From Yimella lutea (GTDB taxonomy: Bacteria > Actinomycetota > Actinomycetes > Actinomycetales > Dermatophilaceae), in NCBI RefSeq assembly GCF_006715095.1, contig NZ_VFMO01000001.1:930001-994000 (forward strand): DNA of 64,000 nucleotides, written 5' to 3'. Made by a program: the position numbers and the translations under genes. Below, piece by piece: positions 1-64,000 of this stretch (position 1 is its first letter; the number at the start of each line of letters is the position of its first letter). The notes beneath the pieces were generated by a model. That model searched no databases, was not told the origin of the DNA, and was given only the letters and a program-made list of their open reading frames with translations.

Positions 1-515
1 GACGTGTTCCGCGGGCGACGTCGTTGATCAACCAGGTTTCCGCTCGTGCACTCTCGGCCAAGACCTACACCGATTGGTCGCACATCGTGTACCCGACCGA
101 GCGTGACGTCGTCTTCCGCGAGACCGAGTTCTCCGTGCCCCGAGCCGACGCCGTCGAGGTGTTGCAGCGCCTGGACGAGTGGCACCGTGCGCACCCGTCG
201 ACCACCTGCTTCCCGGTCGAGGTACGTTTCACGGGGCCGGACGACGTCTGGCTGTCGACCTCCTACGACCGCGAGTCGGCGTACATCGCCGTGCACCAGT
301 TCCGCACGCGTCCGCACGAGGAGTACTTCGCGGCGTTCTGGGACATCCTTCGCGATCACGAGGCGCGCCCGCACTGGGGCAAGATGCACGAGCTCGGCGC
401 CGACGATCTGCGCAAGGTGTACCCGAAGTTCGACGACTTCGTGGCCGTGCGTGACCGACTCGACCCGCAGCGGGTGTTCACCAACCCCTACCTCGACCGC
501 GTCCTCGGCGCCTGA
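1..515 (+). CDS. FAD-linked sugar-lactone oxidase, C-terminal part (cut by window edge)
   Basis: The reading frame is open from base 3, so this is the 3' end of a gene starting before the window. The roughly 170 visible residues resemble the C-terminal substrate domain of the D-arabinono-1,4-lactone oxidase/FAD-binding oxidase family: an HWGK motif at about residue 120 of the visible part, followed by a closing stretch ending RLDPQRVFTNPYLDRVLG, typical of the family end (R-D-P-x-x-x-F-x-N-x-Y). The FAD-binding half is outside the window. The family oxidises aldono-lactones or related polyols with FAD. The exact substrate cannot be told from this part. The TTG at 24 is not a real start. Confidence 0.75.
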   Translation, partial: RVPRATSLINQVSARALSAKTYTDWSHIVYPTERDVVFRETEFSVPRADAVEVLQRLDEWHRAHPSTTCFPVEVRFTGPDDVWLSTSYDRESAYIAVHQFRTRPHEEYFAAFWDILRDHEARPHWGKMHELGADDLRKVYPKFDDFVAVRDRLDPQRVFTNPYLDRVLGA

Positions 516-525
516 TCATCTCTGG

Positions 526-570
526 TGGTTGAGCCGTACGCCTGAGCGACGAAGGCGTACGCGCCGAAAT
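526..570 (+). repeat. Dispersed TGGTTGAGCC hairpin repeat, copy 1
   Basis: A TGGTTGAGCC box (526-535) is followed by a perfect stem GTACGCCT (536-543) / AGGCGTAC (553-560) with a 9-base loop ending ACGA, then GCCGAAA. The same box, stem length and loop length recur at 47811-47855, so this is a dispersed repeat. It lies between the oxidase end and the convergent rarD-like gene and may also end transcription. Confidence 0.6.
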
Positions 571-625
571 CTCTGCAGCGAACGAAGCGAATAGAGCATC
601 GAACCGCTTCGGACGTGCAGGTCTC

Positions 626-1576
626 TCAGACGCTTGCGTTTCGCGCCGATCTCGCCGACCGTCGGGAGCGGCCTGCGCTGGCGAGCGAGTCGGCGCTGAG
701 GACGGCGAGGGCCAGCCAGACGATCGCGAAGCCGATCCAGCGTGCGGTTGACAGCTGTTCGCCGAGGAACAGCACCGCACAGAGCAGTTGCAGCACCGGC
801 GTGACGAACTGCAGCAGCCCGATGGTGACCAGCGGGACGCGTGACGCGGCGGCAGCGAACAGCAGCAACGGGATGGCGGTCGCGATACCGGACGACGCGA
901 GCCACAGCGTGTGACCGGCGCCCTCGGAGCCGAACGTGGTGTCGCCGCGTGCGGCGAGCAGGAAGAGTGCGACCAGCGCGATCGGGGACAGGATGGCCGT
1001 CTCGGCCGCCAGGCTCTCGAACGCCGACAGTGATCCGCCGATGCGCTTCTTCGCCAGACCGTAGGAGGCGAAGCTGCACGCGAGCACCAGTGAGATCCAC
1101 GGGAACGTGCCGCCCTCGACGGTGAGGTACAGGCAGGCCACCGCGCCGATCGCGACGGCGATCCACTGCAACGGGCGCAGCTTCTCGCGCAGCACGACCA
1201 CGCCGAGTGCGATCGTCACCAACGGGTTGAGGAAGTAGCCGAGGGACGCTTGGCTGGTGCGTCCGGTGTTGACCGCGTAGACGTAGACCAGCCAGTTGGT
1301 CGCGATGAGCAGGCTGGCGATCGTCACCAGTGCCAATCGGCGCTTGTCGCGAATCAGCTTGCGGATGAACGCGGTTCGTCGCAACACCACGACGCCGATC
1401 GCGCAGACGACGAGCGTCCACAGGATGCGGTGGACCAGGATCTCCCAGGCGCCCGCCGGCAGCAGTCGGTGGAAGTAGAGCGGAAACGCGCCCCAGAGCA
1501 GGTAAGCCGCGAACCCGTAGACCGTGCCCTTGCTGACCTCGTCCCGTTCGTGCCTCACCAGTGAACGGTAGGGCAT
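626..1576 (-). CDS. rarD: RarD-type EamA/DMT-superfamily permease
   Basis: A 316-residue integral membrane protein with about ten hydrophobic segments, the length of the RarD branch of the drug/metabolite transporter superfamily. Family hallmarks are the early GFAAYLLWGAFPLYF segment, HRILW near residue 50, GYFLNPLVTIALGVVVLREKL in the first half, and the second-half LLQFVTPVLQLL-LGE block. It probably exports small metabolites or drugs; RarD substrates are poorly defined. The first 15 residues are polar and the Shine-Dalgarno sequence is weak, so the true start could be a little downstream. It is convergent with the oxidase and divergent from the enoyl-CoA hydratase remnant. Confidence 0.8.
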   Translation of the reverse strand: MPYRSLVRHERDEVSKGTVYGFAAYLLWGAFPLYFHRLLPAGAWEILVHRILWTLVVCAIGVVVLRRTAFIRKLIRDKRRLALVTIASLLIATNWLVYVYAVNTGRTSQASLGYFLNPLVTIALGVVVLREKLRPLQWIAVAIGAVACLYLTVEGGTFPWISLVLACSFASYGLAKKRIGGSLSAFESLAAETAILSPIALVALFLLAARGDTTFGSEGAGHTLWLASSGIATAIPLLLFAAAASRVPLVTIGLLQFVTPVLQLLCAVLFLGEQLSTARWIGFAIVWLALAVLSADSLASAGRSRRSARSARNASV

Positions 1577-1635
1577 CGATCGGCTGCCTATCGAACCGTT
1601 TCAGCCGCTGATCACGGCGCGGCAGGATGGGCGCC

Positions 1636-2070
1636 ATGACCGTGAACCTCACCATCGACGACCACGTCGAGGTGATCGAGTGGAACCGTCCGCCGGCCAA
1701 CCATTTCGATCGCGAACTGCTGGTCTCGATCGCGGACGCGGGCGGGCGCGCGCAGGACGAGGGTGCACGGGCCGTCGTGCTGGCGTCCGTCGGCAAGCAC
1801 TTCTGCGCCGACGTCGACTTCGCCGCCGGACAGATCCGGGCCGACCCGCACGGTGCGATCTCGGCGTTGTACGAAGCGGGCAAACGGATCTTCGCGCTCG
1901 AGATTCCGGTGGTGGCGGCGGTGCAAGGTGCCGCGGTCGGCGGCGGACTCGGGCTGGCCTGCGCAGCGGATTTCCGGGTCGCGACCGCGCGACTCATGCA
2001 GACCGCCGACGCGGCGGCGGGTATCGAGGCATCACTCGCGCGCGAAACGCCGAGGTTCGAGGGCCGCTGA
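1636..2070 (+). pseudogene. Enoyl-CoA hydratase/isomerase gene with internal deletion
   Basis: The ORF encodes 144 residues; crotonase-family enzymes are normally about 255-270. The first 115 residues are a good crotonase N-terminal half, including the oxyanion-hole region VQGAAVGGGLGLACAADFRVAT. The next residues jump to a stretch, TADAAAGIEASLARETPRF, that looks like the extreme C-terminus of the same family (E-G-x-x-A-x-x-x-x-R-x-P-x-F). About 110 central residues, including the second catalytic region, are missing, and the frame is kept. I infer an in-frame deletion that leaves an inactive remnant. The ATG at 1636 has a GGCAGG sequence upstream; the ATG at 1627 lies too close to it. Confidence 0.7.
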
Positions 2071-2157
2071 AGCGTTGGTGACCGTGCGCTGAAACCCGGT
2101 GAGTTCGAACGAGAACCCCGGCAACGAGTGGTTCGGGCTGCGTGACGGTGCTGTTTC

Positions 2158-2215
2158 AGGCGGTTCCGTATCGCCTTCCGGCGGGGGCCTTTCGAGGTGT
2201 CCAGCTTTCAAGCAG
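2158..2215 (-). repeat. Repeat copy A (inverted)
   Basis: Read on the minus strand this matches 2461-2519 over about 58 bases with few differences. It contains GGACACCTCGAAA and GCCGGAAGGCGATACG. It forms the left outer arm of the large palindrome. Confidence 0.75.
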
Positions 2216-2311
2216 GCTTTGGACGGGAGGGGCCGCGGCCTTGCTGTCCCACCTCACTACCTGACGGGCGCACGTCCGGAAAGTCTGCGCAGGAAACGTA
2301 CAAGCGCCCAG

Positions 2312-2357
2312 GCTGCGTCCGGATGCGCACGTTATAACGTGCGCGTCCGGACGCAGC
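2312..2357. repeat. 46-base near-perfect palindrome
   Basis: The 23-base left arm (2312-2334) and right arm (2335-2357) are reverse complements except for one T/G position (2324/2345). The centre is GTTATAAC and there is no loop. It could form a long hairpin and may act as a bidirectional terminator between the crotonase remnant and korB, although no T-run follows. Confidence 0.8.
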
Positions 2358-2460
2358 GCGGGCATGTGTACGCAACCTGCGCGCCTGTACATAAGGTGCG
2401 CATCGTTGACGACCTGAGGACGCGCGAATGCCGAAAACGCACCATCCCGCCTCCCTCAAG

Positions 2461-2519
2461 CCGCTTGAAAACCGGACACCTCGAAACGCCGGCCGCCGGA
2501 AGGCGATACGAAACCGCCT
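2461..2519 (+). repeat. Repeat copy B
   Basis: The right outer arm of the large palindrome. It lies exactly 120 bases upstream of copy C, and the similarity extends upstream into 2431-2460. Confidence 0.75.
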
Positions 2520-2580
2520 ACGGGCAAACCACCCAGGACGCAACGAGCACCGAAAACCGGCCATCCCGTCTCCTTCGTAG

Positions 2581-2632
2581 CCGCCTGAAAACCCGACACC
2601 TCAAAAAGCCGGCCGCCGGAAGGTGATACGGA
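2581..2632 (+). repeat. Repeat copy C
   Basis: A direct repeat of copy B at an exact 120-base offset, sharing GCCGGCCGCCGGAAGG and the flanking CGACACCTC block. Similarity also extends upstream to about 2551. It ends 15 bases before the korB stop. Confidence 0.75.
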
Positions 2633-2647
2633 ATCAGCAGAAGAGGT

Positions 2648-3727
2648 TCAGCGGGTGTTGACGTCCCAGGTGTCGGCACCGGACAGCAGTTGCTGCAGGT
2701 CGGCGTCGGCCACCTGTTCGCCGCCGGTGGCCTGGTCGATCTGGGCGCGTACACGGTCGTCGTACGTCGGCACCTCGACCTGGCGGAAGATGCCCATCGG
2801 TACGTGCGCGAACGACGGGTCGTCCAGCCGCGACAGCGCGAACGCGAGACCGAGGTCGGTGGGGTCGTGGTGGACGATGCGATTCGGATCGGCGTCCGAC
2901 TCGGGAACGACGGCGAGAGAACCGTTCTCGGCGCTGACGACCACGCGCACGTCGTCGCCGGTGCCGGCACGGACGGGTTCGCCGGGCACGAGGTGCAACA
3001 GGCGCGCGGTCGCCTCGTCACGGTCCTTCAGCAGTTCGAAGGCGCCGTCGTTGAAGATCGGGCAGTTTTGGTAGATCTCCACCAGCGACGTACCGCGGTG
3101 TGCCGCAGCGGCTTTCAGCGTCTCGGTGAGGTGCTTGCGGTCGGAGTCCATGGTGCGGGCGACGAACGTGCCCTCGGCTCCGAGCGCCAGCGAGACCGGG
3201 TTGAACGGCCGGTCCACCGAACCGGCGGGCGACGACTTCGTCACGGCACCGACGTCCGAGGTGGGGGAGTACTGACCCTTGGTGAGGCCGTAGATCTTGT
3301 TGTTGAACAACAGGATCTTCAGGTTCACATTGCGGCGCAGCGCGTGGATCAGGTGGTTGCCACCGATCGACAGCGCGTCGCCGTCACCGGTCACGACCCA
3401 CACCGACAGGTCACCGCGCGAGGTGGCGAGCCCGGTCGCGATGGCCGGGGCGCGGCCGTGGATCGAGTGCATGCCGTAGGTGTCGAGGTAGTACGGGAAA
3501 CGGCTGGAGCAACCGATGCCGGAGACGAACACGATGTTCTCGCGCTTGAGGCCGAGTTCGGGAAGGAAGCCCTGGACGGCGGCGAGGATCGCGTAATCGC
3601 CGCAGCCAGGGCACCAGCGCACTTCCTGATCGGAGGTGAAGTCCTTCTTGGTCTGCTTCGCGTCGGTGGTCGGGACGCCGGCGGTGCCGCCGCCGATGGT
3701 GGCGGGCATGCCCAGGTCGATGCTCAC
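2648..3727 (-). CDS. korB: 2-oxoacid:ferredoxin oxidoreductase, beta subunit
   Basis: The 359-residue TPP-binding beta subunit. It shows WCPGCGDY (about 38-45) and SGIGCSSR (about 69-76), whose cysteines bind the 4Fe-4S cluster, and the TPP/Mg motif GDGDALSIGGNHL followed by NN (about 114-140). With KorA it would decarboxylate 2-oxoglutarate, or a related 2-oxoacid, to the acyl-CoA while reducing ferredoxin in the cytoplasm. Its start overlaps the korA stop by 4 bases (ATGA), so the two are translationally coupled. The residues do not prove substrate choice; 2-oxoglutarate is the usual assignment for actinobacterial pairs of this architecture. Confidence 0.92.
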   Translation of the reverse strand: MSIDLGMPATIGGGTAGVPTTDAKQTKKDFTSDQEVRWCPGCGDYAILAAVQGFLPELGLKRENIVFVSGIGCSSRFPYYLDTYGMHSIHGRAPAIATGLATSRGDLSVWVVTGDGDALSIGGNHLIHALRRNVNLKILLFNNKIYGLTKGQYSPTSDVGAVTKSSPAGSVDRPFNPVSLALGAEGTFVARTMDSDRKHLTETLKAAAAHRGTSLVEIYQNCPIFNDGAFELLKDRDEATARLLHLVPGEPVRAGTGDDVRVVVSAENGSLAVVPESDADPNRIVHHDPTDLGLAFALSRLDDPSFAHVPMGIFRQVEVPTYDDRVRAQIDQATGGEQVADADLQQLLSGADTWDVNTR

Positions 3728-5592
3728 TGCGAGACCCCCTCGAGGTGTTCGGTGATGACGGTGGCGAGTTCAGTTGCGGTGAAAGGCAATCCGCGAACGG
3801 CGGTGTGCGACTTGATGTCGACGAGGTACTTGCTGCGCAGCAGCATCGCGAGCTGGCCGAGGTTCATCTCCGGCACGATCACCCGGTCGTATGACTTGAG
3901 CACGGTTCCGAGGTTCGCCGGGAACGGGTTCAGGTGGCGGACGTGTGCGGTGGCCAGTTCGGCGCCGCCGGCACGCACCAGCCGTGCCGCGGCCTGGATC
4001 GGTCCGTAGGTCGAACCCCAGCCGAGCACCAGCACCTTGGCCTTGCCGCTCGGGTCGTCGACCTCGACGTCGGGCACCTCGATGCCGGCGATCTTGGCGG
4101 CGCGGGTGCGCACCATGTGGTCGTGGTTGGCCGGGTCGTAGCTGATGTTGCCGGTGATGTCGGCCTTCTCGATACCGCCGACGCGGTGCTCGAGACCGGG
4201 GGTGCCGGGCACGGCCCACGGCCGAGCGAGCGTCTCCGGATCGCGCTTGTAGCCGTGGAAGACCGGTTTGCCGTCGGCGTCCACGTCGTTGGGCTCGGTG
4301 GTGAATTCGACTGTCAGATCGGGCAGTTCGTCCACGGATGGCACCAGCCATGGCTCGGAACCATTCGCCAGGTAACCGTCGGACAGCACGATGACCGGGG
4401 TGCGGTACTTCGTGGCCATGCGAACGGCGTCCAGCGCGGCGTCGAAACAGTCGATCGGGGTGCACGGCGCGATGACGGCCACGGGGGACTCGCCGTTGCG
4501 GCCGAACATCGCCTGCAGCAGGTCTGATTGTTCGGTCTTGGTCGGCAGGCCGGTGGACGGGCCACCGCGCTGCACGTCGACGATCACCAGGGGCAGTTCG
4601 AGGGAGACCGCGAGGCCGATGGTCTCGGCCTTGAGCGCGAGGCCGGGTCCGCTGGTCGTGGTGACACCCAGCGACCCACCGAACGACGCGCCGAGTGCGG
4701 CACCGACAGCGGCGATCTCGTCCTCGGCCTGCAGCGTCATGACGTTGAAGCGCTTGAGCCCCGACAGGGTGTGCAGCAGATCGGACGCCGGCGTGATCGG
4801 GTAGCTGCCGAGTGTCAGCGGGATGCCCGCACGGTGCGACGCAGCCACCAATCCGTAGGCAAGAGCTACGTTTCCGGTGATGTTGCGGTAGGTGCCCTGC
4901 GGCATCGGGGCCGGCGCGATCTCGTACTGGACTCCGAACGCCTCGGTCGTCTCGCCGTACGCGTGACCGGCGTGCAATGCCTTGATGTTGGCGGCGAGGA
5001 TGTCGGGCAACTTGGCGAACTTGGTGGACAGGAACTTCTCGGTGCCCTCCAGCGGACGCGAGTACATCCACGACAGCAGGCCGAGCGCGAACATGTTCTT
5101 CGCGCGTTCCTTGTCCTTGCGGCTCAGGCTCTCGAACTCCTGCAGCGCCTCGACGGTGATCGAGGTCAGCGGGACAGGGTGCACCTGCCATGAGGCGAGG
5201 GATTCATCGTCCAACGGGCTGGCGGTGTAACCGACCTTGGCCAGGTTGCGCTTGGTGAACTCGTCGGTGTTGACGATGACCGTCGCGCCGCGTGGCAGAT
5301 CACCCAGATTCGCTTTGAGTGCAGCGGGATTCATCGCCACGAGCACGTCGGGCGCGTCACCCGGGGTGAGCACGTCGTGGTCGGCGAAGTGCAACTGGAA
5401 GCTGGAGACACCCGGCAGCGTGCCCTGGGGCGCGCGGATCTCGGCGGGGAAGTTGGGCAACGTCGACAGGTCGTTGCCGAGGGAGGCCGTCTCGGCGGTG
5501 AATCGGTCACCGGTCAACTGCATGCCGTCGCCGGAGTCGCCGGCGAAACGAATGACCACACGGTCGAGTGCTTGGGACTGCTTGCTGCTCAC
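3724..5592 (-). CDS. korA: 2-oxoacid:ferredoxin oxidoreductase, fused gamma-alpha subunit
   Basis: A 622-residue protein with an N-terminal gamma domain (GDSGDGMQLTGDRF near residue 20, to about residue 190) fused to the alpha/pyrimidine-binding domain, marked by SYPITPASDLLH (about 268-280) and the TTTSGPGLALKAET segment. The C-terminal domain II follows from about residue 490. This gamma-alpha fusion is the usual actinobacterial KorA layout. It is the first gene of a korAB operon. The 170-base upstream gap, shared with a divergent gene, holds small inverted repeats that could be operators. No separate ferredoxin gene is adjacent. Its ferredoxin could feed the complex I-like operon 6 kb away. 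Confidence 0.92.
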   Translation of the reverse strand: MSSKQSQALDRVVIRFAGDSGDGMQLTGDRFTAETASLGNDLSTLPNFPAEIRAPQGTLPGVSSFQLHFADHDVLTPGDAPDVLVAMNPAALKANLGDLPRGATVIVNTDEFTKRNLAKVGYTASPLDDESLASWQVHPVPLTSITVEALQEFESLSRKDKERAKNMFALGLLSWMYSRPLEGTEKFLSTKFAKLPDILAANIKALHAGHAYGETTEAFGVQYEIAPAPMPQGTYRNITGNVALAYGLVAASHRAGIPLTLGSYPITPASDLLHTLSGLKRFNVMTLQAEDEIAAVGAALGASFGGSLGVTTTSGPGLALKAETIGLAVSLELPLVIVDVQRGGPSTGLPTKTEQSDLLQAMFGRNGESPVAVIAPCTPIDCFDAALDAVRMATKYRTPVIVLSDGYLANGSEPWLVPSVDELPDLTVEFTTEPNDVDADGKPVFHGYKRDPETLARPWAVPGTPGLEHRVGGIEKADITGNISYDPANHDHMVRTRAAKIAGIEVPDVEVDDPSGKAKVLVLGWGSTYGPIQAAARLVRAGGAELATAHVRHLNPFPANLGTVLKSYDRVIVPEMNLGQLAMLLRSKYLVDIKSHTAVRGLPFTATELATVITEHLEGVSQ

Positions 5593-5639
5593 TGGACCCG
5601 TCTTCTTCGAGGTTCGCGTTCGCGGAGGTTGGTTCGCGA

Positions 5640-5655
5640 GTTAGGAGGTGCTAAC
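5640..5655. promoter_or_regulatory. Inverted repeat GTTAG-N6-CTAAC upstream of korA
   Basis: A perfect 5-base inverted repeat, 48 bases before the korA start, in the korA/pseudogene divergent region. A second small inverted repeat, TAAC-N5-GTTA, lies at 5714-5726. They may be binding sites for a regulator of korAB. No regulator gene is adjacent. Confidence 0.3.
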
Positions 5656-5754
5656 CCACAACGGTACGCCTGTGTCCGAGAAACACCGGAATCCGTCCGC
5701 GTTATGAAATTCCTAACGCAACGTTATACATACGTCGAGGGTGAGTGCCGCACA

Positions 5755-5760
5755 TAGGGT
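5755..5760 (+). promoter_or_regulatory. Leaderless-type -10 box TAGGGT
   Basis: A TANNNT hexamer ending 6 bases before the GTG at 5767. This is the spacing expected when transcription starts at the start codon. Confidence 0.45.
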
Positions 5761-5766
5761 CAACGT

Positions 5767-5996
5767 GTGGGTTGGTGGGACACGTACGTCCCGGACGCGG
5801 GCAAGCAGCCGCTCGCGCTCTGCTTGATCGCGTTCCTGCTGACCTTCCTCGCCACCCGCGTCGTCACCCGGATGATTCGCGACGGTAGGGGACCGTTCAA
5901 GAACAACGTCCGGGACGACGGTCTGCACATCCATGGTTCGGTGATCTGGTGGCCGGCAGTCCGAGTGCCGACACCAAGGCGCCGGACGTCGACTGA
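5767..5996 (+). pseudogene. Membrane-protein gene with its middle deleted
   Basis: From the GTG at 5767 the frame gives a short N-terminus, a hydrophobic segment (ALCLIAFLLTFLATRVV) and basic residues, then GPFKNNVRDDGLHIH. In actinobacterial integral membrane proteins of this type, as I recall them, a second His and further transmembrane segments follow LHIH. Here the family resemblance stops at about 5935. In another frame the next bases read AGSPSADTKAPDVD then stop at 5994-5996, which looks like an ordinary protein C-terminus. I infer an internal deletion with loss of frame. The original frame runs on across ureD on the opposite strand and is not meaningful there. The remnant ends one base before the ureD stop. 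Confidence 0.55.
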
Positions 5997-6686
5997 TCAC
6001 TGCCAGCACGCGAAAACGCCTCGTCGCCGAGGCGATTCGTACGTGCGATGGATTGCTCCAGGGGTAGCGAGTTCGAAGATGTCGGTCGCCGGGGATGGGC
6101 GTCGGCCGACGATCGTGACCGTGTCGATCGTGCGGTGCTCGCCCAGATACCCGGGCAGGTCGCGATGGGAATCGTCGAGAACGAGGTGTTCCACAACGGC
6201 AGGCCGGGCGGCGTGCTCGATGAGGGTCTCGCAGTGCAGTTCGCCGCCGTGCTCACCGTGCCTGCCCAGACGGACGGCGTCGCGCATGAGTAGTTCGCCT
6301 CCTTCGGCCACGGCTGCATGCAATGAGCGGTGCACGATTGCACCGTCGCACACCACGAGCGGTTCACCCCACCAGTGCAGGCTCGCGCCGGATGCGACGG
6401 TGAGGCGCGTCGTCCAACGAGCGCTGTGTCCCTGGCCGTCGTACGCCACGGTGGCGGCGACGTCGGTGAGGTCGAGTCGTACACCCTCACCCACCACGAC
6501 CTCGAGCACGACGTGGTCACCGCCGAGGAGTAGGGCCTCGGTCGCGACCAGGGTGATGCTCAGCCGGTGACCTTGCTGGTGGGTGATGCGCGGCGACAGG
6601 ACACCGGTGCGCATCCTCGTCCGGACGGTGTCTCCAGCGGGGTGTACCTCGATGCGGGTGGTGCGCGGTTCAGTGACTGTGGGCAC
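5997..6686 (-). CDS. ureD: Urease accessory protein UreD
   Basis: A 229-residue UreD/UreH-family protein, at or slightly below family length. It carries a typical core, [19 protein letters not shown], and a later [18 protein letters not shown] segment. UreD binds apo-urease with UreF and UreG during nickel insertion. It is the last gene of the operon. Its GTG start lies within the end of ureG, giving a 17-base overlap. Its stop abuts the remains of a disrupted membrane-protein gene, so the deletion there came close to ureD but left it complete. Confidence 0.85.
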
Positions 6687-7401
6687 CGGCGCTCGCGTGT
6701 TCGTGGGTGGTGCCGTCGGCGTGCGAATGCGGAGCCATCGGACCCGGGTCGATCGCCTGGTGATCGCCCGCCCGGTAGGCGGCGAGGGTGGTGAGTACCC
6801 AGTCGGTGAGGGACTGCACGGACGCCGGATCGTTGCGCGACAGGGCGATCACCGGTTGGCCGTCGCGGGCTACCTCGCCCTCGCGCCGCATCAGGTGCGC
6901 ATCGACGCCGACGAACGGCGCGAGGTCGGTCTTGTTGACGATCAACATGTCGGCACGGGCGATGCCAGGGCCGCCCTTGCGGACGACGTCGCCGCCTCCC
7001 GCGACGTCGAGCACGAAGATCTGCGCATCGACGAGGGCCGGGCTGAAGGTTGCGGTGAGGTTGTCGCCGCCGGACTCGATCAACACGAGTTCCATTCCGG
7101 GGTAATCGGATTCGAGATCCTCGACGGCGGTCGCATTGGCCGTGATGTCGTCCCGGATCGCGGTGTGCGGGCACGCCCCGGTCTCCACGGCACGGATCCG
7201 GTCGGCGTCGAGCACGCCGGCGGCGCGCAGCATTCGGGCGTCCTCGTCGGTGTAGATGTCGTTGGTGATCACACCGAGGTCGAGCTGGGTGCCGAGTTCG
7301 CGGCAGAGCAGTCCGATGAGTGACGACTTGCCGGTGCCGACCGGTCCGGCAACGCCGAGTCGCATTGCGCGAGAGGGGTTTTCAAGCATGATGTCAGGCA
7401 C
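6670..7401 (-). CDS. ureG: Urease accessory GTPase UreG
   Basis: A 243-residue SIMIBI-class GTPase. The P-loop GPVGTGKSS is at 19-27, followed by the switch stretch [10 protein letters not shown], the metal-binding CPH of [13 protein letters not shown], and the guanine-specificity motif NKTD. GTP hydrolysis drives nickel delivery to urease. The C-terminus is unusually histidine-rich (seven His in the last 20 residues), a likely nickel-binding tail. Many actinobacterial operons lack the nickel chaperone UreE, and none is present here, so the tail may partly fill that role. It overlaps ureF by 8 bases and ureD by 17. Confidence 0.95.
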
Positions 7402-8028
7402 GGAAGAGTCTCCTGGTGTGGGTGGGATGGGCGTGCTGCCACAGCTCCAACAGCGGGGCGGTTGCAGCCGGGAGGTGGTCGGGCGAGGTCAGTTCGCGTA
7501 CCGCGTCGACCACTTCGTCGATCTCGTCGGCAACGCCGAGCGACCAGCCGACGGTGTCGATCGGGTCGAGTGGCGCGAGTTTCAGGGCGGCGGACGCAAC
7601 CGCCTGCACCTCGTCATGGCACACGACGCGGGCGGTCTCCTCCGCGTCCAGACTCCAATGTGCGGCGAGCAGACCGACGGCGACCGGACGAGGGACGTCC
7701 GTGCGGCGATTCCAGCGAGCGTCCAGCCCGCCGCGTACGCCGAGCCGAAGGTAGCCGCGGGCAGCCTGGCAGGACGCCTCGCGCACCACGTGGCTGGGCG
7801 TGCGTGCGTTCCAGGCGCTGATGACGTCCTCGACACGTTCAGGGTCGGCGCGGGTCACCACCGCCGTCGCCGCGTCCACCCGAATGCTGGTGCGCAGGCG
7901 AGCGACGAGGAAGTGTTCGATCTCGGCCTCGGGCATTCCTGCCAGAAGGGCCGGCTCGAGGGCGCCGGATTGGGTATGGCCGCCGGTGGGCAGACGCGCA
8001 TCGGCGAGCAGCAGTGCGTGACTGGACA

Positions 8029-8029
<1 letters not shown>
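7394..8029 (-). CDS. ureF: Urease accessory protein UreF
   Basis: A 211-residue all-helical UreF-family protein, beginning [20 protein letters not shown], where LLxADxxLPxGG is the conserved family start. UreF bridges UreD and UreG and controls the UreG GTPase during urease activation. The ATG overlaps the ureC stop by one base (TGATG), so it is translationally coupled. The reading frame continues upstream across ureC, but no family sequence lies there, so the ATG at 8029 is chosen. Confidence 0.88.
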
Positions 8030-9734
<1,705 letters not shown>

Positions 9735-9738
<4 letters not shown>

Positions 9739-10355
9739 CGCGCGTTCTGCTTCACCTGCAGGCCGGCCACCACGCGTTCGCCGCGCAGGCTGACGGCACT
9801 CACCTCGCGGGAAACGCCCGGTTCGAATCGGACGGACGTGCCGCTCGGCACATCGAGCCGGAACCCCTGCGCCGCAGCGCGATCGAACTCGAGTGCCGGA
9901 TTGGTGTCGGGCAGGTGGAAGTGCGAGCCGACTTGGATCGGACGGTCACCGGTGTTCGTGAGGGTGAGCGAGATGCGCTCGTCGGCCGGACGCGGATTGA
10001 TTTCTCGCTCGGTCTGCGCCGGTCTGGTTGCGCCGGGCGCTTCGGCCGACCCGCCTTGCACGGGATGGTGCAAGGTGACCAGCTTGCGTCCGTCCGGGAA
10101 AGTCGCCTCGACCTGGACGTCGTGAATCATCTCGGCGACGCCGTTCATCACCTGGTCGGCCGTGAGCACCTCGCGTCCTTCCTCCATCAATTGCGTCACC
10201 GACGCTCCGTCACGAGCGTGTTCGATCACCCAGGTCGACAGCAGTGCTACGGACTCGGGGTGGTTGAGCTTCACCCCGCGCGCGAGCCGGTCGCGGGCCA
10301 CCATGCCGGCCACGGCCAGCAGCAGCTTCTCGGTGTCGGAGGGCATCAGGTGCAT
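9735..10355 (-). CDS. ureAB: Urease gamma-beta fusion subunit
   Basis: One polypeptide carries UreA (gamma, about residues 1-100; [12 protein letters not shown] and [21 protein letters not shown]) and UreB (beta, from about residue 112; [30 protein letters not shown]) joined by a short linker. Gamma-beta fusions are known in several bacterial groups. I chose the ATG at 10355 because UreA proteins typically start M-x-L-x-P; a TTG six codons upstream is possible. It is the first gene of ureAB-C-F-G-D, and all downstream junctions overlap. No nickel transporter or urea transporter gene lies in the window. Confidence 0.92.
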
Positions 10356-10477
10356 GACGGGTGACTCTGGCAAGCGGATATGTCAGGGATGTTTCGTGGT
10401 CGTTCCGGCGGTGGAAAGACTCGGCCGAGAGGTGGCGCGCGTGATCAGGCGCGTCTGTCAATGGCATGATTCGCGCT

Positions 10478-11614
10478 GTGGATAACCGCGTGCTCGGACG
10501 GGGACTGTGGATACCAGCGGGTAGCGAATGTCGTTGTAGGCGAGCGAAATTGGGGTTTGAGAAGCCTGCCGTGCGAGTTCGAACGGCGGACGCGATCGGC
10601 CGGGTTCTGTTGCTGGACGCGAGCCGGCGCCGTTGCGGTCGGGGATCGAGCCGGCGCACGCCGCCCGGATCAGCAAACTCGCCCACGCGTGCCGGTCACC
10701 GTTGAATCAGGTGTTGGCGGACGCGGTGTGCACCGCAAGCGTGAACACCACCATCGCCAAGACCGCGCTCGACAACATCGACACGATCAAAGCAGTGCTG
10801 CCCGCCGCGGACCGGGGTGAAGTGTTCTCCTGGTTCCTCGGCCTGGAACCCGGCTCCGGCGCCAAAGCCGTGCACGAACTGACCAAACGAATCATCGCCA
10901 CGTTCGATGATGAAGTGTTGGACGACACGGAAGACGCCCCTCCGGGCACACGAATCATTGACCTGGATGAACCTGCCCGAGGGCATGGTCCGGTTGATCG
11001 CGGACCTGTCACTCGACCACGCAGAAATCGTGAAGCACGCCATCGGTGCGTTGTCCGCACCCGCGCCGGTCACCGATTGCTGTGACGAGCCGAACCACCG
11101 CCACAACGAGGGTGCTGCGAAGACGGGTGAACCGGACACCCGGTCCCCGGGGAAACGACGCGCAGACGCGCTACTCACGCTGATCGCCATGGGCGCTCAA
11201 GGGATCGACGGTGACGGCAGCATCAAGACGTTCGGGAGTGCCCGGTTGGTCGTGACCATCGACTACGAGGTGCTCGCCAAAGCCCTCGCCGGACTCGGGG
11301 TCACCGACACCGGGGTAGGTGTCACCCCCGGCACGATCCGGCAACTCGCCTGCGATGCGGAGATCATCCCGATGGTCCTCGGGTCCAAGTCTCAACCGTT
11401 GAACGTCGGACGCAAGGTCCGGCTGGTCGACAAAGAACTCCGAAGAACCGTGATCCATCGCGATGAACAGCGAGTCGACCACACGCCACTGGTGGCGCGC
11501 TGTTGGGAACTGCGGGAGGACCTGGCGATCTCGAGCGTGATCCAAGGAGAACGCGCCGGTGCGGGATTCTCCGTCATCCGTGGCGTTCATGGGGATTTCG
11601 GGCAACTTGGTTAG
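10478..11614 (+). pseudogene. Decayed DUF222/HNH endonuclease-family gene
   Basis: Closely related to the intact gene at 48056. Even the leader (CTGTGGATACC, then TAGCGAAT and CGAAATT, 10508-10554) matches the region at 47924-47973. After that the first 160-odd codons are missing: homology resumes at about 10640 (EPAHAARISKLAHACRSPLN). One extra C in the CCCC run at 10937-10940 shifts the frame. The second frame then continues from RAHESLTW to NVGRKVRLVDKELRRTVIHRDE. The HNH zinc/nuclease end is lost and replaced by unrelated residues to a stop at 11612-11614. Its codons end mostly in C, unlike the intact paralog, so it is probably an older copy. Its tail holds the nuoA promoter box. Confidence 0.85.
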
Positions 11615-11617
11615 TCT
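11612..11617 (+). promoter_or_regulatory. Leaderless -10 box TAGTCT for the nuo operon
   Basis: TANNNT ends 6 bases before the nuoA GTG. It overlaps the terminal codons of the HNH remnant, so this pseudogene end appears to have become the promoter region of the operon. Confidence 0.5.
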
Positions 11618-11623
11618 GCTCGG

Positions 11624-12007
11624 GTGCGTTCCGGACTCAGTGGCTACCTCGTGCTCGGTGGGGTCGGTGTCGCCGGAATCCTGCTGTTCGTGGCCGCGAT
11701 GATCGCGCGCCGTCTGCTTGCGCCGGTTGATCCGAACCCCGCGAAACTGGCGACCTATGAATCGGGCGTCGACCCGGTCGGCACGGGCTGGGCGCAGACC
11801 AAGGTCCGCTACTTGGCGTACGCCTTCCTCTACCTGGTGTTCGCGATCGACACCGTCTATCTGTTCCCTTGGGCTCTCGTGCTGCGCGACAGCCGCCTGG
11901 GAATGACCAGCCTGGTCGAGATGGGCATCTTCATCAGCGTCCTGCTGGTCGGGCTCGCGCACGCGGCCCGCCGCGGCGTGCTCAGTTGGGTGAGCGATGT
12001 CGACTGA
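11624..12007 (+). CDS. nuoA: Complex I subunit NuoA
   Basis: A 127-residue protein with three transmembrane segments. It contains the family block [19 protein letters not shown] followed by [18 protein letters not shown], in which the acidic residue of the conserved FDxE-type segment is kept as D. NuoA helps form the quinone-chamber entrance with NuoH and NuoJ. It is the first gene of a ten-gene operon. It starts with GTG directly behind a -10-like box, so translation is probably leaderless. It overlaps nuoB by 11 bases. Confidence 0.9.
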
Positions 12008-12590
12008 CCTGCCCATGCCCACGGTCGGACCCATGCAGTCGGCCGCGCCCAAGCCGATGCGCATCGTCCTCAACTGGGGACGCCGCTACTCGCTCTGGGT
12101 CTTCAACTTCGGATTGGCCTGCTGCGCCATCGAATTCATCGCTGCGTCCATGTCACGGCACGACTTCATCCGGTTCGGTGTCATCCCGTTCGCACCCGGA
12201 CCGAGGCAGGCCGACCTCATGGTGGTCAGCGGCACCGTCACCGACAAGATGGCGCCCGCGATCCGCCGGCTGTACGACCAGATGCCGGAACCCAAGTACG
12301 TCATCTCGTTCGGTGCATGCTCCAACTCCGGTGGCCCGTACTGGGATTCGTACTGCGTCACCAAGGGTGTCGACCAGCTGATTCCGGTCGACGTCTACGT
12401 ACCCGGGTGCCCGCCGCGACCGGAAGCCCTCCTGCAGGGAATCCTGGTGTTGCAGGAGAAGATCGCGAGTGAGCGGGTGAGCACGAAAGCGTTGCGTGCC
12501 AAGGCTGCCCGGTACGCCGACAACCGCACCGCGGCGAGCGCGCTGCAGCGCCCGGTCGTCAAACCGCCGACGGGCGGCGCTGATGACTGA
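11997..12590 (+). CDS. nuoB: Complex I subunit NuoB (cluster N2)
   Basis: A 197-residue subunit expected to carry the terminal 4Fe-4S cluster N2. The paired cysteines in ACCAIEF, the GACSNSGG cysteine and the [10 protein letters not shown] cysteine are all present. The C-terminal 40 residues are a basic/polar tail. In normal complex I, N2 passes electrons to quinone at the NuoB-NuoD interface; nuoD is absent from this operon. The gene overlaps nuoA by 11 bases and nuoC by 8. Confidence 0.93.
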
Positions 12591-13116
12591 CGAATTGACC
12601 ACCATCTGCGAACGCTCGACATGGGTGGAGCAAGCCGGCAAGCTCTGGGCCGAAGGCTTCGACTTCTTCGACTTCCTCACCGCGGTCGACCACCTCGACG
12701 ACGTCGAGGAGCCGGGCTTCGACGTCGTGCTGCACGTGTACGACATCACCCCCGGCGCCCTGCGTGAAGCCTTCCTGCGCACCCGCGTCCCCGACGGCAC
12801 GTCGCTGTCGAGCCTGACCTGGGTATGGCCGGGTGCGGCCTGGCACGAGCGCGAGACCCACGAGATGTTCGGCATCGACTTCACCGGCTTCACCGACGCC
12901 TCCGGACGCGGGATGCGTCCGCTGCTGCTGCCGGAAGGTTTCGAGGGCACCCCGCTGCGCAAGTCGTTCGTGCTGGCCAGCCGTGTTTCCAAGCCGTGGC
13001 CCGGCGCGAAGGAGCCCGGCGAGGGCGCGACCGCCCACGCCGCGAAAGCCGGTCGCGCGCCGCGTCGCAAGCTGCAACCGCCCGGCGTCCCGGACGAGAG
13101 CTGGGGACCCCGCTGA
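12583..13116 (+). CDS. nuoC: Complex I subunit NuoC
   Basis: A 177-residue 30-kDa-subunit family protein. The signature [17 protein letters not shown] is followed by the LRRxLxP-like [12 protein letters not shown] and PLRKSF. The C-terminus is a basic, Pro/Ala-rich tail. It is not a NuoCD fusion: the sequence ends shortly after the 30-kDa domain and the next gene begins at once. The ATG at 12583 overlaps nuoB by 8 bases; the open frame upstream is inside nuoB. NuoC normally docks on NuoD, which makes the absence of nuoD here notable. Confidence 0.9.
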
Positions 13117-14084
13117 TGGACGTCGCGATCGAGGTGATGCTGCGCAGCGCCGCCGTGCTGGCGGCGTTCCTCGTGCTGCCGCTGGTCGTCGGTCAGACCG
13201 AGCACAAGACGATGGGCCACATGCAGGGCCGGGTCGGTCCGATGTACGCCGGTGGTTTTCACGGCTGGGCCCAACTGGTCGCCGACGGGGTGAAGTTCGT
13301 CCAGAAGGAGGACATCACCCCGTACGCCGCCGACCGTGGAGTGTTCCGAACCGCGCCTGCGCTCGGGCTGGTCAGCTACATGATGGCGCTCGCGGTGATT
13401 CCGCTCGGGCCCGGCACGATCGCCGCCAACGTCCCGGCATCCCTGCTCGTGGTGCTCGCGGTCAGCGCGATCGGCACGGTCGGGACGCTGATGGCCGGGT
13501 GGGCGTCCGGCAACAAGTACTCCCTGCTCGGCGGGCTGCGCTCGGCCGCCCAACTGGTCTCCTACGAGTTGCCGCTCCTGCTCGCCTGCGCCTCCTTCGC
13601 GATGGCCGCCGGCTCGCTGTCCCTGGTGGAGATCGCCCACGCGTGGACCCCCTGGTGGCTGCTGTGGCAGCTGCCCGCAGCGATCGTCTTCCTCATCGCC
13701 GCCACGGCCGAGCTGCAGCGTCCCCCGTTCGACATGCCGGTCGCCGACTCCGAACTCGTGCTCGGTCCGTACACCGAGTACACCGGGTTGCGGTTCGCCC
13801 TCTTCCTGCTCGCCGAGTACGCCGGCATCGTCGTGATGTCGCTGCTGTTCGCGGTGCTCTACCTCGGCGGCTGGACCGGACCGTTCGACGGCGTCCTCGC
13901 CTGGGTCTGGACGCTGCTCAAGGGTTTCGTGATCGCGGTGTTGATCATCTGGATCCGTGTCTCGTGGCCGCGCCTGCGGGAGGACCAGCTGCAGCGGTTC
14001 GCCTGGCTCGGCCTCGTGCCGCTCGCCCTGTTCCAGGTCGCGATCACCGCGGTCGGTGTCGTTCTGATCGGAGACAAACTGTGA
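13116..14084 (+). CDS. nuoH: Complex I subunit NuoH
   Basis: A 322-residue membrane subunit that forms the quinone channel. Family landmarks are [21 protein letters not shown], the KEDITP motif, the [17 protein letters not shown] block with its conserved E, and the [17 protein letters not shown] loop. The start ATG overlaps the nuoC stop by one base (TGATG), leaving no space for nuoD, E, F or G, which normally lie between nuoC and nuoH in actinobacterial operons. It overlaps nuoI by 4 bases. Confidence 0.95.
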
Positions 14085-14596
14085 CCGAGAAGAAGAAGTC
14101 CGGTTTCATCCCTGGACTCATCTCCGGGATGGCCACCACCGCCAAGACCGCCATGCGCCCGGCCGACACCCAGCACTATCCGGACGAGAAGCCGGCCCTG
14201 CCGCCCCGCTCGCGCGGAGTGATCGCGCTGCAGACCGACAATTGCACCTCGTGCATGCTCTGCGCCCGCGAATGCCCCGACTGGTGCATCTACATCGACT
14301 CGCACAAGGAGACGATCCCGCCGGCCACCGAGGGAGGTCGCGCGCGTCAACAGAACGTGCTCGACCGGTTCGCTATCGACTTCAGCCTGTGCATGTACTG
14401 CGGCATCTGCATCGAGGTGTGCCCGTTCGACGCGCTGTTCTGGAGCCCGGAGTTCGAGTACGCCGAGACCGACATCCGCGACCTGCTGCACGAGAAGGAC
14501 CGGCTGGGGGAGTGGATGGCCACCGTCCCGCCACCGGCAGCGATCGACCCCGGTGCCGACCTGACGAAGACCGATGGACCAGAGGCGGATTCGTGA
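14081..14596 (+). CDS. nuoI: Complex I subunit NuoI (two 4Fe-4S clusters)
   Basis: A 171-residue ferredoxin-like subunit with two complete 4Fe-4S motifs, [12 protein letters not shown] and [12 protein letters not shown] (clusters N6a and N6b). The first motif is followed by [11 protein letters not shown]. It has a basic N-terminus and an acidic tail. In forms of complex I without the NADH module, this subunit is the likely docking point for reduced ferredoxin. GTG start, overlapping nuoH by 4 bases (GTGA) and nuoJ by 4. Confidence 0.94.
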
Positions 14597-15123
14597 CCAC
14601 ACACGACGTCTTCTTCACCATCGTCGGAGTGCTCTGCCTGGCCAGTGCGGTCCTCGCCGTGACGACCAAGCACATCCTGCACTCGGCCTTGTGGCTCGTG
14701 GTCAGCCTCGGCACCCTCGCCGGTTGCTACCTCGTGCTCGGTGCCGAGTTCGTCGCACTGGTGCAGTTGGTGGTCTACGTCGGCGCGGTCGTCGTTCTGA
14801 TCCTGTTCGCACTCATGCTGACCCGCGCACCCATCGGTCGCTCGAAGGCGCACGACACCCCACGCGTCCAACGCGCCGCTGCGCTCGTGCTCAGTGCCGC
14901 CACCGCGACCCTCATCGGTGCCGCGCTGATCACCGGGTTCGGCACCGGCAAGGTCAGCCTGCGACCGAACACCACCGAGCAACTGGCCACCCAGATCTTC
15001 GCCACCTGGTCGTGGCCGTTCGAACTCTTGTCGTTGTTGCTGCTGATCGCGCTGGTCACCGCAATCATGCTGTCCCGCATGCAACTCGACGAGGTGTACG
15101 ACGACGACGAGGTGGACGCGTGA
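14593..15123 (+). CDS. nuoJ: Complex I subunit NuoJ
   Basis: A 176-residue membrane subunit with five predicted transmembrane segments. The family motif [21 protein letters not shown] contains the conserved Glu/Tyr/Gly helix with the pi-bulge. It ends with an acidic tail, [14 protein letters not shown] start overlapping nuoI; overlaps nuoK by 4 bases (GTGA). Confidence 0.92.
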
Positions 15124-15428
15124 TCCACCTGTGGTTGCCGCTCGCGCTGTCGGCGGCACTCTTCGGCGTCGGTCTGTACGGCGTGCTCGCCCGGCGCAAC
15201 GCCGTGCTGGTGCTGATCGGGGTCGAGCTCATGCTCGGTGCCGCGGGTCTTCTGCTGATCACCGCCGGGGTGAAGTTCTCCGACACCGTCCTGGCCGGTC
15301 AGACGCTCACCGTCTTCCTCATCACGATCGCCGCCGCCGAGATCGCCGTGGCGCTCGGGCTCGTCGTGCTCGCCTACCGCGCACGCGGCAACATCGATGT
15401 CACCGCTGCTCGAGGTGACGACGAGTGA
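15120..15428 (+). CDS. nuoK: Complex I subunit NuoK
   Basis: A 102-residue protein with three transmembrane helices, related to MnhC/MrpC. It has the proton-path glutamate in GVELMLGAAGLLLI and a second acidic residue in AAAEIAVALG. GTG start overlapping nuoJ by 4 bases. It overlaps nuoL by 4 bases if the first nuoL start (15425) is used; the repeat element lies immediately after. Confidence 0.92.
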   Translation: MIHLWLPLALSAALFGVGLYGVLARRNAVLVLIGVELMLGAAGLLLITAGVKFSDTVLAGQTLTVFLITIAAAEIAVALGLVVLAYRARGNIDVTAARGDDE

Positions 15429-17491
15429 AGACACCCCACGAAGTTCTCCACTCGTCCATCGCTCCGATACTTCGCGAGGACCCCTTACTCGACACCACCA
15501 CGGGTGCGCTCGACCTGATGCTCCAACCCAGTCACCTGGCGATCCTGCTGCCCACCCTCGGCGCCTTGTCGGTGCTGCTGTTCCGCAGCCCGAACGCGGT
15601 CGCCGCGTGGATCGTCCGGATCACCGGTTTCCTCGGTCTGCTCGCGCCGGCCTGGCTGGTCTGGCAGTCGATGCGCGGTGGGCTGCGGTCGAGCGTGCCG
15701 ACCGTCGGCGTCCCGATCAGTTCAGCCGAACTCACGCTGCCGCTCCAACTGCACGTCACCCGACTCGCCATTCTCATGGCCTGCGCGGTGGCGCTGGTGT
15801 CGCTGGTCGTGCAGATGTTCGGGCGTTGGTACCTCTACAACGACCCGCGGTACCGCTCGTTCGCTGCGACCGTCGCGCTCTTCACCGCCGCCATGCAATT
15901 GGTTGTGCTCAGCGGTGACGTGGTGCTGACCCTCATCGGCTGGGAGCTGATGGGCTGGTGCTCCTACGTCCTCATCGGCCACGAATCCGAGCGGGCGAAG
16001 GCCCGTCGCGCGTCCTACAAGGCGTTCCTGGTGACTCGTCTGGCCGATGCGCCGTTCTACATCGGGCTCGTCGCGCTCGCGAGTTGGGCGAAGACGACCT
16101 CCATCCCGGGCATCATCGAGTTCTGGAGCGCCCACCCGCAGCGCTCGCTCACGGTGGCGTTGCTGTGCATCGTGTGCGGCGTCGCCGGGAAGTCCGCGCT
16201 GGTTCCCTTCCAGGACTGGCTGGCCGACGCGATGGAAGGCCCGACGCCCGCGTCCGCCCTCATCCACGCGGCCACGATGGTCGCGGCCGGCACCTACCTG
16301 GTCAGCGTCCTGCACCCGCTCTTCCTGGTCGCCCCGAGGGCCACGCTCGCACTCGCGATCCTCGCCGGGATCACGACCGTCGTCGGTGCGCTGCTGGCCT
16401 TCTTGCAGCACGACCTGAAGAAGCTGCTCGCCTGGTCGACCGTCTCGCAGATGGGGCTCATGCTCACCGGCCTCGCCGGTCTTCCGGACGCGGTCAGGCC
16501 GGACGTCGTCGTGCTGCACCTGCTCGCGCACGCCGGCTTCAAGGCGTTGCTCTTCCTGATGGTCGGCTGGCTCGCGGTGCTGGTCGGAGGCACGATCGTC
16601 GAGCGCATGTCCGGCGCAGTCACCACCCACCACAAGACCCGTTGGCTCGTCGGCAGCGGCCTGCTGGCGCTCGCCGGCATCCCGCCGCTGTTCGGCTTCG
16701 TGTCCAAGGACCTCATCGTCGACGAGGTCTTCAAGGGCGTTGCCGACGGACGGCAGTCCTCCTACGTGGCCGCCGTCGCGCTCGTGCTGGTCATCCCGCT
16801 CACCGCCGCGTACGCGATGCGCGCCTGGCTGGTCCTGACCCACCAGACGGTGCTGCAGCGCCACTTCGTCATGGACGTGCTCGACGACTCGCACTCGGTG
16901 CAGGAAGTCGGCCTGATGGACCTGCTGGTCGAGGGTGAACCGGTGGACGAGTTCGGTCGCCCGCTGCGCCGCGAACCCGAGCCTGAGCCCGAACCGGAAG
17001 TCGTCCTGCCGCGTCCGCCGTGGCCGACCCGGATGGGTCTGGGCCTGCTGGCGTTGATCAGCATCGGCGGCGGCGCGCTCATCCTGAGCCCCTGGCTCGA
17101 CATCGACTACATGCACCCGCAGTGGCTGATCGTGGCCGCAGGGCTGCTCGCGATCGCCGCCGCCGGGTTGCTGGTGCGGGCGCTGTCGGTACGCACCACC
17201 TTCGGGGACGCCGCCTCCCGCCTGCCGTTGTACCTGCGTACGTTCGCCTCCCGCGGCGCCGACGTCGACCGGCTCTACCTCGCGCTGGTCGCCCGGCCGG
17301 TCGAGATGCTCGCCGGCGTGGTCGCCCGCGCGGACGCGATGCTGGAGCGTGGGGTTCGCGCCCTGGGCACCGGTGCGCTCACCCTCGCCACCCGCAGCGG
17401 ACGCGTGCACACCGGCGCCCCGTCGGTCGGTCTGGTCGCCCTCGCCTGCGGCGTCGTGCTGGCCGGAGTGCTGGGGGTGACGCTGTGGTGA
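15425..17491 (+). CDS. nuoL: Complex I subunit NuoL
   Basis: A 688-residue antiporter-like proton-pumping subunit with about 16 transmembrane segments. Landmarks are the helix-5 glutamate in LIGWELMGWCSYVLIG, the broken-helix lysine region KSALVPFQDWLADAMEGPTP and the LKKLLAWSTVSQMG block. A cytoplasmic EPEPEPEPE stretch lies near residue 520. The first 31 codons are polar, lack family resemblance, and derive largely from a palindromic repeat (15431-15476). The usual hydrophobic NuoL start matches from the ATG at 15518. The GTG at 15425 keeps the overlap with nuoK; either start may be used. Confidence 0.93.
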   Translation: MKTPHEVLHSSIAPILREDPLLDTTTGALDLMLQPSHLAILLPTLGALSVLLFRSPNAVAAWIVRITGFLGLLAPAWLVWQSMRGGLRSSVPTVGVPISSAELTLPLQLHVTRLAILMACAVALVSLVVQMFGRWYLYNDPRYRSFAATVALFTAAMQLVVLSGDVVLTLIGWELMGWCSYVLIGHESERAKARRASYKAFLVTRLADAPFYIGLVALASWAKTTSIPGIIEFWSAHPQRSLTVALLCIVCGVAGKSALVPFQDWLADAMEGPTPASALIHAATMVAAGTYLVSVLHPLFLVAPRATLALAILAGITTVVGALLAFLQHDLKKLLAWSTVSQMGLMLTGLAGLPDAVRPDVVVLHLLAHAGFKALLFLMVGWLAVLVGGTIVERMSGAVTTHHKTRWLVGSGLLALAGIPPLFGFVSKDLIVDEVFKGVADGRQSSYVAAVALVLVIPLTAAYAMRAWLVLTHQTVLQRHFVMDVLDDSHSVQEVGLMDLLVEGEPVDEFGRPLRREPEPEPEPEVVLPRPPWPTRMGLGLLALISIGGGALILSPWLDIDYMHPQWLIVAAGLLAIAAAGLLVRALSVRTTFGDAASRLPLYLRTFASRGADVDRLYLALVARPVEMLAGVVARADAMLERGVRALGTGALTLATRSGRVHTGAPSVGLVALACGVVLAGVLGVTLW
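15431..15479 (+). repeat. 46-base palindromic repeat, copy over nuoL start
   Basis: 15431-15476 matches 33204-33249 at 42 of 46 positions in the same orientation. The ends can form a 10-base stem, CCCCACGAAG (15434-15443) with CTTCGCGAGG (15470-15479), allowing G-T pairs. It encodes the odd N-terminal extension of NuoL. Confidence 0.8.
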
Positions 17492-18981
17492 TCATCCTGC
17501 TGGCTCTCGTGCTGGTGCCACTCGTCACCGGATTCGCGCTCGTGGGCGGCGGACGCCGGCCGCGCGCCGTCGGCGAGACCTCTGCCTTCGCGATCGCGGC
17601 GCTCGCCGCGGCTGCGACCACCGCCCTCGCCGTCGTGGTGTCGATCCAGCGGCCGGATTTCGACCGGCAATGGGTGCCCTCGCTCGGCCTGCGCTTCCAC
17701 CTCGGTGTCGACGGCATCAGCATTCCGCTGATCGTCCTCACCGCCGCGATCGGTCTGCTCGCGGTGCTGCACCGCCGGGTTGATGACCGATCTGGTTCGG
17801 ACGCAACGTATTTCGGCTGTCTGCTGATCGTGGTCGGCGGCGCCCTGCTCGGCTTCCTGGCCCGCGACGCGATCCTGTTCTTCATCGCCTTCGAGATGGT
17901 CCTCGTGCCGATGTGGGTGTTGATCGCGGTCTTCGGCGACCAGCGGGACCGCGAGAGCACCCGCCGCGCGGCGCTCATGTTCGTGCTCTACACGGTGCTC
18001 GGCTCGACGCTGATGCTCGCCGGAATCCTGGCGCTCGTCTTCGCCTCCGGCACCGCCGACCTCACCGAACTCGCCCGGGGCGTCTCCCTCAATGCGCCCC
18101 AGCAGACCGCCATCGCCGCGATGCTGCTGGCCGGGTTCGCAGTCAAGGTGCCGCTGTGGCCGCTGCATTCCTGGCTGCCCGCCGCACACACCGCCGCACC
18201 CACCGGCGGCTCGATGCTGCTGGCGGCCGTCCTGCTGAAGCTCGGCACCTACGGCGTCATCCGGTTGCTCGTCGCACCCTTGCGCGAAGGCTGGCAGACG
18301 CTCGCACCCCTCGTCGGCGTGCTGGCGGTCATCGGCATCATCTGGGCCGGTCTGGTCTGCCTGGTCGAACCGTCACTCAAACGCCTGATCGCTTACTCCT
18401 CGGTGGCCCACATGGGCGTCGTGATGCTGGCGCTCGCGACCGGCACCGAACTCGGTCTCAAGGCGGCTCTCTTCGGCAACATCAGCCACGGACTCATCTC
18501 GGCGCTGCTGTTCGCAGTGGTCGGTGGGCTCAAGCAGCGCTGGCACGACGACCGCCTGGACGTGCCTCGGGAGGCCGTCCGCGACGTCAGCCCCCGCCTG
18601 GGTTTCGCTCTGCTCTTCGGCCTCGCCGCCTCCCTCGGTCTGCCGCCGCTGGCCGGCTTCTGGTCCGAGTTGCTCACCCTCCTCGCCGCTTGGCAACCGG
18701 CATCCGATCGGACGCTGTTCAAGGTGCTGGCCGCCGTGGCCGCGATCGGTGCCGTGCTCGGCGCCGCGTACGCACTGCGCGTCGCGCGCACCGTCTGGGG
18801 CGGCTCATCCGACCGCAGCGAACGCGTGGTGCCCGAGCCCGCGCCCTGGCGTGATGCGTCCGCGTTGGAGTGGACGGTCATCGCGACGCTGATCATCGCC
18901 ATCGCGGTGCTGGGCGTCTGGCCGACCGGGCTGCTCGATCTGATGGCCCCTGCCGTCGATCAGTCGGGAGCAATCCGATGA
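17488..18981 (+). CDS. nuoM: Complex I subunit NuoM
   Basis: A 497-residue antiporter-like subunit. It has the N-terminal LGVDGIS segment, FFIAFEMVLVPMWVLI with the helix-5 glutamate, VKVPLWPLHSWLPAAHTAAPT with the broken-helix lysine, and LKRLIAYSSVAHMG. These residues make the proton channel. GTG start overlapping nuoL by 4 bases; overlaps nuoN by 4 (ATGA). Confidence 0.95.
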   Translation: MIILLALVLVPLVTGFALVGGGRRPRAVGETSAFAIAALAAAATTALAVVVSIQRPDFDRQWVPSLGLRFHLGVDGISIPLIVLTAAIGLLAVLHRRVDDRSGSDATYFGCLLIVVGGALLGFLARDAILFFIAFEMVLVPMWVLIAVFGDQRDRESTRRAALMFVLYTVLGSTLMLAGILALVFASGTADLTELARGVSLNAPQQTAIAAMLLAGFAVKVPLWPLHSWLPAAHTAAPTGGSMLLAAVLLKLGTYGVIRLLVAPLREGWQTLAPLVGVLAVIGIIWAGLVCLVEPSLKRLIAYSSVAHMGVVMLALATGTELGLKAALFGNISHGLISALLFAVVGGLKQRWHDDRLDVPREAVRDVSPRLGFALLFGLAASLGLPPLAGFWSELLTLLAAWQPASDRTLFKVLAAVAAIGAVLGAAYALRVARTVWGGSSDRSERVVPEPAPWRDASALEWTVIATLIIAIAVLGVWPTGLLDLMAPAVDQSGAIR

Positions 18982-20426
18982 ACATCCACGTGTACTGGCT
19001 GCCGCTGCTCCCGGTGATCATCCCGGCGGTCACAGCCGTCCTCGTCCTGGTGATCGACGCAGTCGTGCCCCGCCGACGCACCGTCCACTTCGTCGTGGCG
19101 GCCCTCGCCCTGGCCGCGGCCACCGCGAGCACCGTCCCTTCGCTGACGCGGGTGTTCGACGATCCGGCCACCTCGTTGTGTCAGCCGGAGGGCAACTGCT
19201 TCTACGTCGTCGACAACGTCTCTGCGGGTCTGCAGGCAGCCGCGCTGCTCTCGGCACTCGTCGTCACGTTGCTCGCTGCGCCGATCCGGATCGCGAAGTC
19301 GCACAGTGTGATTCAGGTGTCGGCTCTGCTGTCCGTGACGGCAGGCGCCACGGGCGTCGTCGCTGCTCGCGATCTCCCCGCGTGGCTGGTGATGCTCGAA
19401 CTCGCGACCGTCCCCACCATCGCGCTGGTCGCCGTCCGCGCCCGCCGCACGGCGGTGGACGGCGCGCTCAACCTGCTGACGACGTCGCTGGTCTCCTTCG
19501 CGGTGACAGCGATGGGTGTGGCGATGTGGTTCGCCGCCACCGGTTCGGCCACCTTCGACGCCGACACCGTGCAGGTCGCGATCGACAACCCTGACACCCG
19601 CCCGATGCTCGCCGTCGCGCTGATGCTGATCGTCGCCGGTGTCGGGTTCAAGCTGTCGCTCGTGCCCTTTCACGCGTGGACTCCCGAGGGGTACGCGGGT
19701 GCGTCCGTCCCGATGACCGCGCTGCTTGCGACGGTGTCCAAGATCGCTGCACTCGGGGCGTTGCTGGTGGTCGCCCGCCCGATCGCCGCGGTCGGGGGAG
19801 CGGCCATGGTCGCGCTGGCGGTCATCGCGGTGCTGTCGATGACGCTCGGCAACGTCATGGCGCTGCGTGAGAACGACACGCTGCGCTTCCTGGCGTGGTC
19901 CTCGGTCTCCCAGGCCGGCTGGATCGTGCTGCCGCTGGCCACCTCGTCCAGCCGTGCGGTGCACGCCGCGGCCGCGTACGTCGTCATCTACGCCGTCGCC
20001 ACGCTCGGCATCTTCATCGCGCTCACCGCGGTCGCCCACCAGCAGGGACGCTCTGCAGTCACCGCGTTCGATGCTCTTCGCGGACTCGGACGACGACAGC
20101 CGTGGACCGGCGTCCTGCTCTCGCTCGGTCTGTTGACTCTCGCCGGTCTGCCTCCCGCGATCGGCGGAGTGCTGGCGAAGGTCGCGGTGCTGCACCCCGT
20201 CGCGGACGAGCGGCAGTGGCTCCTGCTGGTACTCGCCGCGATCAACGCGATGATCGGCGTCGCGGTGTACCTGCGATGGGTGTGGCAGATCTTCAGCTCC
20301 GGCGGTGACACCGTCGACCGTGGTCTGCGTGCCCACCCGCTGCACCTGATCCTGCTCGTTGCCGGGGTGCCCGCGCTGGTCGTCGTGAACCTCGCGCCCC
20401 AGCTGTTGTTCTGGCTGGTCGACTGA
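18978..20426 (+). CDS. nuoN: Complex I subunit NuoN
   Basis: A 482-residue antiporter-like subunit. It has ARDLPAWLVMLELATVPTIALV (channel glutamate), the VGFKLSLVPFHAWTPEGYAGA lysine segment, and LRFLAWSSVSQAGW. The EGNCFYV stretch near residue 70 is a family-variable loop. It is the last gene of the operon. No clear terminator follows; the next gene starts 63 bases on behind its own -10-like box. Confidence 0.93.
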   Translation: MNIHVYWLPLLPVIIPAVTAVLVLVIDAVVPRRRTVHFVVAALALAAATASTVPSLTRVFDDPATSLCQPEGNCFYVVDNVSAGLQAAALLSALVVTLLAAPIRIAKSHSVIQVSALLSVTAGATGVVAARDLPAWLVMLELATVPTIALVAVRARRTAVDGALNLLTTSLVSFAVTAMGVAMWFAATGSATFDADTVQVAIDNPDTRPMLAVALMLIVAGVGFKLSLVPFHAWTPEGYAGASVPMTALLATVSKIAALGALLVVARPIAAVGGAAMVALAVIAVLSMTLGNVMALRENDTLRFLAWSSVSQAGWIVLPLATSSSRAVHAAAAYVVIYAVATLGIFIALTAVAHQQGRSAVTAFDALRGLGRRQPWTGVLLSLGLLTLAGLPPAIGGVLAKVAVLHPVADERQWLLLVLAAINAMIGVAVYLRWVWQIFSSGGDTVDRGLRAHPLHLILLVAGVPALVVVNLAPQLLFWLVD

Positions 20427-20475
20427 ACGGACGCCTGCAATCCCGCGGTCGTTCGGCGTTCCGAGCGCGCGCACC

Positions 20476-20481
20476 TAGACT
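20476..20481 (+). promoter_or_regulatory. Leaderless-type -10 box TAGACT
   Basis: A TANNNT hexamer ending 8 bases before the GTG at 20490 and separating the decarboxylase gene from the nuo operon. Confidence 0.45.
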
Positions 20482-20489
20482 GCTCGCTC

Positions 20490-21830
20490 GTGCACCGGTT
20501 CGACGAGAAGACCCAGCAATTGAGCGACGCCATCGCGGCGTACGCCGACAACCGACTCAAGCTGAACCCGGTTCCGCTGGACGGGGTCGCGACCCCGCAG
20601 GAGCTTCAGGAGCTCGTGGGCCAGACGATCACCCGCGAGGGCATGGGCGGACTGCCCGCGCTGGAACTGTTCACCGAGCGGCTCGCGCCGAAGTGCCTGT
20701 CGATCGACCACCCACGCTATCTGTCGTTCATTCCTTCGGCGCCGACGCGCGAGGCAGCCATGTTCGACCTCGTCGTCGGTGCGTCCGCGCTCTACGCCGG
20801 TTCGTGGCTCGAGGGCTCGGGTGCGGTGTACGCCGAGAACCAAGCGCTGCGCTGGATTGCCGATCTCGTGGGCCTGCCCCCGACCGCCGGCGGTCAGTTC
20901 GTCCAGGGCGGCACGATCGGCAACCTCTCCGCCCTCGTCGCGGCGCGAGACACCGCCCGCGCGCTCACCGACAAGCGTCCGTACCGCGTTGCAGCCACCT
21001 TCGGCTCACACTCCTCGATCGAGACCGCGTGCAAGGTGATGGACGCCGAACTGGTCAAGGTGCCGGTCGACGACTGGCAGCTGACCGGCGAAAAGTTGCG
21101 AGAAGTGTTGGAGGAGAACGGTCCTGACACCTTCTTCGCCGTCGTCGCCACGGCCGGCACGACGAACTTCGGCATCATCGACGACATCGACTCCGTCGCG
21201 GACGTGTGCGATGAGTACGGCATCTGGCTGCACGTCGACGGTGCCTACGGCGGCGCCGGGTTGGCGGCGCCGAGCGTCCGGGAGAAGTACGACGGCATCG
21301 AACGCTGCAACTCCTTCATCGTCGACCCGCACAAGTGGTTCTTCGCGCCGTTCGACTGCTGTGCGCTGATCTACCGCGAACCCATGCTCGGACGAGCCGC
21401 GCACACCCAACACGCCTCCTACTTGGACGTGCTCACCGGCTCCACCGATTGGAACCCCTCCGACTTCTCCATCGGCCTCACTCGTCGCGCTCGCGGCCTG
21501 CCGTTCTGGTTCTCGCTCGTGGTCAACGGCACGGACGCCTACACCGAGGCCATCGAGCGCACTCTCGAGGTGGCGCGGTTCGCCAACGAGGAGATCAAGA
21601 AGCGGCCGTACGTCGAACTCGTGCGCGAGGGTTCGCTCACCGTCGTGGTGTTCCGGCGCCTCGGCTGGTCGGCCGCCGACTACCAGCGCTGGTCGGACGA
21701 CCTGCTGGAGCGCGAGGAGGCGTTCGTGGTGCCGACCTCGCACGAGGGCGAGACCCTCGCCCGGTTCGCGATCGTCAACCCCCTCACCAGTGAGGACGAC
21801 ATCACCGCGATCCTCGACACCATGGCCTGA
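20490..21830 (+). CDS. PLP-dependent group II amino-acid decarboxylase-like protein
   Basis: A 446-residue fold-type I PLP enzyme of the aromatic-L-amino-acid/glutamate decarboxylase family. The Schiff-base lysine is K282 in VDPHKWFFAPFDC, HVDGAYGG carries the PLP-binding Asp, and QGGTIGNLSAL is the phosphate-binding region. It decarboxylates an amino acid or acts on a related amine; the substrate cannot be read from sequence. It starts with GTG behind its own promoter box. No amine transporter or metabolism partner is next to it. Confidence 0.85.
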   Translation: MHRFDEKTQQLSDAIAAYADNRLKLNPVPLDGVATPQELQELVGQTITREGMGGLPALELFTERLAPKCLSIDHPRYLSFIPSAPTREAAMFDLVVGASALYAGSWLEGSGAVYAENQALRWIADLVGLPPTAGGQFVQGGTIGNLSALVAARDTARALTDKRPYRVAATFGSHSSIETACKVMDAELVKVPVDDWQLTGEKLREVLEENGPDTFFAVVATAGTTNFGIIDDIDSVADVCDEYGIWLHVDGAYGGAGLAAPSVREKYDGIERCNSFIVDPHKWFFAPFDCCALIYREPMLGRAAHTQHASYLDVLTGSTDWNPSDFSIGLTRRARGLPFWFSLVVNGTDAYTEAIERTLEVARFANEEIKKRPYVELVREGSLTVVVFRRLGWSAADYQRWSDDLLEREEAFVVPTSHEGETLARFAIVNPLTSEDDITAILDTMA

Positions 21831-21859
21831 CGGCCCGCGAATCTGCGCGGATTGTGTTG

Positions 21860-21970
21860 CTACCGGGCGGCGTGTACCTGCACCAGTTGGCCGTCGGGGT
21901 CGGTGATCTCGAGCATCGTGCCGAACGAGGTGTCGACCCGGACGTCGTGACCGGGGCCTGAGTCGCATCT
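21860..21970 (-). pseudogene. C-terminal fragment resembling a VOC (glyoxalase-type) protein
   Basis: On the minus strand one frame ends in GHDVRVDTSFGTMLEITDPDGQLVQVHAAR and a TAG stop (21860-21862). The FGTMLEITDPDGQLVQV pattern is like the last strand of vicinal-oxygen-chelate proteins, where the Glu is a metal ligand. No N-terminal part is found upstream. The 218-base interval before the next gene holds only this fragment. The identification rests on about 30 residues. Confidence 0.4.
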
Positions 21971-22047
21971 TCTTTCGCAGGTGACGCGGTTGGTGTCGAA
22001 GAACGAAACCGCTGGGCTACTGGCGAGTCCGTGATTGAGTCGCCCTC

Positions 22048-23538
22048 ATGAACACCAGCACAGGCGTCGTCTTCCCGGTCAGCAACACCGCCAAGATGGC
22101 GCAGGGGCAGGAGGAGCGCAGTTCGTCGGCCTTCGGTCGAGGGGTCGTCTCCGACGCGCTCGCCTCCGTGGACGAGCCGGGAGCTCTCGCTGTCCGTCGC
22201 GACACCGGGTGGCGCCGCGGCTATCCCCGACACTTCCGGCGCCTGGTCGAGGTGGGCGCGCGCGACCACCAGGCGGCGATGGCGATCGCCCGCGACGGAC
22301 TGTCGGCGGTGCACGAGCGGATGTGCTGGCTTCCGGTGACCGGCGGGCACGACCGGCGCGTGGCCGAGGCCTTCGCGACTCCCAGTCCGCAGCCCGCCCT
22401 GGAGTCGGTGACGGTGCGCGGCGACGGCGATCCGGAGCGCGAATTCACCCTGCCCTACAAGGGAACTCGGCTCGCGGGGGCCAACCTGCGTCGCCGGTTG
22501 GACGACTGGGTCGAATCCGGCGTCATCGAACCGGGGGTGCGGGACGCGGTGGGTCAGGTGCTCGACCATCCGGAGTGGTTGGACGTCCGTGACCGCACGT
22601 TCGTCGTGTTGGGCGCCGGTGCCGAGATGGGTCCTTTGCGGTCGCTGCTTCGCTGGGGAGGACATGTCGTCGCGATCGACCTTGCCCGCCCGGGCATCTG
22701 GTCGCCGCTGTTCGACCTGGCCAGGTCGGGTGCGGGATCGCTCACCGCACCGGTCGGTCCGGCCGGGGTGGATGCGTCCGACCCGAGTCAGCATGCCGGT
22801 GCCGACCTGCTCCACGACACCGGCCGCATCGGCGACTACCTGATGGGCCTCGAAGGCCCGATGGTGCTCGGCAACTACGTGTACGCCGACGGTGGGGTGA
22901 ACCTTCGTCTCTCGGCCGCCACGGACGCCCTTGCCGTGCATCTTTCGCAAAGGCCGGACGTCGCGCTCGCCTACCTGGCCACACCCACCGACGTCTTCGT
23001 CGCGCCGGACGATGCTGTCTCGCAAGCCAATTCAGGACTCGACTCGGCGTTCCTGAAGTCGGTGCGTCGTCCGCTGCGTGCGCTGTCGGGAGGCCGGTTG
23101 CTACAGCGGCAGTACCCGCCGATCGTCGACGGCCCCGCGATCAGCGACACGATCGTGCCGCAGCAGGGGCCGAACTACTTGCTGGCCAAGCGAATTCACC
23201 GCTGGCGCGCGACGGCCGCCGCGGCCGACGGGCAGCTGGTCTCGATGAACATCGCGCCGCCCACCCGCACCAAGAGCGTCACCAAGAACCGCGCCCTGGC
23301 TGCCGCGTACGCAGGCGCCCACCGGTTCGGCGTCGAGGTGTTCGATCCGTCCACCGCCAACACCCTCATGGCGGCGATGCTCGTCCACGATCTGCGCACC
23401 GGTGGCTACGCGGCCAAGGGCGACGTGTGGGCCGCCGAGGCGGCCGGCGCGGCCCATGGCGGGCTGTGGCGTTCGCCGTACGACCCGCGGTCCGCCCTCG
23501 GAATCGCGGCTGTACTCGGCATCGGAGGGGCCCGCTGA
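22048..23538 (+). CDS. Unrecognised 496-residue protein with a Rossmann-like motif
   Basis: I do not recognise the family with certainty. The only clear motif is TFVVLGAGAEMGPLRSLLRWGGHVVAIDLARP (about residues 190-220; a G-x-G-x-x-x-G turn after a hydrophobic strand, then a strand ending in D), which looks like a dinucleotide- or SAM-binding Rossmann fold. There is no signal peptide or transmembrane segment. The N-terminal 170 residues are charged. A later segment, MNIAPPTRTKSVTKNRALAAAY (about 405-427), is polar and conserved-looking. The ATG at 22048 has no obvious ribosome site. The base composition resembles the neighbours. It could be a short-chain dehydrogenase-like or methyltransferase-like enzyme. 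Confidence 0.6.
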   Translation: MNTSTGVVFPVSNTAKMAQGQEERSSSAFGRGVVSDALASVDEPGALAVRRDTGWRRGYPRHFRRLVEVGARDHQAAMAIARDGLSAVHERMCWLPVTGGHDRRVAEAFATPSPQPALESVTVRGDGDPEREFTLPYKGTRLAGANLRRRLDDWVESGVIEPGVRDAVGQVLDHPEWLDVRDRTFVVLGAGAEMGPLRSLLRWGGHVVAIDLARPGIWSPLFDLARSGAGSLTAPVGPAGVDASDPSQHAGADLLHDTGRIGDYLMGLEGPMVLGNYVYADGGVNLRLSAATDALAVHLSQRPDVALAYLATPTDVFVAPDDAVSQANSGLDSAFLKSVRRPLRALSGGRLLQRQYPPIVDGPAISDTIVPQQGPNYLLAKRIHRWRATAAAADGQLVSMNIAPPTRTKSVTKNRALAAAYAGAHRFGVEVFDPSTANTLMAAMLVHDLRTGGYAAKGDVWAAEAAGAAHGGLWRSPYDPRSALGIAAVLGIGGAR

Positions 23539-23684
23539 GGCCCTTTTTCGCCTCATTCGTCACATCCGGCACAGGCTCACCGCCACAAATGACAACCGTG
23601 TCATTAGGCTCCTAGAATCGGCGACGGCTCGGCTTGCCCCAGCGGGCGAGCCGAGCACCAGACGTCCACGAGGAAAGGTCACCG

Positions 23685-23975
23685 ATGAGCGCGGCGGAGC
23701 AGACGAGTGCACCCCAGGGTGCAGAGCTGACCGACCGTGACCGGCGGATCCTCGAGCTCGAGCGAGACTGGTTCCGCGCCCAGGGCTCCAAGGAGGACGC
23801 GATCCGCGACCGCCTCGGCATGGGCTCGACCGCGTACTACCAGGCGCTCAACGCATTGCTCGACAACCCGGAGGCGATGAAGGCCGACCCGCTGTTGGTC
23901 AAGCGCCTGCGCCGACTGCGTTCCAGCCGGATGAAGCAGCGCAACGCGCGCCGGTTCGGTTTCGACACACCCTGA
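23685..23975 (+). CDS. DUF3263 family small protein
   Basis: A 96-residue protein beginning MSAAEQTSAPQG with a conserved core, LTDRDRRILELERDWFRAQGSKEDAIRDRLG, followed by TAYYQALNALLDNPEA and a very basic end. This matches the actinobacterial DUF3263 family, which looks like a short helix-turn-helix protein. The function is unknown. It has a good ribosome site (GAGGAAAGG) before the ATG at 23685. It is followed by a strong terminator-like hairpin. Confidence 0.85.
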   Translation: MSAAEQTSAPQGAELTDRDRRILELERDWFRAQGSKEDAIRDRLGMGSTAYYQALNALLDNPEAMKADPLLVKRLRRLRSSRMKQRNARRFGFDTP

Positions 23976-23992
23976 GCCTGCCCAGCCCCACA

Positions 23993-24052
23993 AATCGGCG
24001 TGAGTTTCTGCCCTTCGCCGGGCGTGGCGAAGGGCAGAAACTCACGCCGATT
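23993..24052. terminator. Perfect 27-base-pair hairpin, bidirectional terminator
   Basis: The arms 23993-24019 and 24026-24052 are exact reverse complements with a 6-base loop. It sits between the convergent DUF3263 gene and SDR gene. There is no T-run, as is usual in GC-rich actinobacteria. Confidence 0.75.
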
Positions 24053-24069
24053 CTCGGGTGGGGTCGAAG

Positions 24070-24816
24070 TCAGACGCCGCCGTTGAGCAGCACGCCACCG
24101 TCGACGGTGAGGGTCTGGCCGGTCATCCAGCCGGAGTCGTCCGAGGCGAGGAAAGCAACCACGCTGCCGATGTCCTCGGGCTCGCCAAGGCGCTTGAGCG
24201 GGTAGGGCTTGGCCACCTGCTCCTCGCGTCCGGAGTAGAGCGCCTCGGCGAACTTCGTCTTCACGACGGCCGGTGCGACGGCGTTGACCCGGATGTCCGG
24301 GCCGAGCTCGATCGCGAGTTCCTCGGTGAGGTGGATGACGGCGGCCTTGCTGACGCCGTACATCGCGATGCCCGGGGCGGGTCGCAGGCCGGCGACGGAC
24401 GCGACATTGACGATCGAGCCGCCGTGCTCCTGCATCCACGCCTTGTGCACCAGCTTGACCCACTCCAGCGCGGAAAGGACGTTGACCTCGAGGATCTTGC
24501 GCGACACCTCGGGCTCGACGTCGAGCAGCTTGCCGAAGACCGGGTTGATGCCGGTGTTGTTGATCAGCACGTCGATGCTGCCGTGCTTGTCGATCGCGGT
24601 GCGCACGACCTCCTCGCGGTGCGCGGGGTCGTCCGCCTTGCCGGCGACGTAGGACGCGCGCTCACCGAGTCCGGCGACGGCTTCCTTCAGGGCGTCCTCG
24701 CCACGTGCGGTGATGATGACGTTCGCGCCTTCGTCGACCAGGCGCTCGGCTATGGCCAGGCCGATGCCTCGGCTGGCTCCGGTGACGATCGCGGTCTTGC
24801 CCTCGAGACGGTTCAT
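24070..24816 (-). CDS. Short-chain dehydrogenase/reductase (FabG-like)
   Basis: A 248-residue classical SDR. It has the NAD(P)-binding TGASRGIG (about 13-20), INNTGI, catalytic Ser in NVASVAG, the YxxxK motif in MYGVSKAA, and the C-terminal MTGQTLTVDGG. Such enzymes reduce or oxidise alcohols and ketones in fatty-acid, polyketide or sugar metabolism. The ATG at 24816 fits the family start; the open frame continues upstream without similarity. It is divergent from the YbaK-like gene. Confidence 0.88.
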   Translation of the reverse strand: MNRLEGKTAIVTGASRGIGLAIAERLVDEGANVIITARGEDALKEAVAGLGERASYVAGKADDPAHREEVVRTAIDKHGSIDVLINNTGINPVFGKLLDVEPEVSRKILEVNVLSALEWVKLVHKAWMQEHGGSIVNVASVAGLRPAPGIAMYGVSKAAVIHLTEELAIELGPDIRVNAVAPAVVKTKFAEALYSGREEQVAKPYPLKRLGEPEDIGSVVAFLASDDSGWMTGQTLTVDGGVLLNGGV

Positions 24817-24892
24817 GGACACCTCTTCTGTTCGTTTCGGTGGTTGTGTTGTCATCTTGTCGCAATCCGTACGTCCGACGAAGGAGTGGTCC

Positions 24893-25420
24893 ATGTCCAG
24901 CGCTCGCGGGAACCTCGACTGGCAGCCCCTGGAGGAGCACCCCGGCCTCGTGGCGCCGACGGTCGCGGACGCGAACGCGCCCGGTCTGCTGGTCGCGCCG
25001 GTCGACGCCTCGCTCTCCGACACCGCCGCGTTCTGCCAGGCGTACGACGTGACCCTCGAAGCGGCCGCGAACTGCGTTGTCGTGCAAGCGCGCCGGGGTG
25101 AGAACACCACGTACGCCGCCGTCGTCGTTCGGGGCACCGACCGCGCCGACGTGAACAAGACCGTCCGCAAGCACCTGGACGCCCGCAAGATCACCTTCGC
25201 CGACCAGGAGCACGCCGAAGCGGCCACCGGCATGAAATCCGGCGGGATCACGCCGGTCGGTCTGCCGGTGGACTGGCCGATCCTCATCGACCGGGCGGTC
25301 GCCGATGGCGGGGAGTTCGTGATCGGCGGGGGAGTGCGCACGTCGAAGCTGTTGATCACCGGCGAAGCCTTGGCAGCCCTGCCGAACCCCGAGGTTCTCG
25401 ACCTGACGATCGCCGGTTGA
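24893..25420 (+). CDS. YbaK/EbsC-type aminoacyl-tRNA deacylase-like protein
   Basis: A 175-residue single-domain YbaK fold. The central VQARRGENTTYAAVVVRGTDRADVNKTVRKHL and SGGITPVGLPVDWPILIDRAV carry the family pattern (a conserved lysine and a G-x-x-x-P-x-G loop). Relatives remove mischarged amino acids such as Cys from tRNA-Pro. The ATG at 24893 has GAAGGAG upstream. Confidence 0.75.
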   Translation: MSSARGNLDWQPLEEHPGLVAPTVADANAPGLLVAPVDASLSDTAAFCQAYDVTLEAAANCVVVQARRGENTTYAAVVVRGTDRADVNKTVRKHLDARKITFADQEHAEAATGMKSGGITPVGLPVDWPILIDRAVADGGEFVIGGGVRTSKLLITGEALAALPNPEVLDLTIAG

Positions 25421-25471
25421 GCCGTCCGGTTCGCGTGTCCGGGAGCCCGCCGAAAATTCCCCGGCGTCCCG

Positions 25472-25498
25472 TTTGCACTCGCCCCGCGCGAGTGCCAA
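25472..25498. promoter_or_regulatory. CIRCE operator 1 (HrcA site)
   Basis: TTTGCACTC, nine bases, GAGTGCCAA: the CIRCE inverted repeat with only small departures from consensus TTAGCACTC-N9-GAGTGCTAA. It represses groEL via HrcA in unstressed cells. Confidence 0.85.
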
Positions 25499-25506
25499 TA
25501 ATGGCG

Positions 25507-25533
25507 TTAGCACTCTCGGCATGAGAGTGACAG
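25507..25533. promoter_or_regulatory. CIRCE operator 2 (HrcA site)
   Basis: TTAGCACTC, nine bases, GAGTGACAG: a perfect left arm and a degenerate right arm. It is tandem with operator 1, 35 bases centre to centre, in the groEL leader. Confidence 0.75.
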
Positions 25534-25578
25534 AACAAGTGGCAGTACGGCGAGGGTCACATCGCGCGGACGACGTAG

Positions 25579-27282
<1,704 letters not shown>

Positions 27283-27306
27283 CCCACGTCTGACCGACGC
27301 ACGAAA

Positions 27307-27342
27307 GAAGGGGCGCAGCCACGAACGTGGTTGCGCCCCTTC
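27307..27342. terminator. Hairpin terminator after groEL
   Basis: The 17-base arms 27307-27323 and 27326-27342 pair with one G-T wobble, and the right arm is followed by TGTT. It also faces the end of the convergent WXG100 gene. Confidence 0.75.
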
Positions 27343-27483
27343 TGTTACACATCGATTTCTGGTGCCGTCGGCGCTGCCGGACGCGATTTGGAAAGCCGGA
27401 AACGCTCCCGGATGGCACGTGCGTGTTTCGCAGGCGTGCCGTTCCCGGGCACGGCAGCCTCCGACGAAGCGGACGCCGGCGGG

Positions 27484-27783
27484 TCAGCGCGGCATGAACG
27501 CAGCCTTCACGTCGGACTCGGTCGTGGAGTACGCCCTGCTGGCCGTGCCGAGCGTGCGTCCGATGTCGGCGAGCGAATCCTTCATCTTGATCTGTGCGCG
27601 CTGCCACTCGCCGTGCAGCACGGCGTACTGCGTGGCCGCCGAACCCGTCCACGTGCCCTGAAGGGCCGTCAGCTTGCGGTCCATCAGGTTCATCGCCGTC
27701 TGGATCTGCCCGGCGATCGTGCCGACGTCCAATCCGTGCTGGGCCACGAGGTCGCTGTCGACCGCGTACTTGCTGGGGTGCAT
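27484..27783 (-). CDS. WXG100 (ESAT-6-like) family protein
   Basis: A 99-residue all-helical protein with the W-x-G turn in LQGTWTGSAATQYA near residue 45 and amphipathic helices either side. It forms helical-hairpin dimers and is usually exported by type VII (ESX) secretion. No ESX machinery is visible in the window. The ATG at 27783 has a strong AGGAGG in front. It lies downstream of the HtrA-like gene on the same strand. Confidence 0.8.
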   Translation of the reverse strand: MHPSKYAVDSDLVAQHGLDVGTIAGQIQTAMNLMDRKLTALQGTWTGSAATQYAVLHGEWQRAQIKMKDSLADIGRTLGTASRAYSTTESDVKAAFMPR

Positions 27784-27876
27784 GGGATTCCTCCTGGCTC
27801 GGTCCACCCGACCGGTGGACGATGCGCAGGACGGTACGTCGAATCGCCCGAACGTATTCGAGTTATCCCCAACGGA

Positions 27877-29280
27877 TCAGTTCGACGCCTTGCCGAGCGC
27901 GACCGTGACCTTCTTGCGGTCGCCGTCGCGGACGATCGTCAGCTCGACCTTGTCACCCACGATCTTGGCGCGGACGTAGCCCACGAGCGCGTTCGAGGAG
28001 ACGATCGGACGTCCGTCGGCGGCAATAATCGCGTCGCCGACCTTGATCCCCGCCTTGTCCGCGGCGGAGCCGGACACCACCTCGGCGATCTTCGCGGCAC
28101 TCTCGGTCGCGTCGCCGACCTTCACCGAGCCGGTACTGGCCTTCACACCGAGTTGGGCATGCTGGACCGCGCCCTTGCTGATCAGCTGCTGGGTGATGGA
28201 GTCGACGACGGAGACCGGGATCGCGAAGCCGATGCCGATGTTGCCCGACTGCGAACCGGCCGAGGAACTGCCGAGCGTCGCGATCGAGGAGTTGATGCCG
28301 ATCAGCTGACCGCTCGCATTCACCAGTGCGCCACCGGAATTGCCCGGGTTGATCGCGGCACTGGTCTGGATCGCGTTGGTGGTGCTCTCGCTCTCACCGT
28401 CGCTGCCGCCTGCCGTGACGGGCCGGTTGAGCGCGCTGACGATTCCGGTCGTGACCGTGCTGGACAGCCCGAGCGGGTTGCCGATCGCCATGACCGGCTG
28501 GCCGACGGCGAGCGTCGCGTCGTCACCGAGAGAGATGGGCTTGAGGTTCGACGGCGGCTTGCTCAGCTTGATGACGGCGAGGTCGGTGCTCGGGTCCTTG
28601 CCGACGACCTTCGCCTCGTAGGTCAGGTTGTCGGTGAAGGTGACGGTGATCTTGGGATCGCTGCCGCCGCCTGCGGACACGACGTGGTTGTTGGTGACGA
28701 TGTGGCCCTTCGTGTCGAGCACGACCCCCGAGCCCTCACCGCCGCTACCGCCGCCCTCGACCGTGATCGACACGACGCTGTCGGTGACCTTGGTGGCGGT
28801 TGACGACCAGTTCACTCCGCTCGCGTCCTTGTAGTCGGCGGGGTTGGCCTGCACGACCTTCGTCGTGGTGCTGGACGTGCCGGCGACGTCGTCGTCGGTC
28901 AACGCGTAGGTCGTGCCGCTGGCCAGGCCGGCAGCCAGCACGGCCGCGATCGGGACCGCGAGCCACGGAGCGCCACGGCGGCGGCGCGGTGCGGTCGCGG
29001 TCGATGCCTGCTGGTGCCCGTACGCGGGCATGCCGGGACCGCCGGCGGGGTTTGCCCAGGGGGAGCCGAAGGTGCCGGACGCCTGGGGTGCGGGCTGCTG
29101 GTGCGGGGAGTTGCCGTACGGACGGTGCTGACCCGGCATCTGGAAGGAACGGGTGTCACCGGCGGGAGGGCGGACATCCTGCCGGTCCACGTGAGGCAGC
29201 GGGCCGGTGATGTCGTCGTCCTGCTGCGCGGGTCGGGGTGCGTTGCGTCCTGCGTCGGACGGGTGCTTGTCGTGCGACAT
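27877..29280 (-). CDS. HtrA/DegP-like membrane-anchored serine protease
   Basis: A 467-residue protein. A disordered Pro/Gln/His-rich cytoplasmic region (1-100) is followed by a transmembrane anchor (about 104-126), a trypsin-like domain with the triad H199 (TNNHVV), D233 (STDLAV) and S315 (GNSGG), and a C-terminal PDZ domain (about 370-460; GIKVGDAIIAADGR). It acts outside the membrane in protein quality control. This is the actinobacterial PepD/HtrA arrangement. The ATG at 29280 has AAGGAG upstream. Confidence 0.92.
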   Translation of the reverse strand: MSHDKHPSDAGRNAPRPAQQDDDITGPLPHVDRQDVRPPAGDTRSFQMPGQHRPYGNSPHQQPAPQASGTFGSPWANPAGGPGMPAYGHQQASTATAPRRRRGAPWLAVPIAAVLAAGLASGTTYALTDDDVAGTSSTTTKVVQANPADYKDASGVNWSSTATKVTDSVVSITVEGGGSGGEGSGVVLDTKGHIVTNNHVVSAGGGSDPKITVTFTDNLTYEAKVVGKDPSTDLAVIKLSKPPSNLKPISLGDDATLAVGQPVMAIGNPLGLSSTVTTGIVSALNRPVTAGGSDGESESTTNAIQTSAAINPGNSGGALVNASGQLIGINSSIATLGSSSAGSQSGNIGIGFAIPVSVVDSITQQLISKGAVQHAQLGVKASTGSVKVGDATESAAKIAEVVSGSAADKAGIKVGDAIIAADGRPIVSSNALVGYVRAKIVGDKVELTIVRDGDRKKVTVALGKASN

Positions 29281-29484
29281 GGTCGCTCCTTGCTCGTTCG
29301 GTGCTCGTTCGGTTGTTCGTCTTCGTGCAGTCAACCGGCTGCTCTTGAGCGGTTGCTGGCCCGAGCCTGTGTGGAGTCTGTGCGTCCTGCCAGGCCCGGG
29401 GCCCGAGTCTGTCAGGCGCGTCGACGGTTGAACGCCCTACCGGCCACGCCGATTCCGGCAGGCCACATTGCACTGTCACCACGG

Positions 29485-29550
29485 ATCGCCACGGGATCGC
29501 CACGGGATCGCCACGGGATCGCCACGGGATCGCCACGGGATCGCCACGGG
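29485..29550. repeat. Six tandem copies of an 11-base unit
   Basis: ATCGCCACGGG repeated six times without mismatch, with partial units at both ends. The 11-base period is close to one helical turn. It lies 20 bases before the putative marR operator. Copy number is likely to vary by slippage. Confidence 0.9.
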
Positions 29551-29569
29551 ATCGACGTGCGGCGAATCA

Positions 29570-29595
29570 TTAGCTAAACTATTGAACTGAGCTAA
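29570..29595. promoter_or_regulatory. Putative MarR operator TTAGCT-N14-AGCTAA
   Basis: A perfect 6-base inverted repeat, AT-rich against the surroundings, ending 30 bases before the marR start. The position fits autoregulation of the marR-MFS operon. Confidence 0.5.
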
Positions 29596-29624
29596 CTACC
29601 TTGCCTGGAGGCGAAACCCACCGA

Positions 29625-30047
29625 ATGACCCCGGACGAACGTCGGGCGATGTCCGACGAACTGCGCATGACCTGCATGAAGATCAGTCGACGCACCCGCT
29701 TCGAGAACGTCGAAAGCGTTGCGCCGCACCAGTTCTCGGTGCTCTGCAAACTGATGGACGCCCCGCTGCCGATCGGCGGTCTGGCTGAAGCCGAATGCGT
29801 GAGCCGACCCTCGATGACCCGCACGGTCGACGGTCTTGTCGAGGGCGGATACGTGGTCCGTGTCGCCGATGGCGGCGACAAGCGCCGTACGTGGGTGTAC
29901 ATCACCGATGCCGGGCGTGAGTCGGTGCTGCAGACCAAGCGGTCGCGCGACGTCTGGATGAACGAACGCATCGCCCAGCTCAGCGACGACGAGTGCGAAC
30001 TGCTGGCGCAGGCCACTGCGATCCTCGCGCGGGTGGTCGCTCGATGA
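29625..30047 (+). CDS. MarR-family transcriptional regulator
   Basis: A 140-residue winged-helix regulator. The recognition helix region is LAEAECVSRPSMTRTVDGLVEGGYVVRV and the wing follows as DGGDKRRTWVYIT. It probably represses itself and the downstream MFS exporter and releases DNA on binding a small aromatic ligand. The ATG at 29625 is chosen because GGAGG lies upstream (13 bases, rather long). The stop overlaps the MFS start. Confidence 0.88.
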   Translation: MTPDERRAMSDELRMTCMKISRRTRFENVESVAPHQFSVLCKLMDAPLPIGGLAEAECVSRPSMTRTVDGLVEGGYVVRVADGGDKRRTWVYITDAGRESVLQTKRSRDVWMNERIAQLSDDECELLAQATAILARVVAR

Positions 30048-31333
30048 GCCCCACCTTCGCATCGCTCTCGATCTACAACTACCGCGTCTACGCCCTGGGT
30101 GCGATCGTCTCCAATGTCGGCACCTGGATGGGACGCGTCGCACAGGACTGGCTCGTCCTCACCGAACTCACCGATCACGACTCCACCGCGCTCGGCATCG
30201 TCACCGGCCTGCAGTTCGCACCCGTCGTGTTGCTCGCGCCGCTGGCCGGTTCGTTCGCCGACCGGTTCGACAAGCGCAAGCTGTTGGCGCTGTCGCAGAC
30301 CTCCCTGGCGATCACTGCCGCGCTGCTCGCGGTGCTTGTGCTCACCGATGTCGCCCAGTTGTGGCACGTCTACGTGTTGGCCGGCCTGCAGGGAGTCGCG
30401 ACCGCGCTGGACAACCCCACGCGTCAGGCGTTCGTCTCCGAGATGGTCCCGCCGGACAAACTCTCCAATGCCGTCGGACTCAACAGTGCCTCGTTCAACG
30501 GGGCCCGTCTCGTCGGTCCCGCGATCGCCGGTCTGCTGATCGCCGCGGTCGGCACCGGATTCACTCTGGTGATCAATGCCTTCAGCTTCATTGCCGTCCT
30601 CGGGGCGCTCGCGATGATGCACGGCGCCGAACTCACCCGGCCACCGCGCGGCAAGGGGCGCGGGGGAGTGCGCGAGGGCCTCGCCTACGTCAGGCAACGC
30701 AGCGACATCAAGCTGCTGCTGTTCGTGGTCTTCATGCTCGGCACCTTCGGCATGAACTTCCAGATCACCATCGCGCTGATGTCGACGTCGATCTTCGGTC
30801 GCGGCGCGAGCGAGTACGGACTGCTCAGTTCGGTCATGGCGATCGGGTCGTTGGCCGCGGCGCTCATGTCGGCGAGGCGTCCGAAGCCGCGGTTGCGGGT
30901 GCTGTTCACCGCGTTGATCGGTTTCACCGTCTTCTCCGCGGCGGCCGGTCTGGCACCCACGTTCTGGTTCTTCGGGCTGATGCTCATCCCGACCGGCCTG
31001 TGCGCGCTGACAGTCGTCACCACCGCCAATGCCGCTGTGCAGCTGTCCGTCTCACCGCAGATGCGCGGACGTGTGATGGCGCTCTACATGGCGATCTTCC
31101 TCGGCGGTACACCGCTGGGCGCACCGATGATCGGCTGGATCGGGGACGCCTGGGGACCGCGTTGGACCATCCTGGTCGGCAGCCTGGCGGTCGGCCTTGC
31201 CGCCGTTGCTGCCATCCTCTACGTCATGCGCACCGACCGGCTCACCGTCACTCTCGAGCGCCACCCCTGGCACCTGAACGTGGTCTCGGCCCGTCAGGCC
31301 GCCGCCGGGATCCACCCCGAGCAGGTGCGATGA
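30044..31333 (+). CDS. MFS transporter (exporter type)
   Basis: A 429-residue, 12-helix MFS protein of the enterobactin-exporter-like (MFS_3) type. It shows DWLVLTELT and GSFADRFDKRKLL (motif A between helices 2 and 3), and ALDNPTRQAFVSEMVP, a hallmark of this branch. It likely exports a drug or siderophore-like compound. It is coupled to marR by ATGA overlap, and also to a 28-codon ORF after it, so the operon has three genes. Confidence 0.9.
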   Translation: MSPTFASLSIYNYRVYALGAIVSNVGTWMGRVAQDWLVLTELTDHDSTALGIVTGLQFAPVVLLAPLAGSFADRFDKRKLLALSQTSLAITAALLAVLVLTDVAQLWHVYVLAGLQGVATALDNPTRQAFVSEMVPPDKLSNAVGLNSASFNGARLVGPAIAGLLIAAVGTGFTLVINAFSFIAVLGALAMMHGAELTRPPRGKGRGGVREGLAYVRQRSDIKLLLFVVFMLGTFGMNFQITIALMSTSIFGRGASEYGLLSSVMAIGSLAAALMSARRPKPRLRVLFTALIGFTVFSAAAGLAPTFWFFGLMLIPTGLCALTVVTTANAAVQLSVSPQMRGRVMALYMAIFLGGTPLGAPMIGWIGDAWGPRWTILVGSLAVGLAAVAAILYVMRTDRLTVTLERHPWHLNVVSARQAAAGIHPEQVR

Positions 31334-31416
31334 CCCCGCACAGTCGCCGCCTGCTGGTGGTCGGCGTCCTGCTCGGGATGCTGATCGTCGCAGGCATCGC
31401 CGCGCTCACCGGCTGA
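31330..31416 (+). CDS. 28-residue single-pass membrane microprotein
   Basis: A short ORF whose ATG overlaps the MFS stop (ATGA), as in the upstream junction. The sequence is a basic start, MTPHSRR, and one hydrophobic segment of about 20 residues ending in LTG. It could be a small partner of the transporter. The evidence is the overlap and the composition only. Confidence 0.5.
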   Translation: MTPHSRRLLVVGVLLGMLIVAGIAALTG

Positions 31417-31418
31417 CG

Positions 31419-34064
31419 TCAGTCCTGCGTCACCTGCTGAGCCCGCAGCGCGCGCTCGGCGTGGTCGATCTGCTCCAGGACGATGCGGCGCAGCGCCGCG
31501 GGTGAACCCGGGTTGTCGTCGTACCAACTCCTGATCGCTCCCAGTGCGGCGCGACCCTCGTCGTCCGCGTCCACGTCCGGGAACAGGCCGATCACCAAGC
31601 GCTGCGCCATCGACTGCACACGGTCTCCCCACACGGAGTCGAGCAACTCGACGTACGGCTGCGCGTACTTCGTCCCCGGATCACTGATTCCCCAACCGGT
31701 GAGCAGCGCTCGCTGCGCGTCGTTCGTGAGTTCGTCCTCGACCAGGCGTCGCCAGGTCTCGTCCTGGGCCTGCGGCGCAGCGGCCAGGGCGGTCAGCGAA
31801 CTGGTGCGACCGATGAGCGTGTTGTCCTGCTCGAGCAAGTGCTGCACCTCGGCCTCGTCCCAGGCGCCCTGCCGGACGAGCGACGCGGCGAGTTTCCAGC
31901 GCAGTTCGTCGGTCAGCGTCAGACCGTCCGGCACCTTCCCGTCGGCGAGCGCGGCCGCATCGCCGGCTAGCGTGTCGGTCTGCGACGCGAATTCCGCGAG
32001 CAGATCGGCCCAGGTGCGCTGCAGATCCGACTCGGGTTCGGCGCCGGCGAGAGCCACGCGTGCCACACCGCCCAACGCGTCCCACGCTGCTGTCCGGGTG
32101 CCGGCCGGCAGGAAATGGCCGACCGCGGTCTGCACCTGACCGGCGACGATGCGCAGGATCATCGCGTTGGACTCGGCGGGGGCCTGCGTGCAGAAGGTGT
32201 CGACGAAGCGGGACGCGGGGATGCGGGCGTCACGAGTGAGGTTCCACAATGCGGTCCAGACGGCGCCGCGGTCGAGATCGTCGGTGATGGACGACAGGTG
32301 CGTGCTCGCAACGTGCTGCGACTGCTCGTCGAGGCGGCCGATGCCGTAGGTCAGGTCGCCGGCGTTGACCAGTACCAGGTCGGCTCGGTTGCCGACGGCT
32401 TCGGGCACCTCCACCGATTCGCCCGTCAACGTGACCGGGGCGAGGAAGGTGCGCTCCAGCCCGGCCTCGCCCAGCGCGTATCCGGCGACCTGCAGTTGGT
32501 GCGGTCGGACGACCTCATCGCCGGTGATCCGGTCGGTGCACCGTTGCCGGACGACGAGTTCGGTCACGGCGCCGCCGTGACCGCGCGACGTGTCGGCGGT
32601 GAGTTCGGACGGGGACGTGGTGCGCAGCCAGGCGTCCGCCCAGCGCCACAGGTCGTGCTCGGTGTGCGGTTGCAGGGCGGTCAGCAGATCGTTGAAGGTC
32701 GCCGAACCGAATGCGTGCGCGGCGAAGTAGTCACGTGCGCCGGCGAAGAAGGACTCCGGTCCGATGATCGCCTGCAGTTGGCGCAGGACGGCTGCGCCCT
32801 TGGAGTAGGTGATGCCGTCGAAGTTCTGGGCCGCGGCCTCGAGATCCTCGATCCGGGCGATGACCGGGTGGGTGCTGGGCAACTGGTCGTAGGTGTACGC
32901 CCAGAGCTTGCGTCCGCTGGCGAACTGTAACCACGCCTGGTCGAACCGGGTCGCCTCCTGAGTGACCTGGTAGCCCATCAGGTCGGCGAACGATTCCTTC
33001 AGCCACAGGTCGTCCCACCACTTCGGGGTGACCAGGTCGCCGAACCACATGTGCGCCATCTCGTGCAGGATCACTGCGGCACGGGAGGTGCGCTGCATGG
33101 TGGTGGCGCCGCCACGGAAGAGATAGTCCTCGGTGAAGGTCACCAGGCCGGGGTTCTCCATCGCGCCGATGTTGTACTCCGGCACGAACACTTGGTCGTA
33201 CTTACACCCCACGAAGTTCTCCGCTCGTCCCTCGCTGCGATCCTTCGCGGGGGCCGCGTAAGAAGAACCGCCCCAGGGGTAAGGGAATCCGTACGCGCGG
33301 TCGTAGAAGTCGAGCCCCGCCTTGGTGGTGTAGAAGATCTCGTCGGACTCCAGGTGCTCCAGCATTCCCCGCCGGCACATCGCGGTGAGTTCGATCGTCT
33401 GCGAACTGCCGTCGGCGCGCTCGACGCTCCAGGTGTCCTGGACCACGGCGTACGGCCCCGCGATGAGGGCCACGATGTAGCTCGACAGCGGCGGAGTCGG
33501 CGCGAACGTGTGGGTCGTGCACTCGCCCGCGGGCTCGGACGACACCTCCGGCTGGTTCGAACGCACCAGCCACTGCGACGGCGCGGTCACCACGAAGGTG
33601 AACTCGCCCTTGAGGTCGGGCTGCTCGAAGCAGGCGAACATGCGGCGCGCATCGGTCGGCTCGCAGTGGGTGTAGAGGTAGGTGTTGCAGTCCTCGGGAT
33701 CGGTGAACCGGTGCAGCCCCTCACCGGTGCGACTGTACTTGCAGAGGGCGTCGACGACGACTGTGTTTTCGCCGATCTCCAAGTCGTGCAGGAGGATTCG
33801 CGCGCCGTCGTAGTCCTCCAGGTACACCTGACGACCGTTGACCGTGACCGAATCGATGACGTCGGTGACCAGGTCGATCCAGGTTGAGGTGCCGGTGGAG
33901 TCGAACACCACGGTCGAACGCGAGCGGTAGGTCTGCGCGTCCGTCGCAGCCTCGGAGAGGTCGAGTTCGACGCGGTAGGTGCGCACCTTCAGCTGGTCGC
34001 CCCGTGCGTCACATTCTTGGCGGGTGAGATTCAGATCACTGGTCACGGAACCCGAGTCAAACAT
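31419..34064 (-). CDS. pepN: Aminopeptidase N (M1 metallopeptidase) with in-frame repeat insertion
   Basis: An 881-residue M1 aminopeptidase. Zinc ligands H334, E335 and H338 (HEMAHMWFGD) with the distal E of KESFAD, and the exopeptidase motif GAMENPG (300-306), are intact. The C-terminal ERAP1-like half is complete. Between YPW and KYDQVFVPEYN the family normally has almost nothing; here about 22 residues (266-287, including KDRSEGRAENF) are inserted. They are encoded by a palindromic repeat also found over the nuoL start. The insertion is in frame and near, not in, the active site. The start could be ATG 34064 or GTG 34046. Confidence 0.93.
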   Translation of the reverse strand: MFDSGSVTSDLNLTRQECDARGDQLKVRTYRVELDLSEAATDAQTYRSRSTVVFDSTGTSTWIDLVTDVIDSVTVNGRQVYLEDYDGARILLHDLEIGENTVVVDALCKYSRTGEGLHRFTDPEDCNTYLYTHCEPTDARRMFACFEQPDLKGEFTFVVTAPSQWLVRSNQPEVSSEPAGECTTHTFAPTPPLSSYIVALIAGPYAVVQDTWSVERADGSSQTIELTAMCRRGMLEHLESDEIFYTTKAGLDFYDRAYGFPYPWGGSSYAAPAKDRSEGRAENFVGCKYDQVFVPEYNIGAMENPGLVTFTEDYLFRGGATTMQRTSRAAVILHEMAHMWFGDLVTPKWWDDLWLKESFADLMGYQVTQEATRFDQAWLQFASGRKLWAYTYDQLPSTHPVIARIEDLEAAAQNFDGITYSKGAAVLRQLQAIIGPESFFAGARDYFAAHAFGSATFNDLLTALQPHTEHDLWRWADAWLRTTSPSELTADTSRGHGGAVTELVVRQRCTDRITGDEVVRPHQLQVAGYALGEAGLERTFLAPVTLTGESVEVPEAVGNRADLVLVNAGDLTYGIGRLDEQSQHVASTHLSSITDDLDRGAVWTALWNLTRDARIPASRFVDTFCTQAPAESNAMILRIVAGQVQTAVGHFLPAGTRTAAWDALGGVARVALAGAEPESDLQRTWADLLAEFASQTDTLAGDAAALADGKVPDGLTLTDELRWKLAASLVRQGAWDEAEVQHLLEQDNTLIGRTSSLTALAAAPQAQDETWRRLVEDELTNDAQRALLTGWGISDPGTKYAQPYVELLDSVWGDRVQSMAQRLVIGLFPDVDADDEGRAALGAIRSWYDDNPGSPAALRRIVLEQIDHAERALRAQQVTQD
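33204..33252 (+). repeat. 46-base palindromic repeat, copy inside pepN
   Basis: 33204-33249 matches 15431-15476 at 42 of 46 positions. The ends pair as a 10-base stem, CCCCACGAAG (33207-33216) with CTTCGCGGGG (33243-33252), allowing one G-T pair. It lies inside the extra residues of PepN and is read through on the minus strand. Confidence 0.85.
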
Positions 34065-34103
34065 GTTGCGGCGCCGGCTACGCCATCAGGCCGAGTGAAC
34101 GAC

Positions 34104-35213
34104 TCAGCCCAGCACGAAGTCGATGCACCTGGTCAGCGCGGAGACGTCGTCGGGTTCGACGGCGGGGTACATGCCGATGCGCAACTGGTTGCGGCCGAGC
34201 TTTCGGTACGGCTCGGTGTCGACGATCCCGTTGCCGCGCAACGTCTTCGCGAGTGCCGCCGCGTCGACGGACTCGTCGAAGTCGATCGTGCCGACGACCT
34301 GGGAACGGTGCTTCGGATCGGTGATGAACGGCGACGCGTACGAGGACGCGTCCGCCCAGGAGTACAAACGCGAACTGCTGTCGAAAGTACGGCTCGCACA
34401 TCCCGCGAGCCCACCGTGCTCGAGCATCCAGGCCAACTGCTCGTCGAGCATGATCAACGTCGCCAGGGCCGGAGTGTTGAGCGTCTGGTGTTTGCGCGAG
34501 TTCTCGATCGCGAGTTGCAGGTTGAGGGAGTCGGGGATCCACCGGTCGCCCCGCGCGGTGATCTCGGCGGCGCGTTCGAGAGCAGCCGGCGACATCAGCG
34601 CGAGCCAGAGTCCACCGTCCGAGGCGAAGGACTTCTGCGGAGCGAAGTAGTAGACATCGCAGGCGGATGCGTCGAGTTCGAGGCCGCCCGCGGCCGAGGT
34701 GCCGTCGACGACGGTCAGTGCGTCGGCGTCCACCCGCTCGACCTCGATCATCGCGCCGGTCGACGTCTCGTTGTGCGCGGTCGCGTACAGGTCGACGCCG
34801 TCGACCGGGGACAGGTCGGCCACGCCGCCGGGCTCCACCGAACGCACGTCGGGGTCGGCGAGGAACGGAGCCTTCGTGGTGACGGTCGCGAACTTCGAGC
34901 TGAACTCACCGAACACCGCGTGCTGCGACCGCTCGCGTACCAGGCTGCAGGCGGCGACGTCCCAGAAGGTGGTCGAGCCACCCAACCCGAGCACGACCTC
35001 GTACCCGTCGGGGAGGTCGTAGAGCGAGGCGAGACGTTCCTGGACGCGGGCCACGAGCCCCAGCACCGGCGCCTGGCGGTGGCTGGTGCCCATCACCGAG
35101 CGTGCCTGTGCGGCAAGTGAAACGAGCTGCTCTGGGCGTACCTTGCTGGGCCCGCTGCCGAAGCGCCCGTCGGTGGGCAGGAGTTCGCTGGGGATCTTCA
35201 CCACATCGGTCAC
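34104..35213 (-). CDS. serC: Phosphoserine aminotransferase
   Basis: A 369-residue PLP enzyme of the actinobacterial SerC type. It opens with IPSELLPTDGRFGSGPSKVRPEQ, shows MGTSHRQAPV, and has the Schiff-base lysine in FAPQKSFASDGG. It converts 3-phosphohydroxypyruvate and glutamate to phosphoserine in serine synthesis. The GTG at 35213 is chosen; only 33 bases separate it from the divergent pdxH start, so both promoters must overlap. The open frame upstream crosses pdxH and is not coding. Confidence 0.92.
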   Translation of the reverse strand: MTDVVKIPSELLPTDGRFGSGPSKVRPEQLVSLAAQARSVMGTSHRQAPVLGLVARVQERLASLYDLPDGYEVVLGLGGSTTFWDVAACSLVRERSQHAVFGEFSSKFATVTTKAPFLADPDVRSVEPGGVADLSPVDGVDLYATAHNETSTGAMIEVERVDADALTVVDGTSAAGGLELDASACDVYYFAPQKSFASDGGLWLALMSPAALERAAEITARGDRWIPDSLNLQLAIENSRKHQTLNTPALATLIMLDEQLAWMLEHGGLAGCASRTFDSSSRLYSWADASSYASPFITDPKHRSQVVGTIDFDESVDAAALAKTLRGNGIVDTEPYRKLGRNQLRIGMYPAVEPDDVSALTRCIDFVLG

Positions 35214-35220
35214 GCTGCAC

Positions 35221-35240
35221 AGTCTGGCAGCGCGTAGCTT
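35221..35240. promoter_or_regulatory. Back-to-back leaderless-type -10 boxes for serC and pdxH
   Basis: TAGCTT (35235-35240) ends 6 bases before the pdxH ATG. On the other strand CAGACT (35226-35221) ends 7 bases before the serC GTG. The 33-base gap leaves no room for 5' leaders, so both mRNAs probably begin at the start codon. Confidence 0.5.
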
Positions 35241-35246
35241 TGGGCC

Positions 35247-35924
35247 ATGGAACCGATCGCCCGATGGGACTACGCCGGCGAAGGCCTCGACGAACAACAG
35301 ATTCCCGCTGCGCCGTGGGAGTTGGTCCGCGGCTGGGTCGAGCAGGCCCGCGCCCGAAGCCAGCAGGAATCCGACCTTCGCGAGCCCGACCAGATCTCGA
35401 TCGCCACCGTCGACGCTGACGGCGGGCCGAGCGTCCGCACCGTGCTGATGCGCTACCTCGAGCCTGCCGGGCCCGGCTTCTACACCAATCTCGACTCGCG
35501 CAAAGCCGTTGCCCTGCAGGAGAATCCGAAGATCGCCGGCACGGTGACGTGGGCACCTATGTTCCGTGCCATCCGCTTCGAGGGCACCGCACGACTGCTC
35601 GACCGCGACACCGTCCGCACGTACTTCGAGTCCCGTCCATGGGGTAGTCGGATCGGTGCGTGGGCGTCGGCGCAGTCCCAGCCGATCCATGACCGCACGG
35701 TGCTGGAGGATCGCGTCCGCGAACTCGAACTCAAGTTCCCCGACACCGGTCACGCCGACGACGTCCCGCTACCCGACAACTGGGGCGGGTACCTCATCGA
35801 CTGTCACGCTGTGGAGTTCTGGGCCGGACGCTCCTCGCGGCTGCACGACCGATTGGTCTACCTGCGCGAGGGTGACGGCGATCTCGCGGACGACTGCTGG
35901 CGCGTCGAGCGTCGCCAGCCCTGA
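35247..35924 (+). CDS. pdxH: Pyridoxine/pyridoxamine 5'-phosphate oxidase
   Basis: A 225-residue FMN-dependent oxidase that makes PLP from PNP or PMP. It has ATVDADGGPSVRTVLMR, FYTNLDSRKAVALQ (FMN/substrate phosphate), and the C-terminal WGGYLIDCHAVEFWAGRSSRLHDR active-site stretch. It is divergent from serC, a PLP enzyme, so cofactor supply and use share one promoter region. Confidence 0.95.
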   Translation: MEPIARWDYAGEGLDEQQIPAAPWELVRGWVEQARARSQQESDLREPDQISIATVDADGGPSVRTVLMRYLEPAGPGFYTNLDSRKAVALQENPKIAGTVTWAPMFRAIRFEGTARLLDRDTVRTYFESRPWGSRIGAWASAQSQPIHDRTVLEDRVRELELKFPDTGHADDVPLPDNWGGYLIDCHAVEFWAGRSSRLHDRLVYLREGDGDLADDCWRVERRQP

Positions 35925-36552
35925 ACCGGCCCCAAGGCCGACAGGAGAAAAACCCGTTGATCGAGGGCGATCACCGACCTACGCTCGGAGGTACACGAGA
36001 AAGGAGGTGGTCCGACTCATGATTTCTTATCGGACGCGTGAGGTGGTTGCGCGCTAGCGCACCCTTCGGTCCGCCGTAGTGGCAGACCGTGGACGTGCGG
36101 GAGCGAATCCATCGCCGCCGCCGCAGCCCGTGGGAGCGTGCATCGTCCAGCACGCACCGGCCATCAGGCCGGAACCCATGGGCTGTTCCATGCCCGCGTG
36201 ACGATCAGCCGGCAGCCGGGACAGGCTTCGAAGATTCGTGGGCCTTCGCTGGGGCCGGCTTCTCGCGATGCGGCACCAACAACGCGCACATGGCCTGCGG
36301 ATGACCTGTGCCGGACATGGAAGCGGCCGGCACGCCAAGGGGTGCGCACCGGCCGCGATGTCCAACGAGGGACATCCAAGACAGAAGAACCAAGGGGTAG
36401 TTCTTCGTCCGACGACATTTCTACCCCATCTGGGGTCGGTTTCAAATAAAGATGACGAAACCTTTCGCCGAGCGGTCCGGTCGGGCCATGGCGCCCGGTC
36501 AGTTTCGGGACCAACGGCCCCTGCGTCGGTGGTAGGTGGCAGGCTGGGCACC
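35925..36552. other. Non-coding region with leader ORF and hairpins
   Basis: About 600 bases with no convincing gene on either strand apart from a 12-codon ORF at 36019. Several stems are visible: GTCCGA/TCGGAC around the small ATG (36010-36035), CCGGCC-ATCA-GGCCGG (36157-36172), a GCGGCCGG/CCGGCCGC pair at about 36323-36356, and competing pairings of GGGGTAG (36394-36400), CTACCCC (36421-36427) and GGGGT (36432-36436). It could be a structured RNA or a long leader ahead of the DtxR-type gene at 36553. Open frames on the minus strand here show no family features. Confidence 0.5.
36019..36057 (+). CDS. 12-residue putative leader peptide
   Basis: ATG to TAG encoding MISYRTREVVAR, with a strong AAAGGAGG 11 bases upstream and the ATG in the loop of a GTCCGA (36010-36015)/TCGGAC (36030-36035) hairpin. 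A GCGCTAGCGC palindrome covers the stop. The strong ribosome site on so short an ORF suggests a regulatory leader peptide. It could be chance. Confidence 0.45.
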   Translation: MISYRTREVVAR

Positions 36553-37239
36553 GTGAGTGACCTGATCGATACCACCGAGATGTACCTGCGCACGATCTTC
36601 GACCTCGAGGAAGAAGGCATCGTGCCGCTGCGGGCCCGTATCGCCGAGCGTCTCGGGCACTCCGGTCCCACCGTCTCCCAGACGGTCGCCCGCATGGAGC
36701 GGGACGGTCTGCTCACGCTCGCCGGTGACCGGCACCTCGAACTCACGCCGCAGGGGCGGCTGCTCGCGACCCGCGTCATGCGCAAGCACCGCATCGCCGA
36801 GCGACTGTTGGTCGACGTCCTCGGGATGGAACTCGAGTACGTCCACGACGAGGCGTGCCGGTGGGAGCACGTGATGAGCGACCGCGTCGAACTGAAGATT
36901 CTGGAGCTGCTTCAGGAGAAGGAGCTCTCGCCGTTCGGCAACCCGATCCCGGGGCTGGAGGAGCTCGGGCAGACGGCTACCGCGACCAAGTTCCGCGACG
37001 GCGTCGTGCCGCTCACCTCGGCCGTCACCGACACCGAGGCCGACCACGTCGTGCGTCGCATCGGCGAACCGGCACAGGCCGACCACGACACCCTCGCCGT
37101 GTTGACCACCGGGGGAGTCGTTCCGGGCGCTCGCGTCAGTTCACGCCGCGACGGCGACCGCGTCCTGGTGCAGGCGGTCGGCGCGGAGGCGATCTCGCTG
37201 CCGCTCGACGTGGCCAGTCACGTTTTCGTCGACGCCTGA
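36553..37239 (+). CDS. ideR: DtxR/IdeR-family metal-dependent repressor
   Basis: A 228-residue regulator with an N-terminal winged helix, dimerisation/metal domain and C-terminal SH3-like domain. All classic ligands fall at DtxR positions: M10, H79, E83, H98, C102, E105 and H106. It should therefore bind Fe(II), or possibly Mn(II), and repress iron-uptake genes. The GTG at 36553 fits the family start, with M10 at the right number. A 600-base non-coding region precedes it. IdeR versus another DtxR paralog is not settled; the gene symbol is by similarity. Confidence 0.85.
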   Translation: MSDLIDTTEMYLRTIFDLEEEGIVPLRARIAERLGHSGPTVSQTVARMERDGLLTLAGDRHLELTPQGRLLATRVMRKHRIAERLLVDVLGMELEYVHDEACRWEHVMSDRVELKILELLQEKELSPFGNPIPGLEELGQTATATKFRDGVVPLTSAVTDTEADHVVRRIGEPAQADHDTLAVLTTGGVVPGARVSSRRDGDRVLVQAVGAEAISLPLDVASHVFVDA

Positions 37240-37320
37240 CGAACGGCCGCGACCCGTGGCTCGGATCACGAAGGGGAGGCTGACCTGCGCCCAGGTTCCT
37301 AGGCCTGCACAATGGTCCGA

Positions 37321-39225
37321 GTGACTGCACCTCACTCCGGCGCCGCCGCCGGTAAGAAGGCCGGCTTCGGTCTCGTCGTCTCGGCCCTCGGTGTCGCCTT
37401 CGGCGACATCGGCACCAGCCCGCTGTATGCGATGCAAACGGTGTTCAACATCGACCACGGCGACGTGAAGGCAACGATCCCGCACGTCCTGGGCATCATC
37501 TCGCTGATCTTCTGGTCGATCACCGGCATCGTCAGCGTGAAATACATCGTGTTCATCCTGCGCGCCGACAACGACGGTGAGGGCGGCATCATGGCGCTCT
37601 CGCACCTGACCCGGCGCAGCGTGAAGCCGGGCGGCAGGAGATTCCGGACGATCGTCGTCCTGGGCGTGATCGGGGCGGCGCTCTTCTACGGCGACAGCAT
37701 CATCACGCCGGCGATCTCGGTGCTGTCCTCGGTCGAGGGCCTGGAGGTCGCGGCACCGGAGGTCCACGACTGGATCCTTCCGCTGGCCTTGGTGATCATC
37801 GTCTTCCTCTTCGCCGTCCAGCGTTTCGGATCGGAGAAGATCGGACGCGCGTTCGGCCCGGTGATGGTCATCTGGTTCCTCACGCTCGCCCTGCTCGGGA
37901 TCCCGCACATCGCCGCCCAGCCGAGCGTCCTGAAGGGTCTGTCCCCGACGTACGCGCTCGACTTCCTGGTCGGCGAACCCTTCGTCGCGTTTGTCGCGAT
38001 GGGCGCCGTCGTGCTGGCCGTGACCGGAGCGGAATCGCTCTACGCCGACATGGGGCATTTCGGGCGTCCGCCCTTGTCGCGCGCGTGGTTCTTCATGGTG
38101 ATGCCGTGCCTGCTGATCAACTACCTCGGTCAGGCCGCCATGATCATCGAGGACCCGACGAAGATCGACAGCCCGTTCTTCCATCTCGCGCCGACCTGGG
38201 CCACCCTGCCGCTGGTCGCGCTCGCGACCCTGGCAACCGTGATCGCATCCCAGGCGGTCATCTCCGGTGCCTATTCGATGTCACGTCAGGCCGAACGCCT
38301 CGGTTACCTGCCGCGCCTGACCGTGCGGCAGACGTCCGAGCACGAGGGCGGTCAGATCTACGTCCCCGCCATCAACTGGATGTTGTTCGGTGGCGTGATC
38401 GTGCTCATGCTGATGTTCCGGTCGTCCGAGCGCCTCGCTGCCGCCTACGGCGTCGCGGTGACGAGCATGTTCATCATCACCACCCTGATGTTCCTGATGC
38501 TGGCTCGCGCTCGGTGGAAGTGGCCGACGTGGCGAATCGCCTTGGTGCTCATACTTTTCGCCCCGCTGGAGATCATCTTCGTCTCTGCGAACCTCTCCAA
38601 GGTGACGCACGGTGGCTGGCTGCCGCTGCTCGTCGCAGCCTGTGTGGCGACCGTGATGTTCACGTGGCGCCGAGGGCAGACCATCATCACCGAACGGCGC
38701 GCCAAGCTTGAGGGCCCGCTGCTGCCGTTCCTGGACGACCTGCACGCCGATCCATTGATGCGGGTGCCCGGCACCGCAGTCTTCATGCACCCCAGCAAGG
38801 AGACCGCACCGTTGGCGCTGCGTGAGAACGCGAGCTTCAACCACGTGATCCACGAGAACGTCCTCATCGTCACGACCGTCTCGGCCAACATCCCGCACGT
38901 GCCCCTCGACGAACGGGTGACGATCGACGACCTCGGCGACCCGTTCGACCACATCACCCACCTCACGGTGCGCTTCGGCTTCATGGACGACCAGGACGTG
39001 CCGGCCGCGTTGGAGACCGCTCGTGACATGGGCGTCGACTTCGACGCCGACGAGGTCTACTACTTCCTGTCCCGGATCAGCGTGCAGATGTCGCAGGACA
39101 GTTCGATGCCCAAGTGGCGCAAGCGTATCGTCATCGGCCTCGCACACAATGCGGCCACTCCGGTGCAGTACTTCCGGCTACCCGAGGAGCGCACGGTGAT
39201 CATGGGTGCGAACGTCGCGCTCTGA
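37321..39225 (+). CDS. kup: Kup-type potassium uptake permease
   Basis: A Kup/HAK/KUP potassium-proton symporter of about 634 residues with 12 transmembrane helices. Landmarks are GVAFGDIGTSPLYAM, the ADNDGEGGIMAL loop, FYGDSIITPAISVLS, and AVTGAESLYADMGHFG. A cytoplasmic C-terminal domain begins near residue 460. The GTG at 37321 follows a CACAAT box by 7 bases; an ATG at 37312 is an alternative. The stop codon lies inside the first unit of a 10-base tandem repeat. Confidence 0.95.
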   Translation: MTAPHSGAAAGKKAGFGLVVSALGVAFGDIGTSPLYAMQTVFNIDHGDVKATIPHVLGIISLIFWSITGIVSVKYIVFILRADNDGEGGIMALSHLTRRSVKPGGRRFRTIVVLGVIGAALFYGDSIITPAISVLSSVEGLEVAAPEVHDWILPLALVIIVFLFAVQRFGSEKIGRAFGPVMVIWFLTLALLGIPHIAAQPSVLKGLSPTYALDFLVGEPFVAFVAMGAVVLAVTGAESLYADMGHFGRPPLSRAWFFMVMPCLLINYLGQAAMIIEDPTKIDSPFFHLAPTWATLPLVALATLATVIASQAVISGAYSMSRQAERLGYLPRLTVRQTSEHEGGQIYVPAINWMLFGGVIVLMLMFRSSERLAAAYGVAVTSMFIITTLMFLMLARARWKWPTWRIALVLILFAPLEIIFVSANLSKVTHGGWLPLLVAACVATVMFTWRRGQTIITERRAKLEGPLLPFLDDLHADPLMRVPGTAVFMHPSKETAPLALRENASFNHVIHENVLIVTTVSANIPHVPLDERVTIDDLGDPFDHITHLTVRFGFMDDQDVPAALETARDMGVDFDADEVYYFLSRISVQMSQDSSMPKWRKRIVIGLAHNAATPVQYFRLPEERTVIMGANVAL

Positions 39226-39270
39226 GCCGCTCTGAGCCGCTCTGAGCCGCTCTGAGCCGCTCTGAGCCGC
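39221..39270. repeat. Five tandem copies of a 10-base unit at the kup stop
   Basis: TCTGAGCCGC repeated five times exactly; the TGA of kup (39223-39225) is in the first unit. Because 10 is not a multiple of 3, a changed copy number leaves the stop intact. The next gene ends at 39297 on the other strand. Confidence 0.9.
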
Positions 39271-39296
39271 CCGGAGACGGCTCGGCGCTGCCCGGA

Positions 39297-40655
39297 TCAG
39301 CGCGTGGGCATCGGGTAGGACTTGTGGCTCACGATCCGCTTGCTGCTGAACGCACCGGCCGGCTGGTCGGGTGAGGTGTCGAACCGACCGGTCATGTCGA
39401 CGATGAAGTCGCAGGAGGCGTACCGGTTGTACACCGAGTAACGCAGCCGGGTGTTGTCGTCGTTGCGCGGTGTCACGACCACAGTCCCGTTGGCGCGCTC
39501 GCGGTTCGGCGCGACGTTCGTAGTGCTGCTGTCCGTGGGTGCCGTGCCGGACCACATCGTCAGGTGCGTGCCGGTGGTGGCTCTCGTGCCGGTGAGGTTG
39601 CCGACGAAGGCCTGGGTACGAGTGTTCACCAGGTGGCCGGGGACCAGCAGGTTCGTTGTGCTGTTGGTGCCGCGCGCAGCCTTGGTCGTGCCGAGGCCGA
39701 ACCGGGAGTCGACCAGGCGCGTCGGGGTCACCGGCACGAAGACGGAGCCCACGCCGTCCGCAGCGGTCGTGTAGAAGCCGGCGATGTCGACGACGACATC
39801 GACGGACCCCGCGCCGATCGCGGTGATGCCGAAGGAGTAGCGGGAGTTGCCCAGTGCGTCGACGCCTCGGTAGGTGACCGGCACGTTCGTGGTGTTGGGC
39901 GAGACTTCGTTGCGGGCGTACTGCAGGGTGGACGTCGCCGGGCGGGTACCCGTGCCGCTCCACGTCGTCAGATATCCGCTGGAGGTCGACCCGGCGACCG
40001 CCGTGATGTTGGCGACGACCGCCTTGAGTCGCGACCCGGCGCTGTCGTAGAAGCCGAACTCCTCCACGCGGGTACTGCCGGAGCTCAACGCTCCCTTGTT
40101 GTAGCGGGTGTCGTCGAGACGGTAGGGATCCTGCGGGCTCAGCAGCGTCCCACCGGTCTGCGTGGAGCCCGTCCCGGCGTACCAGCCCACGACATCGACC
40201 AGCAGATCGGCGCCGCCTGCACCGGCGCGCACGATGATCGTGCCGTCAGCACCTACGGGCACGGTCGCGGTGACGGACCCGGTCCACCCGGCGCGGAAGT
40301 TGAGTGTCGACGTCGCAGGCAGCGAGGTGCCGGACGGGAATGCGGTGAACCACCCTCTCGAACGTGCCTTCACAGCAGTCAGGTTGACCACGATCGCGCG
40401 GACTCCGGTCGCGGGAATACCCGCGACGCCCGCTGCACGAACGGTCACCGATTCACCCGTGTCGACCGAACCGATCGGAGCACCCTGTCCGATGCGCGTG
40501 TCGACGAGCCGAGTCGGGGCGGCCGGCAGGTAGTTGCCTGCAGCAGTGCGCGTCACGGCGGTCGGCAGCGCAACGGAAGCCGAAGCGGGGCCGGCGTGGA
40601 CGGCGCCGAGGCCGGACACGAGCAGGGTGGTGGTCGCGGCCATGGCGCGCTTCAT
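39297..40655 (-). CDS. Secreted protein with three beta-rich repeats
   Basis: A 452-residue exported protein with a signal peptide (MKRAMAATTTLLVSGLGAV...ASA, cleavage near residue 27). Three repeats of about 120 residues each open with a P-x-R-L-x-D-[TS]-R motif (PTRLVDTR, DPYRLDDTR, PTRLVDSR) and close with V-D-[VIM]-x-G-[WR]-[YF] (VVGWYA, IAGFYT, MTGRFD). Such repeats occur in actinobacterial surface proteins, often beside enzymatic domains, but here nothing else is attached. No LPXTG anchor. It may bind cell wall or carbohydrate. Function unknown. Confidence 0.8.
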   Translation of the reverse strand: MKRAMAATTTLLVSGLGAVHAGPASASVALPTAVTRTAAGNYLPAAPTRLVDTRIGQGAPIGSVDTGESVTVRAAGVAGIPATGVRAIVVNLTAVKARSRGWFTAFPSGTSLPATSTLNFRAGWTGSVTATVPVGADGTIIVRAGAGGADLLVDVVGWYAGTGSTQTGGTLLSPQDPYRLDDTRYNKGALSSGSTRVEEFGFYDSAGSRLKAVVANITAVAGSTSSGYLTTWSGTGTRPATSTLQYARNEVSPNTTNVPVTYRGVDALGNSRYSFGITAIGAGSVDVVVDIAGFYTTAADGVGSVFVPVTPTRLVDSRFGLGTTKAARGTNSTTNLLVPGHLVNTRTQAFVGNLTGTRATTGTHLTMWSGTAPTDSSTTNVAPNRERANGTVVVTPRNDDNTRLRYSVYNRYASCDFIVDMTGRFDTSPDQPAGAFSSKRIVSHKSYPMPTR

Positions 40656-40710
40656 CGGGATGCCTTCCGGGCGAGGGAGTCTCGCCGTCAGAGTACCCAG
40701 CCCGAACCCC

Positions 40711-41139
40711 TCAGCCGCGCATGCTGAGCCACGGCCGGTGCATGTGCAACCGCCGTCCGGTCACCTCGTTCGGGTCGATCGCGACGACATTGAACTTCGG
40801 GGTGTTGATCCAGGGACGCAGGCGGACCCGTTCTGCGACGTATGCGGAGTCTGCCTCCAAGACGTGTGCGCGCCCGCGCACGATCACGCTGATGGCTTCG
40901 TCCCCCAGAAGTTGGTCGACCTCGAACGCCACGTCGTCGTTCATCGTGATGCCGAACAGCTTGCTTCCCTCCGCGGTGCGGAAGATCAACCGGTTGTCGT
41001 CGTCGACCGCGTAGTTGACGGGAACGATGTGCACTTCACCGAGCAGGTGGTAGGCCAGGCGCCCGAGTTCCCGGCTGCGCAGGAACTCGTAGCACTCGAG
41101 ATCGCTGAGTTCGGTCGGTCGGAACGTGTCGTCGGTCAT
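40711..41139 (-). CDS. PPOX-fold flavin-binding protein
   Basis: A 142-residue split-barrel protein of the pyridoxamine-phosphate-oxidase-like (PPOX) class. It opens LSDLECYEFLRSRELGRLAYHL, then VHIVPVNYAVDDDNRLIFRT and SKLFGITMNDDVAFEVD, a pattern typical of the group. It likely binds FMN or F420; function unknown. It is divergent from the Tat-exported hydrolase gene with a palindromic operator candidate between them. Confidence 0.8.
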   Translation of the reverse strand: MTDDTFRPTELSDLECYEFLRSRELGRLAYHLLGEVHIVPVNYAVDDDNRLIFRTAEGSKLFGITMNDDVAFEVDQLLGDEAISVIVRGRAHVLEADSAYVAERVRLRPWINTPKFNVVAIDPNEVTGRRLHMHRPWLSMRG

Positions 41140-41162
41140 CGTGGTTCGCCTCTCTCGCTGAT

Positions 41163-41182
41163 TACTACTCATGGTAGTACTA
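41163..41182. promoter_or_regulatory. Palindromic operator candidate
   Basis: TACTAC (41163-41168), five bases, GTAGTA (41174-41179), overlapping the palindrome TAGTACTA (41175-41182). It sits 24 bases in front of the PPOX gene and 34 before the divergent hydrolase gene. AT-rich against its surroundings. Confidence 0.45.
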
Positions 41183-41203
41183 GTCGCGGGCGATGGCACG
41201 GGG

Positions 41204-41209
41204 TAAGTT
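41204..41209 (+). promoter_or_regulatory. Leaderless -10 box TAAGTT
   Basis: A TANNNT hexamer ending 6 bases before the GTG at 41216. Confidence 0.5.
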
Positions 41210-41215
41210 TCCGAC

Positions 41216-42058
41216 GTGCTGAAGCAAACGCAGGTCGGGCGTCGTCGAGTTCTCCTCGGGGCGATGGGTGTGGCCGCGGCCCCCATGCTGAGCTTGGCGA
41301 TCGCGCCGCCCGCGAGCGCTGTCACGAAGACGCGCTTGGATTCGACGATCGGTTCCTATGTACGCGCTCACGGGGGGACGGTCGGAATCTCGTTGTGGGA
41401 CAACCGGACCGGGGTGCACTACACCTACAACTCGTTCTCCAACGAGACGCTCAGCACGGTCAAGATCCTCATCCTGTGCACGGTTCTGCGGGTGTCCCGC
41501 GAGCAGGGGCGTCCGTTGACCTCCTCCCAGCGCACCCTCATCGGACGGATGATGGGCTCGAGCGACAATGCCGCGACCGACACCTTGCTGGCGCAGGTGG
41601 GCGTCTCGAACGTCCAGCGGGTGACCCGGCTCCTCGGTCTGACGTACACGACGATCCGGGGTGGCGGCGCTGCCGGCAGTTCCACCTGGTGGGGCTATTC
41701 GACGACCGTGCCGTGGGACTTCCTGAAGCTGGAGACCTACCTGGTCAACGGGACGCCGGTGCTCACCCCTGCCGAGCGCACCTACGTCCGCTCCTGGATG
41801 TCGAACGTGACCTCCAGTCAGATCTGGGGCGTGGTCAACCCCTCCTTCGCCTCCATGGTGAACGCCGAGGTCAAGAACGGCTGGGGGCCGCGGACGGGGG
41901 GCTACCGGCTCAACTCGGTCGGCCGGATCAAGGGGTACGGCCGCGACTATCAGATGGCGATGTTGTCGCGCTCGCCGAACGGGTTCTACTACGGGCGCGA
42001 CACGCTCAACGGGGTCAGCTCGATCGTCTTCCGCGAACTGGCCACGCCGCTGACCTGA
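41216..42058 (+). CDS. Tat-exported serine hydrolase of beta-lactamase type
   Basis: A 280-residue protein. The N-terminus GRRRVLLGAMG is a twin-arginine signal with an AxA site near residue 35. The mature part has the penicillin-recognising layout: S80-x-x-K83 (STVK), S116-D-N118 (SDN), and a K220-N-G222 triad where KTG or KSG is usual. It resembles class A beta-lactamase-like hydrolases but may not act on beta-lactams. The KNG box is a departure. The GTG at 41216 follows a -10 box. Confidence 0.75.
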   Translation: MLKQTQVGRRRVLLGAMGVAAAPMLSLAIAPPASAVTKTRLDSTIGSYVRAHGGTVGISLWDNRTGVHYTYNSFSNETLSTVKILILCTVLRVSREQGRPLTSSQRTLIGRMMGSSDNAATDTLLAQVGVSNVQRVTRLLGLTYTTIRGGGAAGSSTWWGYSTTVPWDFLKLETYLVNGTPVLTPAERTYVRSWMSNVTSSQIWGVVNPSFASMVNAEVKNGWGPRTGGYRLNSVGRIKGYGRDYQMAMLSRSPNGFYYGRDTLNGVSSIVFRELATPLT

Positions 42059-42154
42059 TCGCCCGTAGTTCCGATGCACTCGTGCTCGCGCCCTAGGAGC
42101 ACAATGGATCTCGGGACGTGTTGCACCGTCCCGAGTGTGAAGAGGTGAGCAGTC

Positions 42155-42982
42155 ATGGGGTCCCTCGAGAAGTTCGAGGCGTCGGTGGCCGATCGGGTCG
42201 CCCGACCGCCGGGCGCGTTCTGGCTCGCCACCGAGATTCCGCGCGTCGCCCTCGGTGTGCACCTGATGGCGTCGGCGGTGCCGCTGCTTGCCACCACGGC
42301 CTCCGGAGACGGCCACCCGGTCCTCGTCCTGCCCGGGTTGGGCGCGAACGACCTGTCCACACTCGCCTTGCGCAACTTCCTGCGGTTGCGCGGCTGGCGC
42401 CCGTACGGCTGGCACCTGGGCCGTAATGTCGGTCCCACGGCCGCCGTTCGTGCCGAGCTTCCGGTCGCGATCCAGCGCATCGCTCGCCGCAACCGCGCCA
42501 AGGTCTCGGTGATCGGGTGGAGCCTGGGCGGTATCTACGCTCGCGAACTGGCTCACCAGCACCCCGAGTGCATCCGTCAGGTCATCACGCTCGCTTCGCC
42601 CTACCGGCTGCAGCACCCGCGCCAATCCCGCGCCGAATCCATGTTCACCCGGTTCGCTCATCTGCACGCACAGGATGCCGAGCAACCCACCGCGACCGGT
42701 CGAAGCGCGTACCCGCTGTCGGTGCCCTCCACGTCGTTCTATTCCAAGGAGGACGGCATCGTGGCGTGGCAGCACTGTCTCGAGCCTGCGACCGAACACT
42801 CCGAGAGCGTTCGCGTGCGCTCGAGTCACCTGTCGATCGGCTTCGATCCGCACATGTTCTACGCGATCGCCGACCGTCTCGCCCAACCGGAGGACGACTG
42901 GCGTCCGTTCGTGCCGCCGGGTGCCCTGCGTTGCTTCTTCCCCGAGTCCGAAAACCCACACGGAGATGCCGATGTCGCCTGA
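42155..42982 (+). CDS. Alpha/beta-hydrolase (lipase/esterase-like)
   Basis: A 275-residue alpha/beta-hydrolase with no signal peptide. It has the oxyanion-type loop HPVLVLPGLGANDLS and nucleophile elbow GWSLGG (Ser near residue 131), followed by EXXHQHPE. The candidate catalytic His lies in the SSHLSIGFDPHMF segment. The substrate is not evident. It is the first gene of an operon with a second alpha/beta-hydrolase and a WS/DGAT acyltransferase, so a role in ester-lipid turnover is inferred. Confidence 0.8.
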   Translation: MGSLEKFEASVADRVARPPGAFWLATEIPRVALGVHLMASAVPLLATTASGDGHPVLVLPGLGANDLSTLALRNFLRLRGWRPYGWHLGRNVGPTAAVRAELPVAIQRIARRNRAKVSVIGWSLGGIYARELAHQHPECIRQVITLASPYRLQHPRQSRAESMFTRFAHLHAQDAEQPTATGRSAYPLSVPSTSFYSKEDGIVAWQHCLEPATEHSESVRVRSSHLSIGFDPHMFYAIADRLAQPEDDWRPFVPPGALRCFFPESENPHGDADVA

Positions 42983-43895
42983 GAGCCCGTTCACCGCACC
43001 GCTGGCCGAGCGTGGAGCCGAGTACCGCACGGTCGATCTCGACGGTGAGGTTCACTACCTCGACTTCGGTGGCGACGGCACGCCGTTCGTGCTGGTCCAC
43101 GGACTCGGCGGACATTCGTTGAACTACATGCTGATCGGACCTCTGCTGCGCGACGCGGGGTACCACGTCTACGCGCCGGATCTCGGCGGATTCGGTCTGA
43201 CCCGTGCCGCGGATCGCTCGCCGACCGTGCGCAGCAACGCCAAATTGGTGCGGCAGTTCATCGAGACTGTCGTCGGTGCGCCCGCCCTGGTCGCCGGCAA
43301 CTCGATGGGTGGGCTCATCTGCGCGATGGTCGCGTCCGCGCACCCCGACCTGGTGCGCGGCGTGGTGCTGCTCAACCCGGCGATGCCCGCCCCGCGCCGT
43401 CATCCCGGACGCCAGATCTCCTCTCTGCGAACGCTTTTCACTCCGGCCGCCGTCGGTATGTACAGCCGCGCACGTAAGCGTCCGATCACGCCGGAGGCGG
43501 AGGTCGACAATGCGATGCGGATCTGTTTCGCCGACTACGGCTCGCGGGACAACGACATGTTCGACGTGCATGTCGACATGGCCAAGGCTCGCCGCCAGTT
43601 CCCGGACGCGATGCAGGCACTCGGTATCGCCGCCCGGTCGATGTTCCAGGAAACCATCTCGCACGGTGCCGTGCTCGGCCGTTACCGGGCGATCAGGGTG
43701 CCCGTCCTGCTGATCCACGGCGTGCAGGACCGGTTGGTGCCGGTCGAGGCGGCGCGGTGGGCCAAGCGGGCCAACCCTCGCTGGATGTACGAGGAGTGGG
43801 AGGCCACCGGTCACGTGCCGATGATCGAGCACCCCGATCGCACCGCGAAAACCATTGTCGGATGGGTGGATTCGCATATCCGACCCGCCGCATGA
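42972..43895 (+). CDS. Alpha/beta-hydrolase (carboxylesterase-like)
   Basis: A 307-residue alpha/beta-hydrolase. It has VLVHGLGGHSLNYML (oxyanion loop), nucleophile GNSMGG (near residue 109), acid in GVQDRLVP and His in GHVPMIEHP. It overlaps the upstream gene by 11 bases; ACGGAG lies 7 bases in front of the ATG at 42972. An ATG at 42966 is possible. Its stop overlaps the acyltransferase start (ATGA), so the three genes are translationally coupled. Confidence 0.82.
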   Translation: MSPESPFTAPLAERGAEYRTVDLDGEVHYLDFGGDGTPFVLVHGLGGHSLNYMLIGPLLRDAGYHVYAPDLGGFGLTRAADRSPTVRSNAKLVRQFIETVVGAPALVAGNSMGGLICAMVASAHPDLVRGVVLLNPAMPAPRRHPGRQISSLRTLFTPAAVGMYSRARKRPITPEAEVDNAMRICFADYGSRDNDMFDVHVDMAKARRQFPDAMQALGIAARSMFQETISHGAVLGRYRAIRVPVLLIHGVQDRLVPVEAARWAKRANPRWMYEEWEATGHVPMIEHPDRTAKTIVGWVDSHIRPAA

Positions 43896-45334
43896 AGCAA
43901 CTCTCCGCCCTCGACGCGGCGTTCCTCGGGCTCGAGAACTCCACCATGACGGGCAACATCAGCAGCATCATGTTGCTGGATCCGTCCGGTCTCGACGATG
44001 AGTTCGACCTGGCACACATCACCCAGTTCGTCGCCGAGCGCCTCGACCGGGTCATCTTCTTCCGCAAGCGCCTGGCCGAGGTGCCGTTCGGCCTCGACCG
44101 GTCCTACTGGGTCGACGACGACCACTTCGACCTGAGTTACCACGTGCGAGAGAGTGCGCTGCCGCGTCCGGGCACGGTCGAGCAACTCATGGAGTTGGCG
44201 ACGCGCATCCACGAGCGACCGCTCGACACCAGCCGTCCACTGTGGGAGTTGTACCTGGTGACCGGACTTGCCGATGGGCGCGTCGCGTTGATCACCAAAA
44301 CGCACCACGTGGTGATCGACGGGGTGTCCGGCATGGAGGTGCTCAGTGCGCTCGTCGACCTGGAGCCACTACAGCTGACCGGGAAACCGTTCAAGTTCGT
44401 TCCGGAGCCGGCGCCGTCCTCGGTGGGTCTGCTGGCCCGCTCGGCGATCGGGATGTTGCAGCGTCCGGGCGATGCATGGACGGTCGTGACCGGCCTGGCG
44501 AAGTGGACCCCGGCGATGCTCTCGCTCAGCGCACTCAAGCCGCGTAATCCGTTGCGGCAAAAGGACGCCGATCCGGAGATCGTCACCGACTCCCTGCCGG
44601 TCCGACCACCGGTCACCACCTTCAACGGACGTATTTCGCGCCGTCGGCGGCTCGGCGTGATCGACCTGCCGTTGCACGACATCAAGACGGTCAAGAACGC
44701 GTTCGGCACGTCTGTGAACGACGTGGTGATGGCGGTGATGGCGGGCGCCGTCCGGCGATGGTTGCTGCAGGACGGGGGAGTCACCGGGACGCCGCTCGTG
44801 GCGATGGTGCCGGTGGCGGTCCGCTCGGCGGATCGGTCCGAGCAGGGCAACTTCGTCACCGCGATGCTGGCCACGCTGCCCACTCACCTCGAGGACCCGA
44901 AGGACCGCCTGCGGCGCAGTTCGAAGTTCACGAAGTCGGCACGCAAGAAGGGTGGAGCGGTGCCACCGACGGTGCTGACGTCGGCGATGCAGTTCGCGCC
45001 GCCGGTGATCTTCGGCCGTGCTGCTCGCGCGATGTGGGAGACCGGCATCTTCCGCACCATCAGGCCGTTCAACCTCATCATCTCCAACGTGCCCGGTGGC
45101 AGCCGGCAGGCATACGTCGCGGGCGCGGAACTGCAGGCGATGTACCCGCTGTCGGTGTTGGCCGACGGGATCGGGCTCAACATCACCCTGCTGGGCTACC
45201 GCGATCTGCTGCATGTGGGCATCACCACCGATCCGGAACTGGTGCCTGACCCGCAGCAGATCTGCGAGTGGGCGGTCGAGGAACTGGCGCTGTTGGTGCA
45301 GGAGGCCGAACGGCCCGCCTCACAGACTGATTGA
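43892..45334 (+). CDS. Wax ester synthase/diacylglycerol acyltransferase
   Basis: A 480-residue WS/DGAT-family enzyme. The catalytic HHxxxDG motif is H138-HVVIDG144. It starts LSALDAAFLGLE as the family does, with VPVAVRS and a late NVPGG-type segment present. It esterifies long-chain acyl-CoA to fatty alcohol or diacylglycerol, giving wax esters or triacylglycerol. Its operon partners are two alpha/beta-hydrolases that could release or recycle the acyl chains. Confidence 0.92.
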   Translation: MKQLSALDAAFLGLENSTMTGNISSIMLLDPSGLDDEFDLAHITQFVAERLDRVIFFRKRLAEVPFGLDRSYWVDDDHFDLSYHVRESALPRPGTVEQLMELATRIHERPLDTSRPLWELYLVTGLADGRVALITKTHHVVIDGVSGMEVLSALVDLEPLQLTGKPFKFVPEPAPSSVGLLARSAIGMLQRPGDAWTVVTGLAKWTPAMLSLSALKPRNPLRQKDADPEIVTDSLPVRPPVTTFNGRISRRRRLGVIDLPLHDIKTVKNAFGTSVNDVVMAVMAGAVRRWLLQDGGVTGTPLVAMVPVAVRSADRSEQGNFVTAMLATLPTHLEDPKDRLRRSSKFTKSARKKGGAVPPTVLTSAMQFAPPVIFGRAARAMWETGIFRTIRPFNLIISNVPGGSRQAYVAGAELQAMYPLSVLADGIGLNITLLGYRDLLHVGITTDPELVPDPQQICEWAVEELALLVQEAERPASQTD

Positions 45335-45340
45335 CCGGTC

Positions 45341-46519
45341 TCAGGCTGCTCGTCGTGCGGCCAAGGCGACCGCTGCGCTCGCCACGGCTGCGATCCACAG
45401 CCCGGCCATGACCTGTTGGGTGTGCCAGCGTGAGGCGAGCGCGGCGATGATCATCGGCAGGAAGAAGCCGAGATAGGTGAGGCAGTAGAAGACCGCGTTG
45501 GTCATCGCCAGGTGAGTCGCGTCGGCGGCGTGCTCGACGCGGGTGAGCCCGCCGACGAGGTTGAGTCCGTATCCGCACCCCAGCACCGCTCCGGCGGCAA
45601 CTGCTAGCAGCGGATTCGGTTGCCACGCAACGAGAGCCACCATCGGGATGCCGACCAGCACGGCCACCATGCCGAGCAGGCTGACCACGCCCGGACGCTG
45701 CGCCTCCAGGTCACGGGCGGGCTGCTGCACCAGCACGCCGATGCCGAGCGTCACACCCGACATGGCGCCGCTGAAGGCGATCGACCAGCCGCTGATGTGC
45801 TGACCGACGAGGGCGGGGATGGTGACGATGCCCAGCGACGGGCAGGCGAACACCCACGGCGCCATCGGCGCGATGCGTCCCCAGAAATGCGTCGACAGGG
45901 CCGCGTGCGACGGGCGAGTCGCAGGGACGTCCGGCTCGCCGATCGCGACGAGATGGTCGGGGGCATGCTGGGAGCGCATCGGAGCGTTCCACACGACCGC
46001 CGCGGCAACAGCCGTCAGGGCGATGTGGACGAGGTACGGGACGACCTTGGGGCCGGCAACCCATTCGGCGAGCACCCCGGCCGCCACGGGGCCGAGGCAG
46101 AACCCGCCCGACAACGACATCGCGGCCCGACGGGCGCCCGTCCCTGCAGGTGCATCGCTGGACAGTTCCTTGACCCAGGTCGAGCCCGGCGCCATGGCGG
46201 CACCGGTTGCCATGCCGTACAGCACACGTCCGATGAACAGCAGGACGGAGTTCGATTCACCGATCGCCAGCACAGCCGAGGCGAGAGCACTGAACACCAT
46301 GACCGGTCGGAGCACCGCACGGTGGCCGAAGCGTCCGGCCAGTGCAGCCGAACCCAGCAGGGCCGGGACCAGGCCGAGAACGTATGCCGCGAACATCGCG
46401 TTGACGAAGGTGGGGGTGAGTCCGTTCTCCGCGCGGTAGACCAGCAGCAGCGGGGAGAACTCGTTGGCCCCCCATCCGACGACGAACAGCGCGAACGCGA
46501 CGCGCATCCATGGCTTCAC
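45341..46519 (-). CDS. MFS transporter
   Basis: A 392-residue MFS protein with 12 hydrophobic segments. It has the motif-A-like stretch AALAGRFGHRAVLRP and a MAPGSTWVKEL segment after helix 4-5. No substrate can be assigned. The frame is open far upstream over the synthetase gene; the GTG at 46519 or ATG at 46507 fits the usual start (VAFALFVVGWG). It is convergent with the acyltransferase gene and divergent from the synthetase. Confidence 0.8.
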   Translation of the reverse strand: MKPWMRVAFALFVVGWGANEFSPLLLVYRAENGLTPTFVNAMFAAYVLGLVPALLGSAALAGRFGHRAVLRPVMVFSALASAVLAIGESNSVLLFIGRVLYGMATGAAMAPGSTWVKELSSDAPAGTGARRAAMSLSGGFCLGPVAAGVLAEWVAGPKVVPYLVHIALTAVAAAVVWNAPMRSQHAPDHLVAIGEPDVPATRPSHAALSTHFWGRIAPMAPWVFACPSLGIVTIPALVGQHISGWSIAFSGAMSGVTLGIGVLVQQPARDLEAQRPGVVSLLGMVAVLVGIPMVALVAWQPNPLLAVAAGAVLGCGYGLNLVGGLTRVEHAADATHLAMTNAVFYCLTYLGFFLPMIIAALASRWHTQQVMAGLWIAAVASAAVALAARRAA

Positions 46520-46663
46520 CGGCACAGCCTGGCAGGCATGAATCCGGCGAGCATCACTGCAGGTGCGGACATCCGTCGTGCGCCCCTCCCACCGCACCGA
46601 CCGATCGGTGGGCTTGTGGACCGGTGCTCGCCGTCCGGGTCGCCGGCCTGACATGCTGCACCC

Positions 46664-47686
46664 ATGCCGTCGTCCCGTGGTTCGCGTCCGCTCCCGCACC
46701 AGGAAGTCGTTCGTCGTGCTACCCAGCAGTACGCCTCCCTGCACCCGAAGTTGCGCGTCGCCGCTGAAGAAGCGGTCGATCTCGTCGTCGGCATCCTGGA
46801 CGACGCCGGCCTCAACTACCTGACCGTCACCGGCCGAGCCAAGAGCGTCGAGTCGTTCGCCGACAAGGCCGGCCGGTTGCGGGACGGTACGCCGGTCTAT
46901 CCCGACCCGATGTCCGACATCGGCGACGTGATCGGTCTGCGGGTCATCACCTACGTGCGTTCGGACGTCGCGGCGGTCGCTCAACTGCTGGCCACCGAGG
47001 CAGTCGTGCTGGACGACCGGGACATGGGCAGCGAGACCGCGAGCGAGGGGCGCTGGGGTTACGCGAGCCGGCACCTGCAGATCCAGCTCTCGGCCGAGGA
47101 CCGCAAGGCCCACCCGAAGATCGGAGACCGGCACGTACAGGTGCAGATCCGTACCGTGCTGCAGCACGCATGGGCCGAGTTCGAGCACGACATCCGTTAC
47201 AAGGGGACGGTTCCGGATGAGTACCGCTCCGACTTCGATCGTCGTTTCAGTCTTGCGGCGGGTCTGCTCGAGCTCGCCGACCTCGAGTTCTCGGCGATCC
47301 GCGAACGCCTGCAACGGCCGGTGCACGCGCCCTCCTCCGGCGACCCCGAGGTCGACCCGCGCATCGACCCGCGCGAGTTGGCCGCGTTCCTGGCCGGTCA
47401 GTACGCGGACGCCAGCTGGTCGCGTCCGGAGCACTACGCCTGGATGTCGGGGCTCGTCCTCGAGCTCGGGATCACCTCGCTGACCGAGCTCGCCGATGCG
47501 ATCCGCAGTATCGACGTCGCGGACGTGGACCGGCGAATGGGTTATCGCAACCCGCCGGGCGCCGTCCGCCGGTTGGATGACGTCCTGCTGGTCGCGTTCG
47601 GTGAGAGGTACATCGATCTGCACGACAACTCCCACCGCGTCGACCGGCTGAAGACGCGGCTGGCGAAGATGAAGTCCGCCGGCTGA
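46664..47686 (+). CDS. RelA/SpoT-domain nucleotide pyrophosphokinase (small alarmone synthetase type)
   Basis: A 340-residue protein with a RelA/SpoT synthetase domain (about residues 20-200) and no HD hydrolase, TGS or ACT domain. Motifs: TGRAKSVESF (56-65), DIGDVIGLRVITYV with the metal-binding Asp, GYASRHLQI (132-140, ring-stacking Tyr) and QVQIRTVLQHAWAEFEHD. It would transfer pyrophosphate from ATP to GDP, GTP or another acceptor. The C-terminal 130 residues have no domain I recognise and make it longer than RelP or RelQ. No antitoxin-like gene is adjacent. Confidence 0.85.
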   Translation: MPSSRGSRPLPHQEVVRRATQQYASLHPKLRVAAEEAVDLVVGILDDAGLNYLTVTGRAKSVESFADKAGRLRDGTPVYPDPMSDIGDVIGLRVITYVRSDVAAVAQLLATEAVVLDDRDMGSETASEGRWGYASRHLQIQLSAEDRKAHPKIGDRHVQVQIRTVLQHAWAEFEHDIRYKGTVPDEYRSDFDRRFSLAAGLLELADLEFSAIRERLQRPVHAPSSGDPEVDPRIDPRELAAFLAGQYADASWSRPEHYAWMSGLVLELGITSLTELADAIRSIDVADVDRRMGYRNPPGAVRRLDDVLLVAFGERYIDLHDNSHRVDRLKTRLAKMKSAG

Positions 47687-47743
47687 CTCGCCTACGCACT
47701 CATCAGCGGCTTCTGAACGCCCAAGGCTTCCGCCGACTTTGGC

Positions 47744-47765
47744 TGGTTGAGCCCTACGGCGGAAT
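47744..47765 (+). repeat. Dispersed TGGTTGAGCC repeat, copy 2 (partial)
   Basis: TGGTTGAGCC at 47744-47753 followed by CTACGGCGG. The second stem arm seen in the other two copies is absent, so this is a degraded copy. Confidence 0.5.
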
Positions 47766-47810
47766 GTCACCACCGCCGGCCGCAGGCTTCGGGGGCCTAG
47801 GAGCGTTCGC

Positions 47811-47855
47811 TGGTTGAGCCCTGCGCCCGAGGTACGAGGGCGCAGGTGCCGAAAC
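47811..47855 (+). repeat. Dispersed TGGTTGAGCC hairpin repeat, copy 3
   Basis: The TGGTTGAGCC box, then stem CTGCGCCC (47821-47828)/GGGCGCAG (47838-47845) with a 9-base GAGGTACGA loop, then GCCGAAA. Same design as 526-570. Confidence 0.7.
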
Positions 47856-48055
47856 CACGGCGACATAGACGGACACCCGACCCGCCGAGGAAGGGCTGTG
47901 CATAAATAGGCCCGCGAAGCCGGGCTGTGGATACCGTCAAGTAGCGAATTCTGTTGTCGACGAACGAAATTCAGGGACCAAACCCTTCCCCACACTGTTC
48001 GAACACCTGTACGATGAAGGTAGACCGGAAGCGCACCAAGGGAGGGTGAGTGGGC

Positions 48056-49585
48056 ATGGTGAACGAACGCTGGTCGAGTAGCTGCGAGCCCCCAGGGGCG
48101 AGCGGCGCGATCGAGACCCGGTGCGGTTCGACGGCTGCTGAACCGGCCCCTGCGTACCCGGGCGAGGCGGGTGAGTGTGCTGGGTCGGTGCGTGAGGTGC
48201 TGCCGGATGTGTGCCGGTTGGCGTCGATCTCGGTGAATCTGAGTGATGTGGAGCTGACGGTGGCGGCGCAGTCGTTGGCGGTGATGATGCAGCAGGCGGA
48301 AGCAGCGTTGGTGGCGGTAACTGCTGAGGCGATCGAGCGGGGAGCGGTGGATCGGTCGACCGCGGCGGGTGCGGGGCAGTGGGTGCAACGGTTGTCCAGT
48401 GGTGAGGACGCGGGCTCAGTGCTCGGCGCGCAGACAGCGTCGCTCGCGGGGCCCCTGGTTCGGGTGGATCCGGTTGAGACAGAACACGATTCCGACGGTT
48501 CCGACTGTTCCGACGGTTCTGATGTGTCGTGTGCTGTGGCTGCTGGTGGTTTGGAGCCGGCGCATGCTGCCCGGGTTGCTCGGTTGGCGGACGCGTGTCG
48601 GTCGCCGTTGAATGCTCGGTTGGCTGCTGCGGTGACCTCGGGGGCGGTGAACACCACGATCGCGAATGCGGCGTTGTTCAACACCGCGAAGGTGAAAGCG
48701 GTGGTGCCGACCGCGGGTGTGGACGAGATTTATGGGTGGTTCCTGTCGCTGGCGCCGGGTGATGGGGCGCGGGCGGTGCGGGAGTTGACCAAGCGGATCC
48801 TGGCTGAGTACGGCCAGGAGGTGCTGGATGAGAAGGAAGACGCGTTGCAGCGGCACGAGTCGTTGTCGTGGACTGATCTGCCGGAGGGCATGGTGCGGTT
48901 CACCGGTGACTTCTCTGCTGATCATGCCGAGGTGATCAAGCACGCGATCGGAGCATTGTCGGCGCCGTCACCGGTGTCGAAGTGCTGCGAGGATCCGCAT
49001 CACCGGCACTACCCGGGTGCGAGCAGGTCGGGTGAACCGGATCTGCGGACGCCGGGCAAGCGGCGCGCGGATGCGTTGCTGATGTTGATCATGGTGGGTG
49101 CGCAGGCTGTTGATGGTGACGGCAGTGTGAAGACGTTCGGGACGGCCCGGTTGGTGGTCACGATCGATTACGGGGTGCTCGCCAAAGCGCTTGCGGGGTT
49201 GGGCGTCACTGATGGTGGTGTGGGTGTCACACCGGACACGGTGCGGCAGTTGGCGTGTGATGCGGAGATCATTCCGATGGTGTTGGGTTCGAAGAGTCAA
49301 CCGTTGAACGTCGGACGCAAAGTCCGGTTGGTCGACAAGGAACTGCGACGAGCAGTGATCCAACGAGATCGGCACTGCAGCTTCGATGGGTGCACGCGGC
49401 CGCCGGTGATGTGCGAGGTCCACCACGTTCAACCGTGGTGGACCGGTGGTGAAACATCCCTGGCGAACTCAGCCCTGTTGTGCGGCACGCATCACCGGAT
49501 CGTGCACCGTGACAACCTCACCGCGACCGTTACCGACGAAACCGTGACCTGGCACCACCAAAAGAAGACCGCCTCCGCGGCCTGA
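48056..49585 (+). CDS. DUF222-domain HNH endonuclease-family protein
   Basis: A 509-residue protein. The N-terminal 400 residues are the helical DUF222 region with LARA-type repeats. The C-terminus is an HNH module, CSFDGC(…)CEVHHVQPWWTGG(…)LLCGTHHRIVH, with the zinc cysteines and catalytic HH. These proteins are very numerous in actinobacteria and may belong to mobile introns or introner-like elements; function unclear. Codons favour G-ending GCG, GTG and TTG, unlike the C-ending neighbours, suggesting recent arrival. A decayed relative lies at 10478-11614. Confidence 0.88.
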   Translation: MVNERWSSSCEPPGASGAIETRCGSTAAEPAPAYPGEAGECAGSVREVLPDVCRLASISVNLSDVELTVAAQSLAVMMQQAEAALVAVTAEAIERGAVDRSTAAGAGQWVQRLSSGEDAGSVLGAQTASLAGPLVRVDPVETEHDSDGSDCSDGSDVSCAVAAGGLEPAHAARVARLADACRSPLNARLAAAVTSGAVNTTIANAALFNTAKVKAVVPTAGVDEIYGWFLSLAPGDGARAVRELTKRILAEYGQEVLDEKEDALQRHESLSWTDLPEGMVRFTGDFSADHAEVIKHAIGALSAPSPVSKCCEDPHHRHYPGASRSGEPDLRTPGKRRADALLMLIMVGAQAVDGDGSVKTFGTARLVVTIDYGVLAKALAGLGVTDGGVGVTPDTVRQLACDAEIIPMVLGSKSQPLNVGRKVRLVDKELRRAVIQRDRHCSFDGCTRPPVMCEVHHVQPWWTGGETSLANSALLCGTHHRIVHRDNLTATVTDETVTWHHQKKTASAA

Positions 49586-49717
49586 CCGATCGAAGCCCTC
49601 AGGTTCGACCGATGTTTTCAGTTCCACCGAGGGGTCATTCGCCAGGACATGATTCCTGTCACCACTCGGTGACGTTCTCGAGCGAAATGAATCAGAGCGA
49701 CGCGAGCACTTGTAGCG

Positions 49718-50920
49718 TCACGACGCTGCGAGATTTGTGAGCGGCGTAGCGGTCCGTCTACTCGTGAGCAGCAAGACCGCGACCGCCTCGCACAGCACGG
49801 CGAGGACGATCGCCGCCGCTCCCACCGCGGTGCTGAGTGAGACGACAGTGGCGACCGCGCCGACGCCGATCGCGGTGGCGGCCTGCAGCGTGTAGGCGAC
49901 CAGATAGAGGAACGACAGTGTGGCACCCCGGTGATGCGTAGGAGACAGGTCGTTGATGAGTCCGAGCCCGCCGGTGAACGCCAGCGCGTAGGCGATCCCG
50001 CCGACGACGCACCAGCCGAGGAACAACGGAAGCGATCCGAAGCCGCTGGCCGCCGCCATGAGTGCGAGGCTCACGAGAGTGAGCGCGGTGCCGGCCCAAA
50101 TGAGAGCGCGGGCATGGAACCGCGGCAGGAAAAGGCCAGTGACCCCAATGCACGCGGATGACGTGGCCAGCAGGCTCCCGACGAGAGCGGTGTTCTCGTT
50201 GTGGGTGAACTGGTCGATCATGTGGGCGCCCAAGGACAGGAAGATCGCACCGACGCAGTAAGCCAGGCTCACCGAGAGCGTCGAGATGACGAACCCGGTC
50301 CGGAATCCGGTGGGGACGAACGGTACCTGCGGTCGCCACCGCTTCGTCATCAGTGGTCGGTCGTCCGGGGTGGCCCACACCGCCGCACCCGCCGTCACGG
50401 CAAGGACGAGCAGGACGATGTAACTCCACAGCAGCGGGCGAGGGAGGTGTTCGGCGAACAAGCCGCTGAGCAGCAGGGCAAAAGTGAGACCGGTTGCCGT
50501 CGCGACGGTGGCGACAGTGCTCGCGGAGCGAGGGTTGCGGCTGGTGTTGTTCTCGATCAGGGACGCGGTCGCGGCGCCCATTGCCAGGCCCGCCCCGGCG
50601 CCCTGCAGCACGCGTCCGACATAGAGGAAGGCGACGTTGGGTGCGAATGCGAACACGATCGCGGAGGCTGCCATGAGCGCGATGCCCGCGAGCATGATGC
50701 GGCGCCGTCCGAACAGGTCGGACAGATTCCCGAACAAGGGGAGCACCACGACCAGCGCGAGTTGATAGGTCGCGAACACGGTCGTGACCGCGACTGGCGG
50801 TAGATCCCACTTCACCGCGTAGAGCGGATAGAGGACGCTCGGCGCTCCCGACGACCAGAGCGACAGGCCCAGGACGGACGCCGCGGACCAGAACGCCCCG
50901 CGCCGGCCCAGGCGGTTCAT
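49718..50920 (-). CDS. MFS transporter
   Basis: A 400-residue, 12-helix MFS protein. The motif-A region is FGNLSDLFGRRRIMLAG after helix 2, with VGRVLQGAGAGLAMGAATASL at helix 4 (motif C-like GxxxG). This pattern fits the drug/proton antiporter branch. It differs clearly from the MFS genes at 30044 and 45341. No regulator is adjacent; the substrate is unknown. Confidence 0.82.
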   Translation of the reverse strand: MNRLGRRGAFWSAASVLGLSLWSSGAPSVLYPLYAVKWDLPPVAVTTVFATYQLALVVVLPLFGNLSDLFGRRRIMLAGIALMAASAIVFAFAPNVAFLYVGRVLQGAGAGLAMGAATASLIENNTSRNPRSASTVATVATATGLTFALLLSGLFAEHLPRPLLWSYIVLLVLAVTAGAAVWATPDDRPLMTKRWRPQVPFVPTGFRTGFVISTLSVSLAYCVGAIFLSLGAHMIDQFTHNENTALVGSLLATSSACIGVTGLFLPRFHARALIWAGTALTLVSLALMAAASGFGSLPLFLGWCVVGGIAYALAFTGGLGLINDLSPTHHRGATLSFLYLVAYTLQAATAIGVGAVATVVSLSTAVGAAAIVLAVLCEAVAVLLLTSRRTATPLTNLAAS

Positions 50921-51046
50921 GATGCTTGGGCGCGGAGGCGTGCGAACAACACACGGCCCATCGCCCGTTCCCTCCGTCGTCGTCCGGTCTCAAGGATCAG
51001 CCGAAGTAGCTGTCGAGCATGAGGTGAGGTCATCCGTCACGTGAAG

Positions 51047-51119
51047 TGCCCCCGGCAGGATTCGAACCTGCGACACCCGCTTTAGGAGAGCGGTGCTCTA
51101 TCCCCTGAGCTACGAGGGC
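51047..51119 (-). tRNA. tRNA-Arg (anticodon CCT)
   Basis: 73 bases on the minus strand fold as a tRNA. The acceptor stem GCCCTCG pairs with CGGGGGC, the anticodon stem-loop reads CCGCT-CTCCTAA-AGCGG with anticodon CCT, and the T-arm is GCAGG-TTCGAAT-CCTGC. It reads AGG. The 3' CCA is not encoded. tRNA genes are common phage or island attachment sites, but I see no integrase here. Confidence 0.95.
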
Positions 51120-51187
51120 GGGGGCCGGATGCCCGGCCGGAGCAGTCTAGTTCGCAGGTGGTCGAACCTCCGAACTCACCGGGCGAC

Positions 51188-52546
51188 TCACAGTTCGGCC
51201 AGCTTGTCCGCCAGGTCGTCCTTGGCGGGCGGATGAGTGTCCTTGGCAGCTTGCTCGGCCGCGTACCGCCCTTCGGGTGTGAGTGGCTCGAGTTCGCCCG
51301 GAGACAGGTCACCTGTTCGCAGGTCGATCTGTTCACCCAGATAGCGCAGTGTCACCGCGACCGTCGCGGCGAGAGGTACGGCGAAGAAGGCGCCGACGAT
51401 GCCGAACAACTGGCCACCCAGCGCGATCGACAGCAACACCAGCGCAGGGTGCAACTCCATCGAACGGCTCTGCAGCAAGGGCTGCAGGATGTGGCCCTCG
51501 AGTTGCTGCACCAGCAGGACGATCAGCAGCACCAGCAACGCGGTCGTGACGCTCTTGGTCACCAGCGCCACCAGCACCGCGAGCGTCCCGGCGACGAACG
51601 CACCGACGATCGGGACGAACCCACCGAAGAAGGTCAGCAGCGCCAAGGGCAGCGCGAGCGGGACGCCGAGCACCACCAGACCGAGACCGATGAAGAACGC
51701 GTCCACCGCAGAGACCAGGGCCTGCGTCCGGATGAACCCGGACAGGGTCTGCCACACGCGGGTGAGCATCTCGGTGAAGTGGGCGCCGGCGCCGCGTCCT
51801 GCGATCGAGCGCAGCCACGGCAGGAAGTGCGGTCCGTCCTTGATCATCAGGAAGCACAGGATCAGGGCCACGATGAGGTTGACCAGGATGTGTCCGGCGG
51901 TCGTGACGCCGGTGAAGACACCGCTGGCGATCTTGTCGCCGGATGTCTGCAGCTTGTCGGTGATGGCCTTGACCGCGTTGTCGATCTGCTCGGGCTGCAC
52001 GTTGAACGGCGGGCCTTCGAGCCAGTCCTGGATCTTGTTGACCCCGTCGATCGACTTGCTGGTGAGTTCGGGCACCTGCGAACTCACCATCGGCGTCATC
52101 AGCGCGATGATCGCCGCGAACACTGCGATCGCACCGAGCAGGCTGGTGACGGCGGCGGCCGCGGGGGAGAAGCCGCGCGAACGCAGCCAGCGGGTCGGCG
52201 GCCACAACACGGTGGCGATGACGAGCGCCAAGCACACCGGCAGCAGGGCCGACCAGAAGATGCCCACGATCTTCAGCACGGCCCACAGGGCGGCCAGGAT
52301 CAGCAGCGTTCTCAGAGCCCAGCCGGCGGTCCAACGCATGCCTCGTCCGATGACCATGGCCCGGTCGACGCCCTCGTTGGTCATGCGCGCCTTCGCGACC
52401 TTCGACCCGGCAGCCACCCGCTCGCCCAGGATGCGGGGCCGTGCCTTGGCGGTGCCGTCGCCGGAGTCCTCGTCCGGACGCGTGGGCATCTGTTTGGGGC
52501 CCGCGAGCTTTGTACCCAGGCGGGACAAGCCCAGACGTTTCAGCAT
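51188..52546 (-). CDS. AI-2E family (PerM-like) membrane transporter
   Basis: A 452-residue membrane protein with about 8 helices. It has GRGAGAHFTEMLTRVWQTLSGFIRTQAL, GVPLALPLALLTFFGGFVPIVGAFVAG and LLQSRSMELHPALVLLSIALGG, the conserved core of the AI-2E exporter/PerM superfamily. The N-terminal 65 residues are a charged cytoplasmic extension and the last 40 are polar. The substrate is uncertain: some relatives are Na+/H+ antiporters and few truly export AI-2. Confidence 0.88.
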   Translation of the reverse strand: MLKRLGLSRLGTKLAGPKQMPTRPDEDSGDGTAKARPRILGERVAAGSKVAKARMTNEGVDRAMVIGRGMRWTAGWALRTLLILAALWAVLKIVGIFWSALLPVCLALVIATVLWPPTRWLRSRGFSPAAAAVTSLLGAIAVFAAIIALMTPMVSSQVPELTSKSIDGVNKIQDWLEGPPFNVQPEQIDNAVKAITDKLQTSGDKIASGVFTGVTTAGHILVNLIVALILCFLMIKDGPHFLPWLRSIAGRGAGAHFTEMLTRVWQTLSGFIRTQALVSAVDAFFIGLGLVVLGVPLALPLALLTFFGGFVPIVGAFVAGTLAVLVALVTKSVTTALLVLLIVLLVQQLEGHILQPLLQSRSMELHPALVLLSIALGGQLFGIVGAFFAVPLAATVAVTLRYLGEQIDLRTGDLSPGELEPLTPEGRYAAEQAAKDTHPPAKDDLADKLAEL

Positions 52547-52665
52547 TGTTCTCCTTCAAGCGGCGAAGTCCGAACCGGCCCCGAGGATGAGGACCGGCGC
52601 CGGACGCTGCCCCCACTGAACCACCTCGATCGGCGCGACGGGGAACTAGCGCGAGAACGGGCAGG

Positions 52666-52671
52666 TAACCT
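52666..52671 (+). promoter_or_regulatory. Leaderless-type -10 box TAACCT
   Basis: A TANNNT hexamer ending 9 bases before the ATG at 52681. Confidence 0.35.
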
Positions 52672-52680
52672 ACCGGAACG

Positions 52681-54345
52681 ATGAGTGACTCCTCGGTATC
52701 CACAGCTGCGTCGTCGTCCGCCGGCCCTACGCGAAACAAGCGCATCGCCGCGGGCGCCGGACTGCTCGCGCTCACCCTCGGCACCGGTGGCGCGGTCTCG
52801 GCGATGGTCGGCTCGTCGGACGAGGTCGCGTCCTGCGCCGAGCCGGCGAAGGTGTCCGTGTCGGTGACCCCGGAGTTGTACCCAGTCGTCTTCGAGCAGG
52901 TGGACGCGTTGGAGTCCAACCCCACGCTGTGCGCGGACTACGTCGTCAGCCGCGCATCGGGCGAAAGCGTCAACCGGGCCGTGAAGGCGGGCGGCCAAGG
53001 CATCCCGGATGTGTGGATCCCCGATTCCTCGATGTGGGTGGACGACGCCACGGCGAAGCTCGGTGCGGGCTGGGTCGGAAACTCCGGTTCGATCGCCGGC
53101 AGTCCCGTGGTCGTCGGCGTGCCGCAGGCACAGTCCTCCCTGCCCGGTTTCGACAAGACCCCGACTTGGGCGCAGCTGCTCAGTGCCGGCAATCTCCCTG
53201 TCACCGTTCAGGACACCGGTGTCTCCTCGACCGCGCTCGCCGCGATGACCGTCGCGAACCGCGGATCGGGCACCCGTCAGGAACGCACCGACCTGCTGCG
53301 CTCGATCGTTCGACTCAGCCGTTCGACCCTGTCGCCGGAGTCGCTGGCCGGCCGCGCTGTGCAGGGGTCGGACGCCGCACGCGCATACCCGCTGTCGGAA
53401 CAACAGTTGCTCGAGTTCGACCGGACCCACCCGGACAAGAAGCTGCGGCCGCTGATTCCGCAGGAAGGCGTCCCGCAGCTCGACTTCCCGTTCGTGCGTC
53501 CGGTCAAGGGAACCTCCGCACCGCAGAACGCGATCGATGCGTTGCTCGCCTCTCTGCGCAGCGCGCAGGCGAAGTCGGCGCTGAACAAGGCGGGCTTCCG
53601 GGTGCCCGGGGGACAGGCGCCGGACGGTTCGGCACTTCCCTCCGACATCAAGCTGGTGGCGGCGCCCAAGAGCGCCGAGAACGTCAGCGCCGTCAAGTCG
53701 TGGGGTGACCTGGCACGCGACGCACGCATGCTCGTCCTGGTCGATGTGTCGGGCTCGATGATCGCCGAGGTGGGGCCGAAGCAGAGCCGGATCGACCTGC
53801 TCGCCAGCACCGCGAAACTCGCACTGAACGCGCTCCCGGGCACGACTCAGATCGGTGCCTGGGCGTTCAGCACCGACCTCGACGGCAAGGGCAAGGATTA
53901 TCTGGCGATCGTTCCCGAGGTCGCCGAGATCGGTAACACCCCGGCCGGCAACGCGCACAAGCAGAAGATGGTCGACAAGCTCGGACAGCTACCCGCCTTG
54001 GTCGACAAGAACGGGGACACCGGTCTGTACGACTCGATCTGGGCGGCGTACCAGGCGGCGACCAAGAGCTACCGAGACGGCTACGTCAACTCGATCGTCG
54101 TGATGACCGACGGCAAGAACGACGACCCGGGTGGCGGGCTCAGTCTCCAGCAGCTGCTGAAGAACCTCGGCGGCGCCTACAAACCCGACAAGCCGATCAA
54201 GCTGGTCGCCATCTCGATGGGCCAGGACACCGATCCGGCCGCGCTCAAGCAGATCGCGAGGGCAACCGACGGGTTGTCCTACGTGACCAAGGACCCCTCG
54301 GAGATCTCAACTGTGTTCGTCGACGCATTCCTGCACCGAAGCTGA
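52681..54345 (+). CDS. Exported solute-binding-like protein with VWA domain
   Basis: A 554-residue protein with an N-terminal membrane anchor/signal (about residues 20-45). Residues 55-340 look like an extracellular solute-binding fold (VSVTPELYPVVFE, IPDVWIPDSSMWVD). A von Willebrand factor A domain follows, with the MIDAS motif D355-V-S-G-S-M, then MTDGKNDDPGG. It probably binds a ligand or protein outside the membrane using a metal. Two bases separate it from the helicase, so they are likely co-transcribed. Confidence 0.8.
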   Translation: MSDSSVSTAASSSAGPTRNKRIAAGAGLLALTLGTGGAVSAMVGSSDEVASCAEPAKVSVSVTPELYPVVFEQVDALESNPTLCADYVVSRASGESVNRAVKAGGQGIPDVWIPDSSMWVDDATAKLGAGWVGNSGSIAGSPVVVGVPQAQSSLPGFDKTPTWAQLLSAGNLPVTVQDTGVSSTALAAMTVANRGSGTRQERTDLLRSIVRLSRSTLSPESLAGRAVQGSDAARAYPLSEQQLLEFDRTHPDKKLRPLIPQEGVPQLDFPFVRPVKGTSAPQNAIDALLASLRSAQAKSALNKAGFRVPGGQAPDGSALPSDIKLVAAPKSAENVSAVKSWGDLARDARMLVLVDVSGSMIAEVGPKQSRIDLLASTAKLALNALPGTTQIGAWAFSTDLDGKGKDYLAIVPEVAEIGNTPAGNAHKQKMVDKLGQLPALVDKNGDTGLYDSIWAAYQAATKSYRDGYVNSIVVMTDGKNDDPGGGLSLQQLLKNLGGAYKPDKPIKLVAISMGQDTDPAALKQIARATDGLSYVTKDPSEISTVFVDAFLHRS

Positions 54346-54347
54346 CG

Positions 54348-57300
54348 ATGACCGACACCACCGCAACGGACGACCGTTCCGCGCACGACATCGCCGGCTG
54401 GCGCGAGGAGCTCACCGGTATCGGCGGACCCAACACCTTGTTGTGGTTCGACGACCGCGGACGCGGCATGCTCGAACTCACCACCGCGCACCCGGCCGGG
54501 GTGGCTCGCCTGTTCTCCTCCGGCAGCGCCCGTCTGTCGCAGGTGGTGCGGGAGTCCTACGCCTACGCCGAGGCCTCGCGCCGGCTGCGGATGATCGAGG
54601 CCAAGGTCGTGGAACTGCAGGAGGACCGTGGCATCGATTCGTGCTGGATGGGTATCGGCCTGGCCGGGTGGAAGGTGCGGGGCAGCGGCACGCCTCCGCT
54701 CGCCCCGGTGCTGCTGCGCCGGGTGCGCCTGCAACGGGTCGCCGGGCACCCGGACGACCTGCTCATCGAGGTCACGAGTCCCGCGATCGTGAACCCGGCG
54801 CTGGTTGCGTACCTACGGCAGGCCTACGGCATCGAGGTCGACGAGGACGCGTTGACCGCGCTCGCCCGCGCCAGTTCACCGTCGGACCCGCGACAGGTGT
54901 TCGACGAACTACGCCGAGCGTGCACCACGGTGCCCGGCTTCGAGATCCAGCGTCGCCAGATCATCAGCACCTTCAACCTCAGCAAGGCCGACCTCGTCGG
55001 TGACCTGATGGACGAGCACGCTCCCGGTCACCCGGTGCTGGATGCGCTGAGCGGTGACCCGGACGCGTTGGACGCGATCCGCGCAGTGCCGCCGGAGCCT
55101 GACCCCACCGGGCTGGCCGAAGCCCACGGCGTGCTGGCATCGGACGCCTCGCAGGAAGCCGTGCTCAGCGCTGTGCTCGCCGGCGCCCACCTGACGGTCG
55201 ACGGGGCGCCCGGTACCGGCAAGACCCAGACCATCGCCAACCTCGTCGCTGCGCTCGCGGCGCAGGGCCGGCCGATGTTGCTGGTCAGTCACAAGCGCGC
55301 CGCCATCGAAGCGGTGAACAGTCGGCTGACCGAGGTCGGACTCGGCGACCTCGTCGCACACATGAGCGACGGGCGCCCGGGCCCTGAGTTCGAGGAACTG
55401 TTCAACCGGCGTATTCAGGAAGCGATCGCCTCCTCCGCGCAGCCCCCCGCGGTGCAACGGAACCCGTCGGTCTTCGCGCAGAAGTTGCAGGAGCACCACC
55501 AGCGGATGCACCGGCTGCACTCGCCGTGGCAGGTCTCGCTGGCGCAGACCCTCGAGGCGATCACCGCGCTGGGCGATCGGCGTCCCTCACCGCGCTCACA
55601 TGTCCGGCTGGCCGGCGGCGACCTGCTGGCGCTGTCACCCGCGCAGCGCGACGAAGCCGGACGCCGCCTGCTGGCCATCGCGCGCAAGGGCGCGTGGCCG
55701 ACCAGCGGTGAGAACGACCCTTGGTACGGCGCCGCCATCGCCGGTCCGCAGCAAGCGCAGCGGACGCGCAACAGCGTCACCGAGTTGGCGAACGAGCGAC
55801 TCGGCGCGCACCGTGCGCTGGTCGAAGATCTCTTCGACCAGGTCGGCCTGCCCTCACCCGCCGACATGCGCGAGGAGGAGGAGTGCCTCGAACTGCTCCA
55901 GCACGTGACCGACACGCTCGAAGTCTTCCGCCCCGAGGTGTTCGAGGCGCCGCTCGGCGACCTGGCCGCAGCTACCGGCGACCGCCACTACCGGCGGGAA
56001 CACGACTCGAAGGTCGGGGTCATGGAACGGCGCCGGTTGGTCGCGCAGGCGCAGGAGTTGCTGCGTCCGGGACCGCGTCCCGATCTGCACGGTGTGCTGG
56101 TGCAGGCGTTGCGGCAGCGGGTCACGTGGCGCCGGATCGCGGGCAAGGGTTCCCGGCCGGCCGCACCGAAGGGTCTGGCCGACGTGGTCGCCGCCCACGA
56201 GAAGATGCGCAGCGAACTCGAGTGGCTCGGGCAGCGACTGTCCACCACCGCCGACGGCGGGGACCTGCTCGACCAGTCGTTCGACTCGCTGCAGGCGCGC
56301 CTGGGACGGTTGTCGCACTCGATCGAACGACTCGGCGTCATCCCCGAGGTAACCGCCGACATCGATGCCTTGCGTGCGCAGGGACTCGGCGACCTCGTCG
56401 ACGAACTCGCGCACCGGCAGGTCAGCCCCGACGAGGTTGTGCCCGAACTCGAATTCGTTTGGTGGACTTCGCTTTTCGCTCATCTTCACGATCCTGCCGA
56501 GGGTACTGATGCCGGCGGTCAGCAGATCCGCGATCTGCTGCACCAGTACGCGGCCGATGAGCAGGAGCGCCGCGCGGAACGCGCCGGCTTCGTGCGCGCC
56601 AAGCTGGACGAACGTCTGCGATTCGTCGTACGCAACCTGCCTGAGCAGATGCGGGACGTCCAACAGGGTCTGGCCCGCGGGGCCAGCCTGCGGGACCTGT
56701 TGCCGGCTGCACCCGAGCTGATGATGGCGCTCATGCCGTGCTGGGCGATGAGTCCCCTGCTTGTACCCGCCCACGTCCCGACGGGCGTCTGGTTCGACGT
56801 CGTCGCGATCGACGAGGCGTCCCGGATGAGCACCGCGGAGGCGGTGCCGGCGGTTCGGCGCGGTGCGCAGACCGTCCTGTTCGGTGACCGGCGTCAGCTG
56901 CGACCGAGTCGGTTCGCGGTCGACGCGGCGCGCACCCCGGCCGGTGCACGACCGACCCCCTCGATCCTGGACGAACTCACCGGGCTCGTACCGGCGATCG
57001 AACTGGGCACGCACTACCGATCGCGCGACGGGCGGCTGTTCGACTTCGCGAACATCCAGGCGTACGGCGCGAAGGTGCGCACCTTCCCCGCTCCGACCGA
57101 CGGCCGGGTCATCAGGCTGGACATCACCGCGGCGGGTCAGGACGAGCTCGACCGCGTCGTCGACGTCGTGAGCAGTCACGCTGCACGTCCTGGACGCGGG
57201 TCGTTGATGGTGGTGGCACTGACCGACGAGCACGCCGAGCGACTGAACGCCCAGTTGGCGCGACGCGCAGTCACCGATCCCGGGGTACGGGCGCTGTTGG

Positions 57301-58034
57301 AGGAGAACTCCGCCGAAGCGTTCATCGTGCGCACCGCCGAACGCGCCCAGGGCTTCACCCGTGACGTCGTCGTGCTCAGCACCGGATGCCGGGTGGACGA
57401 GGACGGCGGGCTTGTCGGCGCGGTGGCGCGTGTGTTGGACGACGGGGGCGAGCGTGCCCTGCTGGTCGCCACCACGCGGGCCCGCGAACAACTCGTCGTC
57501 GTCAGCGCGTTCCGGGCGGACGACGTCGCCGTGGCCGGACTGCACAGCCGCGGTGCCCAGATGTATCGCGACCTGCTCGTTCACGCGGCCACCGGTGGCG
57601 GGGCCGAACGGACCGCCGGCCCGCCGGGGTCGGCGGGAAAGAGCAAACAGTCTCGCCGTCGGCGCACCGCCTCGACCGGCAGTGTGCTGGATCGGCCCCT
57701 GAGTAAACCCGTCGACGAACCGGCACACCCGTGCATCGGCGACCTCGCGCGCCGGTTGCGCGGCGAGGGTCTGACCGTTCGGCCGGGGGCGGGCACGTCT
57801 CGCCCGGCGGTCGACCTGGTGATCGTCGAGGGTGAGCCCTTGGTGGTCGACACCGACGCCGTCGCCTTGGCCGAACTCGGCAACGTACGCGATCGCGATC
57901 TCGTGCGTCCGGCGCAGTTGCGCGCTCGCGGCTGGCGGTACGAGCGACTGGCGCTGGGTGAGGTCTTCAGCGACCCCGCCCAGCAGATTGCTCGGTTGGC
58001 TGAGGTCGCCACACGCACGCAGGACGGGGCGTAG
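54348..58034 (+). CDS. SF1-type helicase with C-terminal nuclease-like domain
   Basis: A 1228-residue protein. Helicase motifs: Walker A G286APGTGKT, Walker B/II IDEASRM (D822-E823), motif III LFGDRRQLRPS, RTAERAQGFTRDVVVLS (motif V) and VATTRAREQLVVVS (motif VI). A 500-residue spacer separates motifs I and II. The C-terminal 75 residues (about 1150-1225, VDLVIVEGEPLVVDTDA then RDRDLVRPAQLRARGWRYERL) resemble the Vsr/MTES-type endonuclease-like domain found in DUF4011-type helicases, but its usual V-E-x-D-G acidic site is VDTDA, so activity is doubtful. It could act in DNA repair or defence. Confidence 0.8.
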   Translation: MTDTTATDDRSAHDIAGWREELTGIGGPNTLLWFDDRGRGMLELTTAHPAGVARLFSSGSARLSQVVRESYAYAEASRRLRMIEAKVVELQEDRGIDSCWMGIGLAGWKVRGSGTPPLAPVLLRRVRLQRVAGHPDDLLIEVTSPAIVNPALVAYLRQAYGIEVDEDALTALARASSPSDPRQVFDELRRACTTVPGFEIQRRQIISTFNLSKADLVGDLMDEHAPGHPVLDALSGDPDALDAIRAVPPEPDPTGLAEAHGVLASDASQEAVLSAVLAGAHLTVDGAPGTGKTQTIANLVAALAAQGRPMLLVSHKRAAIEAVNSRLTEVGLGDLVAHMSDGRPGPEFEELFNRRIQEAIASSAQPPAVQRNPSVFAQKLQEHHQRMHRLHSPWQVSLAQTLEAITALGDRRPSPRSHVRLAGGDLLALSPAQRDEAGRRLLAIARKGAWPTSGENDPWYGAAIAGPQQAQRTRNSVTELANERLGAHRALVEDLFDQVGLPSPADMREEEECLELLQHVTDTLEVFRPEVFEAPLGDLAAATGDRHYRREHDSKVGVMERRRLVAQAQELLRPGPRPDLHGVLVQALRQRVTWRRIAGKGSRPAAPKGLADVVAAHEKMRSELEWLGQRLSTTADGGDLLDQSFDSLQARLGRLSHSIERLGVIPEVTADIDALRAQGLGDLVDELAHRQVSPDEVVPELEFVWWTSLFAHLHDPAEGTDAGGQQIRDLLHQYAADEQERRAERAGFVRAKLDERLRFVVRNLPEQMRDVQQGLARGASLRDLLPAAPELMMALMPCWAMSPLLVPAHVPTGVWFDVVAIDEASRMSTAEAVPAVRRGAQTVLFGDRRQLRPSRFAVDAARTPAGARPTPSILDELTGLVPAIELGTHYRSRDGRLFDFANIQAYGAKVRTFPAPTDGRVIRLDITAAGQDELDRVVDVVSSHAARPGRGSLMVVALTDEHAERLNAQLARRAVTDPGVRALLEENSAEAFIVRTAERAQGFTRDVVVLSTGCRVDEDGGLVGAVARVLDDGGERALLVATTRAREQLVVVSAFRADDVAVAGLHSRGAQMYRDLLVHAATGGGAERTAGPPGSAGKSKQSRRRRTASTGSVLDRPLSKPVDEPAHPCIGDLARRLRGEGLTVRPGAGTSRPAVDLVIVEGEPLVVDTDAVALAELGNVRDRDLVRPAQLRARGWRYERLALGEVFSDPAQQIARLAEVATRTQDGA

Positions 58035-58204
58035 TGACCGAGCAGCCGCGGCGACGCAAGCACCGTCGGGTGGTGCGACCGGCGACCGGCGGAGAATCCG
58101 GCCCCGAGCCGCGTGCGGACGAACCGGCCAAGGAGGATCCGACGCCGCGCGACCGGGCCCGCGAGACCTGGCTCAACGAGCAGCGTCCGCCGCACTGGCA
58201 GTAG
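58034..58204 (+). CDS. Small basic protein coupled to helicase
   Basis: A 56-residue ORF whose GTG overlaps the helicase TAG by one base. It opens MTEQPRRRKHRRVVRP and ends ARETWLNEQRPPHWQ. There is no known domain. The tight coupling and the aromatic W-L-x-E-Q-R-P-P-H-W end suggest a real partner of the helicase. It is followed by a strong hairpin terminator. Confidence 0.6.
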   Translation: MTEQPRRRKHRRVVRPATGGESGPEPRADEPAKEDPTPRDRARETWLNEQRPPHWQ

Positions 58205-58222
58205 TGAGGCAACGAAGAACAA

Positions 58223-58252
58223 GAACGGGCGCCCCGATCGGGGCGCCCGTTC
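58223..58252. terminator. 30-base perfect palindrome, terminator
   Basis: GAACGGGCGCCCC with GGGGCGCCCGTTC around GATC, then TCCTGTTGT. It ends the VWA-helicase operon and faces mscL. Confidence 0.8.
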
Positions 58253-58271
58253 CTGTTGTGGTGCTGGGTGA

Positions 58272-58628
58272 TCAGCGGCCCGTGCGCAGGGCGTCGCGAA
58301 TCTCGGTGAGGACGCTGAGTTCGGTGACGTCGTCCTCTTCCTTCTGCTTCATGAAGCGGGCCTTGAAAGCCTCGTACGGCTTGACGACGCCGAAGTAGAC
58401 GACGGCGGCGACGATCAGGAAGCCGATCAGGGCGGTGAGGAAGTTACCCACGCTCACGCCGCCCGGCTTGTAGTTGGAGAAGTCGGGGGTCCCGCCGGCC
58501 TTGCCGATGAGGTCCATGATGATCTTGACGAAGGCGTCGACAACCTTGGCGAAAACGGTGCCGATGACAACCGCAACAGCGAGTTCGACGACGTTGCCCT
58601 GCAACAGGAATTTCTTGAAGCCACTCAC
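58272..58628 (-). CDS. mscL: Large-conductance mechanosensitive channel
   Basis: A 118-residue MscL. The start SGFKKFLLQGNVVELAVAVVIGTVFAKVV gives the amphipathic helix and TM1 with the pore A/V/G constriction; TM2 is FLTALIGFLIVAAVVYFGVV; the C-terminal bundle is VLTEIRDAL. It opens under hypo-osmotic stress. The GTG at 58628 (GTGAGTGGCTTC) with AAGGAAAC upstream is preferred over longer starts. Confidence 0.95.
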   Translation of the reverse strand: MSGFKKFLLQGNVVELAVAVVIGTVFAKVVDAFVKIIMDLIGKAGGTPDFSNYKPGGVSVGNFLTALIGFLIVAAVVYFGVVKPYEAFKARFMKQKEEDDVTELSVLTEIRDALRTGR

Positions 58629-58751
58629 GGCTGTTTCCTTCTCTTTTCGGGGTCTTTGTGCTTCGGTGCTTTCTGCAGGAAGCGCCGCCACAGTAGCGGA
58701 GCAACCCGGAGTGGAAAAATCCGAAACGCCCACACGGCGACGTTTGTTGTG

Positions 58752-59399
58752 TTAGGCCCGTGACGATGCGGCCGCGATCAAGCCCGTCCCGAGGGTCGCC
58801 GCAGAGGCCAGTGCGCCCGCCAGTTGCGCGGAATTCCGCTGCTCCACCGCGATGACCAGTGTGGGCTCTGCGGGTGCAGTCACGTCGTGAGGTCCGACCT
58901 TTGGGGTGGTGGACATCACGACTCGCGCCGAGCTCGCCACCAATCGTCGGGTGGCCGGGTCGTAGAGATCGACACGGTCGCCGGCTCTGAGCAGTGCCGC
59001 CAACTGTGGGTCGGCGAGCGGGATCGTGAAGGCCTGTTCGCCCGGACGCAGCGCCTTCCAGGCGCTGTGGGCCAGCCGGGTCGCCGTGACCGGTTCGCCC
59101 GCAGCGAGAGCGCCCGTGGTCACCTGTCCGGCCGCCTGGGCAGGCAGCAGCAGACCGGGCACGACGACGCCGGCGGGCCACTGCGCGATCTTCAGGTCGG
59201 CTGAGCCGAGCGTCGTCCCGGCGGCGATGGGACGTGCCGCGACGGTGACCGCGACGGTCGCAGCCGCGCTCGGCCGCAACGCCGCCCACGTCGTCCACAG
59301 CGCCAGCACCGCGAGCAGCAACGCACCGGTGCGTCGCAGGCGGGTCCGGCGCCACCTCTGTGCGCGGCTGCCGGTGCGTGCCGATCCGAACCGACTCAC
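58752..59399 (-). CDS. Membrane-anchored SAF-domain protein (CpaB/RcpC-like)
   Basis: A 215-residue protein: basic N-terminus, one transmembrane segment (about 26-50), then a SAF domain (about 55-115; PIAAGTTLGSADLKI and AAGEPVTATRLA) and a CpaB-like second half (AGDRVDLYDP, VARVVMS). CpaB/RcpC proteins support Flp/tad pilus assembly, but no tad genes are near, so it is a stand-alone homolog. The GTG at 59399 overlaps the mtnP stop by 4 bases (GTGA). Confidence 0.7.
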   Translation of the reverse strand: MSRFGSARTGSRAQRWRRTRLRRTGALLLAVLALWTTWAALRPSAAATVAVTVAARPIAAGTTLGSADLKIAQWPAGVVVPGLLLPAQAAGQVTTGALAAGEPVTATRLAHSAWKALRPGEQAFTIPLADPQLAALLRAGDRVDLYDPATRRLVASSARVVMSTTPKVGPHDVTAPAEPTLVIAVEQRNSAQLAGALASAATLGTGLIAAASSRA

Positions 59400-60244
59400 G
59401 GCAACTCGAAAGGAAGAGTGATTCCGTCGAGCGCATTCCTGCATTCACAGTTCGAGTCGTCGACGGGCGGAAGCTGCGCGATGGTGCGTCGCACCAGATC
59501 TTTCAAGTGCTCGACCTTCGTCGCGAACACCGCCAGTACTTCTTCGTGGGTGACACCCGGCTGGCCCTCCACCCCCGCGTCGGCGTCGGTGACCAGGCAG
59601 ACGCTGGTGAAACACATCGCGAGTTCGCGGGCGATCGACGCTTCGGGCATCCCGGTCATGCCGACGACCGACCACCCGGCTGCCTGGTGCCATTGCGACT
59701 CGGCGCGGCTGGAGAAGCGCGGCCCGTTGATCACCACCAACGTGCCGCCGTCGACCGATGGTAGGTCGGCGTCGTCGCGTGCGGCGTCCAGCACCGAGGC
59801 TCGCCCGGTGGGGCAGTACGGATCGGCGAACCCGACGTGGACGACGGCCCCCGGTTCGTCGTACACGGTGTGTTCGCGACCCCAGGTGCGGTCGACGACC
59901 TGATCGGGCACCACGACGGTGCCGGGGCCGAACTCCGGTTTCAATGCACCGACGGCGCACGGGGCGAGGACCTGGCGCACGCCGACGCAGCGCAGGGCCC
60001 ACAGGTTGGCGCGGTAGTTGACCCGGTGCGGCGGGAAACGGTGCCCCTGACCGTGCCGTGCCAGGAAGGCCACCGACCGTCCGCCGACCGAGCCGATGAC
60101 GACGTCGTCACTCGGCGGACCGAACGGGGTGTCGACCGCGACCCGGCGGGCGTCGTCCAGGAAGGTGTAGAACCCAGATCCGCCGATGACACCGATCTCG
60201 GCTGTGGGTGCGGACTCGGCGCCGGCGGTGCTCTGGGAAGTCAT
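59396..60244 (-). CDS. mtnP: S-methyl-5'-thioadenosine (or purine nucleoside) phosphorylase
   Basis: A 282-residue nucleoside phosphorylase of the MtnP/PNP class. It has IGVIGGSGFY at the start, FLARHGQGHRFPPHRVNYRANLWAL (phosphate/base site), APCAVGALKPEFGPG, VVINGPRFSSRAES, and the VVGMTGMPEASIARELAMCF methylthio-binding loop. It cleaves MTA to adenine and methylthioribose-1-phosphate; PNP-type substrates are possible. It is the first gene of a two-gene unit with the SAF protein. Confidence 0.88.
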   Translation of the reverse strand: MTSQSTAGAESAPTAEIGVIGGSGFYTFLDDARRVAVDTPFGPPSDDVVIGSVGGRSVAFLARHGQGHRFPPHRVNYRANLWALRCVGVRQVLAPCAVGALKPEFGPGTVVVPDQVVDRTWGREHTVYDEPGAVVHVGFADPYCPTGRASVLDAARDDADLPSVDGGTLVVINGPRFSSRAESQWHQAAGWSVVGMTGMPEASIARELAMCFTSVCLVTDADAGVEGQPGVTHEEVLAVFATKVEHLKDLVRRTIAQLPPVDDSNCECRNALDGITLPFELP

Positions 60245-60339
60245 GCCGCGAGGTTAACGGGCGGCGCCCACGCCCAGCGGGTCCGCGAGGTCAGACTGTG
60301 GACCGCAGACGACCCGCAGCGGGGCTGTGGAGAATCGGG

Positions 60340-60669
60340 TCAGTCGGACTTGGGCGCAGGAGTGCTCGGGGCACTCGGGGCCGGCGTGCTGGAACCGGTG
60401 TCCGAGGACGAGGACGAAGACGAGGACGAGGAGGTGTCGCTCTTCTTGTCCTTCGCCGCAGGAGTCGTCGACGACGAGGAGGACGAGGAGTTGCTTCGGC
60501 TGTCGGTGCGGTAGAAACCGGATCCCTTGAAGACGACTCCGACCGAGTTGAACACCTTGCGCAGCTGACCACCGCACTCCGGGCAGTCGGTCAGGGCGTT
60601 GTCACTGAAGGACTGGACGATGTCGAACTGATGACCGCAGTTCTTGCAGCCGTACGAATAGGTGGGCAC
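60340..60669 (-). CDS. FmdB-type zinc-ribbon protein
   Basis: A 109-residue protein. An N-terminal zinc ribbon, PTYSYGCKNCGHQFDIVQSF(…)CPECGGQLRKVF, has two CxxC pairs, followed by the family tail FKGSGFYRTDSR and a long Ser-rich low-complexity end with acid/Ser runs. FmdB proteins regulate or bind nucleic acid; role unclear. The GTG at 60669 follows TAGAAT (60683-60678) by 8 bases, a leaderless-type box. Confidence 0.85.
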   Translation of the reverse strand: MPTYSYGCKNCGHQFDIVQSFSDNALTDCPECGGQLRKVFNSVGVVFKGSGFYRTDSRSNSSSSSSSTTPAAKDKKSDTSSSSSSSSSSDTGSSTPAPSAPSTPAPKSD

Positions 60670-60685
60670 GTCGCAGAATTCTAGG

Positions 60686-62269
60686 TCAGCGACGCCGGAC
60701 GTCCTGCGCCACCGTCCGATCTGCCTCGTCCCGACGCCATCCGGCCAGACGTCCGCGATCACTCACCGCGCGGATCCGCTTGACGACGGACGTCCGAGAA
60801 GTGCTCGGCGTGACGACCAGCAACTGGTCGCCACGGTGCAGCACCGAACGCCTGCTCGGCACGAACGAATCGTCACCACGCTTGACCAGCGTCACGTTCG
60901 CGCCCTTGGGCAGACGCAGCTCGTGCACCTCGACCCCGTGCAGCAGCGAGCGCTCACCGATGCGCACCTGCACCACCTCGGCGTTCAGTTCGTCCAGGGG
61001 AGTGGCCTCGAGTTCGACGTCGACGACGTGCGATTCGTCGACGATGCCGAGCTTGCGGGCGACCCAGGGCAAGGTCGGCGCCTGCACGATCGTGAAGATC
61101 ACGACGAGCATGAACACCAGGTCGAAGATCCACTCCGTGCCGCGGCTGCCGAGCGTCAGCGGCACCGTCGCGAGCACGACCGGGACGGCTCCCCGCAGAC
61201 CTGCCCAGGACAGGAAGAGCTTCTCCCGCAACGAGATTCCGAACCCCGGCATCGACCCGAACACCGAGAGTGGCCGGGCCACGAGCAACAGCACGAGACC
61301 GACGACGATCGAAGGCCAGATCTGTTCGTCCAGGCGGCGCGGGTCGGCCAGCAGCCCGAGCAGCACGAACAGCCCGATCTGCGCGAGCCAGCCGAGCGCC
61401 TGCGCGAAGCCGCGGACCGCTTGCCGGTGCGGCAGTCCCTGATTGCCGAGCACGAGTGCGCACAGGTAGACGGCGATGAAACCGCTCGCGTGGATGACGT
61501 CGGCGAGTGCGAATGCGAGCACGCACGCCGCGACGACGCCGATGGAGAACAAGCCGGACGACCCGGGGGCCGAGCGCTTCATCAATTTGCCGAGCACGAA
61601 CCCGAGCGCGAGACCGATGGCCGCGCCGATGGCCAGTTCCGCGATTGCCGCGAAGCCGACCAGTCCCCAGTTCGGGTCGGCTCGATCATCAGCGCCGACA
61701 GTGGCCAAGGCGGAGACGAGCAGCACGACGGGGGCGTCGTTGAAGCCGGACTCGGCCTCCAACAGGCCCTTCAGTCGGTCGGGCAGCGGCACCTTGCGCA
61801 ACACTGAAAACACCGCGGCAGCGTCCGTGGAGGACACGATCGCGCCGAGCAACAGCGCTGTCTCCCAACGCAGTCCGAGCAGGAAGTGCACGGCGACGCC
61901 GACCACACCGACAGAGATCAACACACCGATCGTGGACAACAGCATGGCTGGTAAGACGCTGCGTCTGATGCTGCTCCACTCGGTGGTCAGCCCACCTTCG
62001 GCGAGGATCAGCACGAGGGCGGCGTAGCCGAGTACCTCGGTCATCAGCGGGTCGGAGAACTCCAGGCCGAAGCCGGAGCTGCCGAGCATGAGGCCCATCG
62101 CGAGATACAGCAGCAGCGTGGGCAGCCCGGACCGGTTGGCCAGACGCACCGCGGCGACCGCGACCAGCAGGACGGCGCTGCCGATGAGCAGTGAGCGGGC
62201 CAGGTCGTCGAGGTCGTACGCGCCCGACTTCGGCACGGCCGCCAGCGTGGCGAAGCCCGAAAGGTGCAC
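60686..62269 (-). CDS. NhaP2/CPA1-type cation/proton antiporter
   Basis: A 527-residue protein with a 12-13-helix CPA1 antiporter domain and a C-terminal cytoplasmic TrkA-C-like domain (about 430-500). Landmarks are GLMLGSSGFGLEF, LGAIVSSTDAAAVFSVL (the antiporter Asp), EAESGFNDAPVVLLV and LSWAGLRGAVPVVLATVP. It is the K+/H+ exchange type (NhaP2/CvrA) rather than NhaA. It helps K+ and pH balance alongside the Kup importer. The ATG at 62269 has a mixed N-terminus. Confidence 0.88.
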   Translation of the reverse strand: MHLSGFATLAAVPKSGAYDLDDLARSLLIGSAVLLVAVAAVRLANRSGLPTLLLYLAMGLMLGSSGFGLEFSDPLMTEVLGYAALVLILAEGGLTTEWSSIRRSVLPAMLLSTIGVLISVGVVGVAVHFLLGLRWETALLLGAIVSSTDAAAVFSVLRKVPLPDRLKGLLEAESGFNDAPVVLLVSALATVGADDRADPNWGLVGFAAIAELAIGAAIGLALGFVLGKLMKRSAPGSSGLFSIGVVAACVLAFALADVIHASGFIAVYLCALVLGNQGLPHRQAVRGFAQALGWLAQIGLFVLLGLLADPRRLDEQIWPSIVVGLVLLLVARPLSVFGSMPGFGISLREKLFLSWAGLRGAVPVVLATVPLTLGSRGTEWIFDLVFMLVVIFTIVQAPTLPWVARKLGIVDESHVVDVELEATPLDELNAEVVQVRIGERSLLHGVEVHELRLPKGANVTLVKRGDDSFVPSRRSVLHRGDQLLVVTPSTSRTSVVKRIRAVSDRGRLAGWRRDEADRTVAQDVRRR

Positions 62270-62290
62270 TTCGCCCCCTCCCGCCGTCGG

Positions 62291-62869
62291 CTACGGGGCG
62301 ATTCTTCCAGTACCCCTGTCGCGCATGCGAACACCCTCGGTCGTCAGGACGCCGTCGACCCGGGCGTCATGTGTTTCTCTCGGGACGGATGCGACGAGTT
62401 CATCCGGGAAGATCATCGCGATCACCGGTACTCCGGGGCGCAGCAGTCCGAGGGTGCGGTCGTAACAGCCGCCGCCCTGGCCCAAGCGGTAGCCGTCCAG
62501 GTCGATCGCCAGGCCGGGGATGAGCGCGACGTCGGCCGCTACGACCCCGCCGATGCCGAGGTCGACGTCCGGTCGCATGGCGTCGTGCCAGGACAGGCGC
62601 AGGTCGGCGAGCGTGTCCGGCACGATCACCCGCCAACCCGCCTCCTGCAACGCGCAGATGAGGACCTCGGTGGGCGGTTCGGTGGCCCACGACTCGTACG
62701 CGGTGATGGTGCCGGGTTCGAACCCGGCGAGGTGCTGCAGCAGACCGTCCCGGTAGGCCGCAGCGAGGGCGGCCCGGTCGGTCGCCGGGTCGTCGCGACG
62801 CGCACGGCGGGCGGCGCGCACCTGTGCCCGCGCGGCGGGCTTGTCCTCGGGCAGGGTGAGCACGCTCAT
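62291..62869 (-). CDS. 5-formyltetrahydrofolate cyclo-ligase
   Basis: A 192-residue MTHFS (YgfA-like) enzyme. Signature sequences are GQGGGCYDRTL near residue 150, GVVAADVALIPGLAIDL and the N-terminal RAQVRAARRAR. It converts 5-formyl-THF to 5,10-methenyl-THF using ATP. It is divergent from galU, 90 bases away, a layout common in actinobacteria. Confidence 0.92.
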   Translation of the reverse strand: MSVLTLPEDKPAARAQVRAARRARRDDPATDRAALAAAYRDGLLQHLAGFEPGTITAYESWATEPPTEVLICALQEAGWRVIVPDTLADLRLSWHDAMRPDVDLGIGGVVAADVALIPGLAIDLDGYRLGQGGGCYDRTLGLLRPGVPVIAMIFPDELVASVPRETHDARVDGVLTTEGVRMRDRGTGRIAP

Positions 62870-62946
62870 GGGTCCAGTCTGAACCCGGCGAGCGGCGTGT
62901 GCACGGACGCCTCGGGCGCCTGACCCGACGCGCGGCGCTGCTCCAT

Positions 62947-62952
62947 TAGCCT
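62947..62952 (+). promoter_or_regulatory. Leaderless -10 box TAGCCT for galU
   Basis: A TANNNT hexamer ending 7 bases before the galU ATG. Confidence 0.45.
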
Positions 62953-62959
62953 TGCGCCC

Positions 62960-63904
62960 ATGAGTGCGTCCCGCAACGACCCGGTCCTGAAGGCCGTCAT
63001 CCCGGCCGCCGGTCTCGGCACCCGGTTCCTGCCCGCCAGCAAGGCGATCCCGAAGGAGATGCTGCCGGTCGTCGACAAGCCGGCCATCCAGTACGTGGTC
63101 GAGGAAGCCGCACGCGCCGGCATCGACGACGTCCTGATGATCACCGGGCGCAACAAGGCCTCGCTCGAGGACCACTTCGACCGCCACTGGGAACTCGAGG
63201 CGGCGCTGGAGCGCAAGCTGGACGACGAGAAGCTGCGCCGGGTGCGCAAGTCGGCCGATCTGGGCAATGTCCATTTCGTCCGTCAGGGCGAACCGCTCGG
63301 GCTCGGCCACGCGGTGCTGCAGGCCAAGGCGCACGTCGGTGACGCACCGTTCGCCGTCCTGCTCGGTGACGACCTGATCGACGAGACCGAGCACCTGCTC
63401 GAGGACATGATCGCCGCGCGCGGTCGTCATGGTGGCTCCGTCGTGGCGTTGATGGAGGTGCCGGCCGACCAGATCCACATGTACGGCTGCGCCGCCGTCG
63501 AGTCGATCGACGGAGAGACAGACGTCGTGCGGGTCACCTCGATGGTGGAGAAGCCCAAAGCCGAGGACGCACCGTCGAATCTCGCGATCATCGGGCGGTA
63601 CGTGCTCGACCCCTCGATCTTCGCGGTGCTGGAGCAGACCGCGCCCGGACGCGGGGGCGAGATCCAGTTGACGGACGCACTGCTCGCCCAGGCCCAGAGC
63701 AGGAACGACGGCGGCGGTGTGCTCGGCGTCGTCTTCCGCGGCAACCGCTATGACACCGGAGACCGTCTGGACTACCTGAAGGCGGTCGTCCGGCTGGCGG
63801 TTCGCCACCGCGAGATCGGCGACGATTTCCGTTCGTGGCTCGGCGAGTGGGTCGAGACCGACGAGGGCTCGGGAGCGGCCGAGGGCCAGCAGCTGAAGCA
63901 CTGA
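62960..63904 (+). CDS. galU: UTP-glucose-1-phosphate uridylyltransferase
   Basis: A 314-residue GalU. It begins KAVIPAAGLGTRFLPASKAIPKEML (nucleotide-binding G-x-G-T-R-x-L-P-x-[ST]-K), has MITGRNKASLEDHFDR, and the LGDDLIDE metal Asp. It makes UDP-glucose for cell-wall and exopolysaccharide synthesis. The ATG at 62960 sits directly after a -10-like box; the stop overlaps the next start. Confidence 0.96.
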   Translation: MSASRNDPVLKAVIPAAGLGTRFLPASKAIPKEMLPVVDKPAIQYVVEEAARAGIDDVLMITGRNKASLEDHFDRHWELEAALERKLDDEKLRRVRKSADLGNVHFVRQGEPLGLGHAVLQAKAHVGDAPFAVLLGDDLIDETEHLLEDMIAARGRHGGSVVALMEVPADQIHMYGCAAVESIDGETDVVRVTSMVEKPKAEDAPSNLAIIGRYVLDPSIFAVLEQTAPGRGGEIQLTDALLAQAQSRNDGGGVLGVVFRGNRYDTGDRLDYLKAVVRLAVRHREIGDDFRSWLGEWVETDEGSGAAEGQQLKH

Positions 63905-64000
63905 TGGAACTGCTTGCGCCGTCCGACTACTCCGCACGCCTCACCGAGGCCGTTGCGGCCCTGCCGGCGGTCGACGTGGCGGTGACCGACTGTCTCGGTC
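63904..64000 (+). CDS. Molybdopterin molybdotransferase MoeA-like, N-terminus (cut by window edge)
   Basis: Only 32 codons are visible: MELLAPSDYSARLTEAVAAL and on to DVAVTDCLG. The ATG overlaps the galU stop (TGATG). In actinobacteria galU is usually followed by moeA/glp, and the ending VAVTDCLG is typical of their first strand. The assignment is by context and a short match. Confidence 0.5.
   Translation, partial: MELLAPSDYSARLTEAVAALPAVDVAVTDCLG

Follow-up and report, generated by a model that had tools for sequence, protein, structure and literature searches.

A palindromic repeat read in frame in aminopeptidase N of Yimella lutea is probably a copy of a MIRU-like start-codon element of Actinomycetes

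The pepN locus

The window analyzed here is a 64,000-nucleotide stretch of the Yimella lutea genome (NZ_VFMO01000001.1, positions 930,001 to 994,000). On its minus strand lies pepN, the 881-codon gene for aminopeptidase N (31419..34064), identified from the list of open reading frames, a match to the NCBIfam PepN family TIGR02412 (819 bits, cut-off 591), and an alignment with 21 other genomes. Between YPWG and KYDQVF, the gene contains an in-frame insertion of 66 nt, or 22 codons (33204..33269, minus strand), which encodes PepN residues 266–287, and the reading frame remains open across all 881 codons despite this insertion. The 22 extra residues between YPW and KYDQVF had been noticed in a first-pass annotation of this DNA, and the comparison with other genomes bears them out. 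The start given there is also correct, while the end, placed at 33252, falls short: a palindromic repeat with a 55-nt core extends to 33258, and 11 more inserted bases bring the insertion to 33269. The repeat (33204..33258; model R1 match, E-value 3.7e-11) is on the plus strand, in the orientation that elsewhere usually follows the genes, but it is antisense to pepN. The two arms of its stem, CCCCACGAAG (33207..33216, plus strand) and CTTCGCGGGG (33243..33252, plus strand), were assigned by reading the sequence and by stem covariation.

The PepN insertion is real and lacking in both sister species. We compared PepN across 22 family genomes of our own choosing, including the window's own: in each of the 21 others the best PepN lacks residues 266–287, and the site in the sister species G001 is empty at the DNA level. 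The possibility, raised in the first-pass annotation, that these residues are present in most PepN homologs thus does not hold among these family genomes. The two solved structures with a listed alignment, 7v9n and 7v9o, are likewise without the 22 residues, and the insertion falls between two stretches that appear conserved in the alignment. Other M1 aminopeptidase genes are present in the window's genome, so PepN is perhaps not the sole enzyme of this type. The PepN of the second sister species, G002 (L095), has a 12-residue insert of its own, LDPKDDAGHQVA, at the same place, which looks unrelated to the 22-residue insert.

Copies in the Y. lutea genome

A second copy of the repeat is found in the same window (15431..15485, plus strand; model R1 match, E-value 1.8e-13), at the point where the stop codon of a nuoK-like gene overlaps the start of nuoL. 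Direct reading confirms two claims of the first-pass annotation, namely that the 46-base core at 33204–33249 recurs at 15431–15476 with four differences, and that a 10-base end stem can form in both copies, the arms of the second being 15434–15443 and 15470–15479. The nuoK-like gene (15120..15428, plus strand), named from its translation and operon, ends in a TGA that overlaps the GTG start of nuoL (15425..17491, plus strand), and the repeat is read in frame as the NuoL N-terminus. NuoL families align with this open reading frame from residue 37–38 on, with scores below the family cut-offs, and the copy amounts to a 54-nt (18-codon) insertion relative to G001 and G002, which are both empty at this site.

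A BLASTN search of the whole 3.53 Mb genome with the 69-nt nuoL copy returned six clear copies (E-values 6e-30 to 2e-8, with the PepN copy at 8e-13), in addition to two matches of 14–15 nt with E-values of 0.7 and 2.6. The similarity noticed in the first-pass annotation therefore does recur in the genome. A covariance model retrieved the identical six copies and one weak match (E-value 0.001). The six sites are the nuoK/nuoL junction, pepN, the HrpA helicase gene (identified by TIGR01967), a livH/livM-like junction, a tyrA-like start, and an ABC-transporter junction; we named the last three, putatively, from their translations. At the tyrA-like start (L005, G000:C1:1876239), an imperfect duplication of ~30 bp (GTGCACGT...GTCGGCTGTGG) flanks the copy and covers the gene start. 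Rfam yielded no family for the repeat, either in the window at gathering scores or at four loci up to an E-value of 1. Elsewhere in the window, positions 35993–36191 match the actinobacterial sRNA Ms_IGR-5 (81.7 bits).

Distribution in Actinomycetota

By BLASTN, copies are present in 15 of 58 genomes, including the window's own; all 15 belong to one family, and none of the 22 genomes from other families gave a match. Model R1 extends this to 67 of 159 family genomes, representing 25 of 53 genera and holding as many as 36 copies, and finds the repeat in 23 of 394 genomes drawn from the class. Model R2, whose training set included copies of several families, recovers it in 43 of the 394 (21 of 137 genera, nine families). 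A draw across the phylum gave four genomes of 396, i.e., two family members and two from outside the class (G810 and G819); a pattern made of the two ends found the same four, and its reversed control gave zero in every row shown. The two genomes outside the class (L361 in G810; L356 and L362–L368 in G819) contain forms of 37–39 nt with the same ends. A scan of named genomes found at least 118 stretches, 80 of them listed; among the matches listed, most are in Nocardioides, and others are in Knoellia, Flexivirga, Metallococcus, Segeticoccus, Leekyejoonella, Marmoricola, and further genera.

Shorter hairpins with the same ends also occur in viral contigs (L369, L371, L377, L379, L380, and L382), and, together with the forms from outside the class, the short versions measure 35–39 nt. 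Their ends and covarying stem suggest kinship with the longer repeat. A looser two-ends pattern gave eight and six stretches in viral contigs, of which ~8 look by eye like true hairpins and several are chance matches in other DNA. A stricter pattern of 23 letters found nothing in the viral contigs, and the 59-nt consensus had no match in collections of phages and plasmids.

The hairpin and its strand bias

Compensatory changes preserve the stem. Of the stem cells in 31 family copies, 97.9% pair, with five double changes versus 0.4 in shuffles; among 102 distinct family copies, in an alignment that was fitted to the structure, the values are 97.4% and 26 versus 3.0. Across the class, 44 copies show 98.1% pairing and 25 double changes versus 6.0. 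A weaker measure on the same set, which counts how many pairs show a double change, gives four versus 2.6, and 33 of 500 shuffles attain that value. Taken singly, the two copies in the window fold only modestly better than dinucleotide shuffles (PepN copy, z of -2.3 and -1.3 on its two strands; nuoL copy, -1.5 and -2.1), so it is covariation that carries the argument for the stem.

Wobble pairs are distributed unequally between the strands. On the strand opposite the genes, G.T cells outnumber A.C cells by 131 to 7, and by 66 to 2 class-wide. One nearly fixed position contributes 93 and 40 of the G.T cells, respectively, and without it the counts are 38 to 7 and 26 to 2. This may mean that the hairpin is active on that strand, as could happen in single-stranded DNA, or else that the mRNA hairpin is being weakened by selection.

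Association with start codons

Throughout the class, the core of the repeat is mostly 50–60 nt long. In eight genomes, 109 model matches fall into 92 sites, 80 of which hold a single copy, with arrays of two to three copies among the rest; the flanking frames come from a codon model that had been trained on PepN genes, not from annotation. The repeat is mostly located between co-oriented genes. Of the 50 sites with a clear frame on both sides, 48 have genes co-oriented with the repeat and two have genes opposed to it, PepN being one. Read with the genes, many copies have ATGA, GTGA, or TTGA on both sides. In the full chain, the first such word opens a mini-ORF of ~20 codons that has no stop within the repeat and ends in a TGA sharing a 4-nt overlap with the start that follows. 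The full chain is present at 25 of 80 single-copy sites versus 17 of 24,080 decoys taken at shifted positions in the same loci, although neither copies nor genomes are independent of one another. The coupling phase is found in 25 of the 28 sites bearing an NTGA word on both sides. The left start word is seen at 36 of the 80 single-copy sites, and none was found at 30 or more of the 92.

The same arrangement was found in the named genomes, in loci selected for a left ATGA. Of 121 sites there, 105 have a recognized right end; the word occurs on both sides at 80, 73 of them in phase. Among model-found loci of Nocardioidaceae, the script recognized 10 sites, eight with the left word and five with the full chain. 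Individual genomes differ considerably, from 5/6 in G063, 4/8 in G123, 11/29 in G144 (one of the 11 is an array, and in other arrays the test ends at the first unit), and 1/2 in G002, to 1/18 in G082, 2/12 in G001, 1/10 in G006, and 1/7 in the window's genome. The low rates imply that many copies are not coupled. In G082 (L133–L149), most copies share extra flanks, CTAGG-like before and TCCACGACTTTCGC-like after the repeat, as if they were part of a longer element.

One junction recurs across genera. A copy is found between zwf and opcA in five genomes of four genera (L185 in G063, L153 in G123, L142 in G082, L021 in G020, and L127 in G006), gene families having been run on the genes at L185. 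The mini-ORF begins with TTGA or ATGA, and in four of the five the stem has co-varied, with CTCAG/CTGA instead of CGAAG/CTTCG. This copy has possibly been put to use.

Read-through and fusion to proteins

Sixty-seven of 89 distinct copies have no stop codon in any of the six frames, versus 9.8% of dinucleotide shuffles; the copies being homologous, this openness is mainly a property of the consensus. Internal in-frame read-through was seen at two of the 92 sites in eight genomes, both in the window's genome, where the repeat is read antisense in PepN and in sense in HrpA. With the repeat-encoded N-terminal fusion of NuoL, this genome has three copies that are read in frame as protein. Among the 105 mini-ORFs from named loci, 20 continue for at least 150 nt beyond the repeat and are candidate N-terminal fusions. 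One of these is shared by Nocardioides sediminis and N. guangzhouensis (L256, L236), in which a LutB/LldF-type protein begins with a repeat-encoded peptide.

Empty sites and evidence for mobility

Comparison with the sister genomes G001 and G002 gave empty counterparts for the Y. lutea copies. Neither sister has a copy at the nuoL, pepN, or hrpA site; at the ABC and tyrA sites, G001 carries the repeat and G002 does not. The liv site is empty in G002, which has a single ATGA there against two in the window's genome, and G001 has a diverged, longer stretch at this site. The copies absent from both sisters are those read as protein, at the NuoL N-terminus, inside HrpA, and antisense inside PepN, three cases being too few for a rule. 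Further empty sites were identified in other species pairs (L294/L234, L187/G002, L225/L091, and L128/G002). Several empty sites have a single ATGA where filled sites carry two. Array length also varies, with two copies in G144 and one in G028 at the same locus. In G135 (L342 and L345), at two places, one copy is inserted into the loop of another. Taken together, the empty sites, nested copies, and differences in copy number suggest that the repeat is mobile.

The traces left at the insertion sites are less uniform. Empty sites, which the first-pass annotation had proposed to look for along with target duplications, were found; the PepN and HrpA copies have neither ATGA flanks nor a clear target duplication, and elsewhere the duplicated length is inconsistent, being 7 bp at L019 and L067 and ATGA or CATGA at other sites. 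At L079, GTGA stands on both sides of the repeat. A fixed target-duplication length is not supported.

A search for a mobilizing enzyme, covering Y1 in 21 genomes and, to a limited extent, a parent element, found none. The Y1 (IS200/RAYT) transposase domain PF01797 is absent from all 21 genomes, high-copy ones included, while the control search was positive in 5 of 14 named genomes. In G144, three of 34 hits to the left-end pattern have no model match; these three were examined as possible traces of an autonomous parent, but no right end was seen in the 10 kb around each, and on inspection they resemble half copies close to gene starts.

Relationship to known repeats

The first-pass annotation knew of no such element in actinobacteria, a statement that does not stand. 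Mycobacterial interspersed repetitive units (MIRUs) have been described as seemingly mobile, with insertion at start codons and an internal ORF coupled at -4 (PMC12548453); they are 46–101 bp long and occupy 41 loci of M. tuberculosis (PMC3914561). The start-codon behavior described for them means that a repeat of this kind is already known in actinobacteria. The repeat studied here is similarly short and probably mobile, with start-codon insertion and an internal ORF at a -4 overlap, seen as sequence architecture and not at every site, and it too forms tandem arrays of variable copy number. It differs from MIRUs in its occurrence in other genera of Actinomycetota, its co-varying hairpin with fixed ends, and its in-frame copies inside genes. 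The likeness is one of described behavior and architecture. No account of this particular repeat was found in print: 13 papers carry one of four repeat-end strings, but none, by title, concerns a bacterial repeat; listings for palindromic elements, coupling in MIRUs, Nocardioides/MITE, and PATE did not show it; and following up a possible link to HEARO elements and ATGA gave nothing useful.

Other families share some of these features. The enterobacterial repeats RU-1 to RU-3 (ERIC-like) are MITE-like, measure 103–168 bp, carry ORFs, and have been found fused to genes (PMC2759123); they belong to another phylum, and the abstract of that paper does not mention start-codon coupling. REP elements and PATEs resemble our repeat as short hairpins spread through a genome. 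The aligned ends, CGGGGTCC...GTGGGGTG, have no GTAG or CGTC tag of the REP type, as named in the title of PMC3733652, and the frequent start-codon sites, together with the missing Y1 transposase, set the repeat apart from REP/RAYT systems.

Alternative explanations

The first-pass annotation likened the PepN insertion to the Rickettsia palindromic elements (RPEs). The comparison is apt insofar as a palindrome sits in frame inside a conserved enzyme and is absent in relatives, and the HrpA and NuoL copies, similarly lacking in both sister genomes, the openness of the copies in six frames, and the candidate N-terminal fusions in the named loci all agree with it. However, RPEs are ~150 bp long and nearly half of them lie in ORFs (PMC10969869), whereas internal read-through affects two of 92 sites here, and the start-codon architecture is common and far above decoys. 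Residence in proteins as a small peptide is thus very improbable as the main way of life of this repeat, and that part of the comparison is not supported. A regulatory RNA or DNA hairpin between operon genes, kept for expression control and not mainly mobile, would account for the compensatory changes in the stem and for the zwf-opcA copy shared by four genera. We consider it quite improbable in view of the repeat's scattered presence, the in-protein sites lacking in the sisters, the changes in copy number, and the nested copies; moreover, the strand that would be in the mRNA has A.C mismatches where the other has G.T.

A descent from single-strand transposons is unlikely, although several features would fit. 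The repeat might be a relic or satellite of such an element, either an IS200/IS605-derived PATE or a REP moved by Y1, with the left ATGA as the target word and the right ATGA as the element's own end; insertion would then restore the start codon without target duplication. Fixed ends around one palindrome with an ATGA-like word on both sides are consistent with this, as is the excess of G.T on one strand, with or without the nearly fixed position, which is expected for a hairpin processed on one strand. PATEs are reported to have palindromes close to their ends and to use target words without duplicating them (PMC3119063), and the palindrome and ATGA-like word are present here, with the second ATGA being either a duplication or part of the element. 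Against this stand the lack of PF01797 in all 21 genomes and the paired GTGA at L079, which favors duplication, and the strand bias could equally come from selection against an mRNA hairpin.

A probable MIRU-like origin of the PepN insertion

We favor, with a probability of about 0.7, the explanation that the PepN insertion stems from a short palindrome, mobile but non-autonomous, whose behavior is that of a mycobacterial MIRU. The insertion is best read as a tolerated, off-target copy of a MIRU-like start-codon element of many Actinomycetes. In general terms, the element, often found at start codons and at stop/start overlaps of the ATGA type, reads ATGA (or GTGA/TTGA), CACCCCAC-stem-loop-stem-GCGGGG[A/G]CCCCG, and ATGA again. 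A ribosome ending the upstream gene could restart on the mini-ORF of ~20 codons, and the 4-nt overlap of its TGA with the next start would let the operon tolerate the insertion; the architecture can be read directly from the DNA, and we infer its translation and coupling. Because most copies are free of stops in six frames, a stray insertion elsewhere could be read through. The PepN copy would be such a case, transposed off target and antisense between YPWG and KYDQVF and kept because it was in frame. Its frame and its absence in relatives are plain from the sequences, and its tolerance and neutrality are presumed.

A wider proposal, which we find possible but somewhat short of probable, is that the repeat represents a family of tiny non-autonomous elements across Actinomycetota. 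Their fixed ends (CACCCCAC...GCGGGGACCCCG) and the hairpin on the strand opposite the genes would be read by an enzyme, insertion at start codons with a built-in coupling mini-ORF would let operons survive, and, the sequence being mostly stop-free, conserved proteins would also gain new N-termini and internal peptides from it. If this is true, start-codon-targeting, self-coupling repeats would be no peculiarity of mycobacteria but much wider in actinobacteria, and MIRU-like coupling and RPE-like insertion into proteins, which have been described separately, would be joined in one element. The natural pairs of filled and empty sites allow direct tests of both the coupling and the tolerance of proteins to the insertion.
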